The notes under the pieces are model-generated. The model did not search any database, was not told where the DNA came from, and saw only the letters and a list, made by a program, of their open reading frames with translations. A stretch of DNA of 64,000 nucleotides, from positions 124,001 through 188,000 of the forward strand of contig JAFUAO010000010.1 in NCBI GenBank assembly GCA_017460665.1, read 5' to 3'. A program made the position numbers and the translations under genes. Source of the stretch: Ruminococcus sp. (GTDB lineage: Bacteria > Bacillota > Clostridia > Oscillospirales > Ruminococcaceae). This document shows, one piece after another, positions 1 to 64,000 of the stretch (the first letter of the stretch is position 1; each line of letters starts with the position of its first letter).

Positions 1-15
1 TAAGATGATATAACA

Positions 16-41
16 AACGCTCAGGAGAGATCCTGAGCGTT
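16..41. terminator. Inverted repeat / putative terminator
   Basis: An 11-bp perfect stem (16-26 with 31-41) with a GAGA loop. It lies just past the end of the zeta toxin remnant on the minus strand. The same CGCTCAGG core occurs in the hairpin at 1187-1212. There is no strong T-run, so terminator function is inferred from position. Confidence 0.5.
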
Positions 42-80
42 GTACTTATATATTAGCTTATTAATTCGATTATTCTGTTT

Positions 81-550
81 TCAGTCCATTATGTCGCAGA
101 GTTCAATAAGCTGCTTGATATTTGCTAAAGACTTGTAGTACCTTGAGATCACCTTATCTTTATCGACGTTGTGACCGCCTGAAGCCACCCTTGTTTCAAC
201 TCGGGAGACATTTATCAGCGGATCATTTGTCAATACGAATATACACTTTATAAAATAGCCTTTTTCTTTAGCTTTTCTGAGAATATCAAGTTTGTAGTGC
301 GAAGACAGGACGTCTCAAAAGTGAAGTCTTCCTTCGATCCAATTGCTTCGTATCTTTTCTTATCAGCAAAGGCAGCCGCTTCTTCATTACTCATGCCGGT
401 TGCTGCAACTATATCATCAGCGTTAGTGTATGTTCCAACTGTATCAAAATATTTCGTGATAGTACTCTTTCCTGAGCCGTTTGGACCAGCGAAAACCAGT
501 ATCATAGGTTTTTTATTCAACATATCTTCTATTGCCTTCCGCGTCCTCAA
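81..550 (-). pseudogene. Zeta-toxin-like P-loop kinase, frameshifted
   Basis: Reads as a zeta-toxin family ATPase/kinase. The N-terminal part has a Walker A motif (GPNGSGKST, about residues 22-30) and the region before the break ends in the family's FTFET segment. The frame is lost near 310-312; restoring one base gives a continuous family sequence (TVLSSHYK, then VLTNDPLINVSRV and GGHNVDKDKVISRYY) down to a stop at 81-83. UDP-N-acetylglucosamine phosphorylation is the known activity of some zeta toxins, but this copy should be inactive as read. It overlaps the upstream small gene (513-743) by 38 bases, a normal antitoxin-toxin arrangement. A sequencing indel is the alternative to a real mutation. 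Confidence 0.8.
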
Positions 551-743
551 TATATGCTCTCTTGGCTTTTAAGTCATAGCGAGCGATCGGTTTCTTACAT
601 ACTTTGGCTTTTGCAAGAGCAGCTTTTACAGCTTCTTTAGCTCTGAAGTCTATGTCCTTATCTTCCTGAGAAAGAGCGTTTTGTTTTTCGGTATTATCAA
701 TTACCTTTACAGACCTACCGTTGACAATGATTATCTTAGACAT
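513..743 (-). CDS. Small protein upstream of the zeta toxin, likely antitoxin partner
   Basis: A 76-residue acidic and basic, Lys/Ala-rich protein starting MSKIIIVNG, directly upstream of and overlapping the zeta-like toxin frame. A GGAGG-type site lies ahead of the start. Such small proteins are common just upstream of zeta toxins in Firmicutes. I recognise no domain, so the antitoxin role rests only on size and gene order. It is intact although its toxin partner is frameshifted. Confidence 0.6.
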   Translation of the reverse strand: MSKIIIVNGRSVKVIDNTEKQNALSQEDKDIDFRAKEAVKAALAKAKVCKKPIARYDLKAKRAYIEDAEGNRRYVE

Positions 744-870
744 AGAATCTCCTCCTTTGTGCAGTGATGTTTTTTAATATTATATCACAGATTAGCTATT
801 AAATCAATAGTTTCCTGAGCAATTTCTGATGCTTATTGTGCACTTGTCAATGATCTTGGACACTAACCCT

Positions 871-1180
871 CAAAACAGTATTTGTTGAGTTGATGCTTGA
901 TATTATTTATTCAACATTGAATGATATGAAGAATGTTAGTCGCTCGACCGACCAAGTCAGCGACCAAGATACCGACCAAGATGATAACATCAGCAGGTTA
1001 ATCAGAGCCCTCGGTGACAAAGAGATGTCGGCAACTGATATTATGAGCAGGCTTGGACTCTCTCATCGTCCTACCTTTCGCAAAAACTACCTTGCTCCTG
1101 CATTAGAGAAGGGAATAATCGAGAGCACGATTCCTGACAAGCTTAACAGCAAAAACCAGAAATATCGCAAAGTCAAATAA
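871..1180 (+). pseudogene. C-terminal remnant of a Fic-family protein
   Basis: Only the C-terminal part of a Fic-type AMP-transferase protein remains. Visible are a FVELMLDII helix, a TDQVSDQDTDQ linker typical of these proteins, and a winged-helix module with GLSHRPTFRKNYL and a TIPDKLNS ending. The Fic catalytic HPFxxGNGR motif is absent. The frame is open before the first ATG at 890-893 (from about 871), so this is the tail of a deleted gene and not a complete small gene. Confidence 0.7.
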
Positions 1181-1186
1181 AAATGA

Positions 1187-1212
1187 ACCGCTCAGGTTTG
1201 ATCCTGAGCGGT
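1187..1212 (+). terminator. Hairpin after the Fic remnant
   Basis: A 10-bp stem (1187-1196 with 1203-1212) with a six-base loop lies 7 bases after the Fic remnant stop. It has no clear T-run. It shares its CGCTCAGG core with the hairpin at 16-41. Confidence 0.5.
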
Positions 1213-1269
1213 AATATTATATATGCTTTTTAAGTGATTCCTGTTTTCCCTATTTTCAATAATCTGCCA

Positions 1270-1298
1270 TTGACATTTTAGCTAAAATATGATATAAT
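1270..1298 (+). promoter_or_regulatory. Consensus promoter with operator-like repeat for the Phd/PIN pair
   Basis: TTGACA at 1270-1275, a 17-base spacer and TATAAT at 1293-1298. An imperfect inverted repeat (GCTAAAATAT and ATATTAGC) flanks the -10 box, where an antitoxin would bind. Phd-family antitoxins usually autorepress, so this is a plausible operator. Confidence 0.75.
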
Positions 1299-1330
1299 AA
1301 TATTAGCGAAAAATAATTGGAGGTGTTGTT

Positions 1331-1564
1331 ATGATCACTGTAACCGCTACTGATATACAGAACAACTTTGGTCACTACCTGCAAGCTGTCCAGCAAGGGG
1401 ATGAGATCATAATTCTCAAGAACGGAAAGGAAGTCGCAAGACTTGTTTCCCGTGAATCGAGCGTTTCTTTCCTTACTGATTCGCTTACAGGCGTTCTTAA
1501 AAATGACTATGATGATAAAGCTATTCGTGCAGAAAGGATAGAATCACATGAAAACCTTGGTTGA
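1331..1564 (+). CDS. Phd/YefM-type antitoxin
   Basis: A 77-residue Phd/YefM family antitoxin. The N-terminal DNA-binding fold is recognisable (TATDIQNNFGHYL, then EIIILKNGKEVARLV). The C-terminal tail, which in this family wraps the toxin, is short and charged. GGAGGTG sits 7 bases before the ATG. Its 3' end overlaps the PIN toxin start by 17 bases, so the two are translationally coupled. Autoregulation through the repeat at the promoter is inferred. Confidence 0.88.
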   Translation: MITVTATDIQNNFGHYLQAVQQGDEIIILKNGKEVARLVSRESSVSFLTDSLTGVLKNDYDDKAIRAERIESHENLG

Positions 1565-1955
1565 TACCAATGTCATTCTTGATGTGCTTTGCAATCGCTC
1601 TGAATTTATTGAAGCATCGTCGAAAGTTTGGAAATATTGTGAAGTTGGTCAAATCGAAGGATATATATCAGCGTTATCTGTACCGAACATTGTATATATT
1701 CTCCGCAAAGAGCTTACTCCCGAAAAGACAGCACAGCTCATTCAACAGATAACTATGATTTTCAAAGTCGTTGACCTCAAATCTGCTGATTTGAAAGCCG
1801 CTGCCGATATGTTTTCTTCAGATTATGAAGATGCATTGCAAATGTGTCAGGCAAGCAGGATCAATGCAGATTTTATTGTTACAAGGAATATTCGCGATTT
1901 TAAGGAAAGTAGGGTGCCTGCGCTCAAGCCTTCTGAATTGCTTGATAGAATATAA
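1548..1955 (+). CDS. PIN-domain ribonuclease toxin (VapC-like)
   Basis: A 135-residue PIN domain protein. The acidic residues expected for the metal site are visible: DTNVILD near the N-terminus, a central acidic helix with SDYEDALQ, and the C-terminal TRNIRDF motif. Proteins of this family cleave RNA, often tRNA, and are held inactive by the upstream antitoxin. The overlap with the Phd-like gene and the shared promoter make this a complete, intact toxin-antitoxin module. Confidence 0.88.
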   Translation: MKTLVDTNVILDVLCNRSEFIEASSKVWKYCEVGQIEGYISALSVPNIVYILRKELTPEKTAQLIQQITMIFKVVDLKSADLKAAADMFSSDYEDALQMCQASRINADFIVTRNIRDFKESRVPALKPSELLDRI

Positions 1956-1963
1956 TTATTTAG

Positions 1964-2464
1964 TTATAAGTGTAATATCTTTCTAAGCAGTTCCTGATGC
2001 TTATCGACCTTCTTCACGATGTTATATCCATCATCGCAGTAGAAGTCGATGAGCCATTCACGGCAGGTTATGATACCCGTCTGAACTGTCACCGAGCGGA
2101 GACTGCCTTTCACTATCCATCGGTCTACGGCATTGGGAGCGTAGCCTGTTATTCCTGCGACGTCAGCGATAGTCAGCACATCAGGCACATCGAACCACTC
2201 GTCGAGAAGCTGTTCGCGGCAGCACTCTGGAGGTCGCTGCGGCTGAACTCTTTCCGCTGAGTTCTCAGATTCCATTATATATTCCATAACGTCATCAAGC
2301 TTCACAGCGTAGCGGTGAGTACTTTGGCAGTTATCAGTGCAGGGAATAGCTCCGCTTTGGAAGAGCCATGCACACTTCCGCTTGCTGATATGGAGTATCT
2401 TACGCAACTGTTCTCCTGATATTATTTCGGGAAACTCATCTCGCAGGTAGCTGTGATCACTCAT
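1964..2464 (-). CDS. Two-part helix-turn-helix protein of an integrated element
   Basis: A 166-residue protein with two excisionase/MerR-like HTH halves: residues about 15-60 (ISGEQLRKILHISKRK) and about 95-140 (LTIADVAGITGYAPNAVDRW). It overlaps the upstream HTH gene by 8 bases, so they form one unit. Such proteins in integrated elements regulate excision or element genes; the exact role is unknown. Confidence 0.65.
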   Translation of the reverse strand: MSDHSYLRDEFPEIISGEQLRKILHISKRKCAWLFQSGAIPCTDNCQSTHRYAVKLDDVMEYIMESENSAERVQPQRPPECCREQLLDEWFDVPDVLTIADVAGITGYAPNAVDRWIVKGSLRSVTVQTGIITCREWLIDFYCDDGYNIVKKVDKHQELLRKILHL

Positions 2465-2678
2465 CCTTGCCGCCTCGCTTTATCGAACGTGCAGGCTCAT
2501 CATCGCAGTGCTCAAGCAGGTAGTCGATGAGGTCGTCCTTGCTGATTATGTATCCGCCCTGATAGACGAAGGAGCGGAGCTCGCCACTGTGTATGAGTTC
2601 ATAGACCCTGTTCTTTCCGAGCGGAGACCACCTGGAGGCTTTTATCGGTGATAATATCTCGGGACATCTTCTGAGCAT
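2457..2678 (-). CDS. Excisionase-like HTH protein, 5' end possibly frameshifted
   Basis: A 73-residue Xis-type HTH (GKNRVYELIHSGELRSFV, then a beta hairpin). The annotated start lacks a good ribosome site. Upstream, an ATG at 2713-2715 opens another frame (MNKEEK) that enters this one if a single A is removed from a six-A run near 2697-2702. The longer reading would be more natural (KRKELERML joined to RRCPEIL). Either the run is a real slippage or mutation site, or translation starts internally. Confidence 0.6.
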   Translation of the reverse strand: MLRRCPEILSPIKASRWSPLGKNRVYELIHSGELRSFVYQGGYIISKDDLIDYLLEHCDDEPARSIKRGGKDE

Positions 2679-2879
2679 ACGCTCTAATTCCTTGCGTTTT
2701 TTCTTCCTTGTTCATGGTCACTTTTGCCTTTCATTTTTCGCTTTAACCGGCTGAAATTTCTCGCAGTTTTCTCGCAAATTTCCAAATTCTCGCAGAAAAG
2801 TGTTCAAAATCAGGGAAAAACGGCGTTTTTTTAAGACGATAAGTGACCAATTGGGAAGGTTTATAATTTGCTAGAGATC

Positions 2880-2926
2880 ATGATGCCCCTTGAGGGACGT
2901 GGGTTCGAATCCCACCCACTGCGCCA
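2880..2926 (+). other. 3' fragment of a class II tRNA (probably Leu): integration site
   Basis: Only the 3' part of a tRNA is present: variable arm (CCC/GGG around 887-896), T stem and loop (899-915 with loop TTCGAAT), acceptor 3' strand 916-922, discriminator G and encoded CCA at 924-926. No matching 5' half (expected GCAGTGG) precedes it. The orientation means the intact tRNA and its inserted element lie to the left, and the original chromosome continues to the right. Confidence 0.75.
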
Positions 2927-2952
2927 GATCCAAATTCGGCGTTTGCCGTGTA

Positions 2953-2982
2953 GTTCCGCCTTTTTGTGAGGCGGAACTTTTT
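2953..2982 (+). terminator. Rho-independent terminator after the tRNA fragment
   Basis: An 8-bp stem (2953-2960 with 2970-2977) followed by five T. It sits 27 bases after the tRNA CCA end and is probably the terminator of the original tRNA gene, left behind when the element separated the two. Confidence 0.8.
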
Positions 2983-3101
2983 ATAAGGAGGTGTTTTGTG
3001 TCCAATTATGTTTGGAGTAGAATAATTTGCAGTGGCAATGCACTTAATGAGATAGTGATAGCCGACCCGACCGAGCTTAGGTCTGGTATTTCCTAAAAAC
3101 G

Positions 3102-3203
3102 ATGGAAGAAAACTGGATCAATTGGGAGAGTAATGATAATTTTGCAAGATACCTTGACGTTGCCGCACATAATGTTGATCATCCATTTAAAAATCGACCT
3201 TAA
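3102..3203 (+). CDS. Short open frame, probable gene fragment
   Basis: A 33-codon frame (MEENWINW to KNRP) in the otherwise geneless stretch 2983-3205. I see no convincing ribosome site and do not recognise the sequence. It may be the tail of a lost gene. Confidence 0.2.
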   Translation: MEENWINWESNDNFARYLDVAAHNVDHPFKNRP

Positions 3204-3205
3204 TT

Positions 3206-3436
3206 TTATATATGAGCCTCTGAACATAGCTGTTTAGAGGCTTTTGTTCTCTCGTTTCGGCAGAAGTCAACAAGAGCAGGCTTGGGAATTATGAATTTCT
3301 TTCCAAACCTTATCGCTCCGAGACTTCCATTTTTCACGAGCTCGTAAGCCTGATCCTTTCCAATGCGGAGCAGCTTCGCTGCCTCGGGGACAGTAAGCAC
3401 GTCCGGTTCGTTTCTGAACATTTCTGTATATCTCAT
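3206..3436 (-). CDS. Excisionase-family HTH protein
   Basis: A 76-residue single-domain excisionase (MerR-like HTH plus wing): VLTVPEAAKLLRIGKDQAYE, then GAIRFGKKFIIPKPALV. GGGAGG precedes the ATG by 5 bases. It resembles the excisionase at 52438-52656 in order of motifs, pointing to remains of a related element here. No integrase is adjacent. Confidence 0.75.
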   Translation of the reverse strand: MRYTEMFRNEPDVLTVPEAAKLLRIGKDQAYELVKNGSLGAIRFGKKFIIPKPALVDFCRNERTKASKQLCSEAHI

Positions 3437-3578
3437 TCGTTCCTCCCATTATTCTTTCGCTTGTGTTTCTCGTGTGATCTGGATTGTTTATTTTAACATT
3501 CTCTTTTAAACAAAATAGCACTTATGGCGAACATCAATGTAGGTCATAAGTGTTTTTAGGGTATAAAAAACCGCCTTG

Positions 3579-3758
3579 TTATGGGCGGTTTAGTTTATCC
3601 ATTTTAAATTTAATATGAAGTATTTCTCCACATTCATTGCATTTAAATCTTCCAGCTTTTTCGGGTGTAGAACCATATGCAGGTACTAATACTCCCTTAT
3701 TGCAACATGTACACTTTACTTTTTCGCCTCTACGAAGTTTGTTAGTATCAATAGCCAT
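3579..3758 (-). CDS. Small zinc-ribbon protein (59 aa)
   Basis: A 59-residue protein starting MAIDTNKLRRGE with two Cys pairs, CTCC at about residues 17-20 and CNEC at about 43-46, spaced as in a rubredoxin/zinc-ribbon fold. AAGGAG lies 6 bases before the ATG. A hairpin (CCGCC with GGCGG, 3571-3587) overlaps the stop codon and probably terminates transcription. Such single-ribbon proteins are often encoded on mobile elements. No function can be named. Confidence 0.65.
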   Translation of the reverse strand: MAIDTNKLRRGEKVKCTCCNKGVLVPAYGSTPEKAGRFKCNECGEILHIKFKMDKLNRP

Positions 3759-3825
3759 ATGCTTCTCCTTAGAAAGTGATTTCTTGCTTCAAGTATAGCA
3801 CATCAATAAAGTTTTGTCCAGCATT

Positions 3826-4030
3826 TTATTCTTCCTCGCTCCGCTGATACCTGACAGCGCTCTCGAAGTTTATGATTCCAATTATGCGCCGTACTTCATC
3901 AGTTACCATTTCACGGAGCTTGAATAGCGTCGTATCTTCTATGTCGTTTATCGCCGCAAGTATAGCGTCTGCGCAACGACTTCCACCGCAAGTTTGAATA
4001 TCGCACGTTACGACCGCTGCTCGATGTCAT
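3826..4030 (-). pseudogene. Remnant of the element protein found intact at 50552-50971
   Basis: The reverse strand encodes a frameshifted C-terminal half matching the protein at 50552-50971: FKLAVEVVAQ corresponds to FKLAVESAMQ, AINDIEDTT to AVNDIDDET, and DEVRRIIGIINFE to DEVRRINGVINFE. The frame changes near 3955. This shows that a second copy of that element once stood here. About 200 bases of noncoding sequence follow to 4240. Confidence 0.75.
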
Positions 4031-4379
4031 TATTCTATAAAGTTTGAATTTATGCGGAGCGTGAAAGCGTTCCGCATTTTTCATTTCCACATAACAATAT
4101 GTCGAACTGGATGATCTTACTGGAACGGAAAGTTTGAGCTCAATGCGAATAGACAAAAACGGCGTATCTATGCTATAATTTATCATAGGACATTGGCTCT
4201 AGATCCAGTTACCAGCAAGGTGATGCGAATGAGAAAGTCAAAGGCTGATACTGTCCAGGGCTGAGTGCTTGCTGAGGATCAGGCGAAGCATGACAATGCT
4301 GACAAGACATTCCGTTCCGTCGTCGAAAGTCATCTCCGATCTAAGCACGGGAACGTAATCGCACAGCCTGACTGCAAAG

Positions 4380-4690
4380 TATGAAGGAGATGACTGCTGG
4401 GATCTGATCACACATAAAGCAGAAGTTGAGGAAACGCTTTCTATCGTGACTTTTCTTACCCTTTCCGCAACCGGCTCTGAAATGAACGTCGGCCGTGTTA
4501 TCAGCAATGTGGATACAAATGAAAAGTATGGCTATTTTGCACCGCATAACGATCCGAGAGTTTCTTTCCTCGACCCGACAAACACGTTCACCGTATGTGC
4601 ATATCAGACCGCAAGCGGAAGTGCAGACATAATGTCACACATTTTCAATGTTGCCTATTTCAGCACACAGACCGAAATAGATATGCTGCT
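4380..4690 (+). pseudogene. Fragment of an iron-containing alcohol dehydrogenase
   Basis: An internal piece of a YqhD/BdhA-type Fe-dependent alcohol dehydrogenase. EGDDCWDLITHKAEV is followed, after a frame change near 4440, by TLSATGSEMN, ISNVDTNEK and a SFLDPTNTFTVCAYQT segment ending at the SADIMSH motif. Both ends of the protein, including most metal ligands, are missing. Its 3' end runs in frame into flavodoxin sequence, so a deletion fused two genes. Confidence 0.75.
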
Positions 4691-4913
4691 GAGAATGCAG
4701 GAGACAGTCGGCAGAGAGCTTTTTGAGATCGAAACAGTCAAAGAGTACATCATCCCGTTCAACACCAGCGAGGGCAGCGGTGCAGGCAGAAGCGGCGATA
4801 AGATCAAGGAGATCTGCAAGAGTGCAAAGGTCTAAAATGTCTATGCACTCCGAGGTCCACAGGTCGAAAGCAAGAAAGCGGAGATACAGTCATGGGAAAA
4901 GAAAATGTTATAA
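4691..4913 (+). pseudogene. 3' fragment of a flavodoxin, fused to the ADH fragment
   Basis: The same open frame continues as the C-terminal half of a flavodoxin (IIPFNTSEGSGAG, as in the intact protein at 10576-11091 with IIPFCTNEGSGMG). A further frameshift near 4833 separates the last 25 residues (LRGPQVESKKAE, then WEKKML) which stop at 4911-4913. The N-terminal FMN phosphate loop is lost. Confidence 0.7.
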
Positions 4914-4954
4914 AACAAAGTCAGATCTGAATAGCAAAACAAAGCGGCGGCTCA

Positions 4955-5453
4955 TCACTGGACCGCCGTTTTCTTCTTTTTGAACAGAATCTGCCGGACG
5001 TATCCCACATATGCAAACAACACCATGACTGTTAGATATTGCAGAGCCGTCAGTGCTGCCGAAGCCAATGTGTCGATGAAAACAAACAGGACTTTTCCGA
5101 ACGAATGATCCGGAAATTTGAGCGAAATAAACTCATATATCCCGACTGCACCGACCACACCGAAGATGATACGCAAGCTCCATATTACTGCCTTGTTGTT
5201 TAGCTTCGTTCTCGCTGCCATTTGCGAAATGTGCATACCGAGGTGACTACTCATCAGCACAAGTTCCCAATAGGCACACAGCATATGTATCGTCCGATCA
5301 GTCATTGTTCCGCCGAGATCCACAAAGTGAAAACGTGCTTTGAGATCACGATCCCGCTGTACATCAGCCCGATCATGCACAGGAACATAAGCATATTGAC
5401 TGCAATATTCACGCTTCTGCGGAGGTCATACTTGCCCTTGAACAGTGTTTTGA
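4955..5453 (-). pseudogene. DUF4405-like membrane protein, frameshifted and truncated
   Basis: A helical membrane protein resembling DUF4405 family proteins, with conserved histidines (ISKHVF, HMLCAYW, SSHLGMH) and a C-terminal membrane segment around residues 110-130 of the longer frame. The N-terminal part is in another frame: KYDLRRSVNIAVNML to SKHVF, with the break near 5325. Upstream it is fused to the end of a flavodoxin lipoprotein gene at about 5450, so its true start is missing. Confidence 0.65.
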
Positions 5454-5803
5454 GTCAGCCGAAATTTTGCAACGTCGCAGCAATCGTCATACCCCGCAGG
5501 ATAGGCGTTCACCGTTTCGATATGAAAGCTGTCCGCACCGACTTCATCGGCAATAAACTCCGCAAGTATCTGAGTGTTGCCGACCTCGACCGTTCCGACA
5601 GAATAATTTTCATCGGCTCTGGAGAAGTATGCCACAAGGATATTTGTGACGTCCGTGTCGGTCTGCTTTTCCTGCACGATGCTCTTGTCGCTGTCTGCAA
5701 CAGAGGGTGCTTCGGCAGGCTCATTTGAACCGCAGGCGGTCATGGTAAGAGCTATAAGCATCGCAGAAGCTATCATAGCTAATTTATGTTTCAAACTTCT
5801 CAC
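5426..5803 (-). pseudogene. Flavodoxin-type lipoprotein, C-terminally truncated
   Basis: A lipoprotein signal peptide with lipobox TMTAC (Cys 24), an acidic linker, then a flavodoxin N-terminus (NILVAYFSRADENYSVGTVEVGNTQ). It ends after about 105 native residues, where the frame runs into DUF4405 gene sequence (junction about 5450-5480). The flavin-binding 90s loop and C-terminus are missing. Start ATG at 5801-5803. Confidence 0.7.
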
Positions 5804-5806
5804 CCT

Positions 5807-6391
5807 TTATTCTTTCATCTGTTCCGGATCAAGTATTTTGATGATCTTTGCAGGGACACCGCCGACTACTGCATGATCGGGAACTTCCTTTGTGACAACT
5901 GCACCAGCCGCTACAACAGCATATTTGCCTATAGTCACAACCGGGCAGATCGTGCAGCCCATACCCAGCCACGCATTTTTCTTCACAAGCACCTTGCTGT
6001 AGGTGTAGGTGGTGTGGCGGTCGTACATATCGTGATCGATCGTGATCGATCCTTAGCCCCGGTGCAGCCATAACACCGTCCTCAAATTCGATCCCGCCCA
6101 ACGCAGAAAGAATAGCGGAGCGATCGATAAACACGCCTTTACCGAATTTTACACGGTTGCCGAAATCACAGTGAATGGCGTAAGTATCCTTACATCATCG
6201 AGCTTGCGTCCGAACAGTTCTTCAAGATAGCCAACATAAGACGGATCATCTGGAAGAACGGCATTTGCCTTTGCACACAGCGTTCTTGCTCTCATCATCT
6301 CATCCACCGCATCCTTGAAATACGGCTCAGTTACTTTTGTCGGACCGCCTTTATCCATAAGCTCATATACATGACCCTTCTCATATTCCAT
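5807..6391 (-). pseudogene. Maltose/galactoside O-acetyltransferase, two frameshifts
   Basis: Three consecutive pieces in different frames together form one left-handed beta-helix acetyltransferase. They are the N-terminal helical part (6391 to about 6160, ending LDDVRILTPF), a middle part (FIDRSAILSALGGIEFEDGV, about 6130-6060) and the C-terminal hexapeptide part (6028 to 5807, WLGMGCTICPVVTIGK and GAVVTKEVP). An intact relative is at 47941-48513. The active-site His region lies at the second break. Confidence 0.8.
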
Positions 6392-6408
6392 TTCATGTCC
6401 TTCTGTTC

Positions 6409-7281
6409 TCAGAACTGCTTTTTCAATATCTCAATAAATCCATTCGTGTGTTTTTTCGGATCGTCTGCCTTCATAAAAGCACAATACCGCCTGATAATGG
6501 GTTTTCCGTTTCGCAGGAGCTTTACAGCCTTTGTAGTAGTCTGCACCACATCACCGCTGCCCTCAATGGGCATATATCCCTTGCCCTGAATGACCTGCAT
6601 CAGCGCATCGTCAATGTATTCCGTAAAATATATCTCGCTCTGAAAGCCGAGATCGTTCAGATAAAAGTAGCGCTCCGTTTCCTGCTGATCTTCGGAGGAG
6701 AGCAGTATCAGCGGTGTGTTTTTAAGGTCGGAAATTTCCACCTCTTCAAGCTGTGCAATAGGCGAATTTTCCGATATTTCCGCATAATATTCCCTAATAT
6801 CCAGCACGATATTGATATACTCGTCCGAAAACGCACGGCGCTGATCGTTTAGAACAATGTCAATATCACCGTTTCGCAGAAGTGCATACAAGGTGTCATG
6901 ATTGCCGTGCGTGACCTCGACCGTTACATCGGGAAATTTTACCGTAAACTCGGAAACAGCGGAATTAAACTCCGTTCCGCTGTACCCTTTGAGTAGTCCC
7001 ACACGGAGAAGCTCGCCGTTTTTGCCCGATACCTTTTGCAGCTCACGGACTATGTTATCATAGTCCGCCACAAGCACAAGGCTTTTCTTATAGAAAAATT
7101 CGCCTGCGGGAGTGAGGGTAAAGCTCCGATTTTTGCGTTCAAGCAGAGCGACGCCAAGCTCATCTTCGAGAGCCTTGATCTGCTGAGAGATGGCCGACTG
7201 CGAGATGAAATGCTCCTCGGCAGCGGCTGTAAAGCTGCCGAGCCGTACTACCGACTGAAAATAGCGTATCTGTTTTAGCAT
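6409..7281 (-). CDS. LysR-family transcriptional regulator
   Basis: A 290-residue LysR regulator. The N-terminal winged HTH is typical (FTAAAEEHFISQSAISQQI, then ALEDELGVALLERKNR). A periplasmic-binding-like effector domain covers residues 90-290. It stands at the 3' side of the flavodoxin-SnoaL gene series in the same direction, 9 bases after the SnoaL gene. It probably controls this series through the palindrome at 11174-11190; effector unknown. Confidence 0.9.
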   Translation of the reverse strand: MLKQIRYFQSVVRLGSFTAAAEEHFISQSAISQQIKALEDELGVALLERKNRSFTLTPAGEFFYKKSLVLVADYDNIVRELQKVSGKNGELLRVGLLKGYSGTEFNSAVSEFTVKFPDVTVEVTHGNHDTLYALLRNGDIDIVLNDQRRAFSDEYINIVLDIREYYAEISENSPIAQLEEVEISDLKNTPLILLSSEDQQETERYFYLNDLGFQSEIYFTEYIDDALMQVIQGKGYMPIEGSGDVVQTTTKAVKLLRNGKPIIRRYCAFMKADDPKKHTNGFIEILKKQF

Positions 7282-7290
7282 CTCATCACC

Positions 7291-7659
7291 TCAAAAGGTC
7301 GAGGCACTCGCCATAGCAAAGCGCCATTCGCCTTTATTTTTCACAAGCTGGAACCGAAGCTGTGACCGCCATGTGTGCTTTCCGCCGCCGAATACCGCAG
7401 CATTGACACGGCTTTTGCCTGTGAGAACTGCTGTTTCGCCGTTTACTTCGACCTGCAAATCCTCATGAGCAGCGGAATAGTAGTTGAGCGTACTGTCCAT
7501 TACCGCATTGATGTATTCCTGCTTGCTCTGCCGCATACCCGTCATGTGGATAAGCACGAAGCTGTCATCGTGGACACGCTCAAGTTCGGCTCTGTCCTTG
7601 TTTATCATAGCGGTGTACATCTCTTTGTAGAGCTGCACGATCTGTTCCTTGTCTGTCAT
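7291..7659 (-). CDS. SnoaL/NTF2-like protein
   Basis: A 122-residue alpha+beta barrel protein of the NTF2-like/DUF4440 type: helix pair (YKEMYTAMINKDRAELERV), the FVLIHMTG strand and a C-terminal sheet ending GEWRFAMASAS. Members are small-molecule binding proteins or isomerases. The cluster context suggests a role in redox or detoxification of small carbonyls, which is inference. Confidence 0.75.
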   Translation of the reverse strand: MTDKEQIVQLYKEMYTAMINKDRAELERVHDDSFVLIHMTGMRQSKQEYINAVMDSTLNYYSAAHEDLQVEVNGETAVLTGKSRVNAAVFGGGKHTWRSQLRFQLVKNKGEWRFAMASASTF

Positions 7660-7674
7660 ACCCTCACACCCATA

Positions 7675-8525
7675 TCAGTCATGGATCTTGTAGTTTTTGA
7701 GCAGCATTTCGCCAACGCCGGGAGCTTCGGGATCGTGCGAAACCTTGCCCGTATCGAGCGCACGAATGCTTGCCATTTCTTCATCGGTAAGAGCAAAGTC
7801 AAAAATGTCGATATTGCCCCTGATCCGCTCCGGATTCGTGGACTTCGGCAGAACGATAAAGCCCTCCTGCACCTCAAAGCGGAGAATGATCTGTCCTGCG
7901 TTCTTGCCGTACTTTTCTGTAAGTGTCGTGATCACAGGATCTTCAAGCAGCGACTTGTCACCGTGACCGAGCGGATACCACGCTTCGAGCTTTACATCAT
8001 TCTCAGAAAGCACTTCACGCAGAGCCTTCTGCTGAAAAAAAGGATCGCACTCCACCTGATCGACCGCAGGAACACTTGCAAAATCAGCCGTCAGCTCACG
8101 GTACAGCTTCGGTGTCATATTGCTCACGCCGATAGAACGGAGCTTGCCCTCTGCTTTCGCTTCTTCAAGAGCCTTCCACGCACCTGCCACATCACCGTAG
8201 GGCTGGTGGAGCAGATAGAGGTCGATGTGATCAAGACCGAGCTTGTCAAGAGAAGTTTGAATGCCGAGCTTTGCTGCTTCATAGCCATAATCCTGAAGCC
8301 ACAGCTTGCTTGTCACGAATATTTCCTCACGGGGGATACCGCTGTCACGGACAGCCTTGCCAACTTCTGCTTCGTTTAAGTATGCCGCCGCCGTGTCAAT
8401 GTGGCGATAGCCTGCATTCAGCGCTTCGAGGCTGCCTTGTAAGTTGAACCGTCGGCAGGTATCATGAACACGCCAAAACCCACCACAGGAATTTTGTTGC
8501 CGTCATTTAATGTGATGTATTCCAC
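7675..8525 (-). pseudogene. Aldo/keto reductase, frameshifted
   Basis: Full-length AKR sequence split over two frames. From a GTG at 8523-8525 it reads VEYITLNDGNKIPVVGFG; after a one-base frame change near 8430 it continues ALNAGYRHIDTAAAYLNEAEVG and into a 213-codon frame (8316-7675). The catalytic tetrad residues Asp, Tyr and Lys (TSKLW) and the C-terminal RIRGNIDIFDF segment are present. The 851-nt span fits 283 codons plus one indel. NAD(P)H-dependent carbonyl reduction is the family activity. Confidence 0.8.
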
Positions 8526-8543
8526 AGATCATTCTTCCTTTCG

Positions 8544-9368
8544 TTACTCAGTAACATCCGTCGAAGCTGCAAGCTCCGTCTGTGTTTTGTAATCCGCAAC
8601 ACGCTCTTCAAGGTGCTGTATAGTTGCGGAAAGCGCCTGTGAACCCAGGACCATTCGGAGAGGTGCAGGCTCTTTGTCAACGCTTTCTATCATGCGTGCT
8701 GCCATTTTTGCCGGGTCTCCGGGGGCAAGCCCCTTTGACGGATCAAGCATATTGAGGAAGCCGTGTACATGGTCGTATTCGGGCATAAGCTCCGCAACGT
8801 GAGCAGAGCCATATCTAAACTCAGTTCTTGCACCGCCCGGCTCGACGATAGTTATGCCGATGTTGAACTTTGCAACCTCCTGTGCCACGGACTCGCAGAA
8901 GCCTTCGATGCCGAACTTTGTTGCATGGTACATGGAATTTGCAGGGAACGCCACCTGTCCGCCGTATGAGGAAAGCTGTATGATACGTCCGCCGCCCTGC
9001 TTTCGGAGATATGGCAGACTGTCACGAATTATCATGATCGGACCTGTAAGGTTCGTGTCGAGGATCTTCTGGATATTCGCATAGTCCAGCTCCTCAGCCG
9101 CGCCGAAAAGTCCGTAGCCTGCGTTGTTTACCACAACATCTATCCTGCCGTGCTTTTCAAACATTTCGGGGATAAAAGTGTGGATGCGATCGAGGTCAGT
9201 CACATCAAGTATCTGACAGTCGAATGTGTCGGGGTACTTTTCGATAAGCTCCTGCACCTTGTCGGTCTTGCGGACAGTACCGATAACGGTATCACCCTTT
9301 TCAAGAAGCTGCTTTGTCATTTCAGATCCAAATCCGCTGGAAACGCCTGTGATAAGCCAAGTTCTCAT
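8544..9368 (-). CDS. Short-chain dehydrogenase/reductase
   Basis: A 274-residue classical SDR. Nucleotide loop TGVSSGFG (residues 7-14), NNAGYG (about 86-91), catalytic Ser in IQLSSYGG and YHATK (Tyr/Lys about 151-155) are all present. It probably oxidises or reduces a hydroxyl/carbonyl substrate with NAD(P). It is 3 bases downstream of the CMD gene and 18 upstream of the AKR start, within one transcription unit. Confidence 0.9.
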   Translation of the reverse strand: MRTWLITGVSSGFGSEMTKQLLEKGDTVIGTVRKTDKVQELIEKYPDTFDCQILDVTDLDRIHTFIPEMFEKHGRIDVVVNNAGYGLFGAAEELDYANIQKILDTNLTGPIMIIRDSLPYLRKQGGGRIIQLSSYGGQVAFPANSMYHATKFGIEGFCESVAQEVAKFNIGITIVEPGGARTEFRYGSAHVAELMPEYDHVHGFLNMLDPSKGLAPGDPAKMAARMIESVDKEPAPLRMVLGSQALSATIQHLEERVADYKTQTELAASTDVTE

Positions 9369-9371
9369 AAT

Positions 9372-10133
9372 TTATCCCTCCATATTTTTTGCTGCGTTGT
9401 TGATACAGGTCAGCGCATTGAGGCTCCTCGGATAGCCAATATACGGCACACACTGCGAAACGATCTTTATAAGAAATGCCTTGTTGTTGCCGATACGCAT
9501 ATTTGCCGCTGCATGAGCAGTAAGCTGCGGTTCACATCCGCCCTGTGCCGAGAGAAAGCAGAAGGTCATCATCTCACGCTGCTTATAATCGAGACCTGTC
9601 CTTGTGTACCAGTCGCCAAAACAGTTGTCAGCAAGCCAGCGGTTTATATGCACAGTTTCGGGAGCGCCAGACTTGTAGAATCCTCTCATTCCCTCGCCGA
9701 AAATGTCCACCTGCGCCTGGATACCGCCTTCAAGACGGGTCTCCATAGAGGTCGTTGCCTGACCTTTTAATGGCAGCTCCACGCCGAGTTTTTCAAGCAC
9801 CTTATTAGTCGCTTTCAGAAATGGGAATACGCGTCCGATGCCCAGATATGCCACAGCCTGATAGACTATCTCTTTAGCTTCAACGTAGGTCACTCCGAAA
9901 TTGAAAGCCGCAGGCAGCATAGCCTTGAATTCGTCGATCCCCTGACAGCCGATGAGGGTCGCAAGTATCGCCATAAAGCGTGTCTTGTCATCGAGATCGT
10001 CGTTGTTCACCACTTCATCAAATGCGAAGTTGTCGAAGCATTCGATAAACTCAGGATCAGTGCGCAGGAAGTCCGAAACATAGCCCGGAAACATTTTCTC
10101 GTGATATGCCTTTGCGTTGTCTGTTATCGCCAT
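9372..10133 (-). CDS. Carboxymuconolactone decarboxylase family protein (double domain)
   Basis: A 253-residue protein with two AhpD/CMD helical repeats: residues about 45-110 (KTRFMAILATLIGCQGIDEF) and about 165-250 (KQREMMTFCFLSAQGGCEPQLTAH). The second repeat keeps GGCEPQ with one Cys, not the CxxC of AhpD peroxidase adaptors. Either a gamma-carboxymuconolactone-like enzyme or a thiol redox protein; the flavodoxin/SDR context favours redox stress. Confidence 0.85.
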   Translation of the reverse strand: MAITDNAKAYHEKMFPGYVSDFLRTDPEFIECFDNFAFDEVVNNDDLDDKTRFMAILATLIGCQGIDEFKAMLPAAFNFGVTYVEAKEIVYQAVAYLGIGRVFPFLKATNKVLEKLGVELPLKGQATTSMETRLEGGIQAQVDIFGEGMRGFYKSGAPETVHINRWLADNCFGDWYTRTGLDYKQREMMTFCFLSAQGGCEPQLTAHAAANMRIGNNKAFLIKIVSQCVPYIGYPRSLNALTCINNAAKNMEG

Positions 10134-10143
10134 AATATCCTCC

Positions 10144-10563
10144 TTATTTCAGCTTGCCGTAGTCCTCATCAGAGACAGGCTCGCACCATTCAGTTTTGCA
10201 GTTTTCGCCTGCCACCTCGATCGCAAGGTGCTGGAATGCGCTGTCCGCCGCCGCACCGTGCCAGTGCTTGACGCCGGCCGGGATATGGACCACATCGCCG
10301 GGGCGGAGCTCTCTTGCCTCCTTGCCCCACTCCTGATACCAGCCACGACCAGCGGTGACGAGAAGCATCTGTCCGCCGCCCTTGTCTGCGTGGTGGATAT
10401 GCCAGTTGTTGCGGCAGGCAGGCTCAAAGGTTACGTTGCCGATGACCACCTGCTCCAGACTGAGCATATTCAGGTAGCTGGTGCCTACGAAATACTGTGC
10501 GAAGTTAACGTTTTCGCCGCCTATCGGGAAAACTGTCGAGTTTTTCAGTTCTTCAAATGTCAT
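10144..10563 (-). CDS. Cupin-domain protein
   Basis: A 139-residue single cupin. Motif 1 is visible as NNWHIHHADKGGGQMLLVTAGRG and motif 2 as GDVVHIPAGVKHWHG, giving the His/Glu-type metal ligands. These genes commonly sit beside CMD genes, as here (10 bases from the CMD start). Substrate not predictable. Confidence 0.87.
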   Translation of the reverse strand: MTFEELKNSTVFPIGGENVNFAQYFVGTSYLNMLSLEQVVIGNVTFEPACRNNWHIHHADKGGGQMLLVTAGRGWYQEWGKEARELRPGDVVHIPAGVKHWHGAAADSAFQHLAIEVAGENCKTEWCEPVSDEDYGKLK

Positions 10564-10575
10564 GATGATACCTCC

Positions 10576-11091
10576 TCAGACAGACTTCTTAGCCCAAGCA
10601 GCGACCTTCTGCTCTGAATTTGCAGCCTCAGCGCCGTGGATCGAAAGACCTGCCTTGACCGTTGCACCCTTGCAGAGATCTTTCAGATCACGCTCGCTTG
10701 AACCCATGCCGCTGCCTTCGTTGGTGCAGAACGGAATGATCGTCTTGCCGGACAGGTCGAGCTTTTCCAGCAGCGTGAACATACACATGGGCATCGTTCC
10801 CCACCAGTTGGGATAGCCCACAAAGATCGTGTCATAGTCCTCGAAATTCTCGGGATAAGCCTTGATCTCGGGACGAGCCTTAGCACGAAGCTCAGCCTTT
10901 GCCTCCTCGATGCAGATCATGTAGCTCTCGGAGTAGGGCTTTACAGTATCGACCTCGAACAGATCGCCGCCGACAGCTTTCTGAATGAACTCTGCCACAC
11001 GCTCGGTATTGCCCTTTTCGATGTGTTTCAAGCCGCCGTTCCAGTAATTCTCGCCCTTGCGGGAGTAGTAAACGATAAGTATATTTGCCAT
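10576..11091 (-). CDS. Flavodoxin
   Basis: A 171-residue long-chain-type flavodoxin. The FMN phosphate loop region is YYSRKGENYWNGG followed by KGNTERVAEF; the 50s/90s loops include VGYPNWWGTMPM and FCTNEGSGMG. First gene of the LysR-linked series, with GGAGG 7 bases before the ATG. It supplies low-potential electrons; the downstream SDR/CMD/cupin proteins may use or protect the same pathway. Confidence 0.9.
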   Translation of the reverse strand: MANILIVYYSRKGENYWNGGLKHIEKGNTERVAEFIQKAVGGDLFEVDTVKPYSESYMICIEEAKAELRAKARPEIKAYPENFEDYDTIFVGYPNWWGTMPMCMFTLLEKLDLSGKTIIPFCTNEGSGMGSSERDLKDLCKGATVKAGLSIHGAEAANSEQKVAAWAKKSV

Positions 11092-11124
11092 AGTGGTTAC
11101 CTCCGAATTTTATTTGGTAACTTT

Positions 11125-11190
11125 ATTGTAGCACAGGTTTTTGAATAAATCAATATGGATATCGGGGGTAATTGATAAGTTTTTCTTATC
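11125..11190 (-). promoter_or_regulatory. Promoter and LysR-type box of the redox cluster
   Basis: On the minus strand TTGATT (11153-11148), a 17-base spacer and TACAAT (11130-11125). Upstream lies GATAAG-N5-CTTATC (11174-11190), a palindrome of the T-N11-A type bound by LysR proteins. The LysR gene at 6409 is the obvious candidate regulator. Confidence 0.7.
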
Positions 11191-11325
11191 TATCACTGGC
11201 AAGATCTTAGAAGCTATGAAAAAGCCGGCGAGACGCCGACCGCAGAGCCGACAGCAAAAGCGCTCTCTGAGTAAAACAAAAGCCCCCGAATTGATCTTCG
11301 GAGGCTAAGTATAAAGGTCGGTAAA

Positions 11326-12091
11326 TTAGTCATAAGACGGATAAAAGTCAGGGTATTCCTCCGGCGAAATATATATTCCATTCGGAAGCGTATAGCCATC
11401 GGGAGCATAATGCTGAACAAAGTCGAGCAACAGAGTATGGCAGGGGGAAAAGAAAAAGACATTATCTATTCGCAAATCTTTTTCACTACTTAAATAAAGC
11501 AACGCAGAATAGTGATCAGAACAGATGAAATCCGAAGCGTTCCATTAGCTTATCGTAAAACATATAGTAGCTATCCGCACAAAGAATATATAAAGATCTC
11601 TGGTCGGAAAATCGGGACGAATGTGCTCTGGTATCCATAGCTTTATCGATGTCAAAATCGACTCTCGATTCAGGAAGAAGAGCTTCTTTCTCTAAATAGA
11701 AATACGGCCTCTCCGTCGTGGTCGTTTCGCCCGATGTCGTCTCTGTGGTGGTCGCCGTCGTCGAAGTGTTTGGCTCGATATCTGAACGTGAAAATTCTTT
11801 CCTGCTCCCTAACAGGAATTGCTGTAATTGAACTACGTCAGCCAATGAAAGATCACCGTCGCCGTTGATGTCATGGGCTTCCACGTTTGCCTCCTGTGTA
11901 TCTTGGGAGAGCAGCTGTTCTCTTGCGAGGCAGAGATCAAAGACCGTCGATCTTTTATCGTTATCAAAGTCGCCGTAGATCACAGGCTCATTACTGCCAT
12001 TGGTGGCCGCATAGATAGAATAGATCGCCGTGGCTGACAAACAGATCATGACCACGCCTGCAAACAGTGATCCTATAATTTTCTTGATCAT
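11326..12091 (-). pseudogene. Exported dockerin protein, 3' part frameshifted
   Basis: Starts at ATG 12089-12091 after AGGAGGGG. Signal peptide (residues 1-30), then a dockerin placed at the N-terminal side (YGDFDNDKRSTVFDLCLA, HDINGDGDLSLADVVQLQ), a Thr-rich linker and a C-terminal domain of unknown fold. The frame stops at 11516, but one base near 11527 restores a further 67 residues (GFICSDHYSALLYL to FYPSYD) ending at 11326. Either a decayed gene or an assembly indel. The C-terminal domain is not recognised. Confidence 0.75.
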
Positions 12092-12267
12092 GTATACCCC
12101 TCCTCTGATGTTCGGACAGACCGGTTTTACAAATATATTGTAGCCTACCAGCAAAAATTTGTCGGGGAGGCAGGGATCAAATTGACGATAAGATCAAGCC
12201 CTTAGAAAATGCTCTAAGGGCTTGGCTTTTTGTAAATATGCTATCTGTTTATTGCGGAGCGAGCGGC

Positions 12268-12579
12268 TCATTGCCTGTCATATGTATCCTTCTCCCCCGT
12301 GGTCTCGTCCTTCCTAAATGCTCCTTTGATAAAAACAGCATAAAGAAAGCTCCAGAACGAGAGATCCAGCACGCACAGGAGCGCCAGCCACTTACATGGC
12401 GAGATGAGCCCTGCAATAAGGATATGGATCCCGCCAAGAAAAGGGATCCCTGATATGTGGCGGCTCGATCCCTTGCGCTGGATCCTTTTCGTCGCTATGA
12501 TCGCTGCGATATAGTATATGATGTATAAGACCCCGATACCTCCGATGATACCGGGAACTGCCCATGGGTGGGACGGCAT
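12268..12579 (-). CDS. Small membrane protein
   Basis: A 103-residue protein starting MPSHPWAVPG, with GAGGAGG 8 bases upstream. Hydrophobic segments at about residues 8-28, 45-62 and 66-84 suggest three membrane helices; the C-terminus is charged. It is in the same direction as the GyrI-like and radical SAM genes. No family recognised. Confidence 0.55.
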   Translation of the reverse strand: MPSHPWAVPGIIGGIGVLYIIYYIAAIIATKRIQRKGSSRHISGIPFLGGIHILIAGLISPCKWLALLCVLDLSFWSFLYAVFIKGAFRKDETTGEKDTYDRQ

Positions 12580-12675
12580 CGCTGATCCTCCTCTCATCTG
12601 CGGAAAGCCTGTGGACTTGCGAGATAGAACTGACTGAAGGGCCTGTTGAAGGGACCGATCTCGATCAGGTCACCC

Positions 12676-13302
12676 TCATCTTATCGGGTGTCTGATAACT
12701 GTTTTCAGCTTATCGGGAGAGACCTTTCTTGCATCAGAAAGATAGATCTCATGATGAAAGCGGCTGTCTGTAATATCCAGCGAATAGCCCTCCTGCTCCA
12801 TGAACTGGTGCATGAGAGCGACAGTTGCCGGCTCATCATCGTAGCTGCCGATATGCATACACTGCACGCACAGGCCCTCGTCATAGGTGAGAAGCTCCAC
12901 TTTTGAATGATCGGCCTGCTTCTTGCGTGTGGCTTCCTCGACCGCCCATTCAAAGTCCTCTTTCGTTACGAAGTCCGGGAGACGGATCAGCGACACCCAC
13001 TTGAATTCTTCCTTGTGTGCATAGTCGATGCCCTGCACGCCCTCCTGGGACCAGAAGCCCTCCAGCGGCGGCACGACATAGTCAAAGTAGCCCTCGATCT
13101 GCCTGCTGCCTTTTTTGCTCATCTTGATCGTGAAGGCTACCCCGTAAAGCAGCCCTATCGACTGCTTGTACTCGCCGCCCTCAATGTTTGGATCGCCCTG
13201 ACCTCTCACTGCGATATAGTTCATCGGCGGAACGGTAACGATAGTCGGCTTTTTCGGAGGCATATAAAATTCCTTGTACTCTTTTTTGTAATCGAACGGC
13301 AT
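12676..13302 (-). CDS. GyrI-like small-molecule-binding protein
   Basis: A 208-residue protein of the GyrI/AraC-effector (SHS2 duplication) superfamily, DUF-type stand-alone version: MPFDYKKEYKEFYMPPKKP, then VPPMNYIAVRGQGDPN and VPPLEGFW, C-terminal HEIYLSDARKVSPDKLKTVIR. Start chosen at 13302 because AAAGGAG lies 8 bases ahead. Relatives bind or hydrolyse small hydrophobic compounds; no DNA-binding domain is attached. Confidence 0.85.
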   Translation of the reverse strand: MPFDYKKEYKEFYMPPKKPTIVTVPPMNYIAVRGQGDPNIEGGEYKQSIGLLYGVAFTIKMSKKGSRQIEGYFDYVVPPLEGFWSQEGVQGIDYAHKEEFKWVSLIRLPDFVTKEDFEWAVEEATRKKQADHSKVELLTYDEGLCVQCMHIGSYDDEPATVALMHQFMEQEGYSLDITDSRFHHEIYLSDARKVSPDKLKTVIRHPIR

Positions 13303-13350
13303 AGTTTTTTCTCCTTTCTGTGACCTGAGTTTCGGCAAGGGGACCTCATC

Positions 13351-14223
13351 TCACGTCTGATCAAAGAGGCTGAGCTGCTGGTATCTCTCCGGGAGTTCCG
13401 CCGTGTAAGCGAAGCACTCCTCCGGATCGTGGATGATCTTGTACCTCTCGCAGGTCTCATGGAAGCGCTCCATGAGCCGGGGACTGTTTTGGCCGAACAG
13501 CTCATAGGCGTCGCCGAAACGCTCTCTGTACCGGCTGCTGAGGCCGGGAAAATGCCTGTCCAGAGCCTGATAGAAGTAATCCCTGCTGCCCTCCCGGAGG
13601 GTCATGCCGATCCCGAAGAAGACTATCCCCTTCACTCCGGTGTCAAGGCAGAGCTCCATGAGCCGGCTGAAATTCTCCTCCGTGTCCGTGAGGAAGGGCA
13701 GCAACGGGCTCAGCCAGACCACCGCCGGTATACCACGCTTCTGGAACTCTTTCAGGACTTCATAGCGCCTGCTCGTGGGACAGACGTTGGGCTCGATGAT
13801 CCTGCTGAGCTCATCGTCAGCGATCGTCAGGGTCATTTGCAGGACGCTCCTCCCCTTTGAGTTGATGCTGTCGAAAAGGTCGATGTCACGCAGGACACGG
13901 TCAGACTTTGTGATCACAGTTGCCCCGAACTCATACCTGTCGATCAGCTCCAGACAGCGCCTTGTGAGCCTGAGCTCCTCCTCGCAGGGCTGGTATGGGT
14001 CGCTCATGGAGCCGGTGCCGATCATGATCCTCCGGCGCTTCCGCCTCAGGATCTCCTCCAAGAGCTCCGGAGCGTTGATCTTGACCTCGATGTCCTCAAA
14101 GCTGTGGTCGATGTGGTAGCACTTGCTTCGGCTGTCGCAGTAGATACAGCCGTGAGCGCAGCCCCGGTAGATGTTCATGCCGTTCCAGCGGGTCAGCAGA
14201 GACTTTGCCTTTACAAAATGCAT
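13351..14223 (-). CDS. Radical SAM protein (SplB-like / Rv2578c-like)
   Basis: A 290-residue radical SAM protein. The cluster motif CAHGCIYC (Cx3Cx2C) lies at about residues 21-28. Family features IMIGTGSMSDPYQPCEE and TKSDRVLRDIDLF follow, and the TIM-barrel core covers most of the chain. This group is related to spore photoproduct lyase, but its substrate is not established. It begins 7 bases after the GNAT stop (14231), so the two are co-transcribed. Confidence 0.85.
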   Translation of the reverse strand: MHFVKAKSLLTRWNGMNIYRGCAHGCIYCDSRSKCYHIDHSFEDIEVKINAPELLEEILRRKRRRIMIGTGSMSDPYQPCEEELRLTRRCLELIDRYEFGATVITKSDRVLRDIDLFDSINSKGRSVLQMTLTIADDELSRIIEPNVCPTSRRYEVLKEFQKRGIPAVVWLSPLLPFLTDTEENFSRLMELCLDTGVKGIVFFGIGMTLREGSRDYFYQALDRHFPGLSSRYRERFGDAYELFGQNSPRLMERFHETCERYKIIHDPEECFAYTAELPERYQQLSLFDQT

Positions 14224-14230
14224 ACCCCGT

Positions 14231-14677
14231 TCAGTCCTTCCTCTGTGAGAGCTCCTTCTCCATGTGGACACAGGTGAAGGTCTCGCCCTTGATGATCATG
14301 TCAGGACTGGCCTTGTAGCCCAGCCTTTCATAGAAGCCCACCTTCTCCTCCCGGGACTCCAGCACGGCCCTCTCATAGCCCAGCTCGGCCGCCCATTTTT
14401 CGGCCTCGCTCACGCAAAGGCTCCCGAGCCCTCTGCGGCGGTATTCCGGCAGGACCACTATCCGCCCCAGCATCACCGATCTTTCATCTATCGGGTAGAG
14501 CCGGCTGGTGGCGACGGGGAACTCCCCGTCAAGTATGACGATGTACCTGGTATCAGGGGCGTCGTGCTCATCGAACTCCTGCTCCAGAGTTATCCCGTAT
14601 TTCCTGGCCATGGCCTGTATGCGGACGTAATATGCGCCTGCACGGTGGGCGGTGGTCAGGGCTCTCAGTATCTTCAT
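14231..14677 (-). CDS. GNAT-family N-acetyltransferase
   Basis: A 148-residue GNAT. Acetyl-CoA loop region VVLPEYRRRGLGSL with the R-R-x-G-x-G signature (about residues 73-86), and C-terminal FYERLGY. Start at 14677 with GGAGG 8 bases ahead. The acceptor substrate cannot be predicted. It heads the short unit with the radical SAM gene. Confidence 0.85.
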   Translation of the reverse strand: MKILRALTTAHRAGAYYVRIQAMARKYGITLEQEFDEHDAPDTRYIVILDGEFPVATSRLYPIDERSVMLGRIVVLPEYRRRGLGSLCVSEAEKWAAELGYERAVLESREEKVGFYERLGYKASPDMIIKGETFTCVHMEKELSQRKD

Positions 14678-14778
14678 AGTCAGCACCTCCCTGCCGGAGA
14701 TCTCCGGCAGCTCTATTATAGCACAGCTCAGACTGCATTGCAATAGCAGAGCGCATGGCTGCCATAAGAGCAAATGAA

Positions 14779-14803
14779 AAAGGCCGCCGATCAGGGCGGT
14801 CTT
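14779..14803 (-). terminator. Terminator of the WYL-WYL-CCA operon
   Basis: CCGCC/GGCGG stem (795-799 with 784-788 in minus-strand order) followed by CTTTTTC on the minus strand, directly after the CCA-enzyme stop. Confidence 0.75.
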
Positions 14804-14804
14804 T

Positions 14805-16124
14805 TCATATCTTCATTTTCAGGACGCTCCGTGCGTAGGCGATGCTCTGGCGGAGGACGTTCTCCTTCTCCAGCCCGGCCAGCCGCAGCTTATGGGCGTA
14901 TCCCAGCACCTCTGAAAGCTCCTTTCCCGGCGGTATACCGGCCTCGATCAGGTCCTGCCCGGTAACGTGGGGGCGCTCCATGATCCGGCGGAAGGTCTCG
15001 TACCTCTCCATGAGGAAGTCCTCGCTGCCGCTGCTCTGAGGGAGCTTCCCCAGGCCGTCGCAGATGCTTAGCCAGATCAGGTCGAAGGGCTCCACAGATC
15101 TGTCGAACAGCTTATTGGTGCGCTTTATTTTCGAGCCGGTGCCGGCCAGCTTATTAGGCGCCATGTGGAGCTCAGTCATGTTCATCACATAGCGCCTGAG
15201 CCGCTTGTCGGAAGTCAGCCGGGAGAGAAAGCTCTTCACCAGCGGCACGCCTTCGGTCTCGTGGCCGTAGGAGTGGACCACGCCGTCCTCTTCACTGGTA
15301 GTGACGGCCTTCCCGAAGTCGTGGCAGAGAGCGCTCACCATGAAGCCCAGCGGATACTTGGCCCGATCTCTGCGCTTTGCAGCCTCGTCCACCACCAGCA
15401 TGGTATGTACCCACACATCGCCCTCCTGATGATAATTACGGTTTTGCGGGACTCCGATCAGGGCCTCCAGCTCCGGCAGCCAGCACCCGAGCTGGTCCAT
15501 TTCCCGGAGCGTCTCGAAGAAAACAGAGGGCCTCTCCGCCCGGAGCAGAGCCTTTTCCAGCTCCCCCATGACACGCTCACCGGCAAGGTCAGAAACGCCG
15601 ATATTCCGGCACAGATCAATGGTCTCCCCGTGGATATGGGAGCCCAGCCTTGCCGAGAGCTGAGCCGTGCGGAAAACTCTCAGAGGGTCCGCCGGGAAGG
15701 TCTCAGGGGCCACATGGTGAAGGATCCCCCTCCGCAGATCGTCGGCTCCCCCGAAATGATCGATGATCCGGCCGGTCAGGACCTCCTCCATGATAGCATT
15801 TACGGTCAGGTCCCGGCGCCGGGCGGCCTCACGGGTGCCGATGAACGGGTCCGGCTCTCCGCTGGAGTTTTTGGGAAGAGAGATGTCCAGCCCCGTGCCT
15901 GCCAGCCCGTAGACCCCGAAGCTCCTGCCGTGCTCAAGGAGGGTCCCTGCCTGCCGAAGGACCTCCTCCGCCTTCTGAGGAGGGAGCCCGTGGAGCTCGA
16001 TGTCGATGTCCTTGCTCTCCCGGCCAAGGAGCCTGTCCCGGACGTATCCTCCCACGAAATACGCCTTTCCGCCGGCATTTTCCGCCAGCTCAGCTACTCT
16101 TCTCGCAGCCTCAATGTCAGTCAT
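14805..16124 (-). CDS. cca: CCA tRNA nucleotidyltransferase (poly(A) polymerase family, HD domain)
   Basis: A 439-residue class II nucleotidyltransferase. GGYVRDRLLGRESKDIDIE (about residues 22-40) supplies the GGxVRD nucleotide motif and the DxD metal site; RRDLTVNAI and the neck domain follow. ALCHDFGKAV (about 248-257) is an HD domain core, which in some CCA enzymes gives phosphohydrolase activity on tRNA ends. It adds or repairs the tRNA 3' CCA. Start at 16124 overlaps the WYL gene stop by 8 bases with GGAGG ahead, so it is part of that operon and not a stand-alone housekeeping gene. Confidence 0.9.
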   Translation of the reverse strand: MTDIEAARRVAELAENAGGKAYFVGGYVRDRLLGRESKDIDIELHGLPPQKAEEVLRQAGTLLEHGRSFGVYGLAGTGLDISLPKNSSGEPDPFIGTREAARRRDLTVNAIMEEVLTGRIIDHFGGADDLRRGILHHVAPETFPADPLRVFRTAQLSARLGSHIHGETIDLCRNIGVSDLAGERVMGELEKALLRAERPSVFFETLREMDQLGCWLPELEALIGVPQNRNYHQEGDVWVHTMLVVDEAAKRRDRAKYPLGFMVSALCHDFGKAVTTSEEDGVVHSYGHETEGVPLVKSFLSRLTSDKRLRRYVMNMTELHMAPNKLAGTGSKIKRTNKLFDRSVEPFDLIWLSICDGLGKLPQSSGSEDFLMERYETFRRIMERPHVTGQDLIEAGIPPGKELSEVLGYAHKLRLAGLEKENVLRQSIAYARSVLKMKI

Positions 16125-17121
16125 TTTTCCAGCCTCCGTCGTATTTTTCAAGGAGCTCCGCCTGCCTGCGGACACGCTCCCTTGCCTGCGCTCTCAGGCG
16201 CTCAGGCCCCATGATCTCGATCACCGGCCCGAAGCTCAAAAGCCTGATGAGCAGCTCGGTCTCGTCCTGCTGATCGTACCAGAGCTCAACGGTGTGCTCC
16301 CCTGTTCCCTGGTCACGGACGGTATGCTTCTCAAATGAGGCGAACTCCAGCATGAAGCGCTCCACGGCATTCCTCTCGGGAGTCACCCTGACAACTGCCG
16401 GCGAGCTGCACTTCCTGCTGCTGAAATAGCTCTCCATGGAGATCTCCTCCCGGAAGACCTCCCCCGTATCCCGGACAAAGCGGATCCTTCCCATGTTGAT
16501 GATGCCGCTGCTGGAGATCCTGCCGGACTTTAGCTGATAGCAGTATACCCTGGACCTGTCGTGCCTTGGGGAGTATTCCATTTTCAGCATGACGAAGCTG
16601 CCGAAGACCCGGTTCCCCTTGCCGGAGACGAAGCCTATCTCAAGGATCCTGCGCTCCTTGACCGCTCTCAGGACAGTCCGGAAATTCGCAATGTACTCCG
16701 GGTCGTCGTAGGGGTCGTGCTCGGTGGGGCGGTCGGTGATCCGGAAGTGCTCCTGCCGGTAGAGGGGCTCGGTATTTTCCAGCCGCCTGTCCAGCTCCGC
16801 CAAGGCGTCCTCCTCCATGAAGAGCCTTATCCTCGGGTCGGAGAGCTTCGCCTTCAGCCAGCTCCTTTGCAGCCCCGTGAGGATCTTGGGAGGCGCCGAC
16901 CTTGTGATCCTTTTGAGGCTCCCATCGGACCCTCGCCTAAAGAGCCCCCAGTCCTCACGGCCGGGGATCAGCTTCTGGGGCAGGAAGAGGATAGAGTCCC
17001 TAAAGCCCTCCTTCATGATCCTCTCCCGGACGGTCTTGTCATCAGTAGTGCCGGCCTCCAGGAGCTGCGCCAGGATCCGGAAATAAGCCCCGTAGATCTC
17101 ACTGAATATGTTCATCTTCAT
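16117..17121 (-). CDS. WYL-domain regulator (second of two)
   Basis: A 334-residue WYL protein. The N-terminal 90 residues are helical (ILAQLLEAGTTDDKTVRERI); the central Sm-like WYL region carries YCYQLKSGRISSSGIINMGRI (about 185-205), and the C-terminal WCX-type part ends ERLRAQARERVRRQAELL. WYL domains sense nucleic-acid or nucleotide ligands and regulate defence and RNA-repair genes. It overlaps the upstream WYL gene by 23 bases and the CCA gene by 8. It lacks an obvious canonical HTH, so it may act as partner of the upstream protein. Confidence 0.8.
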   Translation of the reverse strand: MKMNIFSEIYGAYFRILAQLLEAGTTDDKTVRERIMKEGFRDSILFLPQKLIPGREDWGLFRRGSDGSLKRITRSAPPKILTGLQRSWLKAKLSDPRIRLFMEEDALAELDRRLENTEPLYRQEHFRITDRPTEHDPYDDPEYIANFRTVLRAVKERRILEIGFVSGKGNRVFGSFVMLKMEYSPRHDRSRVYCYQLKSGRISSSGIINMGRIRFVRDTGEVFREEISMESYFSSRKCSSPAVVRVTPERNAVERFMLEFASFEKHTVRDQGTGEHTVELWYDQQDETELLIRLLSFGPVIEIMGPERLRAQARERVRRQAELLEKYDGGWKND

Positions 17122-18373
17122 CACCGCCGTACATTTTATCCATTCGGTAGATATCACTATAGAAGCGAGCTCTCACGCTGTCGGGACCGCCCTCGATGCG
17201 CTTGATCCGGCCGATGAAGGTCTTGATCCAGTGCATGATCTCGTTTGCGTCGTGGACATCGGTGGTCAGCGTATAGATGTGGTCGCCGGTGCGCTCCAGA
17301 GTGCAGCAGCGCTTCTCACGCTCCAGCCTCTCGATAACGTAGTGCTCGGCGATGGGATCTGCGAAGAACTCGATCTTCATGGGAGACCGGCCGCTGTCCT
17401 CCTTTGAGGTCCCGAAGGAGACCCCGAAGCACCTTCCTGCGGCCTTGTCGAAGCTCTTTTTCAGCGTCCTCCAGTCGGTGCAGACCTCCCCTGCCCTGAC
17501 ACTTTTGATGTTGTCAAGGCGCATGGCGGTGAACCGCCGCAGGTCCGGAGCGTAGCCGGCTGCGTAGCGCCTTCCGGTCTGGGCCGAGGAGAAGATCTGC
17601 ATGGGGAGCAGCAGCCTCTCCTTTTCTTCTCCTGAATGGTCCCTGTCACGCCTTCCCGGGAATACCGTGACCGTGACATAGCGCTCCTGATCGATTGCCC
17701 TCAGCAGCTCCGGCAGCAGAAGGTCCTCCAGCGTATGTATGATGTAGTTGTGCTTTATGAAAAAGAGGTCGTTCTTCAGCCCGAGGGACTTCAGTATGCT
17801 GTTGCCCACCACGCCGAAGCTCTGGACCTCCGAGAAGAACTTCACAGCGTCCTCCAGCCCGGGGAGCGAGGCAAGGTACTCGTCCGCCCGGTCCGGCGTC
17901 AGGGAATAGACCATGGACTTCCCCTGCTTCTCGGCGATCACTATGCCCTCGCCGGTATACTCCCGGAGCTTGTTGCGGACGGTCTGCTCCTCGAAGAAAA
18001 AGCCGTACTCGCTCTCCAAGAGATCCGTGATCCTGCGGAGGGTCAGCCTCTCCTCCTGTGAGAGGATATCCAGCAGCAGGAAGTGCAGGCGTATGTCGTT
18101 GTCGGTGAAGCTGCGGGAGTAAAAGGCGCTGTACAGAGGATTTTCGGGGATATGTCCGCTGTCCACTGAGATCGAGACCTGTCTTCCACGGACCGAATCG
18201 TCATAGCGCATATAGTCCCCGATCCAGCTCTCCACACGGCGCTTCTCGTCGTCGTAGGTCCGTGAGCTCTTCCTGTTGAAGTCGCTCCTGACCTTGCAGC
18301 CGTAGATGAAAAAATCACGGACGTAGTCCCTTGTTTTGTCGAAGTTCTTTATCAGCTCGGAAAAACCTGCCAT
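17099..18373 (-). CDS. WYL-domain transcriptional regulator (first of two)
   Basis: A 424-residue WYL regulator. A winged-HTH-like region is at about residues 88-150 (LTLRRITDLLESEYGFFFEEQTVRNKLREY). The WYL domain follows at about 270-330 (RRYAAGYAPDLRRFTAMRLD) and a WCX C-terminal extension at 345-410. First gene of a three-gene overlapping operon with the second WYL protein and the CCA enzyme. It is divergent from the DUF2828 gene across a 356-bp gap and is the natural candidate to control that gene. Confidence 0.82.
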   Translation of the reverse strand: MAGFSELIKNFDKTRDYVRDFFIYGCKVRSDFNRKSSRTYDDEKRRVESWIGDYMRYDDSVRGRQVSISVDSGHIPENPLYSAFYSRSFTDNDIRLHFLLLDILSQEERLTLRRITDLLESEYGFFFEEQTVRNKLREYTGEGIVIAEKQGKSMVYSLTPDRADEYLASLPGLEDAVKFFSEVQSFGVVGNSILKSLGLKNDLFFIKHNYIIHTLEDLLLPELLRAIDQERYVTVTVFPGRRDRDHSGEEKERLLLPMQIFSSAQTGRRYAAGYAPDLRRFTAMRLDNIKSVRAGEVCTDWRTLKKSFDKAAGRCFGVSFGTSKEDSGRSPMKIEFFADPIAEHYVIERLEREKRCCTLERTGDHIYTLTTDVHDANEIMHWIKTFIGRIKRIEGGPDSVRARFYSDIYRMDKMYGGDEDEHIQ

Positions 18374-18396
18374 AGCTCCACTTCCTTCCTAAAACT

Positions 18397-18426
18397 AATA
18401 TAACACAAAACCGATGCCCATTTCAA
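18397..18426 (-). promoter_or_regulatory. Promoter of the WYL-WYL-CCA operon
   Basis: On the minus strand TTGAAA (18426-18421), an 18-base spacer and TATATT (18402-18397), 24 bases before the ATG at 18373. A GGAAGGAAG ribosome site lies between. Confidence 0.6.
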
Positions 18427-18479
18427 GCCCCTGTGAAAGTACGCAGAAAAAATTAAATGAACTCTGCCCCAAAACGTGG

Positions 18480-18485
18480 TATACT
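18480..18485 (+). promoter_or_regulatory. Putative -10 box for the structured leader and DUF2828 gene
   Basis: TATACT at 18480-18485 with no recognisable -35 hexamer at the usual distance. A weak -35 is typical of activator-dependent promoters, which would fit control by the divergent WYL regulators. This is inference from one hexamer. Confidence 0.4.
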
Positions 18486-18503
18486 GAGTTCACAGCCACA
18501 CAA

Positions 18504-18713
18504 GGAGCCGGGTGCTCCGCAAAAAGGACGGGCATCGCCGCTATTGCCGTCCTTAGCTTAAAAAAGTCAGGAGGAAAGACCAAAGCGGCACAAAGACGCA
18601 CACAGCAACAGGTATTTGAACAAAAAAGAGCGTCTTGTCTGCGGCCGGACCAGTTCGGCCGAAAGTCAGGAGCAGCATACACCAAAGCAGCGGAGTCCTC
18701 TCCGCTGTCTGAC
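18504..18713 (+). ncRNA. Hairpin-rich leader or Y-RNA-like RNA upstream of the DUF2828 gene
   Basis: Five hairpins follow in series between the -10 box and the start codon. They are 504-508/514-518; 524-534/545-554 (10 bp with one bulge); 593-599/630-636 (7 bp, 30-base loop); 642-647/656-661 (6 bp); and 688-695/700-707 (8 bp, TCCT loop) enclosed by GTCAG/CTGAC (665-669/709-713), all +18000. The last ends 5 bases before the GGAG site. No T-run terminator was seen inside. Ro60-type proteins bind hairpin Y RNAs encoded next to their genes, so this may be such an RNA or a regulated 5' UTR. No tRNA-like module could be recognised. Confidence 0.5.
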
Positions 18714-18729
18714 TTGAAAGGAGCAGTAT

Positions 18730-20199
18730 ATGCTTGGACTGATCAAAAACGAAGCCAACTACACTTTGACACAGAACGGAGCCCTCACGCTCCGCTCATC
18801 AGGGACCGACTGTCTCGATCTCTTCTTCAGCGCCGGAGCTATGCGTGGTGCCTCAAAGGAGGAGATCGCCGAGAGGACGGTCCGTGCCTTTGCCGAGGAT
18901 CCCCACAAGACCATGAGGATCCTCTTTTTCGCCCGTGACGTGAGAGGCGGTCTGGGCGAGCGGCGGTTCTTCCGCAGCGCCATGAGAGCTCTTGTGGAGC
19001 TGGCACCTGCCTCAGTAAAAAAGAATATCGAGAACTTTGCCAAATACGGCCGTTTCGACGACCTGCTCCTCCTGCTGGGGACTCCCCTTGAGAAGGACGC
19101 TGTGGCTCAGATCCAGGCCCAGCTCCAGAAGGACATCGAGTCCATGAAGGCCGGTGAGAGCGTGTCGCTGCTGGCCAAGTGGCTGCCCTCTGCCAACGCC
19201 TCCTCTGCAAAGACTAGGATCATGGGCAAGCGCATGGCGGCCCTCCTCGGAATGGATCAGGCCGGATACCGCAGGACTCTCTCCGCTCTGCGCCGGTACA
19301 TAGACATCCTGGAAAACCGCCTCCGGGAGAAGGACTACACCTTCGACTATGAGGAGCAGCCCTCCCGTGCAATGTTCAAGTACAGGAGCGCCTTTATCCG
19401 CAACGACGGTGAGCGCTACTCCGAGTACCTGAGCCGTGTGTCGGAGGGCAGGGCAGTGCTCCACACCGGCACTCTCTACCCCTACGACATCATACGCTCC
19501 GCCCTTACGGAGGACCTCAGCGAGGAGAGCCGCAGGGCACTTGACGTATCCTGGCAGGCTCTGCCTGACCTGAGGAGCGCAAAGACGGAGAACGCCCTTG
19601 CGGTGATCGACGGCTCAGGCTCCATGACCGTCAGCGCAGGAGATCCTCGCCCGATCGACGCTGCGCTGTCTCTGGGGATCTACTTCGCAGAGCACAATGT
19701 GGGCGCCTTCGCAGACCACTTCATCACCTTCTCCCGGGATCCTCAGCTCGTTAAGATCAAGGGCCGAGACATCGTGGAAAAGGCAAGGTACTGCGAGACC
19801 TTCAACGAGATCGCCAACACGGATCTGGACAAGGTGTTCACGCTGATCCTGAGGGCGGCGGTAAAGAACAGCGTCCCCCAGGAGGAGCTCCCCACAAGGC
19901 TATACATCATCTCCGACATGGAGTTCGACTATGCGGTCTACGGCGGCAACGACGAGCTGCTGTTCCGGGAGAAGAAGCGCCAGTACGAGAAGTACGGCTA
20001 CAAGCTGCCGGAGGTGGTCTTCTGGAACGTGGCCGGAAGGTGCGGCTCTATCCCTGTGGGCCGTGCAGACACTGGGGCGGCTCTGGTGTCGGGGTACTCC
20101 CCTGCTCTGTTTGACATGATCATGAGCGGTGAGATCTCGCCTGAGGCTGTCATGGACAAGATCCTCAGCTCTCCCAGATACTCAGGGATCTGGGCGTAA
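18730..20199 (+). CDS. DUF2828 protein with vWA/MIDAS domain (Ro60-like architecture)
   Basis: A 489-residue protein of the DUF2828 family. Residues 1-270 are helical with the family motifs KTMRILFFARDVRGGLGERRFF and YGRFDDLLLL, followed by KWLPSANASS. The C-terminal half is a von Willebrand A domain with a complete MIDAS signature DGSGSM (about 293-298) and a late IISDMEFD strand. Helical module plus MIDAS vWA is the layout of Ro60/TROVE RNA-binding proteins. Placement beside WYL regulators and a CCA enzyme points to RNA quality control or repair, but RNA binding is inferred, not shown. ATG at 18730 with AAAGGAG 6 bases ahead. Confidence 0.78.
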   Translation: MLGLIKNEANYTLTQNGALTLRSSGTDCLDLFFSAGAMRGASKEEIAERTVRAFAEDPHKTMRILFFARDVRGGLGERRFFRSAMRALVELAPASVKKNIENFAKYGRFDDLLLLLGTPLEKDAVAQIQAQLQKDIESMKAGESVSLLAKWLPSANASSAKTRIMGKRMAALLGMDQAGYRRTLSALRRYIDILENRLREKDYTFDYEEQPSRAMFKYRSAFIRNDGERYSEYLSRVSEGRAVLHTGTLYPYDIIRSALTEDLSEESRRALDVSWQALPDLRSAKTENALAVIDGSGSMTVSAGDPRPIDAALSLGIYFAEHNVGAFADHFITFSRDPQLVKIKGRDIVEKARYCETFNEIANTDLDKVFTLILRAAVKNSVPQEELPTRLYIISDMEFDYAVYGGNDELLFREKKRQYEKYGYKLPEVVFWNVAGRCGSIPVGRADTGAALVSGYSPALFDMIMSGEISPEAVMDKILSSPRYSGIWA

Positions 20200-20243
20200 G
20201 AGAGGCTCCCGGCAGCTCCGGAGCGGACCTTAAGATCGGGTTT

Positions 20244-20315
20244 CCAAAGGGATCACATCCCTTTGGCAGGGTCTGGGACAGAGTCCCAGCGGGAGTCTGA
20301 GGGCAGAGCCCTCAG
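20244..20315. repeat. Three successive perfect hairpins (intergenic repeat element)
   Basis: Stems 20244-20253/20257-20266 (10 bp, loop CAC), 20273-20279/20283-20289 (7 bp, loop AGA) and 20297-20304/20308-20315 (8 bp, loop AGA). The regular spacing and shared AGA triloops suggest a dispersed palindromic element of the REP type rather than three terminators. It lies between the DUF2828 stop and its terminators. Confidence 0.65.
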
Positions 20316-20345
20316 TGGCTTAAAGCGCCTCGCAAGGGGTGAATG

Positions 20346-20410
20346 AAAAAACAGTCCGGGGGACTGTTTTTTCAGAGGGGACGCCTTGTAAGAGAAGGCG
20401 TCCCCTTTTT
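20346..20410 (+). terminator. Two consecutive rho-independent terminators
   Basis: First stem 20346-20357/20361-20372 ending in six T. Second stem 20377-20387/20395-20405 (11 bp GC-rich) followed by five T. They close the DUF2828 transcript. Confidence 0.85.
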
Positions 20411-20474
20411 GCGGTCACTTGCTTTTGACCGCAAGCCGCTTGTCGGCTTGCCAAAATGATCTCCGAAACAACAC

Positions 20475-20503
20475 TTGATTTTCCTATCATTTTGGTGTAT
20501 AAT
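20475..20503 (+). promoter_or_regulatory. Promoter of the FMN-binding protein gene
   Basis: TTGATT at 20475-20480, 17-base spacer, TATAAT at 20498-20503, 43 bases before the start codon. Confidence 0.75.
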
Positions 20504-20545
20504 GGTATCATAACAGCCGAAAGGCACCAAAAGGAGGTCTCAAAA

Positions 20546-20941
20546 ATGAGCAGGATCACAGAAGAACTCAAAAAAGTCGGCGTTTTCTACATCGCCACCA
20601 CCGACTCGAACGGCGACCCTCACGTTCGTCCCTTCGGCGCTGTTGCCGAGTTCGAGGGCGGTATCTACATCTGCACCAACAACACAAAGAAGTGCTACGC
20701 TGAGATGATTGGACACAGCAAGGTCGAGATCAGCGGCATGGCTCCCGACGGGACTTGGCTCCGCCTGACCGCTAAGGCCGTCCGTGACGACCGTGACGAG
20801 GCAAGAGCTGCTATGCTGGAGCAGAATCCTGACCTTGGCGGTATGTACAAGGTCGGCGACGGGATCTTTGAAGTGCTCAGACTGGACGAGCCGGAGTGCA
20901 TAAAGTGCTCCTTCACAGCAGAGCCTGAGATCATAAAGTAA
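20546..20941 (+). CDS. Pyridoxamine 5'-phosphate oxidase-like FMN-binding protein
   Basis: A 131-residue split-barrel flavoprotein: VGVFYIATTDSNGDPHVRPFG, then YICTNNTKKCYAEM and VEISGMAPDGTWLRL. Related proteins bind FMN or F420 and reduce small molecules. Start at 20546 chosen for AAGGAGG 9 bases ahead; the longer frame from 20456 would begin upstream of the promoter. Single-gene unit with its own promoter and terminator. Confidence 0.88.
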   Translation: MSRITEELKKVGVFYIATTDSNGDPHVRPFGAVAEFEGGIYICTNNTKKCYAEMIGHSKVEISGMAPDGTWLRLTAKAVRDDRDEARAAMLEQNPDLGGMYKVGDGIFEVLRLDEPECIKCSFTAEPEIIK

Positions 20942-20950
20942 ACAGCGAAA

Positions 20951-20980
20951 GCCCGGGAGCGTCAAGTTCCCGGGTTTTTT
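20951..20980 (+). terminator. Rho-independent terminator
   Basis: CCCGGGA (20952-20958) pairs with TCCCGGG (20968-20974), followed by six T. Confidence 0.85.
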
Positions 20981-21159
20981 CTGTGAGCTGACAAAATGTG
21001 ACCTAAAATGCACTGATATTGATACAAAAGTTCATTCACTTTTTGGGAAAAATAGTGTATGATAAGTTTAGATATTATAGCCTCTTGCAAAATGCCGCCC
21101 TCTCAGGCAGAAGAGGCTGTAAGGTCCGGGAAAAAACACATTTACGGAAGGAGTTCACT

Positions 21160-23910
21160 ATGAAGACCACCCTCTTGAAAAAAGCAGCCTCCCTCCTCCT
21201 CTCGGGAGCAGTGCTGCTGTCGGCAGCAGGCCTCGGTGCGCCCTTGGCGCTTTCCACCGACGCAGCCGCCAAAAAAAGCCGTGTTTCCGTACACGATCCC
21301 TCGGTGATCAAGGACGGGAGCACCTACTATGTCTTCGGCTCGCATATCGACGCTGCAAAGACTAACGACCTGCAAAACTGGACACGCTTCACGAACGGCT
21401 ACGCCACCAAAAACAACGTGGAGTTCGGCGACCTCTCCCAGAACCTGCAAAAGGCCTTCGCTTGGTGCGGCGAGGACCTGGAGGACTGCGCCGGCGGATT
21501 TTCAGTCTGGGCCCCGGACGTTATCTGGAACGCTGACTTTGTAAACTCCGACGGCACCAAGGGCGCCTACGTCATGTACTTCTGCACCTCTTCCACCTAC
21601 ATAAGATCGGTGATCTGCTTTGCCACCGCAAAGAACATCGAGGGTCCCTACACCTTCGGCGACACACTGATCTACTCCGGCTTTACGAAGAACGACCAGT
21701 ATGTGTCCAGCTCCACCAAGAACGTCAACAAGAAGTATACCTCAACCAATATCGACGAGCTTATCGCCTCCGGTGAGGTCACTATGAACGATAGCTGGTT
21801 CAGCGGCAACAACTACAATAACCAGCTCTTCCCCAACGCTATCGACCCCACGATCTACTACGGCACCGACGGGAAGATGTACATGACCTACGGCTCGTGG
21901 TCAGGAGGCATCTTCACCCTTGAGATCGACCCGGCCACCGGCAAGTGCATACATCCCAAGACCGGCACTACCTCTGACGGGCGGCTGGTGGACAGCTACT
22001 TCGGCACAAAGCTGGCTGGGAGCTACCACAAGTCCGGAGAGGGCCCCTTCATCGAGTACAACGCCGACACCGGCTATTATTATCTCTGGGAGACATACGG
22101 CGGACTGCTCTCCGAGGGCGGCTATAATATGCGGGTTTTCCGCTCGACAAGTCCTACAGGTCCCTTCACCGATCCGGCCGGAAGATCCGGGATACAGACC
22201 TCGAATTCAAACCTTGACAGCACAGGCTTAAAGGTCATGGGCAACTACAAGTTCTCCACGCTGGACAGAGCGTATATGGCCTGCGGACACAACTCGGTCC
22301 TCCGGGACGACGACGGGCGCTGGTACCTTTTCTACCACGCTCGCTTCGACGACGGAAGCGAATACCACGAGGTCAGGGTCCACGAGATGTTCTTCAACGA
22401 GGACGGCTGGCCTGTAGTAACGCCCTTTGAGTTCGGAGGAGATCATATCTCCGAGGGAGGCTATGAGGAAACAGACATCGTTGGCGACTATGAGTTCATC
22501 GACCATGGGAACTCCACCGACGGGAACATAATAAACTACCAGAGCATAAAGCTGAACGCCGACCATACCGTTTCCGGAGCAGTCACCGGCACCTGGGAGG
22601 AGGACCCCGGCAGCGCTGCGGCAGTCCTGACTATCGGCGGCCAGCGCTACAGCGGATACTTCATCGCTGCTGAGAACGAAAAGGGAACGAAGGTCATGTC
22701 CTTCACCGCTGTCGGCAGCAATAACAGGACGGTCTGGGGCGCAAAAAATACCGCCTTCACCGGCACTGACAGAGCCTCAACAGCGGACTACACCAACACA
22801 GACGCTCAGCTCGTCATGGCTCCCGATACTGTGGGCCAGAGCAGCGCCTCTGTGAAGCTCAGCGGCACCGAGCTGCTCAGCGGTCTGACCTACTTCATCA
22901 CGAATAAGAACAGCGGCCTCTCCCTTGACCTGCCCAACGGCTCGCTTGAGGACGGCACCAATATCCAGCAGTGGGACTTCAATAAGAGCTGGGCCCAGCA
23001 GTGGAGGCTCGTTTCCGTGGACGACACCTACTTCCGGATCGTTCCGTTAGGCGATGAGTCAAAGTGCGTGGCAGTTGCGGAAAACTCCGCAAACGACGGC
23101 CTGAACGTCGAGCTAAAGACCTACACCGGATCCGATGAACAGCTCTTTGAGCTGGTTAAGAGCGGATCCTACTACGGGATCGTCTCAAAGTGCTCCGGCG
23201 GCAGCGGAGGGCTGGACGTGTTCGAGTGGTCCACTGAGAACGGCGGCAACATAAACCAGTTCGCATACCACGAATACGACTGTCAGCTCTGGAAGATCGA
23301 GGCTGTCCGTCCGGCAGTCCCCACCGGCAGCTACACGATCAGGAACCTAAACAGCGAAAAATATATCGCCGATCAAAACGGAAGTGCTGTTCAGAGCCAA
23401 GCTCAGACCTGGATCATCACAAAGCAGGATGATGACACATACACTATCCAGACCACCGACGGACAGGCTCTCACAGTCGAGAACGGCTCCTCAGAGGACG
23501 GCGCTGACATAGTGCTTGCAGACTTCAACGGCAGCACCTCGCAGAAGTTCGGTATACAGTGCAACAAGGACGGCACCTATTCCCTGCTGACGAATCCCTC
23601 CGGCTACAAGTCCTGCTTCGATGTTTACGAGATCAGCAAGGACGATGGCGCAAATATCTGTCAATGGGAGTTTTGGGGCGGCGACGGACAGAAATTCATC
23701 ATCGAGCCAGTTTCTCCCGAGGCGGCCCCCGAAAGGATCGTCGGGGACGTTAACGCTGACGGAGAGCTGACCATGAACGACCTCGTGCTCATGCAGAGGT
23801 ACCTGCTAAAGGCCGTCACCGAGCTCCCTGACTGGGAGGCCGGAGACCTGACCGGGGACGGAAGGCTCTCCACCTTCGACCTGATCCTCATGAGACAGCT
23901 CATGGTCTGA
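21160..23910 (+). CDS. GH43 endo-arabinanase with ricin-type lectin repeats and dockerin
   Basis: A 916-residue secreted enzyme. Signal peptide 1-34; GH43 five-bladed propeller about 40-430 with catalytic-site motifs HDPSVI (about 44), AIDPTIY (about 226) and EGPFIEY (about 293); an arabinanase C-terminal beta-barrel about 437-533. Two ricin-B/CBM13-like trefoil regions follow at about 573-717 (LDLPNGSLEDGTNIQQW) and 722-852, and a type I dockerin at 862-916 (GDVNADGELTMNDLVLMQ and GDLTGDGRLSTFDLILMR). It cuts alpha-1,5-arabinan of pectin and docks onto a cellulosomal scaffoldin. Start at 21160 follows GGAAGGAG. Confidence 0.92.
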   Translation: MKTTLLKKAASLLLSGAVLLSAAGLGAPLALSTDAAAKKSRVSVHDPSVIKDGSTYYVFGSHIDAAKTNDLQNWTRFTNGYATKNNVEFGDLSQNLQKAFAWCGEDLEDCAGGFSVWAPDVIWNADFVNSDGTKGAYVMYFCTSSTYIRSVICFATAKNIEGPYTFGDTLIYSGFTKNDQYVSSSTKNVNKKYTSTNIDELIASGEVTMNDSWFSGNNYNNQLFPNAIDPTIYYGTDGKMYMTYGSWSGGIFTLEIDPATGKCIHPKTGTTSDGRLVDSYFGTKLAGSYHKSGEGPFIEYNADTGYYYLWETYGGLLSEGGYNMRVFRSTSPTGPFTDPAGRSGIQTSNSNLDSTGLKVMGNYKFSTLDRAYMACGHNSVLRDDDGRWYLFYHARFDDGSEYHEVRVHEMFFNEDGWPVVTPFEFGGDHISEGGYEETDIVGDYEFIDHGNSTDGNIINYQSIKLNADHTVSGAVTGTWEEDPGSAAAVLTIGGQRYSGYFIAAENEKGTKVMSFTAVGSNNRTVWGAKNTAFTGTDRASTADYTNTDAQLVMAPDTVGQSSASVKLSGTELLSGLTYFITNKNSGLSLDLPNGSLEDGTNIQQWDFNKSWAQQWRLVSVDDTYFRIVPLGDESKCVAVAENSANDGLNVELKTYTGSDEQLFELVKSGSYYGIVSKCSGGSGGLDVFEWSTENGGNINQFAYHEYDCQLWKIEAVRPAVPTGSYTIRNLNSEKYIADQNGSAVQSQAQTWIITKQDDDTYTIQTTDGQALTVENGSSEDGADIVLADFNGSTSQKFGIQCNKDGTYSLLTNPSGYKSCFDVYEISKDDGANICQWEFWGGDGQKFIIEPVSPEAAPERIVGDVNADGELTMNDLVLMQRYLLKAVTELPDWEAGDLTGDGRLSTFDLILMRQLMV

Positions 23911-23919
23911 AACTTACCG

Positions 23920-23954
23920 AAAAAAAGAGACTACTTCGAGTAGTCTCTTTTTTT
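23920..23954. terminator. Bidirectional terminator
   Basis: A 16-bp stem (23920-23935 with 23939-23954) with A-run and T-run sides and a TCG loop, between the convergent GH43 and methyltransferase genes. Confidence 0.9.
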
Positions 23955-23961
23955 GCTTTGT

Positions 23962-25272
23962 TCAGCGCTTTATGCCACAGAAATACACCATGGAGCCCTC
24001 CACATGGAACTCCGCCAGATCGTAGACCTTCTCCAGCCGGCGGCGAAGCTGCTCCGGTGTGTCAAAGGGAGGCGTGAACCAGCCCTTCCGCACCAGTATC
24101 CTTGAAACGAGGGCGTCCGTCACCTTCGACCTTCCACGAACGTAGTAGCAGCCGATGAATTTTCCGCCCTTTTTCAGTACCCGGTAGGTCTCCCGGAAGG
24201 CGCTGGGCTTATCGGGGAAGGCGTGGAAGCCGTTCATGCTCAGCACGATGTCAAAGCTGCTCCTATCGAACTCCAGCGCCCCTACGTCGCCCTGTACCAG
24301 CTCCACGTTGGGGAGCTGAGAGAGCCTCTGACGTGCCTGGGCCAGCATATCCTCGCTGTAGTCCAGCCCGACGATCTGGGCATCCTTCATTGCGGAATAC
24401 TTCTCGTGGGTGAAGACAGCAGTCCCCACCGGCACGTCAAGGAGCCTGCCGTCAAAGTCATCGGGGATATAGCTCAGCACCCTCCGTGTCAGCTCCACAT
24501 CGTCCACACCGCTCCAAAAAAGCCGGATATACAGCCTGCTCCACCACTTGCTCTGGGTCAGCACATCGTCGTAGATGTTCTTTGACTGGCGGTAGGAAGA
24601 GGTTATGCTGCTGTAGTTCTTGGAGGGAGCCTCAGGCTTTCTGATCAGGCAGTGCAGGCGGCAGAAGCCTCGCTTCTCGAAGGTCACCATCTCCAGACCG
24701 GCGTTCTCGCAGAGCCGGCGTATATCCTCCCGGCCGTAGATCCTCACGTCGCCCTTCCCTGCCAGGTGAGCCAGCGGCATCTCCACATTGTTGCAGAACC
24801 AGCGCACGGCGGCACTGTTCATGGTCATGTCACGAAGAATGAACCTTCCGCCGGGACGCAGCACCCGGTACACGCTGTCGAAAAAGGCCTGCGGATCCGG
24901 GTAGTGGTGGAAGCTCTCGCAGCAGATCACGGCGTCGAAGGAGCCCTCCTCAAAGGGCAGATGCTCGCAGTCGCCGACTACCAGATCCACGCCCTCCATA
25001 TTTTTCGCCTTGGCCACCTCGATCATCCTCGGGGTCAGGTCGATGCCTGTGTAATGCTTCTCCGGGTATTTTTCGTGGAGAAGGGTCAGCATGGGTCCGG
25101 TGCCGCAGCCGCAGTCCAGCAGGTCACTGAAGGGCTCCTTTTCCAGCTCCGCCAGCACGTCGGGATAGTCCTTTTTGCACATCTCATAGACACCGGCGTG
25201 GTCGCTCTCATAGACCTCAGCGGCCTTGGTGAACTCCTTCAGGGACAGCTCTTTGTATTCCTTGCTCGTCAT
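23962..25272 (-). CDS. Fusion of two class I SAM methyltransferase domains
   Basis: A 436-residue protein with two complete Methyltransf_11/25-type domains. Domain 1 (about 35-190) has LLDCGCGTGPML and VVGDCEHLPFEEGSFDAVICC. Domain 2 (about 255-430) has LLDVPVGTAVF, VGLDYSEDML and FDIVLSMNGFHAF. In domain 2 the glycine-rich motif is modified (DVPVGTA). The two halves differ enough that recent duplication is unlikely. Start at 25272 follows AAGGAGG. Substrate unknown. Confidence 0.85.
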   Translation of the reverse strand: MTSKEYKELSLKEFTKAAEVYESDHAGVYEMCKKDYPDVLAELEKEPFSDLLDCGCGTGPMLTLLHEKYPEKHYTGIDLTPRMIEVAKAKNMEGVDLVVGDCEHLPFEEGSFDAVICCESFHHYPDPQAFFDSVYRVLRPGGRFILRDMTMNSAAVRWFCNNVEMPLAHLAGKGDVRIYGREDIRRLCENAGLEMVTFEKRGFCRLHCLIRKPEAPSKNYSSITSSYRQSKNIYDDVLTQSKWWSRLYIRLFWSGVDDVELTRRVLSYIPDDFDGRLLDVPVGTAVFTHEKYSAMKDAQIVGLDYSEDMLAQARQRLSQLPNVELVQGDVGALEFDRSSFDIVLSMNGFHAFPDKPSAFRETYRVLKKGGKFIGCYYVRGRSKVTDALVSRILVRKGWFTPPFDTPEQLRRRLEKVYDLAEFHVEGSMVYFCGIKR

Positions 25273-25479
25273 GATATCCTCCTTGTCACAACAAAAGTTA
25301 GCTTTCTATAACACATTATACCACATTTCCTCTCAAAGCGCAATGCTCAAAGAGGAATTTGTTAGTGATAGGCAACTTACTTCCCTAGCTTTCTGCACAA
25401 AGAGAGCCGCCGTCCCTTGTGCAAAAGGGAGAATTTTGCTTTTTCCTGTAATATCTTCGGTTTCTTTGTTTTTACATGA

Positions 25480-25595
25480 TATAATGTTCGTAAACGAACA
25501 TTATGTTCTATTTTAATGTCCTCGCAGATACGCTGATCTTCGATCTGCTCCCTGCGATCGGACAATTATACCATATCGCTTCGCTTATATGGTAT
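25480..25595 (+). repeat. 116-bp structured repeat, copy 1
   Basis: Identical over 116 bp to 58635-58750. It opens with a 10-bp palindrome around TAAA (ATAATGTTCG and CGAACATTAT) and closes with a 9-bp or longer palindrome (ACCATAT with ATATGGT); here the closing repeat extends to ATTATACCATAT/ATATGGTATAAT. It stands directly before the broken dockerin gene at 25641. Confidence 0.85.
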
Positions 25596-25640
25596 AATGA
25601 AGGTGACAGGTCAAATTTCCCAGAAAACGGAGGCAGTGAT

Positions 25641-26977
25641 ATGAGCAGAAGAGACACCATGATGAAGTTCTTTCCCGGGCACACCGACTATTCGCTGATA
25701 GGTCTCTAAGGCTGTGCTGCGGCCATACTGGAGCACTTCTATCACAGCGGGATCTCGGTCTTTGCAAACTACGACTACTATCCTGATCAGGTGTGGATAC
25801 TTGGGCAAAGTCCTCCTCGCTTGATCTGGGCTATAGCCACTCCAAGGACAGCTTCTCATTCCTTGCAGACGAAGACCTCAGCGTCACCGAGACCGACATC
25901 TTTAGCTGGCTGCCGGACTGTGCTGAGGAGTACAGCGACCTACTCAACAGCCACGGCCAGGTCTCCGTGAAGGACAACTATGCCCTGTTCTGCCTGACCT
26001 CCAGCTCCGGTACTCCCTATGGCTGGAGCGTCACCACCGACGGAGAGGAGTGCTTAGAACTGGAGAAGATCAGCAACTGCTCCGCTGTTTCTGGAATACC
26101 GATCGAAGGCGGATCCGTGAAGGAAGTCTACGCATACAAGGCTGTCAAGGACGGCTGTGAGAAGATCACATACGACCTGAAGGCAATGTATACTGACGGC
26201 GAAGTGATCGAGACCCAGACTGCGGACTGCGCCGTGTTCGACAACGCTCAGGCAGTACTGCTCTCCGGACAGATGAGGATCACTCTTGAAGACTATGACA
26301 CCGGTGAGACGATCCCTCTTTCTGAGGGCTCGATGCCTGTGATCTCCACAAACATAAGCTATGATACCCCCAATGGAACGGTCTCCACAGGGCCTATCCT
26401 AGCCATGGATCCCGACCCTGCCATATTCGATAATATAGGAGGATTCTTCGGCGCAGACAGCTTCTCCTTCTGGCTGAGCAGTCAACAGCTCCCTGAGGGC
26501 TACGTTATCCCCGGAAATGAGCAGTCGATCGGATATTACGACGGAACTATCCTGCCCGAGGGCTGCATGACCGTGGATAGGTACGACAACGGCTCCGCAA
26601 ACGTGGTGTTCAGGCTGAAACACATCGTCATCGGCGATGTGAACGGCGACGGCGAGTTCAATATAGCCGACGCTGTGTCTCTCCAGAAATGGCTCCTTGC
26701 TGTTCCCGATGCGGAGCTTGCGTGCTGGAAGGCAGGAGACCTTGACGGCAACCTCAAACTGAACGTGTTCGACCTGATCTTGATGAAGCAGGTAGTAGCT
26801 GAGCAGTGCAAGGACTACGTCGAGCCTGATGTCAGATCAACGTGGCCCTCTGAAATGATGGTGGTGAAGGACAGCATCGAGATGTATCAGGGTCCCGACA
26901 CCAGCTATCCCGTAGTGGCTACGATCCCCGGCACGTTTGTGAAGAGGCTCCATGAGGGCTCAGTGCAAGATGAATAA
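25641..26977 (+). pseudogene. Dockerin-SH3 protein with broken 5' end
   Basis: The open frame 25793-26977 (GTG first codon) encodes about 394 residues: an uncharacterised N-terminal domain, a dockerin at about 280-345 (GDVNGDGEFNIADAVSLQ, GDLDGNLKLNVFDLILMK) and a partial SH3-like end (VVKDSIEMYQGPDTSYPVV). It has no signal peptide. Upstream, an ATG at 25641 after GGAGG begins MSRRDTMMKFFPGH but meets TAA at 25707-25709, and the frame changes again near 25800. The gene therefore lost its native start; the piece from 25793 might still be translated. Confidence 0.65.
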
Positions 26978-27137
26978 ATTGGACCGGAAGGCTTAGAGCT
27001 TTTCGGTCTTTTCTTCGGCAGGTCCGGACAGAAGGCCGCTCCAAGGCATAGATCTTAGCCTTGGAAAAATTTCATGACAGAATTCTCCTTTTTGTGTTAT
27101 TTCACAAGATCTCGCTGTAGCTTTTTCGCAAATATAG

Positions 27138-27166
27138 TTGACATCAACAAATTAGTCTGCTATAAT
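27138..27166 (+). promoter_or_regulatory. Consensus promoter of the LRR-dockerin gene
   Basis: TTGACA at 27138-27143, 17-base spacer, TATAAT at 27161-27166, giving a leader of about 120 nt. Confidence 0.85.
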
Positions 27167-27293
27167 AAAAGTGGTCATTTCTCATCAGTCAGTTCTCTGC
27201 ACTGTATATCAGTCCGGAATGGTCAGCTCAGGACCTGCAGATAAATGAGCTCTGGCTGTTGGATGACTAATGATCAGAAATTGGAGTGGTAAA

Positions 27294-30200
27294 ATGAAAG
27301 TAAAGAAATTACTGGCGGTCCTGTCATCGATCACCATGGCATTCACGGTCTCCGCAGGGTATTTTCCGGCAGTGATCCCGAGGGCCCATGTGATCACGGC
27401 AAGCGCCGAGGAGATCTCTGCGCCGGACCTGTCTGCATTGTTCTCCGAGCCTATCACTGAGGACCAGACCTCCGACGACGGCTGGGTCTATACCTCCAGT
27501 GATCAGGGGATAACGATCAAAGGCTATTCCGGCAGCGAAACGGCCCTTGTGATCCCCGACGAGATCGACGGTACTGCTGTCGTGGCGATCGCCAACAGTG
27601 CGTTCGCCAATAATAAAACGATCACATCGGTGGACCTGGGCAGTGTCACAACTATCGGCTACAAGGTGTTCGAGGGCTGTACCAAGCTCACGGAGCTCAC
27701 TATCCCCAAGAGTGTCAAGTCGACCGGAAAGGACGGCTGGTACGGCTGCTTAGAAGGCAGCAGTGTCGAGACCGTCACCTTCGAGGAAGGGATCGCAAAT
27801 ATCCCCAGTTTTGTTTGCTGGAAAGCAAGCAGCGTAAAGAACGTTATCCTGCCAGAAAAAGAAGATACCCTCGACGGCTATACTATCGGACAGTCCGCCT
27901 TCCAGGGAACTTCCCTTTCATCTGTGACGCTCCCCGAGAGCCTGACTGCGATCAACAGCTATGCTTTTGCTGACTGTGCTCTGCTGACCAATATCGAGAT
28001 CCCGGCAAACGTTTCATACATCGGAGACTATGTCTTCAGCGGCTGCAAGAGACTGAAAGCGGTCACGCTGAACGAGGGTCTGACTACCCTTGGCGGAAAG
28101 GTCTTTGAAGGCACAGCTATATCCGAGATCACTATCCCGGCTTCGCTGAACAAGATCGACAATTCTTCCTACGGCCCCTTCTCAGGCTGCAGCACTCTGA
28201 ACTATGCGATCATCAGCGACGGCATGACGACCGTTCCTGCAAGACTTTTCTCCGGCGCTTCGTCAATGACTGCTGTCAGCGTTCCTGAGTCGGTCAAGAC
28301 CTTCGGAGACTATGCCTTCCAGAACTGTTCGAGCCTGTCCCGTATCCACGCTGTACAGAGCTCCATAGCATTCGGTCCTCACACCTTCGAGGGCTGTGAC
28401 CAGCTCAACGATAAGCGCTTCACCCTTTTCGACACTGAGAAGACCGGCTTCAGATCTAACGGCAATATCTCCTCTGTGAACGGTACGATCAACTACACAG
28501 TGGATTACAAGTTCCAAGACAGCGTAGCCAATGACCTTAGCAACCTGGTCATGAAGCTGGATATCCCCAGCGGCGTCAGCATAATGGCTGACTCAGTGGT
28601 CTCCTCCGACCCCACCGCCGATCTTTCAGGGATCACTAACGGAAATGTGTATCTCACTGAGACAGAGGGAACTCTCAGCTTCTCTGTCCGCATAGTCGAG
28701 AACGGCAATTACAGCGTTGGCGCTGCGATCGAATTCCGCTATAACAACAGCACATGGAAGCAGAACATCGGCAGCCTTAAGGTAGATGTTCCCACAGTAA
28801 TGGCAAATACCGCCGATACGACGAATACTCTTACCGCAGAGGTCTACGGTATCGCCGGCAAGGGCGCCAACGTTGAGATCTTTGTCAACGGCAAGAGCGC
28901 AGGCAACGTAAAGGCCAACGCATACACCGGTAAATACAGCACGACCGTTGATCTCCCCTCCGCTCCTTCGGGAACTTCCTTTGAGATCTACGCCAAGTCA
29001 GGATCTGCAACCTCAGAAACAGTAACGACTACCTATGAGGAGGAAAGACCTGCTGTCAAGAAGGTCGTTATGTACTACAACGACCACAAAAACAACTTCC
29101 TCGACATCACTAATGTGCTCACCGAGGGCGTTTCGCCTGTTATCAGCTACAACCCTGCATACCCGCTGAAATTTGAGATCGAGGTTTCTAACCCGGATAA
29201 GGTCCAGCGCCTCTTCGTGACCAGCGATAAGGGCAGCGAGGCTAGATACCTTGAAGCGAGCTATGACGAGGCCTCAGGCCTATGGATCGCAGAGGGATAT
29301 TTTGAGCCCGATAATCGTTCCTATGTTCCTGGCGCTCTCAATATCAGCATGATCGAAAAGGGCATCACCCACCTGGACGAGGAAACCTTCGACTTCGACT
29401 CATTCGACACCCTCGACCTTCCTCAGGATGTGATGGACAACAGCAGTGTTGAGATCCTTGAGGAAACAGAAGATTCAGTCCTTGCAAATGTGACCGTTTC
29501 CAACGGCACTTCATCAGTAACATATCAGCACTACAGCGAGAACGCACAGGGACTTGTGATCGACGGCAAGTATCATACTGCTGAAGAGATCGCCAAGGAT
29601 CCCGAAAAATACGGCTATAAGAAGATCGACTTCACCAGCACCTCCGGCGATGACGAGTACTCCTACTACATAAGGTCTATCGACTCAGAGGACGTGAACG
29701 AGGACGTTTCCAAGAAGATCAAGGACCTGGCAGGATCTGTCAACGGCTACCTTTCAGGTACGTCTATCCTGAAGATGCTCGAGGGCGAGGCTGCTGAAAA
29801 CGAGCTGATGGAGCCCCTCATCTCCATGGGCAACAATTACGTTACCGGTCAGTTCAAGGAGATCATCGGCTATAAGTCCGAGGAGCTCTTCGGCTATAAC
29901 ATCTACGGCGACCTTACAAAGGGCATATCCATCGTTGGGACTCTTGCAGGCGAGGTATACGACTTCCAGCGTGCAGAGGGCAACCCTGAGCTCCAGGCAG
30001 CAGTAGTCGGATATTATGCAGTCAAGCTGTTCCGCACGTTCGGCGGAGAAAAGGCTCTGATGACTGCGGCCGGCATAGCACCTCCTGCTTCGGTAGTTCT
30101 CGGTATAGCTATCGGACTGGCACTTGATCTGGTGGGAGATTATCTGGACGAGTGCATCGAGGAAAACAAGGCCTTCTCGTTCTCAGGCTTCCTGCGCTTC

Positions 30201-31034
30201 ATCATCGACCCCAGCGGTATCGTCTATGAGGCAGTCATCGGCAACACTGTCGAGGGCGCAACTGTAACGGTATACTTCAAGGATCCTGAGACCGGCAGCA
30301 CGGTCAAATGGAATGCAGAGGACTACGACCAGCTAAATCCGCTCCTCACTGACTCGGAAGGAAAGTACCTTTGGGACGTTCCCGAGGGAGAGTGGAAGGT
30401 AGTCTGCGAAAAGGACGGCTATGAGACCGCAGAGTCCGAGTGGCTGGGGATCCCCCCTGTAAGAACTGATGTCAACTTGGCTCTGGTGAGCAAGGAAGCT
30501 CCTCAGCTTGAGAGCGCAGCTATCAGCGACGGCCAGATCACAGTCAAGTTCACAAAGTTCGTGGACATCTCCACTGTCACCGAGGAGACCGTTGTTCCAG
30601 TTGACTTCACAGGAACGTTCACTATCGCTCCTCAGCTTCTCAGCGAGGAAGACCAGTATGCAGATACCTTTATCCTTACCGGAGACTTCGGCGATGTCAG
30701 CGCTGTATCAGTTTCTGATGCTGTAGTCAGCTACGCCGGGACCGCTGCTGCGGCAGGTCAGGTCAACATATCTTCCGGCGAGGTGAGCGGCAAGCTGGGC
30801 GATGTAAACAACGACACCTATATCGATGCCTCCGATGCATCTGAGGTACTGGCTGAGTACGCAGCGATCCAGACCGGAGCGGCTCCTGTTCTGGACAAGG
30901 CGATCGCCGACGTCAACGATGACGGCTTCGTCGACGCATCAGACGCTTCTTCGATCCTCCAGTATTACGCCTATACTCAGACCGGAGGAAAGAGCGAGCT
31001 TATCGACTTCCTTCAAAGCGAAGGAATAGCTTGA
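27294..31034 (+). CDS. Large secreted BspA-type LRR protein with dockerin
   Basis: A 1246-residue surface protein. Signal peptide 1-40; BspA/LRR_5 repeats about 80-380 (repeated LTELTIPKSV, SVTLPESLTAI and ITIPASLNKI type strands). Several beta-sandwich-like segments and a helical region around 800-960 with a glycine-rich membrane-like stretch follow. A carboxypeptidase-regulatory-like domain lies at about 985-1065 (VEGATVTVYF). A C-terminal dockerin at about 1170-1235 has unusual spacing (GDVNNDTYIDASDASEVL, ADVNDDGFVDASDASSIL). Start at 27294 follows GGAG. Probably cell-surface binding or scaffold-attached adhesion. Confidence 0.87.
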   Translation: MKVKKLLAVLSSITMAFTVSAGYFPAVIPRAHVITASAEEISAPDLSALFSEPITEDQTSDDGWVYTSSDQGITIKGYSGSETALVIPDEIDGTAVVAIANSAFANNKTITSVDLGSVTTIGYKVFEGCTKLTELTIPKSVKSTGKDGWYGCLEGSSVETVTFEEGIANIPSFVCWKASSVKNVILPEKEDTLDGYTIGQSAFQGTSLSSVTLPESLTAINSYAFADCALLTNIEIPANVSYIGDYVFSGCKRLKAVTLNEGLTTLGGKVFEGTAISEITIPASLNKIDNSSYGPFSGCSTLNYAIISDGMTTVPARLFSGASSMTAVSVPESVKTFGDYAFQNCSSLSRIHAVQSSIAFGPHTFEGCDQLNDKRFTLFDTEKTGFRSNGNISSVNGTINYTVDYKFQDSVANDLSNLVMKLDIPSGVSIMADSVVSSDPTADLSGITNGNVYLTETEGTLSFSVRIVENGNYSVGAAIEFRYNNSTWKQNIGSLKVDVPTVMANTADTTNTLTAEVYGIAGKGANVEIFVNGKSAGNVKANAYTGKYSTTVDLPSAPSGTSFEIYAKSGSATSETVTTTYEEERPAVKKVVMYYNDHKNNFLDITNVLTEGVSPVISYNPAYPLKFEIEVSNPDKVQRLFVTSDKGSEARYLEASYDEASGLWIAEGYFEPDNRSYVPGALNISMIEKGITHLDEETFDFDSFDTLDLPQDVMDNSSVEILEETEDSVLANVTVSNGTSSVTYQHYSENAQGLVIDGKYHTAEEIAKDPEKYGYKKIDFTSTSGDDEYSYYIRSIDSEDVNEDVSKKIKDLAGSVNGYLSGTSILKMLEGEAAENELMEPLISMGNNYVTGQFKEIIGYKSEELFGYNIYGDLTKGISIVGTLAGEVYDFQRAEGNPELQAAVVGYYAVKLFRTFGGEKALMTAAGIAPPASVVLGIAIGLALDLVGDYLDECIEENKAFSFSGFLRFIIDPSGIVYEAVIGNTVEGATVTVYFKDPETGSTVKWNAEDYDQLNPLLTDSEGKYLWDVPEGEWKVVCEKDGYETAESEWLGIPPVRTDVNLALVSKEAPQLESAAISDGQITVKFTKFVDISTVTEETVVPVDFTGTFTIAPQLLSEEDQYADTFILTGDFGDVSAVSVSDAVVSYAGTAAAAGQVNISSGEVSGKLGDVNNDTYIDASDASEVLAEYAAIQTGAAPVLDKAIADVNDDGFVDASDASSILQYYAYTQTGGKSELIDFLQSEGIA

Positions 31035-31102
31035 TCCTATTTGGTCTCACACAAAGCAGGCGCCCTCACGCCTGCTACTCATAGAGAGGTGCAATCTATC
31101 AA

Positions 31103-31516
31103 ATGAGCAGTTTGGATTTAGAAAGAAAATCAGACTATTATTTCTTTTATTTCAATATATGGAATCGAAGTAATAGAATCAAAATCATGAGTGATTCTGA
31201 ATCTGAAACCATACAGGTAATTCCTTCAATTATTGAGAATTTAAAGCTTATTGACAAAAATAAAGCCAAGATAGCTCTCAAAATATTCGAGGGCAGATAT
31301 TCTGGTGATCCACAATATCAAGAGGACTTATTAGAAGAAGTTACTAATGCTACATTTCAGCATTTTATAAAAGGACTATATATATCAAATGTTAGAATAG
31401 AATTATACAACAACATGGAATTCGACGTCATTTTTGATGTTAGATCAAAATATAGATCAAGGATCGATTTGGGTGAAGAATGTGTGCTTTATTTCGATCA
31501 TAGCTTTGAAGTTTGA
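31103..31516 (+). CDS. Hypothetical protein
   Basis: A 137-residue AT-rich gene starting MSSLDLERKSDYYFFYFNIW, with GAGAGG upstream. The pattern of alternating hydrophobic strands in the C-terminal half suggests an alpha/beta fold, but I recognise no family. Base composition differs from the GC-rich LRR gene before it, suggesting acquisition with the neighbouring mobile remnant. Confidence 0.6.
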   Translation: MSSLDLERKSDYYFFYFNIWNRSNRIKIMSDSESETIQVIPSIIENLKLIDKNKAKIALKIFEGRYSGDPQYQEDLLEEVTNATFQHFIKGLYISNVRIELYNNMEFDVIFDVRSKYRSRIDLGEECVLYFDHSFEV

Positions 31517-31663
31517 CAGTTACACTTTACATTAAACCAATGCAAGTTGGTTTCAAAACAGCAGAGAGAACATATCTCCCAGCTGTTTTTTAGTGGATTC
31601 TTCTTTTGCTTGGTGTTCTGTTCGTTTTGTATATATCCAACTTGTTACGTTTTTCCGCCGTGC

Positions 31664-31929
31664 TTAGTGCTCATAAAAGAGTGGATGGAAATTCACGGTG
31701 ATCAGCCTGCCCGAGTTAGCAAGTGTATCTATCTGATCAAGGTGCGCCCGATAGCTTTCTGCTGCTTTGCTACCTCGTCCAGTCCGTCTGCCACTACGAT
31801 TTTCTTGTCGAGTGCCGACCTGAGAACGAAGTCGCTGAGGGACAGCTTGTGACGTTCAGCCTTGTTGTGTATCCGCTGATACTCATCATCGGTACAGCGA
31901 ATCGTGATCGTTCTGTTCCGTTTACGCAT
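31664..31929 (-). pseudogene. MobC-like relaxosome protein, frameshifted
   Basis: A ribbon-helix-helix MobC: TITIRCTDDEYQRIHNKAERHKLSLSDFVL from ATG 31927-31929 (GGAAGG upstream). The frame stops after GRTLIR, but the next frame continues HLDQIDTLANSGRLITVNFHPL as expected for the family, so one indel near 31745 breaks it. MobC proteins bind oriT to help the relaxase; no relaxase gene is left nearby. Confidence 0.8.
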
Positions 31930-32414
31930 TGTATCACCTTCCTTCCGTTGTGCGATTTTTGAGAGGGGCTCGGGGCGCTCCCCGACCAGCAAGCGTTCGG
32001 CGGACTGCCGGATGCGATGCTGGCATTTCATACTTCCGTCGCCTGTGCTGCTCCGTCAGCGGTAGTTTTCTCCTTATGCCAATGCCGCCACACTCGCTCC
32101 ACGTTGCGCCACGATCGCTTTTGTCGGTGCAGGTGGGATAACTATCCGATTTCTGTATTGGCGGCAAATTTAGGTGATTTTGTGCGTGACGGTAGCATTT
32201 CTGCTGTCACTACCGACACGCTGTTATTGGCAGAGAGTGAATTGCCTCCATATATATACCAATGGAGAAGATAAAAACGAAGGTTTAGAATATCGCTTAG
32301 GCACATTTTGTAGCATTGCACAACCAGAAAATGTGGGAGCAGTATCATTTTTGCAAATTGACCTGTTTTTGAATGCTTTTTTCCTGCAACAGTACCGTTC
32401 CTTTTATGCACAAA

Positions 32415-32453
32415 AAACAGCGCCTGCAACTGTAATAGTTACAAGCGCTGTTT
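32415..32453. terminator. Terminator-like hairpin
   Basis: AAACAGCGC (32415-32423) pairs with GCGCTGTTT (32445-32453). The surrounding stretch 31930-32700 holds no convincing gene; its left part, next to MobC, is GC-rich and probably the old oriT region. Confidence 0.55.
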
Positions 32454-32704
32454 AGCACTCTAATATATATTATGGGAACTTTTTCTTCATTTGCATAAAA
32501 TGTGGAAACATTTATTTTTCGTCTTAGGAGATATTTTTCGACCACATTCTAAGTGATATTGCACAACAATTCTTTTTTTTGATCGTACGATCATACGAAT
32601 TTTCAAAATCTTTCATATTTTTCGTCTTTTTTGCCCCCTAAAATCACTTGTCTATAGAAAGTGTTGGTATGACTATGCTCCATACCGCAAGAAGGAGTGA
32701 CATT

Positions 32705-34963
32705 ATGAAAAAAACTATGGCAATTCTGTGTGCGGCGGCGCTGCTCTGCGGAGCTATAACTGCATGCGCAAAAGGCAAAAACGAGAGTTCTTCCGCAGTT
32801 CAGACACTGGAAAAGCTCTCATTCAAAGCCGCAGACATCTCGATGTCCGAGAGCTTCGATGACATCACCAACATAAGCCGCGATCCATCGAGTGGAAACA
32901 TTCTCGTTTTTGGATGTCTTGCAAACGGAAGCTATGCCGGCTATCTAACTGACCACACATTTTCAGATCATGAGGAACTCCGATTTACACCGCAAGAGGG
33001 CGAGGAGGTCAAGTACGCAGCACTCATGAAATTGGGAAAAAAGGCGATCCTGACAGTGCTGGACGGCAAGACGTTGATCTATCTCTACGACAGTAACAAT
33101 AAGCTCGAAAAGACAATAGACTGCGGTGATGTACTCGATAATGACACTTATGCCACTCTTGTTCCTTGCGAAGACGGCATTATTATCAACGAGGATCGCA
33201 GCGATCTTACGGTAGTGACAAATGACGGAAATGTGCTTGGGACTATCGCGCTCGGTGGTGATATGATCATCGGCGTGTGCGAGGACAGAGACGGGATCCC
33301 AACGGTCGTTTACAATGATCTTGAACATACCTACACTGCCCATATAGAGGGTCTTGAACTGATCGACAAGCAAGAATGCAGCAGGATCAACTCATCTGCG
33401 TACACAATGTGTGCCGGTTTCGGTGACTACACACTTGCAGCGGATCTCGGACAAAACCTGTGTGGTCTCAAAGACGGAAAGTGGATCGACATAAGTACGA
33501 ATCTGGAAAGCGACATTGAGTTCTATACACTCTACTCTATTGCCATGACAGGTGAGGACGAGTTTGCGGCAGTGCAGTACCAGCGATCCAGCTCGAAGCT
33601 AATACTGCTGACAGTGCAGGACATCTCAGAGCTCAAGTCTAAGCAGGTAGTGACCCTTGCGTGCTTTACTCAGGGCAGAGGTCTCGGGCAGTATGATGAC
33701 GAGATAAAGGCATTCAACGCCGAGAGCGAGGACTACCGTATTGAATATAGGAACTACTGGAATGCAGACGATCTGGAGCGTGATCACGACCAGCTCAGGC
33801 TCGATATCATCAGCGGCAGCGGTCTGGACATCATTCCGTTTGACTCTGACCTGACGGTGGATTCGTTCAATTCCGGCACGTTCTGCGACCTCTACGAATT
33901 CATTGACAATGAGCCCGACCTCTCGCGCGAGGACTTCATTCCCAACGTCCGTGAGGCTTTTGAGCGCGACGGAAAAATGGTAATGATCGCACCCTCGTTC
34001 GGGTATCAGACCACCACTGCAAAAGCAGGATATCCGGGAGTTCGCGAAAACTGGAGCATTGACGATATGATAGAGGCTTACGATTCTACGCCCGAGGGTA
34101 TGTACTTTTTCAGTCGATATGAGAACATTAATACGCGGCAGTCTTACTTTGATGAGACCGTTAAGGACTATTTCTTCATCGACTACGACAAGGCTGAATG
34201 CCACTTCGATTCACCTGAGTTCATCAAGCTGCTCAACTTTTTCAATGACAATGAGATAGGTCTGACATGGGACGAATACAATAACCTTTCAGGTGACTTT
34301 CACTGTGAGGACACAACATTTGATATACTGGACGGTAAGAAATTTGTTGATTTTGAAGGCGGCGGTATGCAATGGTTCGGAGCAATTTTCAATGATGTGC
34401 GTGCTAACTATGAGGACGAGTGTGTATTTGTCGGCTTCCCATATGACGGCGAAAAGAGCGGCTCATATATCAATATTGGCAGCAGTCTCGGCATAGCGGC
34501 AAACTCGCTGCATAAAGAGGGGGCATGGAGCTTCCTTCGCTATATGGTCTCTGATGAATACTACCACGACAAGAACGGTATGCATTATTACTGCTTCCCC
34601 GTAATCGAGAGTATCTTTGACGAAAAGGCTCAGATGACAGTTGACGGTATGCTTGTATATCCCACTGACGAAAACGGAAAGATAATCGACGGCGATATGA
34701 TAAGGACGGACTGGACTTTGACCCGCTATGACATGGAGGGCAACAAGATAATGGAAAAAACTCTTGAACCATTCACGCAGGAGGAGTGCGACCACTACAA
34801 GGACATGATAAAAAATTCGGAGGTCATTCGCTATGACAATACGATATATCAGATCATCCTCGAGGAGACCATGCCGTTCTTCAACTATGAGTGTACCGCT
34901 GAGGACTGCGCAGAGAAGATACAGGACCGCGTTTCGCTCTACCTAAGCGAACGGTATGGCTGA
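32705..34963 (+). CDS. Extracellular solute-binding lipoprotein (ABC sugar-type)
   Basis: A 752-residue lipoprotein. Signal peptide with lipobox ITAC (Cys 21). Residues about 40-320 form repeated beta strands like a propeller. Residues about 330-745 resemble family 1 solute-binding proteins (IKAFNAESEDYRIEYRNYW, then DIIPFD and a WSFLRYMVSDEYYH segment). No permease or ATPase gene is adjacent. It sits inside a decayed mobilizable transposon and is the only intact gene there. Start at 32705 follows AAGGAG. Confidence 0.8.
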   Translation: MKKTMAILCAAALLCGAITACAKGKNESSSAVQTLEKLSFKAADISMSESFDDITNISRDPSSGNILVFGCLANGSYAGYLTDHTFSDHEELRFTPQEGEEVKYAALMKLGKKAILTVLDGKTLIYLYDSNNKLEKTIDCGDVLDNDTYATLVPCEDGIIINEDRSDLTVVTNDGNVLGTIALGGDMIIGVCEDRDGIPTVVYNDLEHTYTAHIEGLELIDKQECSRINSSAYTMCAGFGDYTLAADLGQNLCGLKDGKWIDISTNLESDIEFYTLYSIAMTGEDEFAAVQYQRSSSKLILLTVQDISELKSKQVVTLACFTQGRGLGQYDDEIKAFNAESEDYRIEYRNYWNADDLERDHDQLRLDIISGSGLDIIPFDSDLTVDSFNSGTFCDLYEFIDNEPDLSREDFIPNVREAFERDGKMVMIAPSFGYQTTTAKAGYPGVRENWSIDDMIEAYDSTPEGMYFFSRYENINTRQSYFDETVKDYFFIDYDKAECHFDSPEFIKLLNFFNDNEIGLTWDEYNNLSGDFHCEDTTFDILDGKKFVDFEGGGMQWFGAIFNDVRANYEDECVFVGFPYDGEKSGSYINIGSSLGIAANSLHKEGAWSFLRYMVSDEYYHDKNGMHYYCFPVIESIFDEKAQMTVDGMLVYPTDENGKIIDGDMIRTDWTLTRYDMEGNKIMEKTLEPFTQEECDHYKDMIKNSEVIRYDNTIYQIILEETMPFFNYECTAEDCAEKIQDRVSLYLSERYG

Positions 34964-35043
34964 GTGAAATACTGAGTTTTACCTTTCATATTACTGAAAC
35001 AGCGGCACCAATTAAGATGCCGCTGTTTTTCGTCCTATTCAGT

Positions 35044-35169
35044 TTGTTTTTCAATTGTTCCGCTACGGTCGTGATAGACGGCAAGACCTACACTGTTATC
35101 AACGCCTTCTCGAAGGAGGCTGACGAAACCTTGGACGACAAGCTCCGCTATCTCGTAAAGGAAAGTTAA
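35044..35169 (+). pseudogene. Remnant of a TnpW-type transposon protein
   Basis: A frame without its own start encodes TVVIDGKTYTVINAFSKEA, then ETLDDKLRYLVKES and a stop. This matches the C-terminal pattern of small TnpW proteins encoded beside large serine recombinases of Tn4451-type elements. It lies just ahead of the recombinase remnant. Confidence 0.6.
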
Positions 35170-35292
35170 CAAAAATTTTACTGGACAAACAAACCGAGTA
35201 GGAGTATACTGTGTGTGATACCGGAAACGGTACACAAAACAAAATCCTATTCGGTTTGGTTTCCAGAAGCAATGCTTCGGAAGGAGGAATTA

Positions 35293-36657
35293 ATGATCAC
35301 GAAATCAGACCAGAATTTAATAACAGCTCTCTACTGCCGCCTTTCACAAGAAGATATGCGAGAGGGTGAATCACTGTCAATCGAAAACCAAAAGCTGATG
35401 CTTAAAGATTTTGCTGATAAAAACGGTTTTAGGAATTGCAAATATTATATTGACGATGGCTTCAGCGGAGTCAATAAGAATAGACCTGAGTACGTTCATA
35501 TGCTGAAAGATGTGGAGAATGGACTTGTAGGAACGGTCATTGTGAAAGACCAGTCCAGACTTGGACGTGACCATTTGGAGACTGACAAGCTCATGGAGAT
35601 CGTATTTCCTGCATATGATGTGCGCTTCATTGCGGTCACAGACGGCGTTGACAGTGCAAACGGCTTCAACGAAATGACTGGCATAAAGAACTATTTCAAT
35701 GACTTTTATGCCCGTGATACAAGTAAGAAGATCAGAGCAGTATTCAAAGCGAAAGGCGAACGCGGCGAGCGTGTCGGGACTTCAATCCCATACGGATATA
35801 TGAAAAATTTCGATAACCCGAAACAGCTTATCCCTGATCCTGTCGCCGCGCCTGTCGTAAGGACGATCTACGAACTCTGCGCAGACGTAAAGGAAACGAG
35901 AGCTATATGTAGGTACTTGGAAGAGCATGAGATCGAGAGTCCCGGTGTTTATGAGTTCCACCCTAAAGGAACAAAAAACAAACATCCCGACCTTGAACAT
36001 CCATATCTTTGGACGCAAAGCACGGTCAGAGATATGTTGTCCAACAGAATTTACTGCGGAGATACTGTGAATTTCAGCACTTACAGCAAGTCCAACAAGC
36101 TGAAGAAGCGTATCAAGAACGATCCCGAAAACATACTTGTGTTTGAGAATACTCATGAGCCGATAGTCAGCCGCGAGCTCTTTGAAAGAGTGCAGAAACA
36201 TTATGAGGGAAGGAAACGTCCCGACCGACAGGGAGATACCGACAAGTACGCTGGCTATATCTATTGTGCTGACTGTGGAGCAAAACTGTATCTTCACCGC
36301 GGAAAGAGCATAAAGCCTGAGAACAACTACTATCAGTGCGGCGGCTATCAGACCAAAGGCGGAAGATATTGTACAGCCCACGGAATAAAGGCAAATGTGC
36401 TTGACAGCTTAGTCCTTAAACAGCTCAGGGATATTACCGCTTACGTAAGAAATGATCCGCAGCAGTCCTATGAAATGGCAATGCAAGACGGCGAAAAAGA
36501 AGCTCAGAAACTCCGCAAATAATCCGAGCAGAAGAAGTCAAAGCTGGAGAAACGTATCAAGGAACTCGACAATGTCATTTGCTGCCTTTATGAAGATAGA
36601 GTGACTGGAAGATCGTCTCCCGAGCGTTACGACAGTATTGCGGCAACATGGTGCTGA
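35293..36657 (+). pseudogene. Large serine recombinase (TnpX-like), nonsense-mutated and truncated
   Basis: Serine recombinase with catalytic domain (YCRLSQEDMREGES, then KDQSRLGRDH), the long recombinase domain and a zinc-ribbon (YCADCGAKLYLHRG, CTAHG). TAA at 36520-36522 interrupts the coiled-coil, but the frame continues SEQKKSKLEKRIKEL to 36657. The family is usually about 530-560 residues, so the C-terminus is also lost. ATG at 35293 follows GGAGG. Such enzymes excise and insert Tn4451-like elements; this copy should be inactive. Confidence 0.85.
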
Positions 36658-36750
36658 TACACTATACATTCCTTTCGATCAATAAACCAGAACCTATGTT
36701 GATCCCAACAGAAAACAAGACATTTGCACCGGCAGCCTGCTAAAAAACGC

Positions 36751-36777
36751 AACCCGAGGACGTTACGCCCTCGGGTT
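36751..36777. terminator. Terminator-like hairpin
   Basis: AACCCGAGG (36751-36759) pairs with CCTCGGGTT (36769-36777); an A-run precedes it, so termination would favour the minus strand. The rest of 36658-36930 shows no gene. Confidence 0.55.
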
Positions 36778-36936
36778 AAATAAGAAATATTAAGTTCCGT
36801 TAAGGATAGCGCTCTCAGGGGTACCTGCTTTTTTGCTGTCTCTATGACAGTTCTCGTCCTATCGCACAAATGAGAGGGGCTGCTTTTGTGCAGCCCTACA
36901 AAGTTTCCAGAAAATAGGCGTTCTGGCAAAAAAAGT

Positions 36937-36965
36937 TTGACTCTCTTTCTGGGTTTTGGTATAAT
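36937..36965 (+). promoter_or_regulatory. Promoter of the second LRR-dockerin gene
   Basis: TTGACT at 36937-36942, 17-base spacer, TATAAT at 36960-36965, 43 bases before the ATG. Confidence 0.8.
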
Positions 36966-37007
36966 TAGTAAAAGGGGAAATATCGCTTCATAAAAGGAGG
37001 TCTTACT

Positions 37008-38579
37008 ATGAAAAAATTACTATCAGCACTTATCTCCGGCGTGGTGGCATTCAGCAGCGTTTCTGTTCTGGCAGGAACTGCCAAGGAGCCGGACAACTCC
37101 CTCTGGGAGAAGTTCCTGAAATACGATCTGGGTATAACCGACTACAGCTCGCTTTCTGCGGAGGACAAGGCGCTCTGTCACTTCATTTTCGATACTGAGC
37201 AGGCTGCCGGTGATAATATAGTTTGCGAGCGAGCCAGACGTATTCTGGCAGGCGATGATGTAGGTGAAAGAGTTACCCTTGCCCAGCTCGAAAACGCATA
37301 TGGCTTGTGGGATAGTTATTCCTACTATAGGCCGAGCTACGGCTGGCAGAATTATATCCAGTGCGTGCCGGACATAGTTTATCTGGACGCCAATAAATAT
37401 AACGAGCTCCCTATGGAATACTGGCTGGACGACACCGGCGAGACCTATGTGATCTTTGTGGAAAAGAACGAGCCCGCTACTGAAAAACGGTTTGAGGTAT
37501 ATGATCGTGAGGACGGGCTCATCCAAACGATAAAGGCAGCAGCATGGGATACCGAGTACAAGGATATGCGTTGTCTTGAAGAGGATATGGAACGTAACGG
37601 TTTCATTTATAAAAACGGCGGCTGGTACTACACAAAGCCTGACGGCACGGCTGTGTTTGCGTGGAGCGATCATTCCGGCGGAGAGTCAGAAGAAAAGATC
37701 ACAGAACCATTTGTTATTGAGAGCGAGATAAACGGCTGTCCCGTAACGGCTATAGAACACGGTGCTCTTGCCCAGACTCCGTTTACTGAGATCGTGCTTC
37801 CGGATCCACTTGAGTTCATTGATAGGGACGTCTTTGCAGATTGTCAGTATCTGACTAAGATCAATTTCCCTGAAGGTCTTAAATATATAGGAAAATGGGC
37901 TTTTCTGGGCTGTAATTCCCTGACGGACTTAACTCTCGATTGTCCGGAACTTGTAATAGCAGATGGAGCTTTCTATAATTTACAAAGCCTGAAAACCGCA
38001 TATATTAATGTCAATGATATAGGCGAAAGAGCTGTATCTTATTGCGAGAGCCTGGAAAGCGTCACTTTAGGAGACAGCGTTGAAAACATCGGTAGCAAGG
38101 CTTTTTGGTCCAATATACTTCTCACTAAGATCGATCTCCCCAGCAGTGTGAGGACTGTGGGACAGGGAGCGTTGGTCAATTTCACTTCTGTGACTATACC
38201 GCCGACAGTTGAGGTGCTCGGTTCATTTCCTCACAAAACGCCGCAGGAATTATTGTCGGGTCTAGAACCTCCGCCGCCGATAAGACCGCTTACCGATGAC
38301 CCCATAGGTGTGTTCGGAGAAGAGTGCATCGTATACGGCTACCGTGGAACTGAGGCCGAGCGCTATGCGAACGAATGGGGCCTTGAGTTCCAGGAGATCG
38401 GTACAGTGGCTGGCGATGTGAACATCGACGGCAAGGTCAACATGGCAGACGCTGTTTCTCTCCAGAGATACCTGCTGGGAAGATACGTTCCCACCGGCGC
38501 ATACTACGGAGACCTGACCGGCGACGGAAACGTCAACGTTTACGATATGATCGCGCTAAAGGAAGAACTCACCAAATAG
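37008..38579 (+). CDS. Secreted LRR (BspA-type) protein with dockerin
   Basis: A 523-residue exported protein. Signal peptide 1-23; a helical/mixed N-terminal region to about 230; BspA-like repeats about 230-400 (TEIVLPDPLEFIDRDVFADC, LTKINFPEGLKYIGKWAF). The C-terminal dockerin lies at about 468-520 (GDVNIDGKVNMADAVSLQ, GDLTGDGNVNVYDMIALK). GGAGG lies 8 bases before the ATG. Probably a cellulosome-associated surface protein. Confidence 0.88.
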   Translation: MKKLLSALISGVVAFSSVSVLAGTAKEPDNSLWEKFLKYDLGITDYSSLSAEDKALCHFIFDTEQAAGDNIVCERARRILAGDDVGERVTLAQLENAYGLWDSYSYYRPSYGWQNYIQCVPDIVYLDANKYNELPMEYWLDDTGETYVIFVEKNEPATEKRFEVYDREDGLIQTIKAAAWDTEYKDMRCLEEDMERNGFIYKNGGWYYTKPDGTAVFAWSDHSGGESEEKITEPFVIESEINGCPVTAIEHGALAQTPFTEIVLPDPLEFIDRDVFADCQYLTKINFPEGLKYIGKWAFLGCNSLTDLTLDCPELVIADGAFYNLQSLKTAYINVNDIGERAVSYCESLESVTLGDSVENIGSKAFWSNILLTKIDLPSSVRTVGQGALVNFTSVTIPPTVEVLGSFPHKTPQELLSGLEPPPPIRPLTDDPIGVFGEECIVYGYRGTEAERYANEWGLEFQEIGTVAGDVNIDGKVNMADAVSLQRYLLGRYVPTGAYYGDLTGDGNVNVYDMIALKEELTK

Positions 38580-38586
38580 CAAACAA

Positions 38587-38616
38587 CACCGCCGCAGCCA
38601 TATGACTGCGGCGGTG
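38587..38616. terminator. Bidirectional terminator
   Basis: An 11-bp GC-rich stem (38587-38597 with 38606-38616) followed by CTTTTA, between the convergent LRR and ABC genes. Confidence 0.8.
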
Positions 38617-38619
38617 CTT

Positions 38620-40383
38620 TTATGCCAGCTTCCAGCTGCCGGCCTTCTGCTGCTCCTTCCAGAGCGCTGCATACCTGCCGCCCTTTTCCAGGAGCTGAGA
38701 ATGTGTCCCCTGCTCGGCGATCCTGCCCTCGTCCAGCACGATGATCTCATCGGAATTTTTGACAGACTGCAAACGGTGAGCAATGACCAGCACGGTCTTG
38801 TTCTTCACCAGCTCGTCGATAGCCCGCTGGATCAGCACCTCGTTTTCCGGATCAAGGCTGGCAGTTGCCTCGTCCAGAAAAACGATCGGCGCATCTGAGA
38901 GGATCGCTCTTGCGATAGAGATCCGCTGCTTTTCGCCTCCGGAAAGGGTCGAGCCGCCCTCCCCTACCATGGTGTCGTATCCCTCCGGGAGGGCTGTGAT
39001 GAAGTCATGGCAGGCGGCCGCCTTTGCAGCGGCAACGATCTCTTCCTGAGTCGCATCCGGCCTGCCCAGCCGGATATTCTCCGCAATAGTGTCCCTAAAC
39101 AGGTACACGTCCTGAAAGACCATGCTGATCTTGGAGAGCAGATGCTCCTGACTCATGGCAGTTATCGGCACGCCGCCTATGCAGATCTGGCCTGAGGTAA
39201 TATCCCAGAACCGTGCCAGCAGCCTCGCAACGGTGGTCTTGCCGGAGCCGGACGCTCCCACAAGAGCGATCGAGCTCCGCTCCGGGATCTGGAAGCTGAT
39301 CCCCTTTATGACCTCGGTCTTTCCGTCGTAGGAGAAGTGTACGTCCCGGAAGGAGATGTCGCTGCGGTCGGTGGTCCGTGCCGGCTCAGCCACTGTAAGG
39401 GCCTTCTCGTCCTTGAGGGCAGACAGCTTTTTCACGCACTGATCTAGCCTTGCCATGCTTATGACGAACACGAAAAGCTGCATGATCGGCTCGTAGACCT
39501 GCAATGCCGCCAACAGACACATGATGTAGAAAAAGGGACTGATCTGACCGTCAGAGAGCAGATGTGCGCCCACGCCCATAACTATGCTGATCCCGAGGAA
39601 CAGTATCGCTCTGCCGTACATGGAGACCGCTCCCCCGGCCTTTTCCTGACGCTTAGAGTCGTCCCGCAGCTTTGCAAAGCTGTTTTTCAGACCGGTAAAT
39701 GCGCTCCCGGTGCGGTCGTAGGCTTGCAGGGCAGTGATACCTCCTGCGTACTCGATAACGCCGTCAGCAGTCTTCTGCTGGATCGCGATCAGCTCGGCGC
39801 TAGTATTTGCAACACGCTTGAAGCTGATTACCGCAAAGGGGACCGCCAGCGGGATCACTATGAACATTGCCAGCGTCATCTTCACACTGAAAATGCTCAT
39901 CACGGCCAGTGCGATCAGCAGCCGGATAAGGATCACCGCACCGTTGGCCACGACGCTGGAGGAAAGGTTCTCGATCTCCTCGTAATTCCGCATCAAAAGA
40001 GTGGACAGCTCGCCTGCGTCATGGGTTGCAAAGTAGCCCATCGGCAGGGTTTTCAGCTTATCGCCCAGCCTCAGCTTCTCGTTTTGCTGAGCCGAAACGT
40101 GGCCCACGCAGATGTCGAGATATGACTTTCGCCTGACAACGGCATAGACCGCCGTCTGGAGGATCAGGATCCCCACAAGGATCCAGAGAGGCTTTTGCTC
40201 ATAGGCCTTCGTGCTGTCAAGGATCGGCGCCAGCAGGAAGTATACCGCTATCATCAGCACGCTGGACGGGATCGAGGCGACAAAGCTGTCCAGGAACAGC
40301 CATGCGATGAATTTTGTGTATTTTCCGCTGTCGCCGTAGGTGATGATGTCCCACCATTTCGCCAGTTTTTCACGCTTCATCAT
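38620..40383 (-). CDS. ABC exporter, fused membrane and ATPase domains (pair A, second subunit)
   Basis: A 587-residue half-transporter: six membrane helices to about residue 310, then the ATPase with Walker A GASGSGKTT, signature LSGGEKQRISIARAI and Walker B IVFLDEAT with canonical SLD D-loop. Start at 40383 follows AAAGGAG and overlaps the previous gene's stop by 14 bases, so the two subunits are coupled and probably form a heterodimer. Substrate unknown; a TetR regulator heads the operon. Confidence 0.9.
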   Translation of the reverse strand: MMKREKLAKWWDIITYGDSGKYTKFIAWLFLDSFVASIPSSVLMIAVYFLLAPILDSTKAYEQKPLWILVGILILQTAVYAVVRRKSYLDICVGHVSAQQNEKLRLGDKLKTLPMGYFATHDAGELSTLLMRNYEEIENLSSSVVANGAVILIRLLIALAVMSIFSVKMTLAMFIVIPLAVPFAVISFKRVANTSAELIAIQQKTADGVIEYAGGITALQAYDRTGSAFTGLKNSFAKLRDDSKRQEKAGGAVSMYGRAILFLGISIVMGVGAHLLSDGQISPFFYIMCLLAALQVYEPIMQLFVFVISMARLDQCVKKLSALKDEKALTVAEPARTTDRSDISFRDVHFSYDGKTEVIKGISFQIPERSSIALVGASGSGKTTVARLLARFWDITSGQICIGGVPITAMSQEHLLSKISMVFQDVYLFRDTIAENIRLGRPDATQEEIVAAAKAAACHDFITALPEGYDTMVGEGGSTLSGGEKQRISIARAILSDAPIVFLDEATASLDPENEVLIQRAIDELVKNKTVLVIAHRLQSVKNSDEIIVLDEGRIAEQGTHSQLLEKGGRYAALWKEQQKAGSWKLA

Positions 40384-42178
40384 GCTCAGTCTCCTTTCCC
40401 ATGGTCCAGTTGTCACGGCGCTCGTTGGCCGTCACCATATCCCGGTACAGCTCACAGCTCTCCATAAGCTCATCGTGCCTGCCGGCCGCTTTGAGCCTGC
40501 CGGACTCCATTACCAGGATATTGTCAGAATTCTGGATAGTTTTCAGCCTATGGGCTATCATGATCACAGTCTTGCCCTTTGAGAGCCGGGAAAATGCCTC
40601 CTGGATCTTGGCTTCGTTCTCGGCATCGGCATAGGCAGTAGCCTCGTCCAGCACTATGATCGGAGCGTTTTTCAGCATAGCTCTTGCGATAGAGATCCTT
40701 TGCTTTTCTCCTCCGGAAAGACCGCCGTCGTCAGAGACCACTGTCTGATAGCCCTCGGGGAGGGCCTGGATCGTCTCGTGGATATTGGCAGCCTCTGCGG
40801 CAGCCCTGACCTCCTCGAACGTGGCTGTTTCGTTGCCCATACGAATGTTGTTCTCAATGGTGTCATGGAACACGAAGGGGTCCTGGAACACATACGCGAT
40901 CTTGCTAACCAGCTCAGAATGAGTGACCTCCTTTATGTCCACGCCGCCGATCTTGATCTGGCCCTCGTCCACCTCATAGAAATGCAGCAGGAGCTGAGCG
41001 ACGGTAGACTTTCCTCCTCCCGAGGGCCCGACTAGAGCATTGCAGCTGCCTTGATGTAAGCGGAAGCTAACATGATCACAAGCATTTGTGCCGCTGCCGG
41101 GATAGGCAAACGACACGTTTTCAAAGGATATATCGAAGGCCGTAAGCTCCTTTCCACTGCCGACCAGCTCGATCTCAGGCTCTGCAAGGAGCTCATCTAT
41201 CCGCTTGAGCCCCACGTTGATCTTGGTGCTGTCGACCGACACGTTCATCATGTTCTCAAGAGGTTCCTTCAGTCCGGCGCAGATCACGAGGAAAAACAGG
41301 ATCTTGGGCAGGACCTGGGCATAGCTTGCGGCGTGGCCCAGCATTACGATCGCCGCCGGCAGAAGGAACAGCACCTGCGCTCCGAAAAAGGCGTAGTACA
41401 GGCCCATGCCGTTGGCATTGTAATATGCGGTCTCACGGACAGTTTCCGTGAAGCTGTTCAGATCTGTCCTGTAGCGCTTGAACGCATTGCCGGTGCCGCC
41501 GAAGATCTTGATCACCGACATACCGTGTATGTACTCGATGACCGTGCCCTCCATTTTAGCTTTGGCCTCCGCCATAGCCTTCTGGAGCCTTGCGCCGTCG
41601 GGCTTTTTCAGTGCCATTGCAAGTATCACGAAGGAGCACAGGATCGGCAGCAGCGAAACTATCGCCAGCCGCCAGTCCACCATGAACAGCACGATGATCG
41701 TCAGCAGAGGCGTTGCCACCGCAGCAGCGACCTCGCACATACTGTGGGCGATGAAGATCTCGATCTGCTCCACGTCCTCAAGGAGCAGCTTCTTGATCCC
41801 GCCCTGGGTGTTGGCGGTATAGTACCCCGAAGAGATCCGCCCCATTTTCTCCATGAGCTCCATACGCAGCTCATAGAGTATGTCAAAGGCCGCTCCGTGG
41901 GAAAGCATGGCCGAGGCATAGGCGAAGATCCCGTACAGCACAGCGCTGACAGCGGTAACTATCACAAGAGTGCTGACCTCTGAAAAGGTGAAGCTGTCCC
42001 CTGCTGAATAGCACTGGATCAGCTTTTTCAGTATCCGGTAGATCGTAAAATATGGCACGATCTTGCAAACGCTGGACAGGACCGACAGGATACAAGCGCC
42101 GGTAAGTCCGGATCTTTTCGTCCCTGCAAGCTCCATGAGCCTTGCGATCCCCTCTTTTTTCTTTGGTTTTTTATTCAT
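40370..42178 (-). CDS. ABC exporter, fused membrane and ATPase domains (pair A, first subunit)
   Basis: A 602-residue half-transporter with N-terminal membrane domain and ATPase motifs GPSGGGKST, LSGGEKQRISIARAM and IIVLDEAT. Its D-loop reads AYAD in place of SALD, while the partner has SLD; such asymmetry is common in heterodimeric exporters. Start at 42178 overlaps the TetR stop by 8 bases with GGAGG ahead. Confidence 0.9.
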   Translation of the reverse strand: MNKKPKKKEGIARLMELAGTKRSGLTGACILSVLSSVCKIVPYFTIYRILKKLIQCYSAGDSFTFSEVSTLVIVTAVSAVLYGIFAYASAMLSHGAAFDILYELRMELMEKMGRISSGYYTANTQGGIKKLLLEDVEQIEIFIAHSMCEVAAAVATPLLTIIVLFMVDWRLAIVSLLPILCSFVILAMALKKPDGARLQKAMAEAKAKMEGTVIEYIHGMSVIKIFGGTGNAFKRYRTDLNSFTETVRETAYYNANGMGLYYAFFGAQVLFLLPAAIVMLGHAASYAQVLPKILFFLVICAGLKEPLENMMNVSVDSTKINVGLKRIDELLAEPEIELVGSGKELTAFDISFENVSFAYPGSGTNACDHVSFRLHQGSCNALVGPSGGGKSTVAQLLLHFYEVDEGQIKIGGVDIKEVTHSELVSKIAYVFQDPFVFHDTIENNIRMGNETATFEEVRAAAEAANIHETIQALPEGYQTVVSDDGGLSGGEKQRISIARAMLKNAPIIVLDEATAYADAENEAKIQEAFSRLSKGKTVIMIAHRLKTIQNSDNILVMESGRLKAAGRHDELMESCELYRDMVTANERRDNWTMGKETEHDEA

Positions 42179-42770
42179 GACCGCCCTCCTCAAAAATGCA
42201 GCCGAACAGCAGGCCGAACAGCTTCTCCTGGGTCCGCTGATAGCCGCTCTCGTGGAGCAGAGCCTTGCTCTCGGCAGTCAGTGCCAGGATCTTCAGCAGG
42301 TTCGAGATCACCGCATGATCCGGGTCAGGCCGCACGCCCTCGAACATGGCGAACAGCCGTTTCAGCGTTTCGGTCTCCTCGTCTATGTCCGCAGCGCCCT
42401 TGTCCGGCATGGCGTCCGCCAGCTTTTGCTCGTCCTCCGGCGTGAGATACTGATACACGCTGTCGTTGTTGTTGATGATTCCTCGGAGGACCTGCTTGCC
42501 CTCGCTGACCGTCAGCTTTTCCCGATCCCCCAGCATTTCAGCAACGGCTCTCCAGAAACGGCTGCGGTTGAATTCTATGAGCTGTAGGACAAAATCCTCC
42601 TTGGACAGGAAGAAATTGTAGAAGGTGCTTTTGCCGATACCTGCGGCGGCGGTGATCTTCTCCACGGACATATGGGTCATGCCCAGCTCCTTCAGGAGCT
42701 CAAGTCCGGCGAAGAACATACTCTCCTTGAGCCGCTGCTTTTCAGCGGCGGAAAAAATTTTCGGTGACAT
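42171..42770 (-). CDS. TetR-family repressor of ABC pair A
   Basis: A 199-residue TetR regulator. HTH at about residues 30-60 (MSVEKITAAAGIGKSTFYNFF). The C-terminal ligand domain is all-helical. It is the first gene of the operon with both ABC subunits. The palindrome at 42805-42828, 35 bases before the ATG, is a likely operator for autoregulation. Confidence 0.88.
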   Translation of the reverse strand: MSPKIFSAAEKQRLKESMFFAGLELLKELGMTHMSVEKITAAAGIGKSTFYNFFLSKEDFVLQLIEFNRSRFWRAVAEMLGDREKLTVSEGKQVLRGIINNNDSVYQYLTPEDEQKLADAMPDKGAADIDEETETLKRLFAMFEGVRPDPDHAVISNLLKILALTAESKALLHESGYQRTQEKLFGLLFGCIFEEGGHE

Positions 42771-42804
42771 TGGGTCCTCCTTGCGACTGTTTTGAAATAT
42801 AATA

Positions 42805-42828
42805 CGACTAAAAACGTAATTTTGGTCG
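42805..42828 (-). promoter_or_regulatory. Putative TetR operator
   Basis: A 24-bp interrupted palindrome: CGAC-N-AAAA on one side and TTTT-N-GTCG on the other (8 of 12 positions symmetric), upstream of the TetR-ABC operon. Confidence 0.6.
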
Positions 42829-42905
42829 CATAAATATCATAGCACAGTTCCCCCGGTCTGTCAAGAGCCGATCTGGTCAGGCAAAAAATTTTTTTCGGAG
42901 ACCCC

Positions 42906-42959
42906 TTGACAAACGTAAGTGAACGGTGTATACTTATACAGGTAAGTGAACATCGTTCA
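42906..42959 (+). promoter_or_regulatory. Promoter and operator of the second TetR gene
   Basis: TTGACA at 42906-42911, 17-base spacer, TATACT at 42929-42934. TGAAC-ATC-GTTCA at 42947-42959 is a perfect operator-like repeat just after the start region, and a half-matching copy (GTGAAC-GGT-GTATAC) overlaps the -10 box. TetR autorepression is inferred. Confidence 0.8.
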
Positions 42960-42982
42960 TCTACAAAACGGAGGTGAAAACT

Positions 42983-43585
42983 TTGCCAAGAGACAAGACC
43001 GAGACCCACAAGCGGATCATCGAGGCTGCCAAAAAAGAGTTCCTGACCTACGGCTACGGCGAGGCTTCCCTGCGGCGGATCGCAGCAGATGCCGGGATCC
43101 AGGTCGGCGGACTGTACAAGCATTTCGCCAGCAAGGACGCTCTTTTCGTTTCCCTGGTGGAGCCTGCTATAGAGGGGTTCTACAGGCTGTATCATGAGAT
43201 CGAAACGGAGTACATCGACGAGGCTGCTAAGGCGGAATGGGAGGATCAGGGCGAGGCCGTCCGTGTCATGAGCTTCATCTATGACCATTTGGACCAGTTC
43301 AAGCTGCTGATCCTGCGCTCGGAGGGCACCCGCTTCGAGGACTTCAAGCATGAGGCCGCTAAGCTGGAGGAGGAAGCGACTCTCCATTATCTGGACGAGA
43401 TCAAAGCCAACGGCGGCCATGTGAACGACTTCGACAGAACGGAGTTCCACCTGCTGTCCACGGCTTATGTGGAGTCCTTTTTCCAGCCGCTGATCCATGA
43501 CCTCGGCCGGGAGGAAGCCCTCCACTACGCAAAAACTCTTGCAGAGTTCTATCAGCCGGCATGGAAAAAATGGCTCGGCATATGA
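42983..43585 (+). CDS. TetR-family repressor of ABC pair B
   Basis: A 200-residue TetR regulator with HTH ASLRRIAADAGIQVGGLYKHF (about residues 25-45; the family's recognition helix ends YKHF). The start is read as TTG at 42983, 8 bases after GGAGG (42970-42974); the in-frame GTG at 42974 overlaps that site and is unlikely. A hairpin (GCCCCGC/GCGGGGC, about 43591-43617) separates it from the ABC genes without a T-run, so read-through or attenuation is possible. Confidence 0.87.
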   Translation: MPRDKTETHKRIIEAAKKEFLTYGYGEASLRRIAADAGIQVGGLYKHFASKDALFVSLVEPAIEGFYRLYHEIETEYIDEAAKAEWEDQGEAVRVMSFIYDHLDQFKLLILRSEGTRFEDFKHEAAKLEEEATLHYLDEIKANGGHVNDFDRTEFHLLSTAYVESFFQPLIHDLGREEALHYAKTLAEFYQPAWKKWLGI

Positions 43586-43666
43586 GCAAAGCGCCCCGCT
43601 GGTCCAAGGCGGGGCATAACAAAGACTATATGTTAGCTTAGGCTAATAAAAGGAGGAAACTATCAC

Positions 43667-45448
43667 ATGAAAACAGTCGAGACGAAAGAGAACGCTCCGT
43701 CCCAGCCTGTGCTCAACCAAAACACGTTCAGTTGGCTGTGGGAGTTCACCAAGGGCAAGCGCAGCACCTACCTTGTGAGCGTCGTTCTGGCGCTGCTGGG
43801 AGTTGCGTGTATCCTGCTGACCTACATCTGCCTTGCAGACCTGATCCGTGAGCTGATCTCCGGCGGGAAGGATATGCATTTTTACGTCCAAAGAGGCCTC
43901 CAGATCGGGATCCTTTGGGTGCTCAGATACGCCTTCCACGGCTTTTCCACCTACTCCTCTCACGGGGCCACCTTCGGTCTTATCGGGAACGCAAGGAAAA
44001 AGCTGCTGAAGAAGCTGGGGACCATGCCCTTGGGCGCAGTCCAGACACGCTCCTCCGGCGAATACAAGAACATCATCTGCGACAGGGCCGATCAGGTGGA
44101 GCCCACCCTTGCTCACGTCGTGCCGGAGTTCACCGCAAACATCGTCGGTGCAGTCGCTATGTTCGTTTACATGATGCACATAGACTGGCGTGTGGGCCTG
44201 TGGCAGCTCATATGTATCCCGGCGGGCCTCGTCGCCTTCGGGATAATGATGTCCTCTACTCCGAAATACTACCCCAACACGATCAAAAAGACAAAGGCTC
44301 TTAATTCCACGGCGGTGGAATACATCGGCGGCATCGAGGTCATCAAGGCCTTCGGGCAGAGCAGGACCTCCTACGGTAAGTTCGTGAAGGCTGCCAAGGA
44401 GGGCGCAGACTGCTTCATCGACTGGATGCAGAGCCAGAACTTCTGGCATAATTTCGGCATGGCCTGCTTCCCTGCCACTATGCTGGGACTTCTCCCCTCA
44501 GGCGTGCGCTATTGTCTGAACGGCAGCCTTGCTCCGGCTGACCTGATCGTGCTGATCATACTTTCCTTCGGGACCGTTGCGCCGCTGGTGACGGTTTTCA
44601 GCTACATGGACGACATCTCAAAGGTCGGCGAGATCATCAGCGATATGGCTGATGTCATGGACGAAAAGGACATGGTCCGCCCAGAGAAGAGCTCCGCCCA
44701 GCCCAAGGATCACAGCATATCCCTTCGTGATGTGCATTTCTCCTACAAGGACACAGAGGTCCTCCACGGCATAGATATGGAGATCTCAGACGGCACAGTC
44801 AATGCTCTGGTAGGGCCCTCCGGCTCAGGAAAATCGACTATCGCAAGACTGATCGCCTCCCTCTGGGACGTGGACAAGGGCCAGATCCTGATCGGCGGCG
44901 TGGACATCAGGGATATGCCCCTTTCGGAGTACAACAGGCACATCGCCTATGTCTCTCAGGAGAACTACCTCTTCGACCTGTCCGTCATGGATAATATCCG
45001 CATGGGCAGGGACGGCGCCAGCGATGAGGAAGTGATCGAGGCTGCGAAAAGATGCGGCTGCCATGATTTCATCATGTCTCTGGAAAACGGCTATCAGACG
45101 ATCTGCGGCGGTTCCGGAGGACACCTTTCCGGAGGCGAGCGCCAGCGGATCGCCATTGCAAGGGCGATGCTGAAAGACGCACCGATCGTTATACTGGACG
45201 AGGCCACCAGCTACACCGACCCTGAGAGCGAGGCCGTGATCCAGAATTCCCTGTCCCGGCTGACCGCCGGAAAAACGCTGATCGTCATCGCTCACAGGCT
45301 CTCCACTATTGCAGGGGCAGACAGGATCTTCCTGATCCACAACGGCGACGTGGAGGCCTCCGGGACTCAGGCTGAGCTGCTCGAGAAGAGCCCGCTCTAC
45401 AGAAGTATGTGGGAGAGCCACATCGCAGCTAGAAAGGAGGAGGCATAA
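43667..45448 (+). CDS. ABC exporter, fused membrane and ATPase domains (pair B, first subunit)
   Basis: A 593-residue half-transporter: membrane domain to about 320, ATPase with GPSGSGKST, LSGGERQRIAIARAM and IVILDEAT, followed by a changed D-loop (SYTD). AAAGGAGG precedes the ATG. Its stop overlaps the start of the next subunit (one-base ATGA-type overlap), so the pair is coupled. Confidence 0.9.
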   Translation: MKTVETKENAPSQPVLNQNTFSWLWEFTKGKRSTYLVSVVLALLGVACILLTYICLADLIRELISGGKDMHFYVQRGLQIGILWVLRYAFHGFSTYSSHGATFGLIGNARKKLLKKLGTMPLGAVQTRSSGEYKNIICDRADQVEPTLAHVVPEFTANIVGAVAMFVYMMHIDWRVGLWQLICIPAGLVAFGIMMSSTPKYYPNTIKKTKALNSTAVEYIGGIEVIKAFGQSRTSYGKFVKAAKEGADCFIDWMQSQNFWHNFGMACFPATMLGLLPSGVRYCLNGSLAPADLIVLIILSFGTVAPLVTVFSYMDDISKVGEIISDMADVMDEKDMVRPEKSSAQPKDHSISLRDVHFSYKDTEVLHGIDMEISDGTVNALVGPSGSGKSTIARLIASLWDVDKGQILIGGVDIRDMPLSEYNRHIAYVSQENYLFDLSVMDNIRMGRDGASDEEVIEAAKRCGCHDFIMSLENGYQTICGGSGGHLSGGERQRIAIARAMLKDAPIVILDEATSYTDPESEAVIQNSLSRLTAGKTLIVIAHRLSTIAGADRIFLIHNGDVEASGTQAELLEKSPLYRSMWESHIAARKEEA

Positions 45449-47193
45449 TGTTCCGCACACTAAAAAAGTTCTTTGACTTTTGCGCCGAAAAGGAGAGAAA
45501 GCAGTTCTATCTCTCGATATTTCTCGGAGTTTTCAATGCGCTCTTCATCGCCATGAGGATCCCGGCGGTCTATGTGGTGATCAAGGCTCTGCTGGAGGGC
45601 GGACTGTCCAAAAAGACTGCCTATACTGCCGCAGGGATCATTGCGGCTTCGATCGTTTTGCAGACCGCCGTTTCCATGAAGACCACCATGCTCCAGACCA
45701 GAGGCGGCTACAATACGGCCTCCTTCAAGCGCATGGAGATCGCCGAGCACCTGCGCTATGTCCCCATGGGGTATTTCAACAGCGAGGGCCTTGGCAAGGT
45801 AACTTCTATCGCCACGAACACCATGGAGAACCTCTCCGGCATCGCCACAAGATGTGTCATGGTAGTGACCAAGGGGATCATAACTACCCTTGTGATCATC
45901 GCTTCAATGTTCGTTTTCAATTGGAAGATCGCTCTCGTGGCCCTTGGGACCATGATCGTTTACCTGATCGGTACTGAGCTCATGATCCGTGCAGAGAGAT
46001 CGGACTCTGACGGTGCAACAAAGGCTCAGGACAAGATGGTGGCAAGGATCCTGGAATATGTCCGTGGTATCGCTGAGATCAGGAACTTCGACCTCTTCGG
46101 CAGGAGCATAACTGACGTTGATCCGGCGATCGACGATTTTACAGACTACAGCACCCACCTGGAGACCACCTACGAGATCGCAATGTTCCTTCTGAGCACC
46201 CTCAACAAGCTGTCCGGCGTAGTGATGATGCTGATGAGCATAGCCTTCTATCTGAACGGCTCCATGAGCCTTGTTTATGCGGTAACGATGATCATCTGCT
46301 CCTTTATGATCTTTGAGTCTCTGGATCAGGTGGGAGCGTTCAACGGGCTGACCCGAACGATCGAAAACTGCGTGGATAAGGCAAACGATGCACTCTCCTC
46401 CCCCACTATGGATATCGACGGAAAGGAGATCTCGCCGGAGAGCATGACGCTGACAGTGAGAGATGTGGACTTCTCCTATGATACCAAGAAGATCATCGAC
46501 GGTGTCTCCTTTGAGATCCCCGAGCGCACGACTGCCGCATTCGTCGGGCCCTCCGGCGGCGGAAAGACCACGATCACTCAGCTCCTGGCTCGGTTCTGGG
46601 ACGTTGACAAGGGCCAGATCCTGCTGGGCGGAAAGGACATCCGTGAATACAGCTATGACAGCCTCATGAAGAACTTCGCATTCGTCTTCCAGAACGTTTA
46701 TCTGTTCAGCGATACGGTGGAGAACAATATCCGCTTCGGAAGGCCGGAGGCAAGCCGTGAGGAAGTGATCGAGGCTGCAAAGGCGGCCTGCTGTCACGAT
46801 ATGATCATGGCGCTCCCCGACGGCTACGACACAGTGATCGGCGAGGGCGGAGCAAGTCTGTCCGGAGGTGAACGCCAGCGTGTCTCCATTGCAAGAGCTA
46901 TCATGAAGAACGCACCGATCATAATACTGGACGAGGCTACTGCCAACGTTGACCCGGAGAACGAGGAGCTGCTGATGAAGGCCGTAGATTCGCTGACCAA
47001 GGAAAGAACAGTGATCATGATCGCCCACCGGCTGAAGACCGTTGAGAACGCCGACCAGATCTTCGTGATCGACCGTGGAAGGATCGCTCAGCACGGCAGA
47101 CATGAGGAGCTGATGAAGGAGAAAGGCATCTACAAGCGTTACATCAGTGAGAGAAAGGAGGCCGCCGGCTGGAAGCTGGGAAGCCGCAGCTAA
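45448..47193 (+). CDS. ABC exporter, fused membrane and ATPase domains (pair B, second subunit)
   Basis: A 581-residue half-transporter with ATPase motifs GPSGGGKTT, LSGGERQRVSIARAI and IIILDEAT, D-loop NVD. Pairs with the preceding protein. The two ABC pairs of the window share order and asymmetry, suggesting an ancient duplication of the whole TetR-ABC-ABC unit. Substrate unknown; siderophore/peptide/drug export are all possible for this class. Confidence 0.9.
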   Translation: MFRTLKKFFDFCAEKERKQFYLSIFLGVFNALFIAMRIPAVYVVIKALLEGGLSKKTAYTAAGIIAASIVLQTAVSMKTTMLQTRGGYNTASFKRMEIAEHLRYVPMGYFNSEGLGKVTSIATNTMENLSGIATRCVMVVTKGIITTLVIIASMFVFNWKIALVALGTMIVYLIGTELMIRAERSDSDGATKAQDKMVARILEYVRGIAEIRNFDLFGRSITDVDPAIDDFTDYSTHLETTYEIAMFLLSTLNKLSGVVMMLMSIAFYLNGSMSLVYAVTMIICSFMIFESLDQVGAFNGLTRTIENCVDKANDALSSPTMDIDGKEISPESMTLTVRDVDFSYDTKKIIDGVSFEIPERTTAAFVGPSGGGKTTITQLLARFWDVDKGQILLGGKDIREYSYDSLMKNFAFVFQNVYLFSDTVENNIRFGRPEASREEVIEAAKAACCHDMIMALPDGYDTVIGEGGASLSGGERQRVSIARAIMKNAPIIILDEATANVDPENEELLMKAVDSLTKERTVIMIAHRLKTVENADQIFVIDRGRIAQHGRHEELMKEKGIYKRYISERKEAAGWKLGSRS

Positions 47194-47200
47194 AATAAAT

Positions 47201-47246
47201 ACCGCCTGTCCTACAGAAGCTCATGGCTTTGCAGGGCAGGCGGTTT
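47201..47246 (+). terminator. Rho-independent terminator
   Basis: ACCGCCTG (47201-47208) pairs with CAGGCGGT (47237-47244), then TTTT. Closes ABC pair B. Confidence 0.8.
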
Positions 47247-47255
47247 TTGCGTTCC

Positions 47256-47954
47256 TTATAGCTCTCCCTTCATCAGGCACAGGTCGAAAACGCTCCACAC
47301 GCCGTCATTGTCAAGATCGTAGGGCCTTCCGGTCAGATCCTCCTCTGTCGGCCTCGCAAGGAGGAAATCGCAGAGAGCTCCTGCATCTTGGGCAGTGTAT
47401 CCGGTATCGGAGCTGCCGGGCGCTCCAAATGTAACGGTAACACCGCCTTTTCCGAGAGCCTCAGCAAGGCCGGACGTGTCATCGATGTGCCCGATCCTAG
47501 TATAGCTGTATGGAGTATCGAAGCTCTCATAGAACACCACAAGGCAGCTATCGCCGTAGAGCATTATATCGCCCTCGCTGATATGTCCCACCTTCTCAGG
47601 GGCAGAGGGCAGAGCTGTATCAAGGTAGTGATACTTCTCGTTGCCGTTCAGCTCAGCCATATCCAGCGTTAAGGGCAGCATTTCTGTCAGAGCTGCGGCA
47701 GTGTCATTGCTTTCCAGTGCAGCCGTGAACTGCTTTTCGCCTGCAATGATCTGCATAACGTCAGACCGGCTCTGTTGGGCAGCCGGCACCTCCGGCTCAG
47801 ACCCCGGGAGGCCTGATCCCACAAGACTGCTCTCTGTCTCTTGGGAGGATCCTTCGCTCTGGACCGTCACTACGGAGCTGTCCTCGTTAAGGCTCCCACA
47901 GGCGGTGAGCAGAAGGAAAGAAGAGATCAGCGCCATTGATCTAAGCTTCATCAT
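47256..47954 (-). CDS. Cyclophilin-like lipoprotein with a half-dockerin tail
   Basis: A 232-residue lipoprotein with lipobox LTAC (Cys 19), a Ser/Glu-rich linker, a cyclophilin-like beta-barrel domain at about 80-195 (LPLTLDMAELNGNEKYHYLD, GDIMLYGDSCLVVFYESF), and a final single dockerin loop (YDLDNDGVWSVFDLCLMK). A full dockerin has two such loops, so docking ability is doubtful. Last gene of the LysR-divergent operon; overlaps the acetyltransferase gene by 14 bases. Confidence 0.75.
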   Translation of the reverse strand: MMKLRSMALISSFLLLTACGSLNEDSSVVTVQSEGSSQETESSLVGSGLPGSEPEVPAAQQSRSDVMQIIAGEKQFTAALESNDTAAALTEMLPLTLDMAELNGNEKYHYLDTALPSAPEKVGHISEGDIMLYGDSCLVVFYESFDTPYSYTRIGHIDDTSGLAEALGKGGVTVTFGAPGSSDTGYTAQDAGALCDFLLARPTEEDLTGRPYDLDNDGVWSVFDLCLMKGEL

Positions 47955-48513
47955 AAATGCTCCTTATCACCCTTGCCGGGCTGCCGACGGCGATCATGTT
48001 TTCGGGAATATCCTTCGTCACCACCGAACCTGCACCGATCACCGCATTATCGCCGATCGTCACTCCAGAAAGGATAGTCGAGTTCGACCCTATCCAGACA
48101 TTTTTGCCGATGTGGATCGGCTTTGGGATCAGGTCGTGGCGCTGCTCCGGGAGAAGTCCGTGGTCAAGCGTTGCAAGCACAGTGTTATGCCCGATCAGCG
48201 CACCGTCACCGATCCAGATACCGCCCTGGTCCTGGAACTTACAGCCGGCATTTATGAACACGCCCTTGCCGAGATGAATGTTCTTGCCGCAGTCCGTGAA
48301 AAAGGGCGGGAACAGCCCTACCTCAACAGGCTCGCCGATAAGCTCGGACATGAGAGCATTGATCTCATCGGGGGTATGATAGCGGCTGTTGATCTCCATT
48401 GTGATACGGATCGCATCTTGACTAAGCTGGTGCATGGTCTGATGAACACCGCACTCTGCCGTGACTTGTTTTCCGCTGTTCATATATGCAATAAATTCCT
48501 CTGTTGTCATCAC
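47941..48513 (-). CDS. Maltose/galactoside O-acetyltransferase (LacA/Maa type)
   Basis: A 190-residue hexapeptide-repeat acetyltransferase: N-terminal helical cap, then left-handed beta-helix with NTVLATLDHG, WIGSNSTILSGVTIGDNAVI and GAGSVVTKDIPEN. The catalytic His is expected in LDHG. It is an intact relative of the broken gene at 5807-6391. GGAGG precedes the ATG at 48513. Confidence 0.88.
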   Translation of the reverse strand: MMTTEEFIAYMNSGKQVTAECGVHQTMHQLSQDAIRITMEINSRYHTPDEINALMSELIGEPVEVGLFPPFFTDCGKNIHLGKGVFINAGCKFQDQGGIWIGDGALIGHNTVLATLDHGLLPEQRHDLIPKPIHIGKNVWIGSNSTILSGVTIGDNAVIGAGSVVTKDIPENMIAVGSPARVIRSIYDEA

Positions 48514-48530
48514 TGTTTCCTCCGTTATGT

Positions 48531-49529
48531 CTATTTCAGATACTCATTATAAAACGCTTCGAGCTTATCAAACGGGATAGCGTTATTCTCACCGCCGTCA
48601 TACAGATCGGTGTGAGAAGCACCTTCAATGACAAGAAGCTGCTTATTTTCCGCATAAGGGTTATCCTTGATCATGGCCTCATAAGCGTCCTTGCCGAAGT
48701 AGAAGGAGTGGGCCTTGTCGCCGTGAACGATCATAACAGCGGAGCGGATCTCATTGCTGTACTGCAAGATCGGCATATTGATGAAGGACAGGCTCGATGT
48801 GATGTTCCAGCCGCCGTTGGAGTTGAGAGAGCGAGGGTGATAACCTCTTTCGGTCTTGTAGTATGCGTGGTAGTCCTTCACGAAATAAGGTGCGTCCTCC
48901 GGCAGAGGATCGATAACACCGCCTCCAAGCTCATACTCACCGCTTACATAATCCTTGATACGTTGGGCATTGAGAGCCTGCTTCATCGCATAACGGGCGT
49001 CTGCATTGTCCTGCTCATCGAAATAGCCCTTTGCGTTGACTCTGGTCATATCGTACATGGTAGAAGCGACAGTTGCCTTGATACGGGTGTCCATAGCCGC
49101 AGCGTTTATCGCCATACCGCCCCAGCCGCAGATCCCCAGGATACCGATACGCTCCGGGTCAACGTTCTCCTGAACTGAGAGGAAGTCCACCGCAGCGGAG
49201 AAGTCCTCTGTGTTGATGTCAGGCGAAGCTACATAACGGGGAATACCGCCGCTTTCGCCCGTAAAGGACGGGTCGAATGCGATCGTCAGAAATCCACGCT
49301 CCGCAAGGGTCTGGGCATACAGACCGCTGCACTGTTCCTTGACTGCGCCGAACGGTCCGCACACAGTGATCGCCGGGAGCTTTCCGTCTGCATTCTTCGG
49401 AACATACATATCGGCGGCGAGAGTTATACCGTAGCGGTTGTGGAAGGTGATTTTTTTATGGTCGACCTTGTTGGACTTGGGAAAGGTCTTGTCCCATTCC
49501 TGTGTCAAAGCAAGCATTTCGTCTTTCAT
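48531..49529 (-). CDS. Alpha/beta hydrolase (YcjY/dienelactone hydrolase type)
   Basis: A 332-residue alpha/beta hydrolase. Nucleophile elbow GICGWGG (about residue 150-156) has Cys in place of the usual Ser (G-x-S-x-G), the oxyanion region is VCGPFGAVKEQ, and a C-terminal GASHTD supplies the His. Cys nucleophiles occur in dienelactone hydrolases. Starts at 49529, 2 bases after the small upstream gene's stop region; same operon. Confidence 0.82.
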   Translation of the reverse strand: MKDEMLALTQEWDKTFPKSNKVDHKKITFHNRYGITLAADMYVPKNADGKLPAITVCGPFGAVKEQCSGLYAQTLAERGFLTIAFDPSFTGESGGIPRYVASPDINTEDFSAAVDFLSVQENVDPERIGILGICGWGGMAINAAAMDTRIKATVASTMYDMTRVNAKGYFDEQDNADARYAMKQALNAQRIKDYVSGEYELGGGVIDPLPEDAPYFVKDYHAYYKTERGYHPRSLNSNGGWNITSSLSFINMPILQYSNEIRSAVMIVHGDKAHSFYFGKDAYEAMIKDNPYAENKQLLVIEGASHTDLYDGGENNAIPFDKLEAFYNEYLK

Positions 49530-49530
49530 T

Positions 49531-49767
49531 TCAGATACCTCCGTTTTTTCTCAGTGTGTAGGTGAAGTAGTCAAGGCAGTCGATACGGTCATTATACTTG
49601 TGAACGCTGTCAAGCAGCGTTTGACGATAGACTTTCAGGAGCTTTTCAAGCTCTGTATACCGCTTTTCCTCGATCAAAGTCAAGCACTTAGCTGTTGTCT
49701 CATCGTCCAAGCCCATATCACGCAGATTTTCTGTCATGACAGCTTTTTTATCTGCTGCGTTTGGCAT
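49531..49767 (-). CDS. Small helical protein of the LysR-divergent operon
   Basis: A 78-residue all-helical protein (LIEEKRYTELEKLLKVYRQTLLDSVHKYNDRIDCLDYF). First gene of the operon 49767-47256, GGAGG 7 bases ahead. Similar short proteins accompany LysR-controlled hydrolase genes in related bacteria; no function known to me. Confidence 0.7.
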   Translation of the reverse strand: MPNAADKKAVMTENLRDMGLDDETTAKCLTLIEEKRYTELEKLLKVYRQTLLDSVHKYNDRIDCLDYFTYTLRKNGGI

Positions 49768-49797
49768 ATTTTCACCTCCGTGTTCTTTGGTATCTTT

Positions 49798-49882
49798 AGT
49801 ATAACACAGATCTCGTGATATGTAAAATACTTATTTTGAATTGCTTGTCATTCTTGACAGGAATATCAAAATCGGTTATAAT
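49798..49882. promoter_or_regulatory. Divergent promoters with LysR-type operator
   Basis: Plus strand: TTGACA 49854-49859, 17-base spacer, TATAAT 49877-49882 for the LysR gene. Minus strand: TTTACA 49826-49821, 17-base spacer, TATACT 49803-49798 for the operon. TGTCA-TTCT-TGACA (49846-49859) overlaps the plus -35 box and is a likely LysR site. The regulator itself is now truncated. Confidence 0.75.
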
Positions 49883-49909
49883 TAAGATACCAACTATCGG
49901 AGGTGTACT

Positions 49910-50152
49910 ATGGAAATACGGGTATTACGCTATTTTCTTGCCATTGCAAGAGAGGAAAATATGACAAGGGCTGCCGAGCGCCTGCACATCTCTCAGCCCT
50001 CGCTCTCTAAGGAGATCAAGAAGCTGGAGGAAGAGCTGGACCATGAGCTGTTTATCCGCACCAATAAGAATATGCTCTTGAATGACGAGGGTAAGATAGA
50101 GGTCACATTCTGCAGAAAGCGAAGCGTGGCTCGCAATGTTATACAGCAGTAA
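49910..50152 (+). pseudogene. LysR-family regulator, truncated after the HTH
   Basis: Only the DNA-binding N-terminus remains (YFLAIAREENMTRAAERLHI, then LFIRTNKNMLLNDEG). Native sequence ends at about 50092-50095 and unrelated codons follow to a stop at 50152. The effector domain is absent from the window. The break coincides with the left edge of the element that extends to tRNA-Trp. The short product might still bind DNA. Confidence 0.8.
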
Positions 50153-50364
50153 ACCCCTGTCTGTATGAGAACATTATATCATACTCCGAAGAGTAATGAA
50201 CAAAAATATCATGCGGCAATATCAGGATCCCACTCTGCAGGGAGCGAATCAAATCACAAGGTTAAAGAAGGGAATCCTGATACGCCTTTATATCAGATTT
50301 ACTGATATGCAAATTTGAAGAAAAGAGGTGATTTTTGCCACTGAGAATAGTATAGCAGGATAAA

Positions 50365-50389
50365 GTTTCGGGGTCGCAGCCCCCGAAAC
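50365..50389 (+). repeat. Perfect hairpin in the element's left end
   Basis: GTTTCGGGG (50365-50373) pairs with CCCCGAAAC (50381-50389), loop TCGCAGC. No gene lies in 50153-50551; this hairpin and the leader at 50467-50523 are its only clear structures. Confidence 0.6.
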
Positions 50390-50466
50390 GGTCACAGCGG
50401 ACCGGCGAAGCCGACCGCAATTCGCCAAAAAACAAAAACAAGCAAAAGGAGTCGTAAATTCTTCGT

Positions 50467-50523
50467 GTGTTACCCACAGGGAGTCGGTATCGGGATAGAT
50501 ACCGATTTTCAGGCGGATAACAC
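50467..50523 (+). promoter_or_regulatory. Structured leader before the first RHH-like gene
   Basis: Outer stem GTGTTA (50467-50472) with TAACAC (50518-50523) encloses an 8-bp hairpin TCGGTATC/GATACCGA (50484-50491 with 50498-50505). The AGGAGG site of the following gene starts 18 bases later. Function unknown; possibly autoregulatory or part of the same RNA system as 51402-51922. Confidence 0.5.
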
Positions 50524-50551
50524 GGGTCGGAGAGTAATAAAGGAGGATAAT

Positions 50552-50971
50552 ATGGAGAAAAAGGAAAAACAGGCGGTGTGGCTCTACCCAAAGACAAAAG
50601 AGCTGATGGTTGATCACCTGAAGGAAGCAAACGCCACATCTCAGAGTGACTTCATTGAGAAAGCAATCAGGTTTTATTCGGGCTATCTCGACAGCACATC
50701 GAGTACCGCAACGGAATATCTCGGGCACGTACTGACGTCGATCATCGACGGGATCGTAAAAGGTTCAGAGTACAGGATCAACCGTGGACTCTTCAAGCTG
50801 GCGGTGGAGTCGGCAATGCAGTCCCACATCATCGCGGCAGTTAATGATATTGATGACGAGACTATCGATGACCTCAGAGGTATGTGTGTAGACGAAGTAC
50901 GTCGCATAAACGGCGTGATAAACTTCGAGCGAGCCTACGATTACCAGAAAGGGAGTGATGACGATGAGTGA
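50552..50971 (+). CDS. Ribbon-helix-helix-like element protein 1
   Basis: A 139-residue protein. The N-terminus KQAVWLYPKTKELMVDHLKE, then SQSDFIEKAIRFYSGYL, has the strand-helix-helix pattern of Arc/CopG DNA-binding proteins. The C-terminal part (LFKLAVESAMQSHIIAAV, DEVRRINGVINFE) is a conserved helical domain also seen in the remnant at 3826-4030. AGGAGG precedes the ATG. Probably an element regulator or partition-like protein; it overlaps the next gene by 8 bases. Confidence 0.75.
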   Translation: MEKKEKQAVWLYPKTKELMVDHLKEANATSQSDFIEKAIRFYSGYLDSTSSTATEYLGHVLTSIIDGIVKGSEYRINRGLFKLAVESAMQSHIIAAVNDIDDETIDDLRGMCVDEVRRINGVINFERAYDYQKGSDDDE

Positions 50972-51404
50972 AAAAGTGAGGACGGGCATTTATATTTCCA
51001 AGGACTTGCTCCGCGAGTGCGACGAATATCTTTCAAAGAACAGTGGCAGCCGTTCGGAGCTTATTGAATCAGCACTGAGATTATACTTGGCGACGCGGAC
51101 AATAAAAACGAAGTCGGAAGTGCTCGTGCCTGAACTCGCGGAGTGCATCTCCGCAGCCAGTGACGAGGGGATAATAAAAATATCAAAAGGACTTTTCAGA
51201 TACGCAGTCGAGGTGGAAATGCTCATTGTGCTGCTGTCGGAGACCTTTGGTGTCAGCAAAAATCATCTCAAGGACGTCCGCCGCGAAGCAGTCAACAACG
51301 TCCGCAGAACGAGGGGAAAGATAAATCTTGATGACCTTATTATGCGTAATGAGCGTGAGGGTATCATTGATAATGATGACTCCTCGATACAGAGACTCGA
51401 CTAA
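50964..51404 (+). CDS. Ribbon-helix-helix-like element protein 2
   Basis: A 146-residue paralog of the preceding protein: VRTGIYISKDLLRECDEYL, then SRSELIESALRLYLAT (RHH core), and LFRYAVEVEML with DVRREAVNNVRRTRG. Start at 50964 overlaps the previous stop, so both are translated together and could form a heterodimer. The stop codon lies inside the first hairpin of the array that follows. Confidence 0.78.
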   Translation: MSEKVRTGIYISKDLLRECDEYLSKNSGSRSELIESALRLYLATRTIKTKSEVLVPELAECISAASDEGIIKISKGLFRYAVEVEMLIVLLSETFGVSKNHLKDVRREAVNNVRRTRGKINLDDLIMRNEREGIIDNDDSSIQRLD

Positions 51405-51922
51405 CTCAGGGGCAAAATACCCGTGAGTTATATCCATAGCTCGACTACCGTTATGATAATTGAAGTCCCGAAACAGGACTGCACTCAGTCCCAGCTCAGG
51501 AGCGTGTTCCCGAAATGGAAATTCGGTATGGCGGGATGAAATATCCCGTCACGACTATGAGGTGGTGTAACGCCACCTCATCATATACCTGAGTCGGCGA
51601 AACACAGGCTCAGCAAAGGGAGTGTACAAAACAGACAGCCCTGATGTAAGAAAACACGACATCAGCTTACGGTGAACGAAACGTTCACCGTCTATGTACC
51701 TGCATTGAATCAGGGCGGGGGGTGGACAATTCGTTCAGCACCGACAGGCGTTGCCAAAACGGCAGCACCTTAAATCATCCGTATCGGAAGGTATGAGCTG
51801 ACAGAACGATTTGTTCGGTCAGGAGATAGAGTAACGAAACGCGACTCCAGCTCATTACTCCAAAGGGTGTCATGAAACGTGACAGCCTTTGCAATAAGGG
51901 TATCGTTAAAGCCGATACCCTT
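51402..51922 (+). ncRNA. Hairpin-array RNA candidate (about 12 hairpins, 520 nt)
   Basis: No open frame of 60 codons exists on either strand from about 51440 to 51995, yet hairpins follow almost without gaps (coordinates +51000): 402-412/420-430; 464-468/476-480; 510-514/522-526; 530-537/543-550; 557-565/573-581; 589-595/607-613; 669-677/683-691; 747-755/761-769; 798-807/813-822; 829-832/844-847; 861-873/879-891; 896-905/913-922. An outer pairing 638-645/709-716 competes with 641-647/659-665. Loops repeatedly contain GAAAC (exact in two) or close variants. It lies between co-directional element genes. It may be a large ornate RNA of the ROOL/GOLLD kind or something new; I could not match it to a class by eye. 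Confidence 0.6.
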
Positions 51923-52026
51923 GTGGTGTTTCTGCTCTGTTTCAACTGGCAGTTTTCATCAGGTTTGATGAATGGATTTCGTCCGAGTGCTGTGGTATGA
52001 TTGTTGGTCAGGAGGTGACCGCGGCA

Positions 52027-52305
52027 ATGAAGTTACAGGATCTATACTACGGAAATATTACGCCATGCGAGCACAGCGTTAAGAGCGAGTCCGACTATGC
52101 AAAGCGAAGTCTGGAGCTCCTCGAGATGTGCGACTCATTGAAGGAAAGGCTGTCGGCTGACGATAAGAAGCTGCTCAACGAGATAACGGATACGCACGAA
52201 AAGTTGTCCGAGACAATGGTGGCAGAGAGCTATGCACAGGGCTTTCGTGACTGCGCTGAGCTTATCATAGACGTTATGTTCGGCAAGAGCGAGAACCTGA
52301 AATAA
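52027..52305 (+). CDS. Small conserved element protein (DUF6809-like)
   Basis: A 92-residue helical protein (MKLQDLYYGNITPCE, then two long helices and YAQGFRDCAELIIDVM). It resembles the DUF6809 proteins found in mobile elements of gut Firmicutes. AGGAGGTGA lies 9 bases before the ATG at 52027. It directly follows the hairpin array and ends at a strong terminator. Confidence 0.7.
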   Translation: MKLQDLYYGNITPCEHSVKSESDYAKRSLELLEMCDSLKERLSADDKKLLNEITDTHEKLSETMVAESYAQGFRDCAELIIDVMFGKSENLK

Positions 52306-52325
52306 CAACACAAAAATTAAAATGG

Positions 52326-52355
52326 AAAGGGTACGGTAAAGCACCGTACCCTTTT
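52326..52355 (+). terminator. Rho-independent terminator
   Basis: An 11-bp stem (52326-52336 with 52344-52354), loop TAAAGCA, then T. Its GGGTAC stem and TAAAGC loop resemble the last hairpin of the array (51896-51922), suggesting that hairpin may also end transcripts. Confidence 0.8.
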
Positions 52356-52437
52356 ACGTTATCAAAAAGGAGAAATGTAAAATGAACAATTCAATAATCA
52401 TTATGGTGTTTAGAATTATAAAGAGAGGTGTTAGCTA

Positions 52438-52656
52438 TTGGCAGATATTGAAAAGATGTACGACAAGATGTTTACCGATTACCCCGACGTGGTGAGCGTT
52501 CCGCAGTTGATGAAAATGCTGTCGGTAGGTCGCCATGCAGCTTATGAATTAGTAAGCAGCGGCGAGATACAGAGCTTCAAGGTCGGTAAGAATATAAGGA
52601 TACCAAAGATAAAAGTTATTGAATATATACTCGGAACAAGGAGGTGCTGCCTATGA
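52438..52656 (+). CDS. Excisionase-family HTH protein
   Basis: A 72-residue Xis-like protein: VVSVPQLMKMLSVGRHAAYE, then IQSFKVGKNIRIPKIKVIEYI. Start read as TTG at 52438, 7 bases after GAGAGGT. It overlaps the integrase start by 4 bases, the normal xis-int arrangement. Confidence 0.82.
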   Translation: MADIEKMYDKMFTDYPDVVSVPQLMKMLSVGRHAAYELVSSGEIQSFKVGKNIRIPKIKVIEYILGTRRCCL

Positions 52657-53867
52657 AAAATGTGACAGGAAGTCTGCAAACCAAGCGCGGCAAGTACTAC
52701 GCCGTACTGAATTTATACGACCACACAGGCAAATGAAAACAGAAGTGGATATCCACAGGATACGAAGTCCGAGGGAATAAGAAAGCCGCGAAAGCTTTTC
52801 TTGATGAGCTGCTTGTCGCCTACAACAAGAAGCAGCAGGCAGCACTAAAGGTGATATCCAAGATGAAAGATCCCGAACATTTCATAAAGGAGCAGAGCCG
52901 CATAATGGCTCTGCCCCTCTTTTTATTTGTGGAAGAATGGATAGACCACGTATCAGTCAAGCTCCAGCCGACTACCATTGACGGCTACAAAAGCCTCTGC
53001 AACGGACGAATAAGAGAGTTCTTCGAGAGCAGAGGCACTACCGTTTATGATCTCACGGGCGAGGACCTGAACGAGTTCTACGCCTACCTTACAAGGCAGG
53101 GACTGAAAGGCGTTACTCAGCAGAAGTACCATGCGCTGATACATTCCGCATACAGCTTTCTCGTTAAGCACCAGTACATTGACAGCAATCCATGTGACTT
53201 CGCCGACCGTCCTAAGTCTGAGAAGTACCGTGGAGCCTACTATAACCAGTCAGAGCTGACGAAGCTGTTTCATGCGGTGAAAGAAAGTGAAATATACATT
53301 TCTGTGCTTCTTGCTGCCTATTATGGTCTTCGACGCAGCGAGGTCGTAGGTATCAAATGGAGCAACATCGACTTTGAGAACGGCACTATCCGTATCTCAC
53401 ACAAGGTCGTGGAGCAGTTGGTGGACGGCAAATATCAGGAGGTCGGACATGATAAAATGAAAACGGAGTCCAGCAACAGAATACTTCCGCTGATGAAGGA
53501 CGTGGCAATGGCTCTGCGGAGGCTGAAGCACCACCAGGACGAGCAGCGCCGTTTATGCGGAAACTCTTACGTTCACGAATACGATGACTACGTCTGCGTG
53601 AACGAAATAGGACAACTCCTCAGACCAAATTATATATCAGCAAAGTTCGGGGAGCTGCTGAAAGAAAACGGCTTGAAGCACATACGCTATCACGACCTCC
53701 GCCACAGTTGCGCGAGCCTGCTTCTCGCCAACGGAGTTCCCATGAAAGAGATACAGGAATGGCTGGGGCACTCGAACTACCGCACAACTGCCGACGTTTA
53801 TTCTCATCTTGATTTCAGCAGCAAGGAGCATTCGGCGGAGATAATTTCGCAGGTGTTGGCGGTATGA
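52653..53867 (+). pseudogene. Tyrosine integrase with in-frame TGA
   Basis: Full-length integrase frame from ATG 52653 (MKNVTGSLQTKRGKYYAVL) with a TGA at 52734-52736 (codon 28). The paralog at 54910 has Arg at that position, so CGA to TGA is the simple explanation. The remainder is intact: SAM-like core-binding domain and catalytic motifs YYGLRRSEVVGIKW, HDLRHSCASLLL and LGHSNYRTTADVYSHL. An internal start near 52851 would give a 338-residue protein lacking the arm-binding domain. Confidence 0.85.
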
Positions 53868-53869
53868 GG

Positions 53870-53898
53870 TTGACATTATTGACTGAGTGATGTATAAT
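53870..53898 (+). promoter_or_regulatory. Consensus promoter of the orphan gene
   Basis: TTGACA at 53870-53875, 17-base spacer, TATAAT at 53893-53898, starting just after the integrase stop. The orphan gene therefore has its own strong promoter. Confidence 0.85.
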
Positions 53899-53935
53899 AC
53901 TGGTAAGAAAAATCGGAATTTAGAGGAATAAAGAT

Positions 53936-54616
53936 ATGAATGTAATCAAAGATATTCGTGTATATAGAAGTCAAATAGAAAACATCGCAGGTAATTCAAT
54001 GCCACATGAATTTACGAACAAGGATTTAAATATTATTCTCCATAGAATTGCAATGAAACTAAGAGAGAATGATTTTACAATGGTTGATTTCAATCATTTA
54101 TATGTCAATCTAACAACCTGTGCGGTAGATAATAAAATCGCTCCCTCTCAAAGAGGAAAAGACCGCAATTTTCCTTGGTTTCGTTATTACAATGTTGAGG
54201 TAAGTCAAGATTTTTTTGATACTTTGGAAACACCTGACTGCATACAATCAGTTATAGAAATCGTGGAGCAAGTTTTGATAAAGTATTTCTGCACCATGCA
54301 GTATGATTCAAAGTTTATTCACTCCTGCGTATCCGAAGCTGTAGAACAAGGAGAGAATATGCTTATGAAGTTTAAAGAGAAAAGGTCTTCAAAAAACAAA
54401 GCGATTATTTACTTGAGATACTTGGATAACGGTCAATATTCCCCACTATTAAGAATATTTGATTTGGAAGATATAATGCTTTTCGAAAAAGAACTTCCCG
54501 AAACTAATGACCTTGATTCATATGGTGAAATTCAATTAAGCGGAAAAAAGATAACTATTAAGCCGAGAAAAAATAATTTTGCAAGAAACCATGAACCTAT
54601 AACAATAATGTTGTGA
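53936..54616 (+). CDS. AT-rich orphan gene between two integrases
   Basis: A 226-residue protein starting MNVIKDIRVYRSQIEN, with features of an alpha/beta soluble protein (VDFNHLYVNLTTCAVDNKI, FPWFRYYNVEVSQDFFDTL, IIYLRYLDNGQYSPLLRIF). No family recognised. It is much more AT-rich than its neighbours and has its own consensus promoter, the profile of element cargo such as defence or superinfection genes; this role is speculation. A terminator follows at 54767. Confidence 0.65.
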   Translation: MNVIKDIRVYRSQIENIAGNSMPHEFTNKDLNIILHRIAMKLRENDFTMVDFNHLYVNLTTCAVDNKIAPSQRGKDRNFPWFRYYNVEVSQDFFDTLETPDCIQSVIEIVEQVLIKYFCTMQYDSKFIHSCVSEAVEQGENMLMKFKEKRSSKNKAIIYLRYLDNGQYSPLLRIFDLEDIMLFEKELPETNDLDSYGEIQLSGKKITIKPRKNNFARNHEPITIML

Positions 54617-54766
54617 TGTCGCTACAAATTCTGATTTACATTAGAACTTCTGTAAGCGAAAGCAGACTGACCGTTTTGCAGAGAGTGAGCGAGTTTACGA
54701 GCGTCATCGTGGAAGCGGTCGAGCTGGCTCAGCTCGAAATTCTGATTTGGTTTAAACGACTACAAG

Positions 54767-54797
54767 CCGGAAAGCTAACACCTTTCCGGTTGTTTTT
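54767..54797 (+). terminator. Rho-independent terminator
   Basis: CCGGAAAG (54767-54774) pairs with CTTTCCGG (54782-54789), then TTGTTTTTTT. The preceding 54617-54760 contains no supported gene. Confidence 0.85.
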
Positions 54798-54842
54798 TTG
54801 CTCCCACAAATGTGTCTGAAATCTTAATTCCGAGTCCGAATA

Positions 54843-54871
54843 TTGCTTTTCGGCGGCGGTTGTGGTATACT
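54843..54871 (+). promoter_or_regulatory. Promoter of the intact integrase
   Basis: TTGCTT at 54843-54848, 17-base spacer, TATACT at 54866-54871. Confidence 0.7.
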
Positions 54872-54909
54872 GTGGTTGCTGAAGCGGATTTCCGAAACAG
54901 GAGGTAAAA

Positions 54910-56127
54910 ATGAAAGAAGTAACAGGAAATCTGCAAGTAAAAAACGGCAAGTACTATGTGCTTGTGAATCTGTACGACCGCAGCGGTAAACGCTCGATAA
55001 AGTGGGTGTCACTGGGACTTGACAGCAAGGGAGGCAAGAAAGCGGCAAAGGCTCGCATGGCGGAGGTGCTGGAGGAGTACAACCGCAATCAGCGAAAGCT
55101 CCTGAGAGCCGTCAGCAAGAAGAAAGCTCCCGAGCAGTTCATTCAGCAGCGTGAGCAGGTGCAGTATCAGACGGTGACTGAGTTCCTCACGGACTGGATA
55201 AACCTGTCATCAGGCAGGCTTCAGCCGTCCACGATAGATGGCTACAAGAAGCTGGTTGACGGCAGGATAACCGAATTCTTCGGTGACAGCGGTATAACCG
55301 TCGGCGACCTTACAGGCGAGGACCTGAACGATTTCTACGCCTGCCTTGAAGAAGCAGGACTGTCGGGAACTTCGGCTCTGCGCTATCATGGACTTATCCA
55401 TGCGGCGTTCAAGTATGCGGTGAAGAAGGAGCTCCTCGATGATAATCCCTGCGACCATGCAGACCGTCCCAAGCAGGAGCGCTACCGCGCCTCATTTTAC
55501 AGCGAGGAAGAGCTGAAAGATTTGCTGACGGCGGCGAGGGATTCTCCAGTGTTCATTCCGATAATGCTTGCGGCGTACTATGGGCTCAGGCGGAGCGAGG
55601 CTCTCGGGCTGAAATGGAGCAACATCGACTTCCAGACCAAGACCATATCTATATCGCACAAGGTCATCGAAGCCAATGTTGACGGCAAATTTCAGGCAAA
55701 GGGCTTCGACAGAATGAAGAACCAGTCCAGTAACAGGACTCTTCCGCTCATCGAGGACGTTGAAAATGAGCTGCTATATCACAGACAGCAGCAGAAAATG
55801 AATGCGTCAGTTCTGTGGGGAGCGTACTGCCACGAATACGACGATCACGTCTGCACCGACAGCACGGGCAAGCTCCTGCGTCCCAATTACATCTCAACGC
55901 AGTTCGGAAAGCTGCTCAAGGAAAACGGATTCCGCCACATACGTTTCCACGACCTGCGACACACCTGTGCCAGCTTATTGCTGAAAAACGGCGTGCCCAT
56001 GAAGGCGATACAGGAGTGGCTGGGACACTCAACGTTCGAGGTAACAGCCAACATTTATGCTCATCTGGACTACTCCAGCAAGGAGCGTTCGGCGGCAAAA
56101 ATAGCGCAGGTACTTGCCATAAAGTGA
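54910..56127 (+). CDS. int: Tyrosine recombinase/integrase
   Basis: A 405-residue integrase: AP2-like arm-binding domain (1-60, KNGKYYVLVNLYDRSGKR), core-binding domain (about 75-180), catalytic domain with Arg in YYGLRRSEALGLKW, HDLRHTCASLLL and LGHSTFEVTANIYAHL, with the Tyr in the last motif. AGGAGG precedes the ATG. It is closely related to the mutated integrase upstream. Its 3' end faces the 3' end of tRNA-Trp 229 bases away, so that tRNA is the probable attachment target. Confidence 0.93.
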   Translation: MKEVTGNLQVKNGKYYVLVNLYDRSGKRSIKWVSLGLDSKGGKKAAKARMAEVLEEYNRNQRKLLRAVSKKKAPEQFIQQREQVQYQTVTEFLTDWINLSSGRLQPSTIDGYKKLVDGRITEFFGDSGITVGDLTGEDLNDFYACLEEAGLSGTSALRYHGLIHAAFKYAVKKELLDDNPCDHADRPKQERYRASFYSEEELKDLLTAARDSPVFIPIMLAAYYGLRRSEALGLKWSNIDFQTKTISISHKVIEANVDGKFQAKGFDRMKNQSSNRTLPLIEDVENELLYHRQQQKMNASVLWGAYCHEYDDHVCTDSTGKLLRPNYISTQFGKLLKENGFRHIRFHDLRHTCASLLLKNGVPMKAIQEWLGHSTFEVTANIYAHLDYSSKERSAAKIAQVLAIK

Positions 56128-56187
56128 ATAAAATAAGTCCTGTACAGAACTTTTGACAGCTCCGTGCAGGACACGAACAAATTCAAA

Positions 56188-56256
56188 GTGTTAGAAAAGT
56201 GTTAGAAAAGATCGGCGTTCATAAATAGCAAACGCCGTAAATGGCTAATTTACGGC
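56188..56256. other. Probable integrase-binding and attachment region
   Basis: Between int and tRNA-Trp there are two tandem 11-bp repeats GTGTTAGAAAA (56188-56198, 56199-56209), possible arm sites. Two mutually exclusive hairpins follow: 56213-56219/56231-56237 and 56234-56242/56248-56256. The remaining bases to the tRNA show no gene. I found no second copy of the tRNA-Trp 3' end near 50.1-50.4 kb. Confidence 0.45.
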
Positions 56257-56355
56257 AATATGTGACAAGCTGGGATCCGCACATATTTCATGCGCGGAAT
56301 AAAAATCGCGGCTCAGAAAAACTGGACCGCGAATCTGCGTGCGCCCGCTCGGCGC

Positions 56356-56431
56356 TGGCAGGGGCAGAAGGACTTGAACCCTCGGCACGCGGTTTTGGAG
56401 ACCGCTGCTCTACCAACTGAGCTATACCCCT
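56356..56431 (-). tRNA. tRNA-Trp (anticodon CCA)
   Basis: A complete 76-nt cloverleaf on the minus strand: acceptor AGGGGTA with TGCCCCT, D arm AGCTCAGTTGGTAGAGC, anticodon loop CTCCAAA with anticodon CCA, T loop TTCAAGT, discriminator G and encoded CCA end. Confidence 0.95.
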
Positions 56432-56509
56432 ATGTTCGTGACAACATAAATATTATACCAGAACGCAGGGCAGTTGTCAACAGTTTAGAGATATTTTTAT
56501 CATTTAACT

Positions 56510-58045
56510 TTACAGCAGCGGAGCAAAGATATTCAGCAGGCTGCCTGAGATCTTCTTATGGAGGGGCCTGTTCCGGCAGTCCTCCATAGTGATGAGCTGC
56601 GAAGCCTCGGCAGTTTTCAGTATATCCGCCTGGATCTGACTGATCACCGAGCAGTTATACAGCATCGAGGCTGACTCGAAATGCAGATAGAAGCTGCGGT
56701 AGTCCAGATTTATGGTGCCGATCATAGCGAGCTTGCCGTCGGCGATACAGGTCTTGGCGTGGATGAAGCCGGGCGTGTACTCATAGACCTTCACGCCGGC
56801 GCTGATCAGCTTAGGGTAGTTGTTCCATGCGATCATGTAAACGTACCATTTATCGGGGATATGGGGAGCGATGATCCGGACATCGACTCCCTTTTTTGCT
56901 GCGAAGGCAAGGGCGTCGATCATCTCCTCGTCGATTATAAGGTAGGGCGTGGTGATGTAGACGAAGCTCCTTGCGTTGGAGATCATCTCCAGATAAGCCA
57001 GCTTCCCCACGGGCTCGTTGTCAAGGGGAGAGTCCGAAAAGGGCTGGACATAGCCGTCGGTGTCGTTAAGTGCGAAGCTGAACACATCGGGGATATACTC
57101 CTGGAAATGGGAGATGCTTCTCCCCTGCTCCTCCCAGAGCTGAAGGAACATGACCGTATAGTTCCACACGGCCTCGCCCCGGATCATGACGGCAGTATCC
57201 TTCCAGTGGCCGAAGCGCTCCTTGCGGTTGATATACTCATCGGCGAGGTTAGTGCCGCCGTTGAAGGCCACGTTCCCGTCGATGACCACGATCTTTCGGT
57301 GGTCACGGTTGTTCTGGGTCGAGGAGAGAAAGGGCGTGAAGCGGTTGAACACCCGGCACTTGACGCCGTTCCGCTCGAGCTCAGCGAAGGGCAGTGATGA
57401 CTGCTTGAGGCCGGTGCCTATGCCGTCGTACATAAGGCGAACATCGACTCCGCTCCTGGCCTTTCGGATAAGGAGCTCAGAGATCGTATCCAGCATATAG
57501 CCCTCTGAGATGATGAAATACTCCATGAAGATGAACTTGTCCGCACGCTCCATTTCCCTTAGCATGGCCTCGAACTGGAGCTCGCCCAAGGGGAAATACT
57601 CCGCACAGGTGTTCCGGTAGGCCGGATAGAGCCCGTACTTTGAGATATACCTTGCAAGGTTAGCGCCTTCGGGACAGTCCTCGGCAAGAGCGGCAAGAGT
57701 GTCGCTGTTCTGGATAAGGCACTCACGGGTCTGGTGCTGATAATGGCGCTCTATGGCCTTTGGGAGCCGCTGGGTCCGCTTGACATAGAGGTAGGTGACT
57801 CCCCCAAGCAGCGGGAAAAGGCTTATGAGAACGATCCATGACAGCCGATAAGCGTCAGGCTCTCGCTTGTTCATCAGGTAGACCACCAGCACAGCGTCCA
57901 GAATGATCAGCATGATGTACATGACGTAGAAGCGCTCGCCGATCGTTACGACAGCAGTAAAGAGAAAAGCTATTTGCAGCAGGAGCAGCAGCACGAACAT
58001 GGCGTTCCGGCTGAAAAGCCTGCGGAAGAGCTTGCGTGGTCTCAT
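56510..58045 (-). CDS. cls: Cardiolipin synthase
   Basis: A 511-residue PLD-family membrane enzyme. Two N-terminal membrane helices (about 12-60), then two HKD motifs: HRKIVVIDGNVAFNGG (about 247) and HAKTCIADGKLAMIGT (about 425). It makes cardiolipin from two phosphatidylglycerols at the membrane. GGAGG precedes the ATG. Standard length and complete. Confidence 0.93.
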   Translation of the reverse strand: MRPRKLFRRLFSRNAMFVLLLLLQIAFLFTAVVTIGERFYVMYIMLIILDAVLVVYLMNKREPDAYRLSWIVLISLFPLLGGVTYLYVKRTQRLPKAIERHYQHQTRECLIQNSDTLAALAEDCPEGANLARYISKYGLYPAYRNTCAEYFPLGELQFEAMLREMERADKFIFMEYFIISEGYMLDTISELLIRKARSGVDVRLMYDGIGTGLKQSSLPFAELERNGVKCRVFNRFTPFLSSTQNNRDHRKIVVIDGNVAFNGGTNLADEYINRKERFGHWKDTAVMIRGEAVWNYTVMFLQLWEEQGRSISHFQEYIPDVFSFALNDTDGYVQPFSDSPLDNEPVGKLAYLEMISNARSFVYITTPYLIIDEEMIDALAFAAKKGVDVRIIAPHIPDKWYVYMIAWNNYPKLISAGVKVYEYTPGFIHAKTCIADGKLAMIGTINLDYRSFYLHFESASMLYNCSVISQIQADILKTAEASQLITMEDCRNRPLHKKISGSLLNIFAPLL

Positions 58046-58157
58046 ATTACCTCCTAACAGGCGGAAGGCTCCGCCGGTTGCGTTTTGACATGAAAAGTAG
58101 TATAATGATAGTATACCACAAAACTAAGTCCATTGCAACACAGAAAGGAAGGCTGAC

Positions 58158-58586
58158 ATGAGTTATTTCAAGCCCTACCGCCGAAAGGTCTATTACTACG
58201 AGACAGACAAGATGAGCATAATGCACCATTCCAACTACATACGCATTTTCGAGGAGACCCGTGTGGACTTTCTTGAGCAGGCCGGTATGCCCTTCCGCCT
58301 CATCGAGGAAAGGGGCCTTTTGATGCCGGTGCTGTCGGTGGAGTGTTCCTACAAGCGGCCCCTGCGGTTCGGGGACGAGTTCGAGGTGACGCCGGTCATC
58401 ACCAAGTTCACCGGCACGACCCTTTTCGTGAAGTACCGTGTGGTGAACACCGCAACAGGCGAGCTCTGCGCCGAGGGGAGCTCCTCACACTGCTTCACTG
58501 ACAGGGATATGCGTCCTGTCCGGACAAAGCGCACCTACCCCGAGATCTACCACCTTTTTGCCGACAACGTGGAGGAAGAGGGCTGA
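58158..58586 (+). CDS. Acyl-CoA thioesterase (4HBT hotdog, YbgC type)
   Basis: A 142-residue hotdog-fold protein: VYYYETDKMSIMHHSNYIRI carries the catalytic Asp-type motif of the 4-hydroxybenzoyl-CoA thioesterase family, followed by the long helix FEETRVDFLEQAG and a sheet. Hydrolyses acyl-CoA or acyl-ACP. GGAAGG upstream of the ATG; divergent from cardiolipin synthase. Confidence 0.88.
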   Translation: MSYFKPYRRKVYYYETDKMSIMHHSNYIRIFEETRVDFLEQAGMPFRLIEERGLLMPVLSVECSYKRPLRFGDEFEVTPVITKFTGTTLFVKYRVVNTATGELCAEGSSSHCFTDRDMRPVRTKRTYPEIYHLFADNVEEEG

Positions 58587-58611
58587 CCCGCCCCGGAGCG
58601 CAGGATATGTC

Positions 58612-58640
58612 TTGCTATTTTCATAAAGATATGGTATAAT
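58612..58640 (+). promoter_or_regulatory. Promoter-like sequence entering repeat copy 2
   Basis: TTGCTA at 58612-58617, 17-base spacer, TATAAT at 58635-58640, the last hexamer being the first bases of the 116-bp repeat. In copy 1 the TATAAT is also present (25480-25485) but its -35 is weak. The repeat could be transcribed from its own edge. Confidence 0.5.
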
Positions 58641-58750
58641 GTTCGTAAACGAACATTATGTTCTATTTTAATGTCCTCGCAGATACGCTGATCTTCGATC
58701 TGCTCCCTGCGATCGGACAATTATACCATATCGCTTCGCTTATATGGTAT
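58635..58750 (+). repeat. 116-bp structured repeat, copy 2
   Basis: Identical over 116 bp to 25480-25595, including the 10-bp terminal palindrome around TAAA and the closing ATACCATAT/ATATGGTAT palindrome. The flanking bases differ from copy 1, so the edges are well defined. It stands after the thioesterase gene, at the edge of an AT-rich island; 58751-58910 holds no supported gene. Confidence 0.85.
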
Positions 58751-58914
58751 TAAAAAGTTGGTTTATTGCAACTTATCCTAACTCATCAAAATCCCGTAAA
58801 ACTGCAAGATACAAACAATCATCAATCGTTAAACTCTTGTAAAACAGTGTAGTTTTTCGTAACTTTGTTGACCAAGAGTTGTCCAAATTAGAATAAGACA
58901 GACGAATATATCAA

Positions 58915-58957
58915 AAACACGCTGATGGATTTTACTCCGTCAGCGTGTTTTTTTACC
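58915..58957. terminator. Bidirectional terminator
   Basis: AAACACGCTGA (58915-58925) pairs with TCAGCGTGTTT (58940-58950), with A-run and T-run on the outer sides; ends the MFS gene on the minus strand. Confidence 0.85.
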
Positions 58958-58980
58958 AATCATGCTTATTTTAATAGCAA

Positions 58981-60255
58981 TCATTTATTTTCGTTCCAAT
59001 TGTGTTTGTTCAGCAAGGATGAAAACACAAAGCAAGTCATCACTCCCACAATGCCAATCACAAAGAACAGCATAGCCGCACCAGAACCCTTACCCTCGCC
59101 AAACAGCGTGGTCAAAAAGCCTGATTTATTATTCGTCATTAAAGGCTCAAACACCTTGTCCGTCAGCAGACCACCGAGCAGAAAGCCTATGGGTATTGTG
59201 AAGAATTGCAGAGTGTTCCGGCAGGAATAGACCCGTCCCTGCATATCTGTCGGTATCTCGGCACGGAAGATCACGTCCATGTTTGCGTTCATATACGGTA
59301 TGGCTATCCAGCCGAGAACTGCGCCGACACACCATATGATCGGTGTTTTCCCGAGTGCAAGCATAAAGTTTTCCGTACTCATCGACATAAACAGCGCAGC
59401 AGATATCGCCTTTACACGATTTTTCGGTGCAGGCAGAAATGTCACCAAAACGCTGCCGACAAGCGTAGCTATGCCAACGCAGGTGTTGATGATACCTAGG
59501 ACGGTCTGACCGCCGTTTGCCTTTGAAAGTATCATTGCAGGAAGTGCGGCATCGTATGTCGAAGCAACAAGGTTTATGCAGGACAGAAAGAGTATCAGCT
59601 TTAGGATAAGCGGATTATCTTTCAGCCATTTCAGTCCCGCCCTTGAAGCCGACAGCACACTTTCTTTCTGCTTGTCCGAACTCGGCACTTCGGGTATCTT
59701 TATGAATAATGCGAGCGTGAGAAACGCTATCCCAAAGGTCGAAAGGTCAACAGCTATGACCACACCAATGTCTGCGAGTGAGAACAGAGCCGTTGCAATA
59801 ATCGGTGTAAGTATAGAGTTCAGCGACTGCGAGAACGAGCGCATACCACTTGTTTTCTGGTAATACTCTTTTGGCGTGAGCAGCGTTGCCGCTACCTCGC
59901 TTGCAGGCTGCTGAACGGTGTTCATCAGACCATTAACTGCGTTTATCAGATACAAATGCCAAGGGTGCAGGCTGTTCAATTTTATCAGCACAAGCACTGC
60001 AACGGTGCTGAGTGCGGCGATAAGGTCGCAGACAAGCATTGTTTTCTTCTTGTCTAAGCGGTCGCTGAGCGTACCCGCAAAAATGCTCATCAGCACATAA
60101 GGTGCATATGAACATATGGACAGCATTGCGGTTTTGAGCGCCGAGCCGCTACTCAGATAAAGCCACAGCACAAGCGCATAGCTTGTCATTCCGCTGCCGA
60201 GCGCAGAAAGCGATTGTGTTGCCCAGAGTATAGCATATGATCTTAAATTTTTCAT
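58981..60255 (-). CDS. MFS efflux transporter (macrolide-efflux Mef-like group)
   Basis: A 424-residue 12-helix MFS protein of the MFS_3/Mef-like group: MKNLRSYAILWATQSLSALG, loop 2-3 motif GTLSDRLDKKKTM and the central linker KIPEVPSSDKQK. Start at 60255 with AAAGGAG 9 bases ahead; the in-frame codons upstream to 60366 belong to the leader. The attenuator-type leader suggests induction by a ribosome-targeting antibiotic. Substrate is not proven by sequence. Confidence 0.82.
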   Translation of the reverse strand: MKNLRSYAILWATQSLSALGSGMTSYALVLWLYLSSGSALKTAMLSICSYAPYVLMSIFAGTLSDRLDKKKTMLVCDLIAALSTVAVLVLIKLNSLHPWHLYLINAVNGLMNTVQQPASEVAATLLTPKEYYQKTSGMRSFSQSLNSILTPIIATALFSLADIGVVIAVDLSTFGIAFLTLALFIKIPEVPSSDKQKESVLSASRAGLKWLKDNPLILKLILFLSCINLVASTYDAALPAMILSKANGGQTVLGIINTCVGIATLVGSVLVTFLPAPKNRVKAISAALFMSMSTENFMLALGKTPIIWCVGAVLGWIAIPYMNANMDVIFRAEIPTDMQGRVYSCRNTLQFFTIPIGFLLGGLLTDKVFEPLMTNNKSGFLTTLFGEGKGSGAAMLFFVIGIVGVMTCFVFSSLLNKHNWNENK

Positions 60256-60340
60256 TTGACTTTGCTCCTTTGATATTAATTTTATCGGGAATACAAAGTC
60301 CGAGGACATAAGCCAGAGGGCTATCCTCCATGCAGCGTCC
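60256..60340 (-). promoter_or_regulatory. Attenuator region of the MFS gene
   Basis: In transcript order: stem arm 60357-60349 pairs with 60334-60326 (9 bp). The loop of that hairpin carries GAGGAC (60342-60337), which can instead pair with GTCCTC (60307-60302). CTTTG (60298-60294) can pair with CAAAG (60272-60268), covering the AAAGGAG ribosome site. The first arm lies inside the leader-peptide codons, so ribosome stalling there would change the fold and could free the MFS start. Confidence 0.65.
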
Positions 60341-60379
60341 TCAAACCTTGCATGGAGCTGTGTCATTGATGAGAAGCAT
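60341..60379 (-). CDS. Leader peptide (12 aa) of the MFS gene
   Basis: ATG at 60379-60377 with a perfect AGGAGG (60390-60385) 5 bases ahead encodes MLLINDTAPCKV and stops with TGA at 60343-60341. Codons 8-11 overlap the first arm of the attenuator hairpin. Short strongly initiated ORFs of this kind control erm, msr and ABC-F type resistance genes by drug-dependent stalling. Confidence 0.7.
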   Translation of the reverse strand: MLLINDTAPCKV

Positions 60380-60419
60380 TTTAACCTCCTATGTTTCTGT
60401 TCAAAGTGTTTACCTATAT

Positions 60420-60448
60420 ATTATATCATACTGATACTTTATTGTCAA
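60420..60448 (-). promoter_or_regulatory. Consensus promoter of the MFS transcript
   Basis: Minus strand TTGACA (60448-60443), 17-base spacer, TATAAT (60425-60420). Transcript start expected near 60413, giving a leader of about 160 nt. Confidence 0.85.
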
Positions 60449-60457
60449 TTAGCTCGA

Positions 60458-61168
60458 TTATTTTATCCCCGTAAACATCACCTGATAACTCAACCCCGTA
60501 AACTCCCTAAGAAAATCCATATCCGAGAAATTAAGCCCATAATTCTGCGACTTATCTCGATTCTCTTTGCCCGTATAGAGATAGTCCAGCTTCTTCTGGT
60601 CGAGGTGTTCAGTTCGGAGTGCTTCACGGTCAAAGCCTTTTTCTTTCAGGTGATACAGCACGATTCGAGAGAGCTGCACCTGAACGATGCGATAGCTGTC
60701 CGTATCGGCACAATGATCGAGAATGCCCAGAATGTCAAAGATGGTTTCTGTTGCTTTGAGGTTGTCCGTATCATATTCGGATTCGGGATAATACTCGACA
60801 TATCGGTCATTATTGAGAAACTGCACCGTACAATTCACATAGGGAATGATTTTGAGCTGTGTTTCAAGGCTGATCTCGCTCCCTCGCCGTAGGCTCGCCC
60901 ACCTCTGAGACAATGAGCTGACGGATTTGAAAACACTCCGCTTCTTGTTGGCTTCGGGAATAATGGGAGTATCATCCTCGTTTATCAGATAGTCTATCGG
61001 CACATCGAAGTATTCCGCTATTTTACGTATCATTTCAAGGTTAGGCATACCGTCATTCACCCATTTGGTTACGGTCGCTGCCGAAATGCCCAGCTCTGTG
61101 GCAACAGCTCTCGGCTTGACCCCATGTTCATCGCACAGCTCGTTATATTTCTTCCAAAAAATCGTCAT
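60458..61168 (-). CDS. XRE-family transcriptional regulator
   Basis: A 236-residue regulator with N-terminal Cro/CI HTH (GVKPRAVATELGISAATVTKW, about residues 14-34) and a C-terminal helical domain without a peptidase motif that I can recognise. Start at 61168 after GGAGG. It precedes the MFS gene in the same direction but that gene has its own promoter. Target unknown. Confidence 0.85.
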   Translation of the reverse strand: MTIFWKKYNELCDEHGVKPRAVATELGISAATVTKWVNDGMPNLEMIRKIAEYFDVPIDYLINEDDTPIIPEANKKRSVFKSVSSLSQRWASLRRGSEISLETQLKIIPYVNCTVQFLNNDRYVEYYPESEYDTDNLKATETIFDILGILDHCADTDSYRIVQVQLSRIVLYHLKEKGFDREALRTEHLDQKKLDYLYTGKENRDKSQNYGLNFSDMDFLREFTGLSYQVMFTGIK

Positions 61169-61362
61169 AATGTTACCTCCATATTTGTGCAAAAGGTAGA
61201 ATCCATATGATTCTAATTATTTTTACTTGACAAATGCTACTTAGGTAGCATATAATATTATTCGGAGATTGAATTTCATCTTTTTTTACTCTATTATATC
61301 ACATTGAATTCAATCTGTCAAGAAAAATAAAGAAAAAACAAATGAGAAAAGGAAACAACACT

Positions 61363-61755
61363 ATGTTAAACATTCAATGGGGAGAACCCCGGCCGCTTCG
61401 GCAAGCGGCGGACACTATTCCGTTTCCGCTCGAAGCCCTGCCGCCTATTCTGCGGAATATGGCAGGAGCGATCTCGGTCACGACAGCAACCGATGTCGGT
61501 ATGGCAGGAACGGCAATTCTTTCTGCGGTCGGCTACTGCTTTACAGGTCTGTACCGATTGGCAGGAAAGCCCGATCACACCGAACCTCCTGTGCTGTACG
61601 CATTCATCATCGCCCAGCCCTCGGAGAGAAAATCTCCCGTGATGCACTTTATCAAAGAGCCGTTCGACAGCTTTGAGAGCGAGTACAATCAAGAACACCG
61701 TGAGGAGATTTACAAGGCACAGCAGTACATAAAGGCTATGGAAAAAGAGAAATGA
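61363..61755 (+). pseudogene. DUF3987 protein, N-terminal fragment
   Basis: A 130-residue frame with the N-terminal part of a DUF3987 (primase/helicase-associated) protein: PFPLEALPPILRNMAGAIS, then AQPSERKSPVMHFIKEPFDSFESEY. The family continues for several hundred residues with a P-loop ATPase; here it ends at 61755. A hairpin (61766-61772/61781-61787) and the TIR gene follow. Probably truncated by arrival of the TIR gene. AAAGGA precedes the ATG. Confidence 0.75.
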
Positions 61756-61802
61756 CCGCCCTTATGACCTCTGTTGGTGCAGAGGTCGGGCAGCCACCAA
61801 TT

Positions 61803-62795
61803 CTAATCAATATCTATTATTTGATACCGAATATTATGATCAATGCAGAACTTTTCAGCATAGGAGCCTTTAGTACATTTAATTAAAATATCTTGATTTT
61901 CTCTGAAAGCCTTTTCAGAAATATACTGAACAGAATCTGGAATTGTTACTTCCTCCAAACAATAACAATCCCAAAATGTATAATCCTCTATGATCCCAAT
62001 CTGCGGATATATAATAGTTCTAGCACTTTGAAAGCCAATCAGATCTGTAAAGTCCGATTTATAAAACTTAATACGGTGCTGAATATCTGACAATACTTTT
62101 TCAAGTTCATCATCAGTTGGATCTGAATGAACACGAATGCCTTGAATATCACCTATCAGATATAATAATTCACTGTTAAGGTAAGCATCATCAACATATA
62201 TTGGCACTACTTTTCCACCATTAGCTATTGTATATTCGATTTCTGTGGAAACATAGGAGCTTTGCAGTGATTTATCTGTAATAATAAGTATTACAAAGCC
62301 ACTATGAATAGAATCGTCAAGAGCTCTATGTAGCTGATCAGACCACAATTCTCCAGGCATTAAATCTTGATCAGTAAAAACCAGAAAATCGTGTTCTGTA
62401 AGTTTATCCGATATCTTTTTCATTAAAGAATAATCTTTGCGAGAGTAAGATATAAATACTTGCAATTGCCTTTGTATGTGCTCAATTTGGCTATCAATAT
62501 CTTTATGGAGATCAATTACAAATACTTTTTTATCGGGAAATTGTTGTATATAATCTAATTCTGAACGAACCCATACAGATTGTTGTGCGTTTGGACTATC
62601 TACATAAATAAACCATTCACGCTCTTTTATTTCTCGCTTTATCAGATCTTCTATTTCATCTGCATCGTTTAAGCATTTTAGATAAAACAGGAGAGGCTCA
62701 AATCCTTTTGACTCAAGTGCGTTTCTTATTTTCCTAACAAGATCAATATCAAGATGAGAATGAGAAATGAAGACCCAACCACCGCTTTTTTTCAT
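61803..62795 (-). CDS. Tandem TIR-domain protein with BspA-type LRR tail
   Basis: A 330-residue protein. TIR 1 about 4-105 (GGWVFISHSHLDIDLVRKI; RSELDY with Glu 79) and TIR 2 about 110-240 (LQVFISYSRKDYSLMKKI; STEIEY with Glu 185). Both keep a Glu at the position of the NADase catalytic residue. Residues 255-310 form one to two BspA-like LRR units (LEEVTIPDSVQYISEKAF). Bacterial TIR proteins act in antiphage defence by degrading or modifying NAD. Start at 62795, 8 bases after AAAGG; AT-rich, inside a mobilizable element. No sensor gene such as thsA or a CBASS cyclase is visible. Confidence 0.82.
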   Translation of the reverse strand: MKKSGGWVFISHSHLDIDLVRKIRNALESKGFEPLLFYLKCLNDADEIEDLIKREIKEREWFIYVDSPNAQQSVWVRSELDYIQQFPDKKVFVIDLHKDIDSQIEHIQRQLQVFISYSRKDYSLMKKISDKLTEHDFLVFTDQDLMPGELWSDQLHRALDDSIHSGFVILIITDKSLQSSYVSTEIEYTIANGGKVVPIYVDDAYLNSELLYLIGDIQGIRVHSDPTDDELEKVLSDIQHRIKFYKSDFTDLIGFQSARTIIYPQIGIIEDYTFWDCYCLEEVTIPDSVQYISEKAFRENQDILIKCTKGSYAEKFCIDHNIRYQIIDID

Positions 62796-62804
62796 AATTA
62801 ACAT

Positions 62805-63357
62805 CCTTTCTGTGAAGTTGTTACAAATTTATTATAGCACAATCGTAATTGTTTGTCAAACAATTATATGACCCAGAAAGATAATTCTTATGGATACAAG
62901 TATATTTAGCATTACGGTCGTGACGATGTTTGTGAGGTCTCAAAAAGACCGTCACCATCGTCACGGTGATGTCGATTTTGCTGAGATGATACTTCCTAAA
63001 ATATCTGAATCGGCAAATCCGAAAGTCACGATTTTTATAAAATTTACCCACATTTTCGGCTGCTCCGTCAGCCGTTCTCCCGTCAGGGATTACCCCGTAG
63101 GGCGGCATATGTACTTGTGATGTGGGTTTTCCCCGGCGCAAGTACTATGGCGTTACAAGCGGCGCACTCGCCTCTTGTAATCGCCGCTTTGCGGTTTTGG
63201 ATTGCCAATCTCCGTATCGTTGCAAACCAATTGCCCGGCAGGGCTTTGCGATAGCAATTCCTCGTCAGAGGTCATAGAAAGGAGTTGATGCCTATGTGGT
63301 AGAAATTGGATTGAGTAGAAAGAGAGAAGTAAATCCAATAAAAAAGAAAGGCGAACT
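62805..63357. other. Noncoding region with hairpins, candidate oriT
   Basis: No convincing gene between the TIR gene and the relaxase. Inverted repeats include TTGTTTG/CAAACAA (about 62850-62865), GGTCT-CAAAA-AGACC (about 62937-62951) and GTCACC/GGTGAT just after it; a GC-rich stretch (63050-63260) precedes the relaxase. MobV-type oriT sites lie directly upstream of the relaxase gene, so this is the expected place, but no nic site can be fixed by eye. Confidence 0.45.
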
Positions 63358-64000
63358 ATGAAAGAAAAACGAATCTCATTCGGTCAGGGACACGGCTCTC
63401 TGACTCACAATAACAGGGAGTTCGTGGCGGCGAATGTTGACCCACTCCGCACTCCCGATAATATCACTTTCGTGTGTCAGCCGATCGGCGAAGCATACGA
63501 TCAGCTCTTTGCCGAGTCAACAGAAAGATACAATGCTCGGCAGACAAGGAATGACCGCAAGGTACACGGCAGTTACTATGAACACCTCTTTGGTGTCAAG
63601 CCTTGCAGCACCGTCCGTACCGCAGCCGATAAGCGTAAGAGCTTCTATGAAGATGTGGTGCAGATCGGTAAAATGGAAGATTCAGGTATTGGCACGGAGG
63701 ATTTTCAGCTTGTGGCTGAATGCCTAAAAGAGTATATGGAGAGCTGGTCTGCCCGAAATCCCAACTTCTACATTTTTAACGCTGTCCTGCATTTGGACGA
63801 GCAAACACCTCATCTGCACATTGATTACATTCCTGTCGGTCATTACAAGCGAGGGCAGGACGTGCAGAACGGTATCGCTCAGGCACTCAAAGAAATGGGT
63901 TACGGCGAGGGTAAAATGGCTATCGCCCGTTGGAGAGCTGCTGAGGTCGAGGTGCTGAATGCGATCTGCCGTGAACACGGTATTGAACCTCTGCCACCGG
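63358..64000 (+). CDS. MobV/Pre-type plasmid recombination relaxase (runs off the window)
   Basis: The first 214 codons of a relaxase: MKEKRISFGQGHGSLTHNNR, and the MobV motif HLDEQTPHLHIDYIPV at about residues 143-158 with the metal-binding HLH. It nicks oriT and leads mobilization. AAAGG lies 7 bases before the ATG. It is preceded by the presumed oriT. The 3' end is outside the window. Confidence 0.85.
   Translation, partial: MKEKRISFGQGHGSLTHNNREFVAANVDPLRTPDNITFVCQPIGEAYDQLFAESTERYNARQTRNDRKVHGSYYEHLFGVKPCSTVRTAADKRKSFYEDVVQIGKMEDSGIGTEDFQLVAECLKEYMESWSARNPNFYIFNAVLHLDEQTPHLHIDYIPVGHYKRGQDVQNGIAQALKEMGYGEGKMAIARWRAAEVEVLNAICREHGIEPLPP

Follow-up and report, generated by a model that had tools for sequence, protein, structure and literature searches.

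Large structured non-coding stretches in a mobile or phage context are known from the ROOL and GOLLD families, both of which are in Rfam 15. Short palindromes, some lying within genes and some in intergenic clusters, make up the Rickettsia palindromic elements and the REP and BIME repeats; in type III toxin-antitoxin loci an RNA unit recurs as tandem direct repeats next to a toxin gene, and a CRISPR array is a row of short pieces corresponding to phage sequence. For the control of phage antirepressors by trans-acting RNAs there is an established precedent in sar and c4, as the excerpt cited from PMC12197685 presents it. Intergenic stem-loops next to a mobilisation gene are described for ICEBs1, where sso1 lies directly downstream of nicK (PMC4595007, excerpt).

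Here we analyse an array of about 14 hairpins in an integrated element of a Ruminococcus genome, within a 64,000-nucleotide stretch of DNA that we call the window. Unlike ROOL and GOLLD, the array has neither a covariance-model match nor a fixed overall fold. It differs from the Rickettsia elements, REP and BIME in that many unrelated array stems share one gene site, which is present in a gene family without insertion. The likeness to CRISPR is one of analogy only, since the array has no repeats or spacers and its matched pieces derive from a single site in a single gene family, with the palindrome kept; a search for copies up to 120 nt apart found no direct-repeat family in it, which speaks against both a CRISPR array (no identical direct repeats) and a type III toxin-antitoxin RNA. 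As we read it below, the array would resemble c4 RNA (P1/P7) and sar RNA (P22) in acting in trans on the phage antirepressor switch, but those are, in the excerpt of PMC12197685, single phage-borne RNAs working at ant translation initiation, whereas the array would present many hairpins from a mobilisable element and corresponds to variable-loop codons. With sso1 it shares intergenic stem-loops directly 3' of a relaxase gene; the cited excerpt (PMC4595007) gives sso1 three predicted stem-loops, whereas the array hairpins are exchangeable and the whole is missing from most relatives of the relaxase locus.

The array and the element that carries it

The gene order of the integrated element is RHH-like pair, array, DUF6809, HTH_17 and tyrosine integrase, with the following features in window coordinates:

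50391..50419, + strand: conserved hairpin-like site of about 28 bp, 5' of the RHH genes (90-94% identity over 26-33 bp in 18 distant RHH loci)
50552..50971, + strand: RHH-like protein 1 (Pfam RHH_1 E 0.016, below cut-off), a paralogue of RHH-like protein 2 (28-34% identical)
50964..51404, + strand: RHH-like protein 2 (Pfam RHH_1 E 0.001, below cut-off)
51402..51925, + strand: hairpin array (fold z -7.8; recurs in relatives)
51926..51996, + strand: leader of the DUF6809 gene, common to array-less loci
51997..52305, + strand: DUF6809 protein (Pfam E 2.6e-18)
52438..52656, + strand: HTH_17 protein, excisionase-like (Pfam E 3.8e-9)
52851..53867, + strand: tyrosine integrase (Pfam E 2.1e-28)

We find that the array is genuine, structured and without evident coding. 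No ORF of at least 50 aa lies entirely within 51438-51774; an 84-aa minus-strand ORF overlaps the array only by its first 36 nt, and a 56-aa minus-strand ORF spans 51775-51945. The RNA fold of the + strand over 51402-51925 reaches -200.8 kcal/mol (the z score listed above), that of the - strand has a z of -5.75, and on each strand none of 100 shuffles folds as well. Rfam gives no match to the array at the gathering threshold, nor at a relaxed one up to E 5. A preliminary description, made from the letters of the window without database searches, had proposed a dense, structured, non-coding feature inside an integrated element, and fold, conservation and lack of an Rfam match bear this out. Its DUF6809-like neighbour is confirmed by Pfam, whereas the two RHH-like proteins it named do have Pfam matches, but weak ones below the cut-off.

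The array's excess lies in total folding and conservation rather than in the count of perfect stems: with perfect Watson-Crick stems of at least 7 bp and loops of 3-9, the array has 3 hairpins, which is not extreme, against 7 at 20173-20434. The stretch at 20173-20434 is a second hairpin-rich intergenic region of the window, its 7 perfect hairpins having stems of 7-14 bp unlike those of the array. Ten of the 14 array hairpins have 5-nt loops (three free bases when the closing pair counts as stem), mostly A-rich (GAAAC, GAAAT, AAAAC, GAATC). Recurrent GAAAC loops had been singled out at the outset, but they are not the conserved part; the arms are conserved, the loops vary, and many arms match antirepressor palindromes. 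Two mutually exclusive pairings had also been proposed, and both are present in the window, but alignment A1 shows poor conservation of either: GCCCTGAT, the 5' strand of the first, occurs in 2 of 17 rows (the window and L076 only), and CAGCTC, the 3' strand of the second, in 5 of 17. A1 is an array alignment in which near-identical arrays fetched twice are entered once (L080 as L079, L013 as L085, L016 as L082, L014 as L086, L011 as L087); L017, L091, L092 and the distant arrays stand outside it.

An array is found in 22 of 125 Ruminococcus genomes at E 1e-10 (24 match, of which G021 and G024, with a match confined to the DUF6809 leader, are excluded). The strains R. flavefaciens ATCC 19208 and YAD2003 each have an array. 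A wider search of 199 relatives including other genera gives 28 matching genomes at E 1e-4, all in one genus of 56. The window's own genome holds a second copy elsewhere, 81% identical, and blastn of the window array against plasmid and phage collections gives no match. Usually the array sits between a mobilisation module and DUF6809/xis/integrase; L082 and L085 have it without DUF6809. In loci such as L077, L078, L079, L081 and L084 it follows a MobA relaxase gene in place of the RHH pair, and several MobA-type loci have a MobC-like gene ahead of the relaxase; Pfam identifies the pair of L077 as NikA-like (1.2e-19) and Relaxase (5.4e-39). Because many copies follow a relaxase gene instead, the array is not tied to the RHH pair: dependence on that pair is rejected, and the functional tie that had been suggested earlier is not supported.

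Among 56 relaxase loci with a readable 3' flank (60 were given; 3 have no relaxase match, and L164 and L216 are the same relaxase), at least three array modules occur in 14 and at most one in 37, in a scan where some H6 matches are spurious. Many of these loci are array-less and pass directly from the relaxase gene into DUF6809 or another gene, which makes the array an optional cassette, with the stop codon of the upstream gene on one side and the DUF6809 leader on the other. In array-less relaxase loci homology restarts at about 51926 (read by eye), and the leader gives separate matches in array-less loci to positions 532-589 of the query; we guess by eye that a promoter lies in 51926..51996. 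The site at 50391..50419 is shared by 18 RHH loci whose proteins are in most cases only some 50% identical, and may be an oriT core or an RHH operator.

Alignments of the arrays show whole hairpins lost and gained, with conserved arms and variable loops. The stem order in the window family is H4-H6-H8-H12; in L025, L119 and L130 it is H12-H8-H4, preceded by H6 in L025 and L119, and in L028 it is H6-H12-H4 with an IS inside H8 (shuffled sequence yields 0.18 module matches per array). Elements of the IS1182 family sit inside hairpin loops of four arrays, L083, L028, L088 and L094. The transposase of the L083 copy scores 384 bits with NCBIfam, where the cut-off is 270. The 5-bp target duplication is the loop itself in L083 and L028, and in L088 and L094 the loops on the two sides of the IS differ; IS1272, a relative of these elements, targets inverted repeats according to the excerpt cited from PMC5678879. 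The functional unit thus seems to be the hairpin: its arms are conserved, its loop varies at near-constant length, its flanks are unrelated, and it is exchanged as a whole.

Array hairpins and the hypervariable site of Bro-N antirepressors

We compared the arms of 14 window hairpins with 149 Bro-N hypervariable stretches, leaving out H7 and H11. The hairpins are listed with their arm mismatches to the closest Bro-N palindrome:

51403..51429, + strand: H1, no Bro-N match found (5/18)
51462..51482, + strand: H2, Bro-N type (1/14; 2 of 200 shuffles as good)
51503..51525, + strand: H3, no Bro-N match found (6/18; IMG/VR pattern in Bro-N 0/21)
51529..51551, + strand: H4, Bro-N type, GMKHPV allele (2/18; near copies inside antirepressor genes)
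51558..51580, + strand: H5, Bro-N type (2/18)
51591..51611, + strand: H6, no clear Bro-N match (5/16)
51619..51641, + strand: H6b, decayed in the window (4/18; better-preserved copy in relatives 1/18)
51641..51665, + strand: H7, outside the arm comparison
51669..51691, + strand: H8, Bro-N type, TVNESFTV allele (0/18)
51698..51720, + strand: H9, decayed in the window (4/18), Bro-N type in relatives, LIQG allele (2/18)
51747..51769, + strand: H10, no Bro-N match found (7/18; IMG/VR pattern in Bro-N 0/25)
51799..51821, + strand: H12, Bro-N type, LTER allele (2/18)
51827..51849, + strand: H13, Bro-N type, GVTKRDS-like (window 3/18; relatives 1/18)
51864..51888, + strand: H15, Bro-N type, KGVMKRDT-like (1/18; inside Bro-N in 28 of 55 viral contigs)
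51896..51922, + strand: H16, Bro-N type, KGIVK-like (1/18)

At least half of the array hairpins, 7 of 14 by the window's own letters and 10 of 14 by family arms, very probably copy the palindrome of the Bro-N hypervariable site. The window's letters give the 7 at up to two arm mismatches and 8 at up to three; the higher family count, also at up to two, uses hand-chosen arms, some of them taken from relatives that preserve them better. Among 47 control hairpins (8 bp or longer, drawn from the window and neighbouring loci, some of which are near-identical), none matches at up to two mismatches and one does at three. In the rearranged arrays L025, L028, L119 and L130, which are partly related to each other and have some hairpins in common, 9 of 14 automatically found hairpins match at up to two mismatches (3/5, 3/5, 1/1 and 2/3). 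H1, H3, H6 and H10 have no convincing Bro-N partner, nor do two of the three extra hairpins of L025. Across ten modules compared with Bro-N, arms are 79-97% identical, loops 27-76% and 15-nt flanks 17-45% (the arms, unlike loops and flanks, were selected by similarity), so that the similarity falls off at the edges of the palindrome.

The H8 pattern has 11 sites in 199 genomes, 9 in arrays and 2 in Bro-N genes, and the H4 pattern, with one mismatch, has 19 sites in 125 genomes; of the 17 H4-like sites read, 11 are in arrays (one being the IS-split array of L028), 2 in Bro-N genes (one a gene fragment) and 4 elsewhere. In Bro-N genes H8 and H4 occupy the same position, directly 3' of the HVDxED codons, and three whole genes carrying these palindromes have Bro-N followed by KilAC in Pfam, with E below 1e-19. 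As palindromes, these sequences read much the same in either direction, and translation does not tell how array hairpins are oriented relative to Bro-N. In a scan of IMG/VR for the patterns regardless of genes, H8 falls within Bro-N in 11 of 55 contigs and H15 in the number given above, both at HMM positions 55-59; the share of Bro-N in the viral DNA fetched is 0.9% (H8 contigs) and 2.1% (H15 contigs). Outside Bro-N the H8 pattern lies in 44 of 55 contigs and H15 in 27 of 55 (contigs not dereplicated); two H3-like palindromes, in L372 and L379, also lie outside Bro-N. In one viral contig (L521:5723-5807) three non-coding palindromes, including one of H15 type, stand in a row about 600 nt upstream of a Bro-N gene. 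Another that carries a Bro-N gene has two H15-type palindromes (L537:2892-2918 and 3273-3299), which lie near two small genes that look RHH-like by eye.

How unusual is a palindrome at this site? Of 67 Bro-N genes of the genus, 29 have a hairpin with 8 or more Watson-Crick pairs at codons 48-62, where 1.1 would be expected from synonymous codon shuffles (67 distinct genes tested out of 70 places read and 85 found, the weakest mostly left out). The same test gives 11 of 67 against 2.15 expected for viral Bro-N (67 distinct genes among the best 80 of 596 relatives of one query). Both arms vary jointly, with amino acids altered on both sides: TTALIQGGG, TTTLIQGSG and TSALIQGTG are each encoded by a perfect palindrome. 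Given this excess over shuffles and these joint changes, the palindrome itself seems to be under selection in Bro-N genes. A plain operator beside the gene is not supported, because the palindrome does not recur close by: of 68 Bro-N palindromes, 1 has a further copy at up to 3 mismatches within 1.5 kb of the gene, against 3 of 272 in the control.

Bro-N genes at E 1e-8 occur in 44 of 125 genomes of the genus, and the window's own genome has none at this threshold. Of the 22 array genomes 4 have such genes, compared with 40 of the 103 others (p 0.086); once four genomes with rearranged or partial arrays are added, the counts are 5 of 26 and 39 of 99 (p 0.067). Neither value is corrected for descent, and the trend towards mutual exclusion of array and Bro-N is suggestive but not significant.

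In the open literature, the part covered by our search, we found nothing on a palindromic Bro-N hypervariable site or on arrays of it; subscription journals and preprints lie outside that scope. Within this coverage both findings look new: the frequent encoding of the hypervariable site of phage Bro-N antirepressors as a DNA palindrome kept against chance, and the presence of non-coding arrays of these palindromes on mobile elements of another kind, appear to be undescribed. Either would help to work out how antirepressors acquire and exchange their specificity. The match between array and Bro-N points to a connection between mobile elements and phages that seems not to have been described before, and the two findings together make a new form of interference between them open to direct test.

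What the array may do

Our preferred interpretation, which we hold as a real possibility rather than as the probable answer, is that the array may serve as a target mimic acting on the phage antirepressor switch, as RNA or as DNA. Placed directly 3' of mobilisation or RHH genes, it would supply in trans many copies of a hairpin that is recognised by a factor of the phage switch, the antirepressor being the simplest candidate. By titrating that factor, the array would hold incoming or resident phages from switching to lysis, and since one array carries the hairpins of several antirepressor alleles it could cover several phages. The active form would be either the transcript or the DNA palindrome. 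Cells of G.T exceed those of A.C in the array by 180:114, by 90:78 in strict stems (pair sites 36:27, p 0.31), by 187:65 in hand-curated stems (pair sites 52:33, p 0.05) and by 119:62 in a fourth way of counting (pair sites 48:37, p 0.28); Bro-N palindromes show no excess (25:28). We take the array's excess as a weak hint of a + strand RNA.

The main rival, which we consider rather unlikely, grants the hairpins of array and Bro-N a shared form without a shared target. Both would belong to one class of short palindromes with a common mode of spread or formation, whether as selfish palindromic units, by hairpin template switching or through transposase-linked events, and the array would mainly be an insulating or terminating, hairpin-rich 3' end of an operon. 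In 14 contigs hand-picked from the 27 viral contigs with H15 outside Bro-N, the palindrome lies outside predicted ORFs (60 aa) in 11, and in 5 of these 11 it sits 7-9 nt past a stop codon, like a terminator. The row of three hairpins in L521, the four H4-like sites outside both arrays and Bro-N genes, the terminator-like H16 and the IS1182-family elements in the loops of L083 and L028, next to the inverted-repeat targeting of IS1272 (PMC5678879, excerpt), fit this explanation as well. Against it, H4, H5, H8, H12 and H13 do not look terminator-like by eye, yet they are 0-3 mismatches from Bro-N arms; palindromy in Bro-N accompanies amino-acid changes on both arms and so appears selected; and H8 sites in 199 genomes occur only in arrays and Bro-N genes. 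A trans antisense RNA of the c4/sar kind, distinctly unlikely in our view, would have the array transcript pair with antirepressor mRNAs and block them. Antisense control of ant mRNA has precedent (PMC12197685, excerpt), each palindrome is able to pair arm to arm with its mRNA copy, and the + strand folds somewhat better than the - strand. But sar and c4, in that excerpt, work at translation initiation or near the ribosome-binding site, whereas the array matches codons of about 48-62, and the listed loops of array and Bro-N are mostly non-complementary, so that kissing would start poorly.

Two further explanations take the array by its position or its bulk. A single-strand origin, or another ssDNA structure for mobilisation like sso1 of ICEBs1, was initially favoured by the shared location directly 3' of a relaxase gene (in L077 identified as such by Pfam) and then weakened by the array-less relaxase loci: the presence of the array is not constant there (14 of 56 with at least three modules), RHH-type elements such as the window's have the array without that relaxase-adjacent position, and the Bro-N matches would go unexplained, which makes this very unlikely. 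Kinship with ROOL, GOLLD or a similar large ornate RNA, raised in the preliminary description, would suit the size, hairpin density and mobile context; however, the Rfam covariance-model scan found no such match at either threshold, and modules are lost, gained and permuted, unlike one conserved fold, so that we regard it as extremely improbable.

A broader version of the target-mimic interpretation, unlikely as a whole, is that mobilisable elements keep a growing and shrinking archive of antirepressor specificity hairpins, a hairpin-based immune memory to which phages answer by changing the palindrome. Each hairpin would then disarm the lytic switch of all phages with the matching antirepressor allele, and phages would respond by altering both palindrome arms at once within their own coding sequence. 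If this were true, the hypervariable loop of Bro-N, with its palindrome, would serve at once as a site recognised in the nucleic acid and as the loop that gives the protein its specificity.

Observations in the neighbourhood

At 49910-50152 of the window, all that remains of a LysR-family gene is the N-terminal helix-turn-helix portion; the left end of the element may have truncated it. A second tyrosine integrase (54910-56127) adjoins a tRNA-Trp gene (56356-56431) and probably marks another integrated element. An uncultured Ruminiclostridium contig carries a CRISPR-like array at L037:7480-9980. Beside these mobilisable elements we also see a protein of 1012 aa that matches an RdRP family (PF05183, E 7.5e-16), on the minus strand at L076:4858-7893; 5 of the 20 loci from L076 to L095 contain its cluster, with homologues in L078, L079, L081 and L090, the PF05183 match being established for the L076 copy alone.
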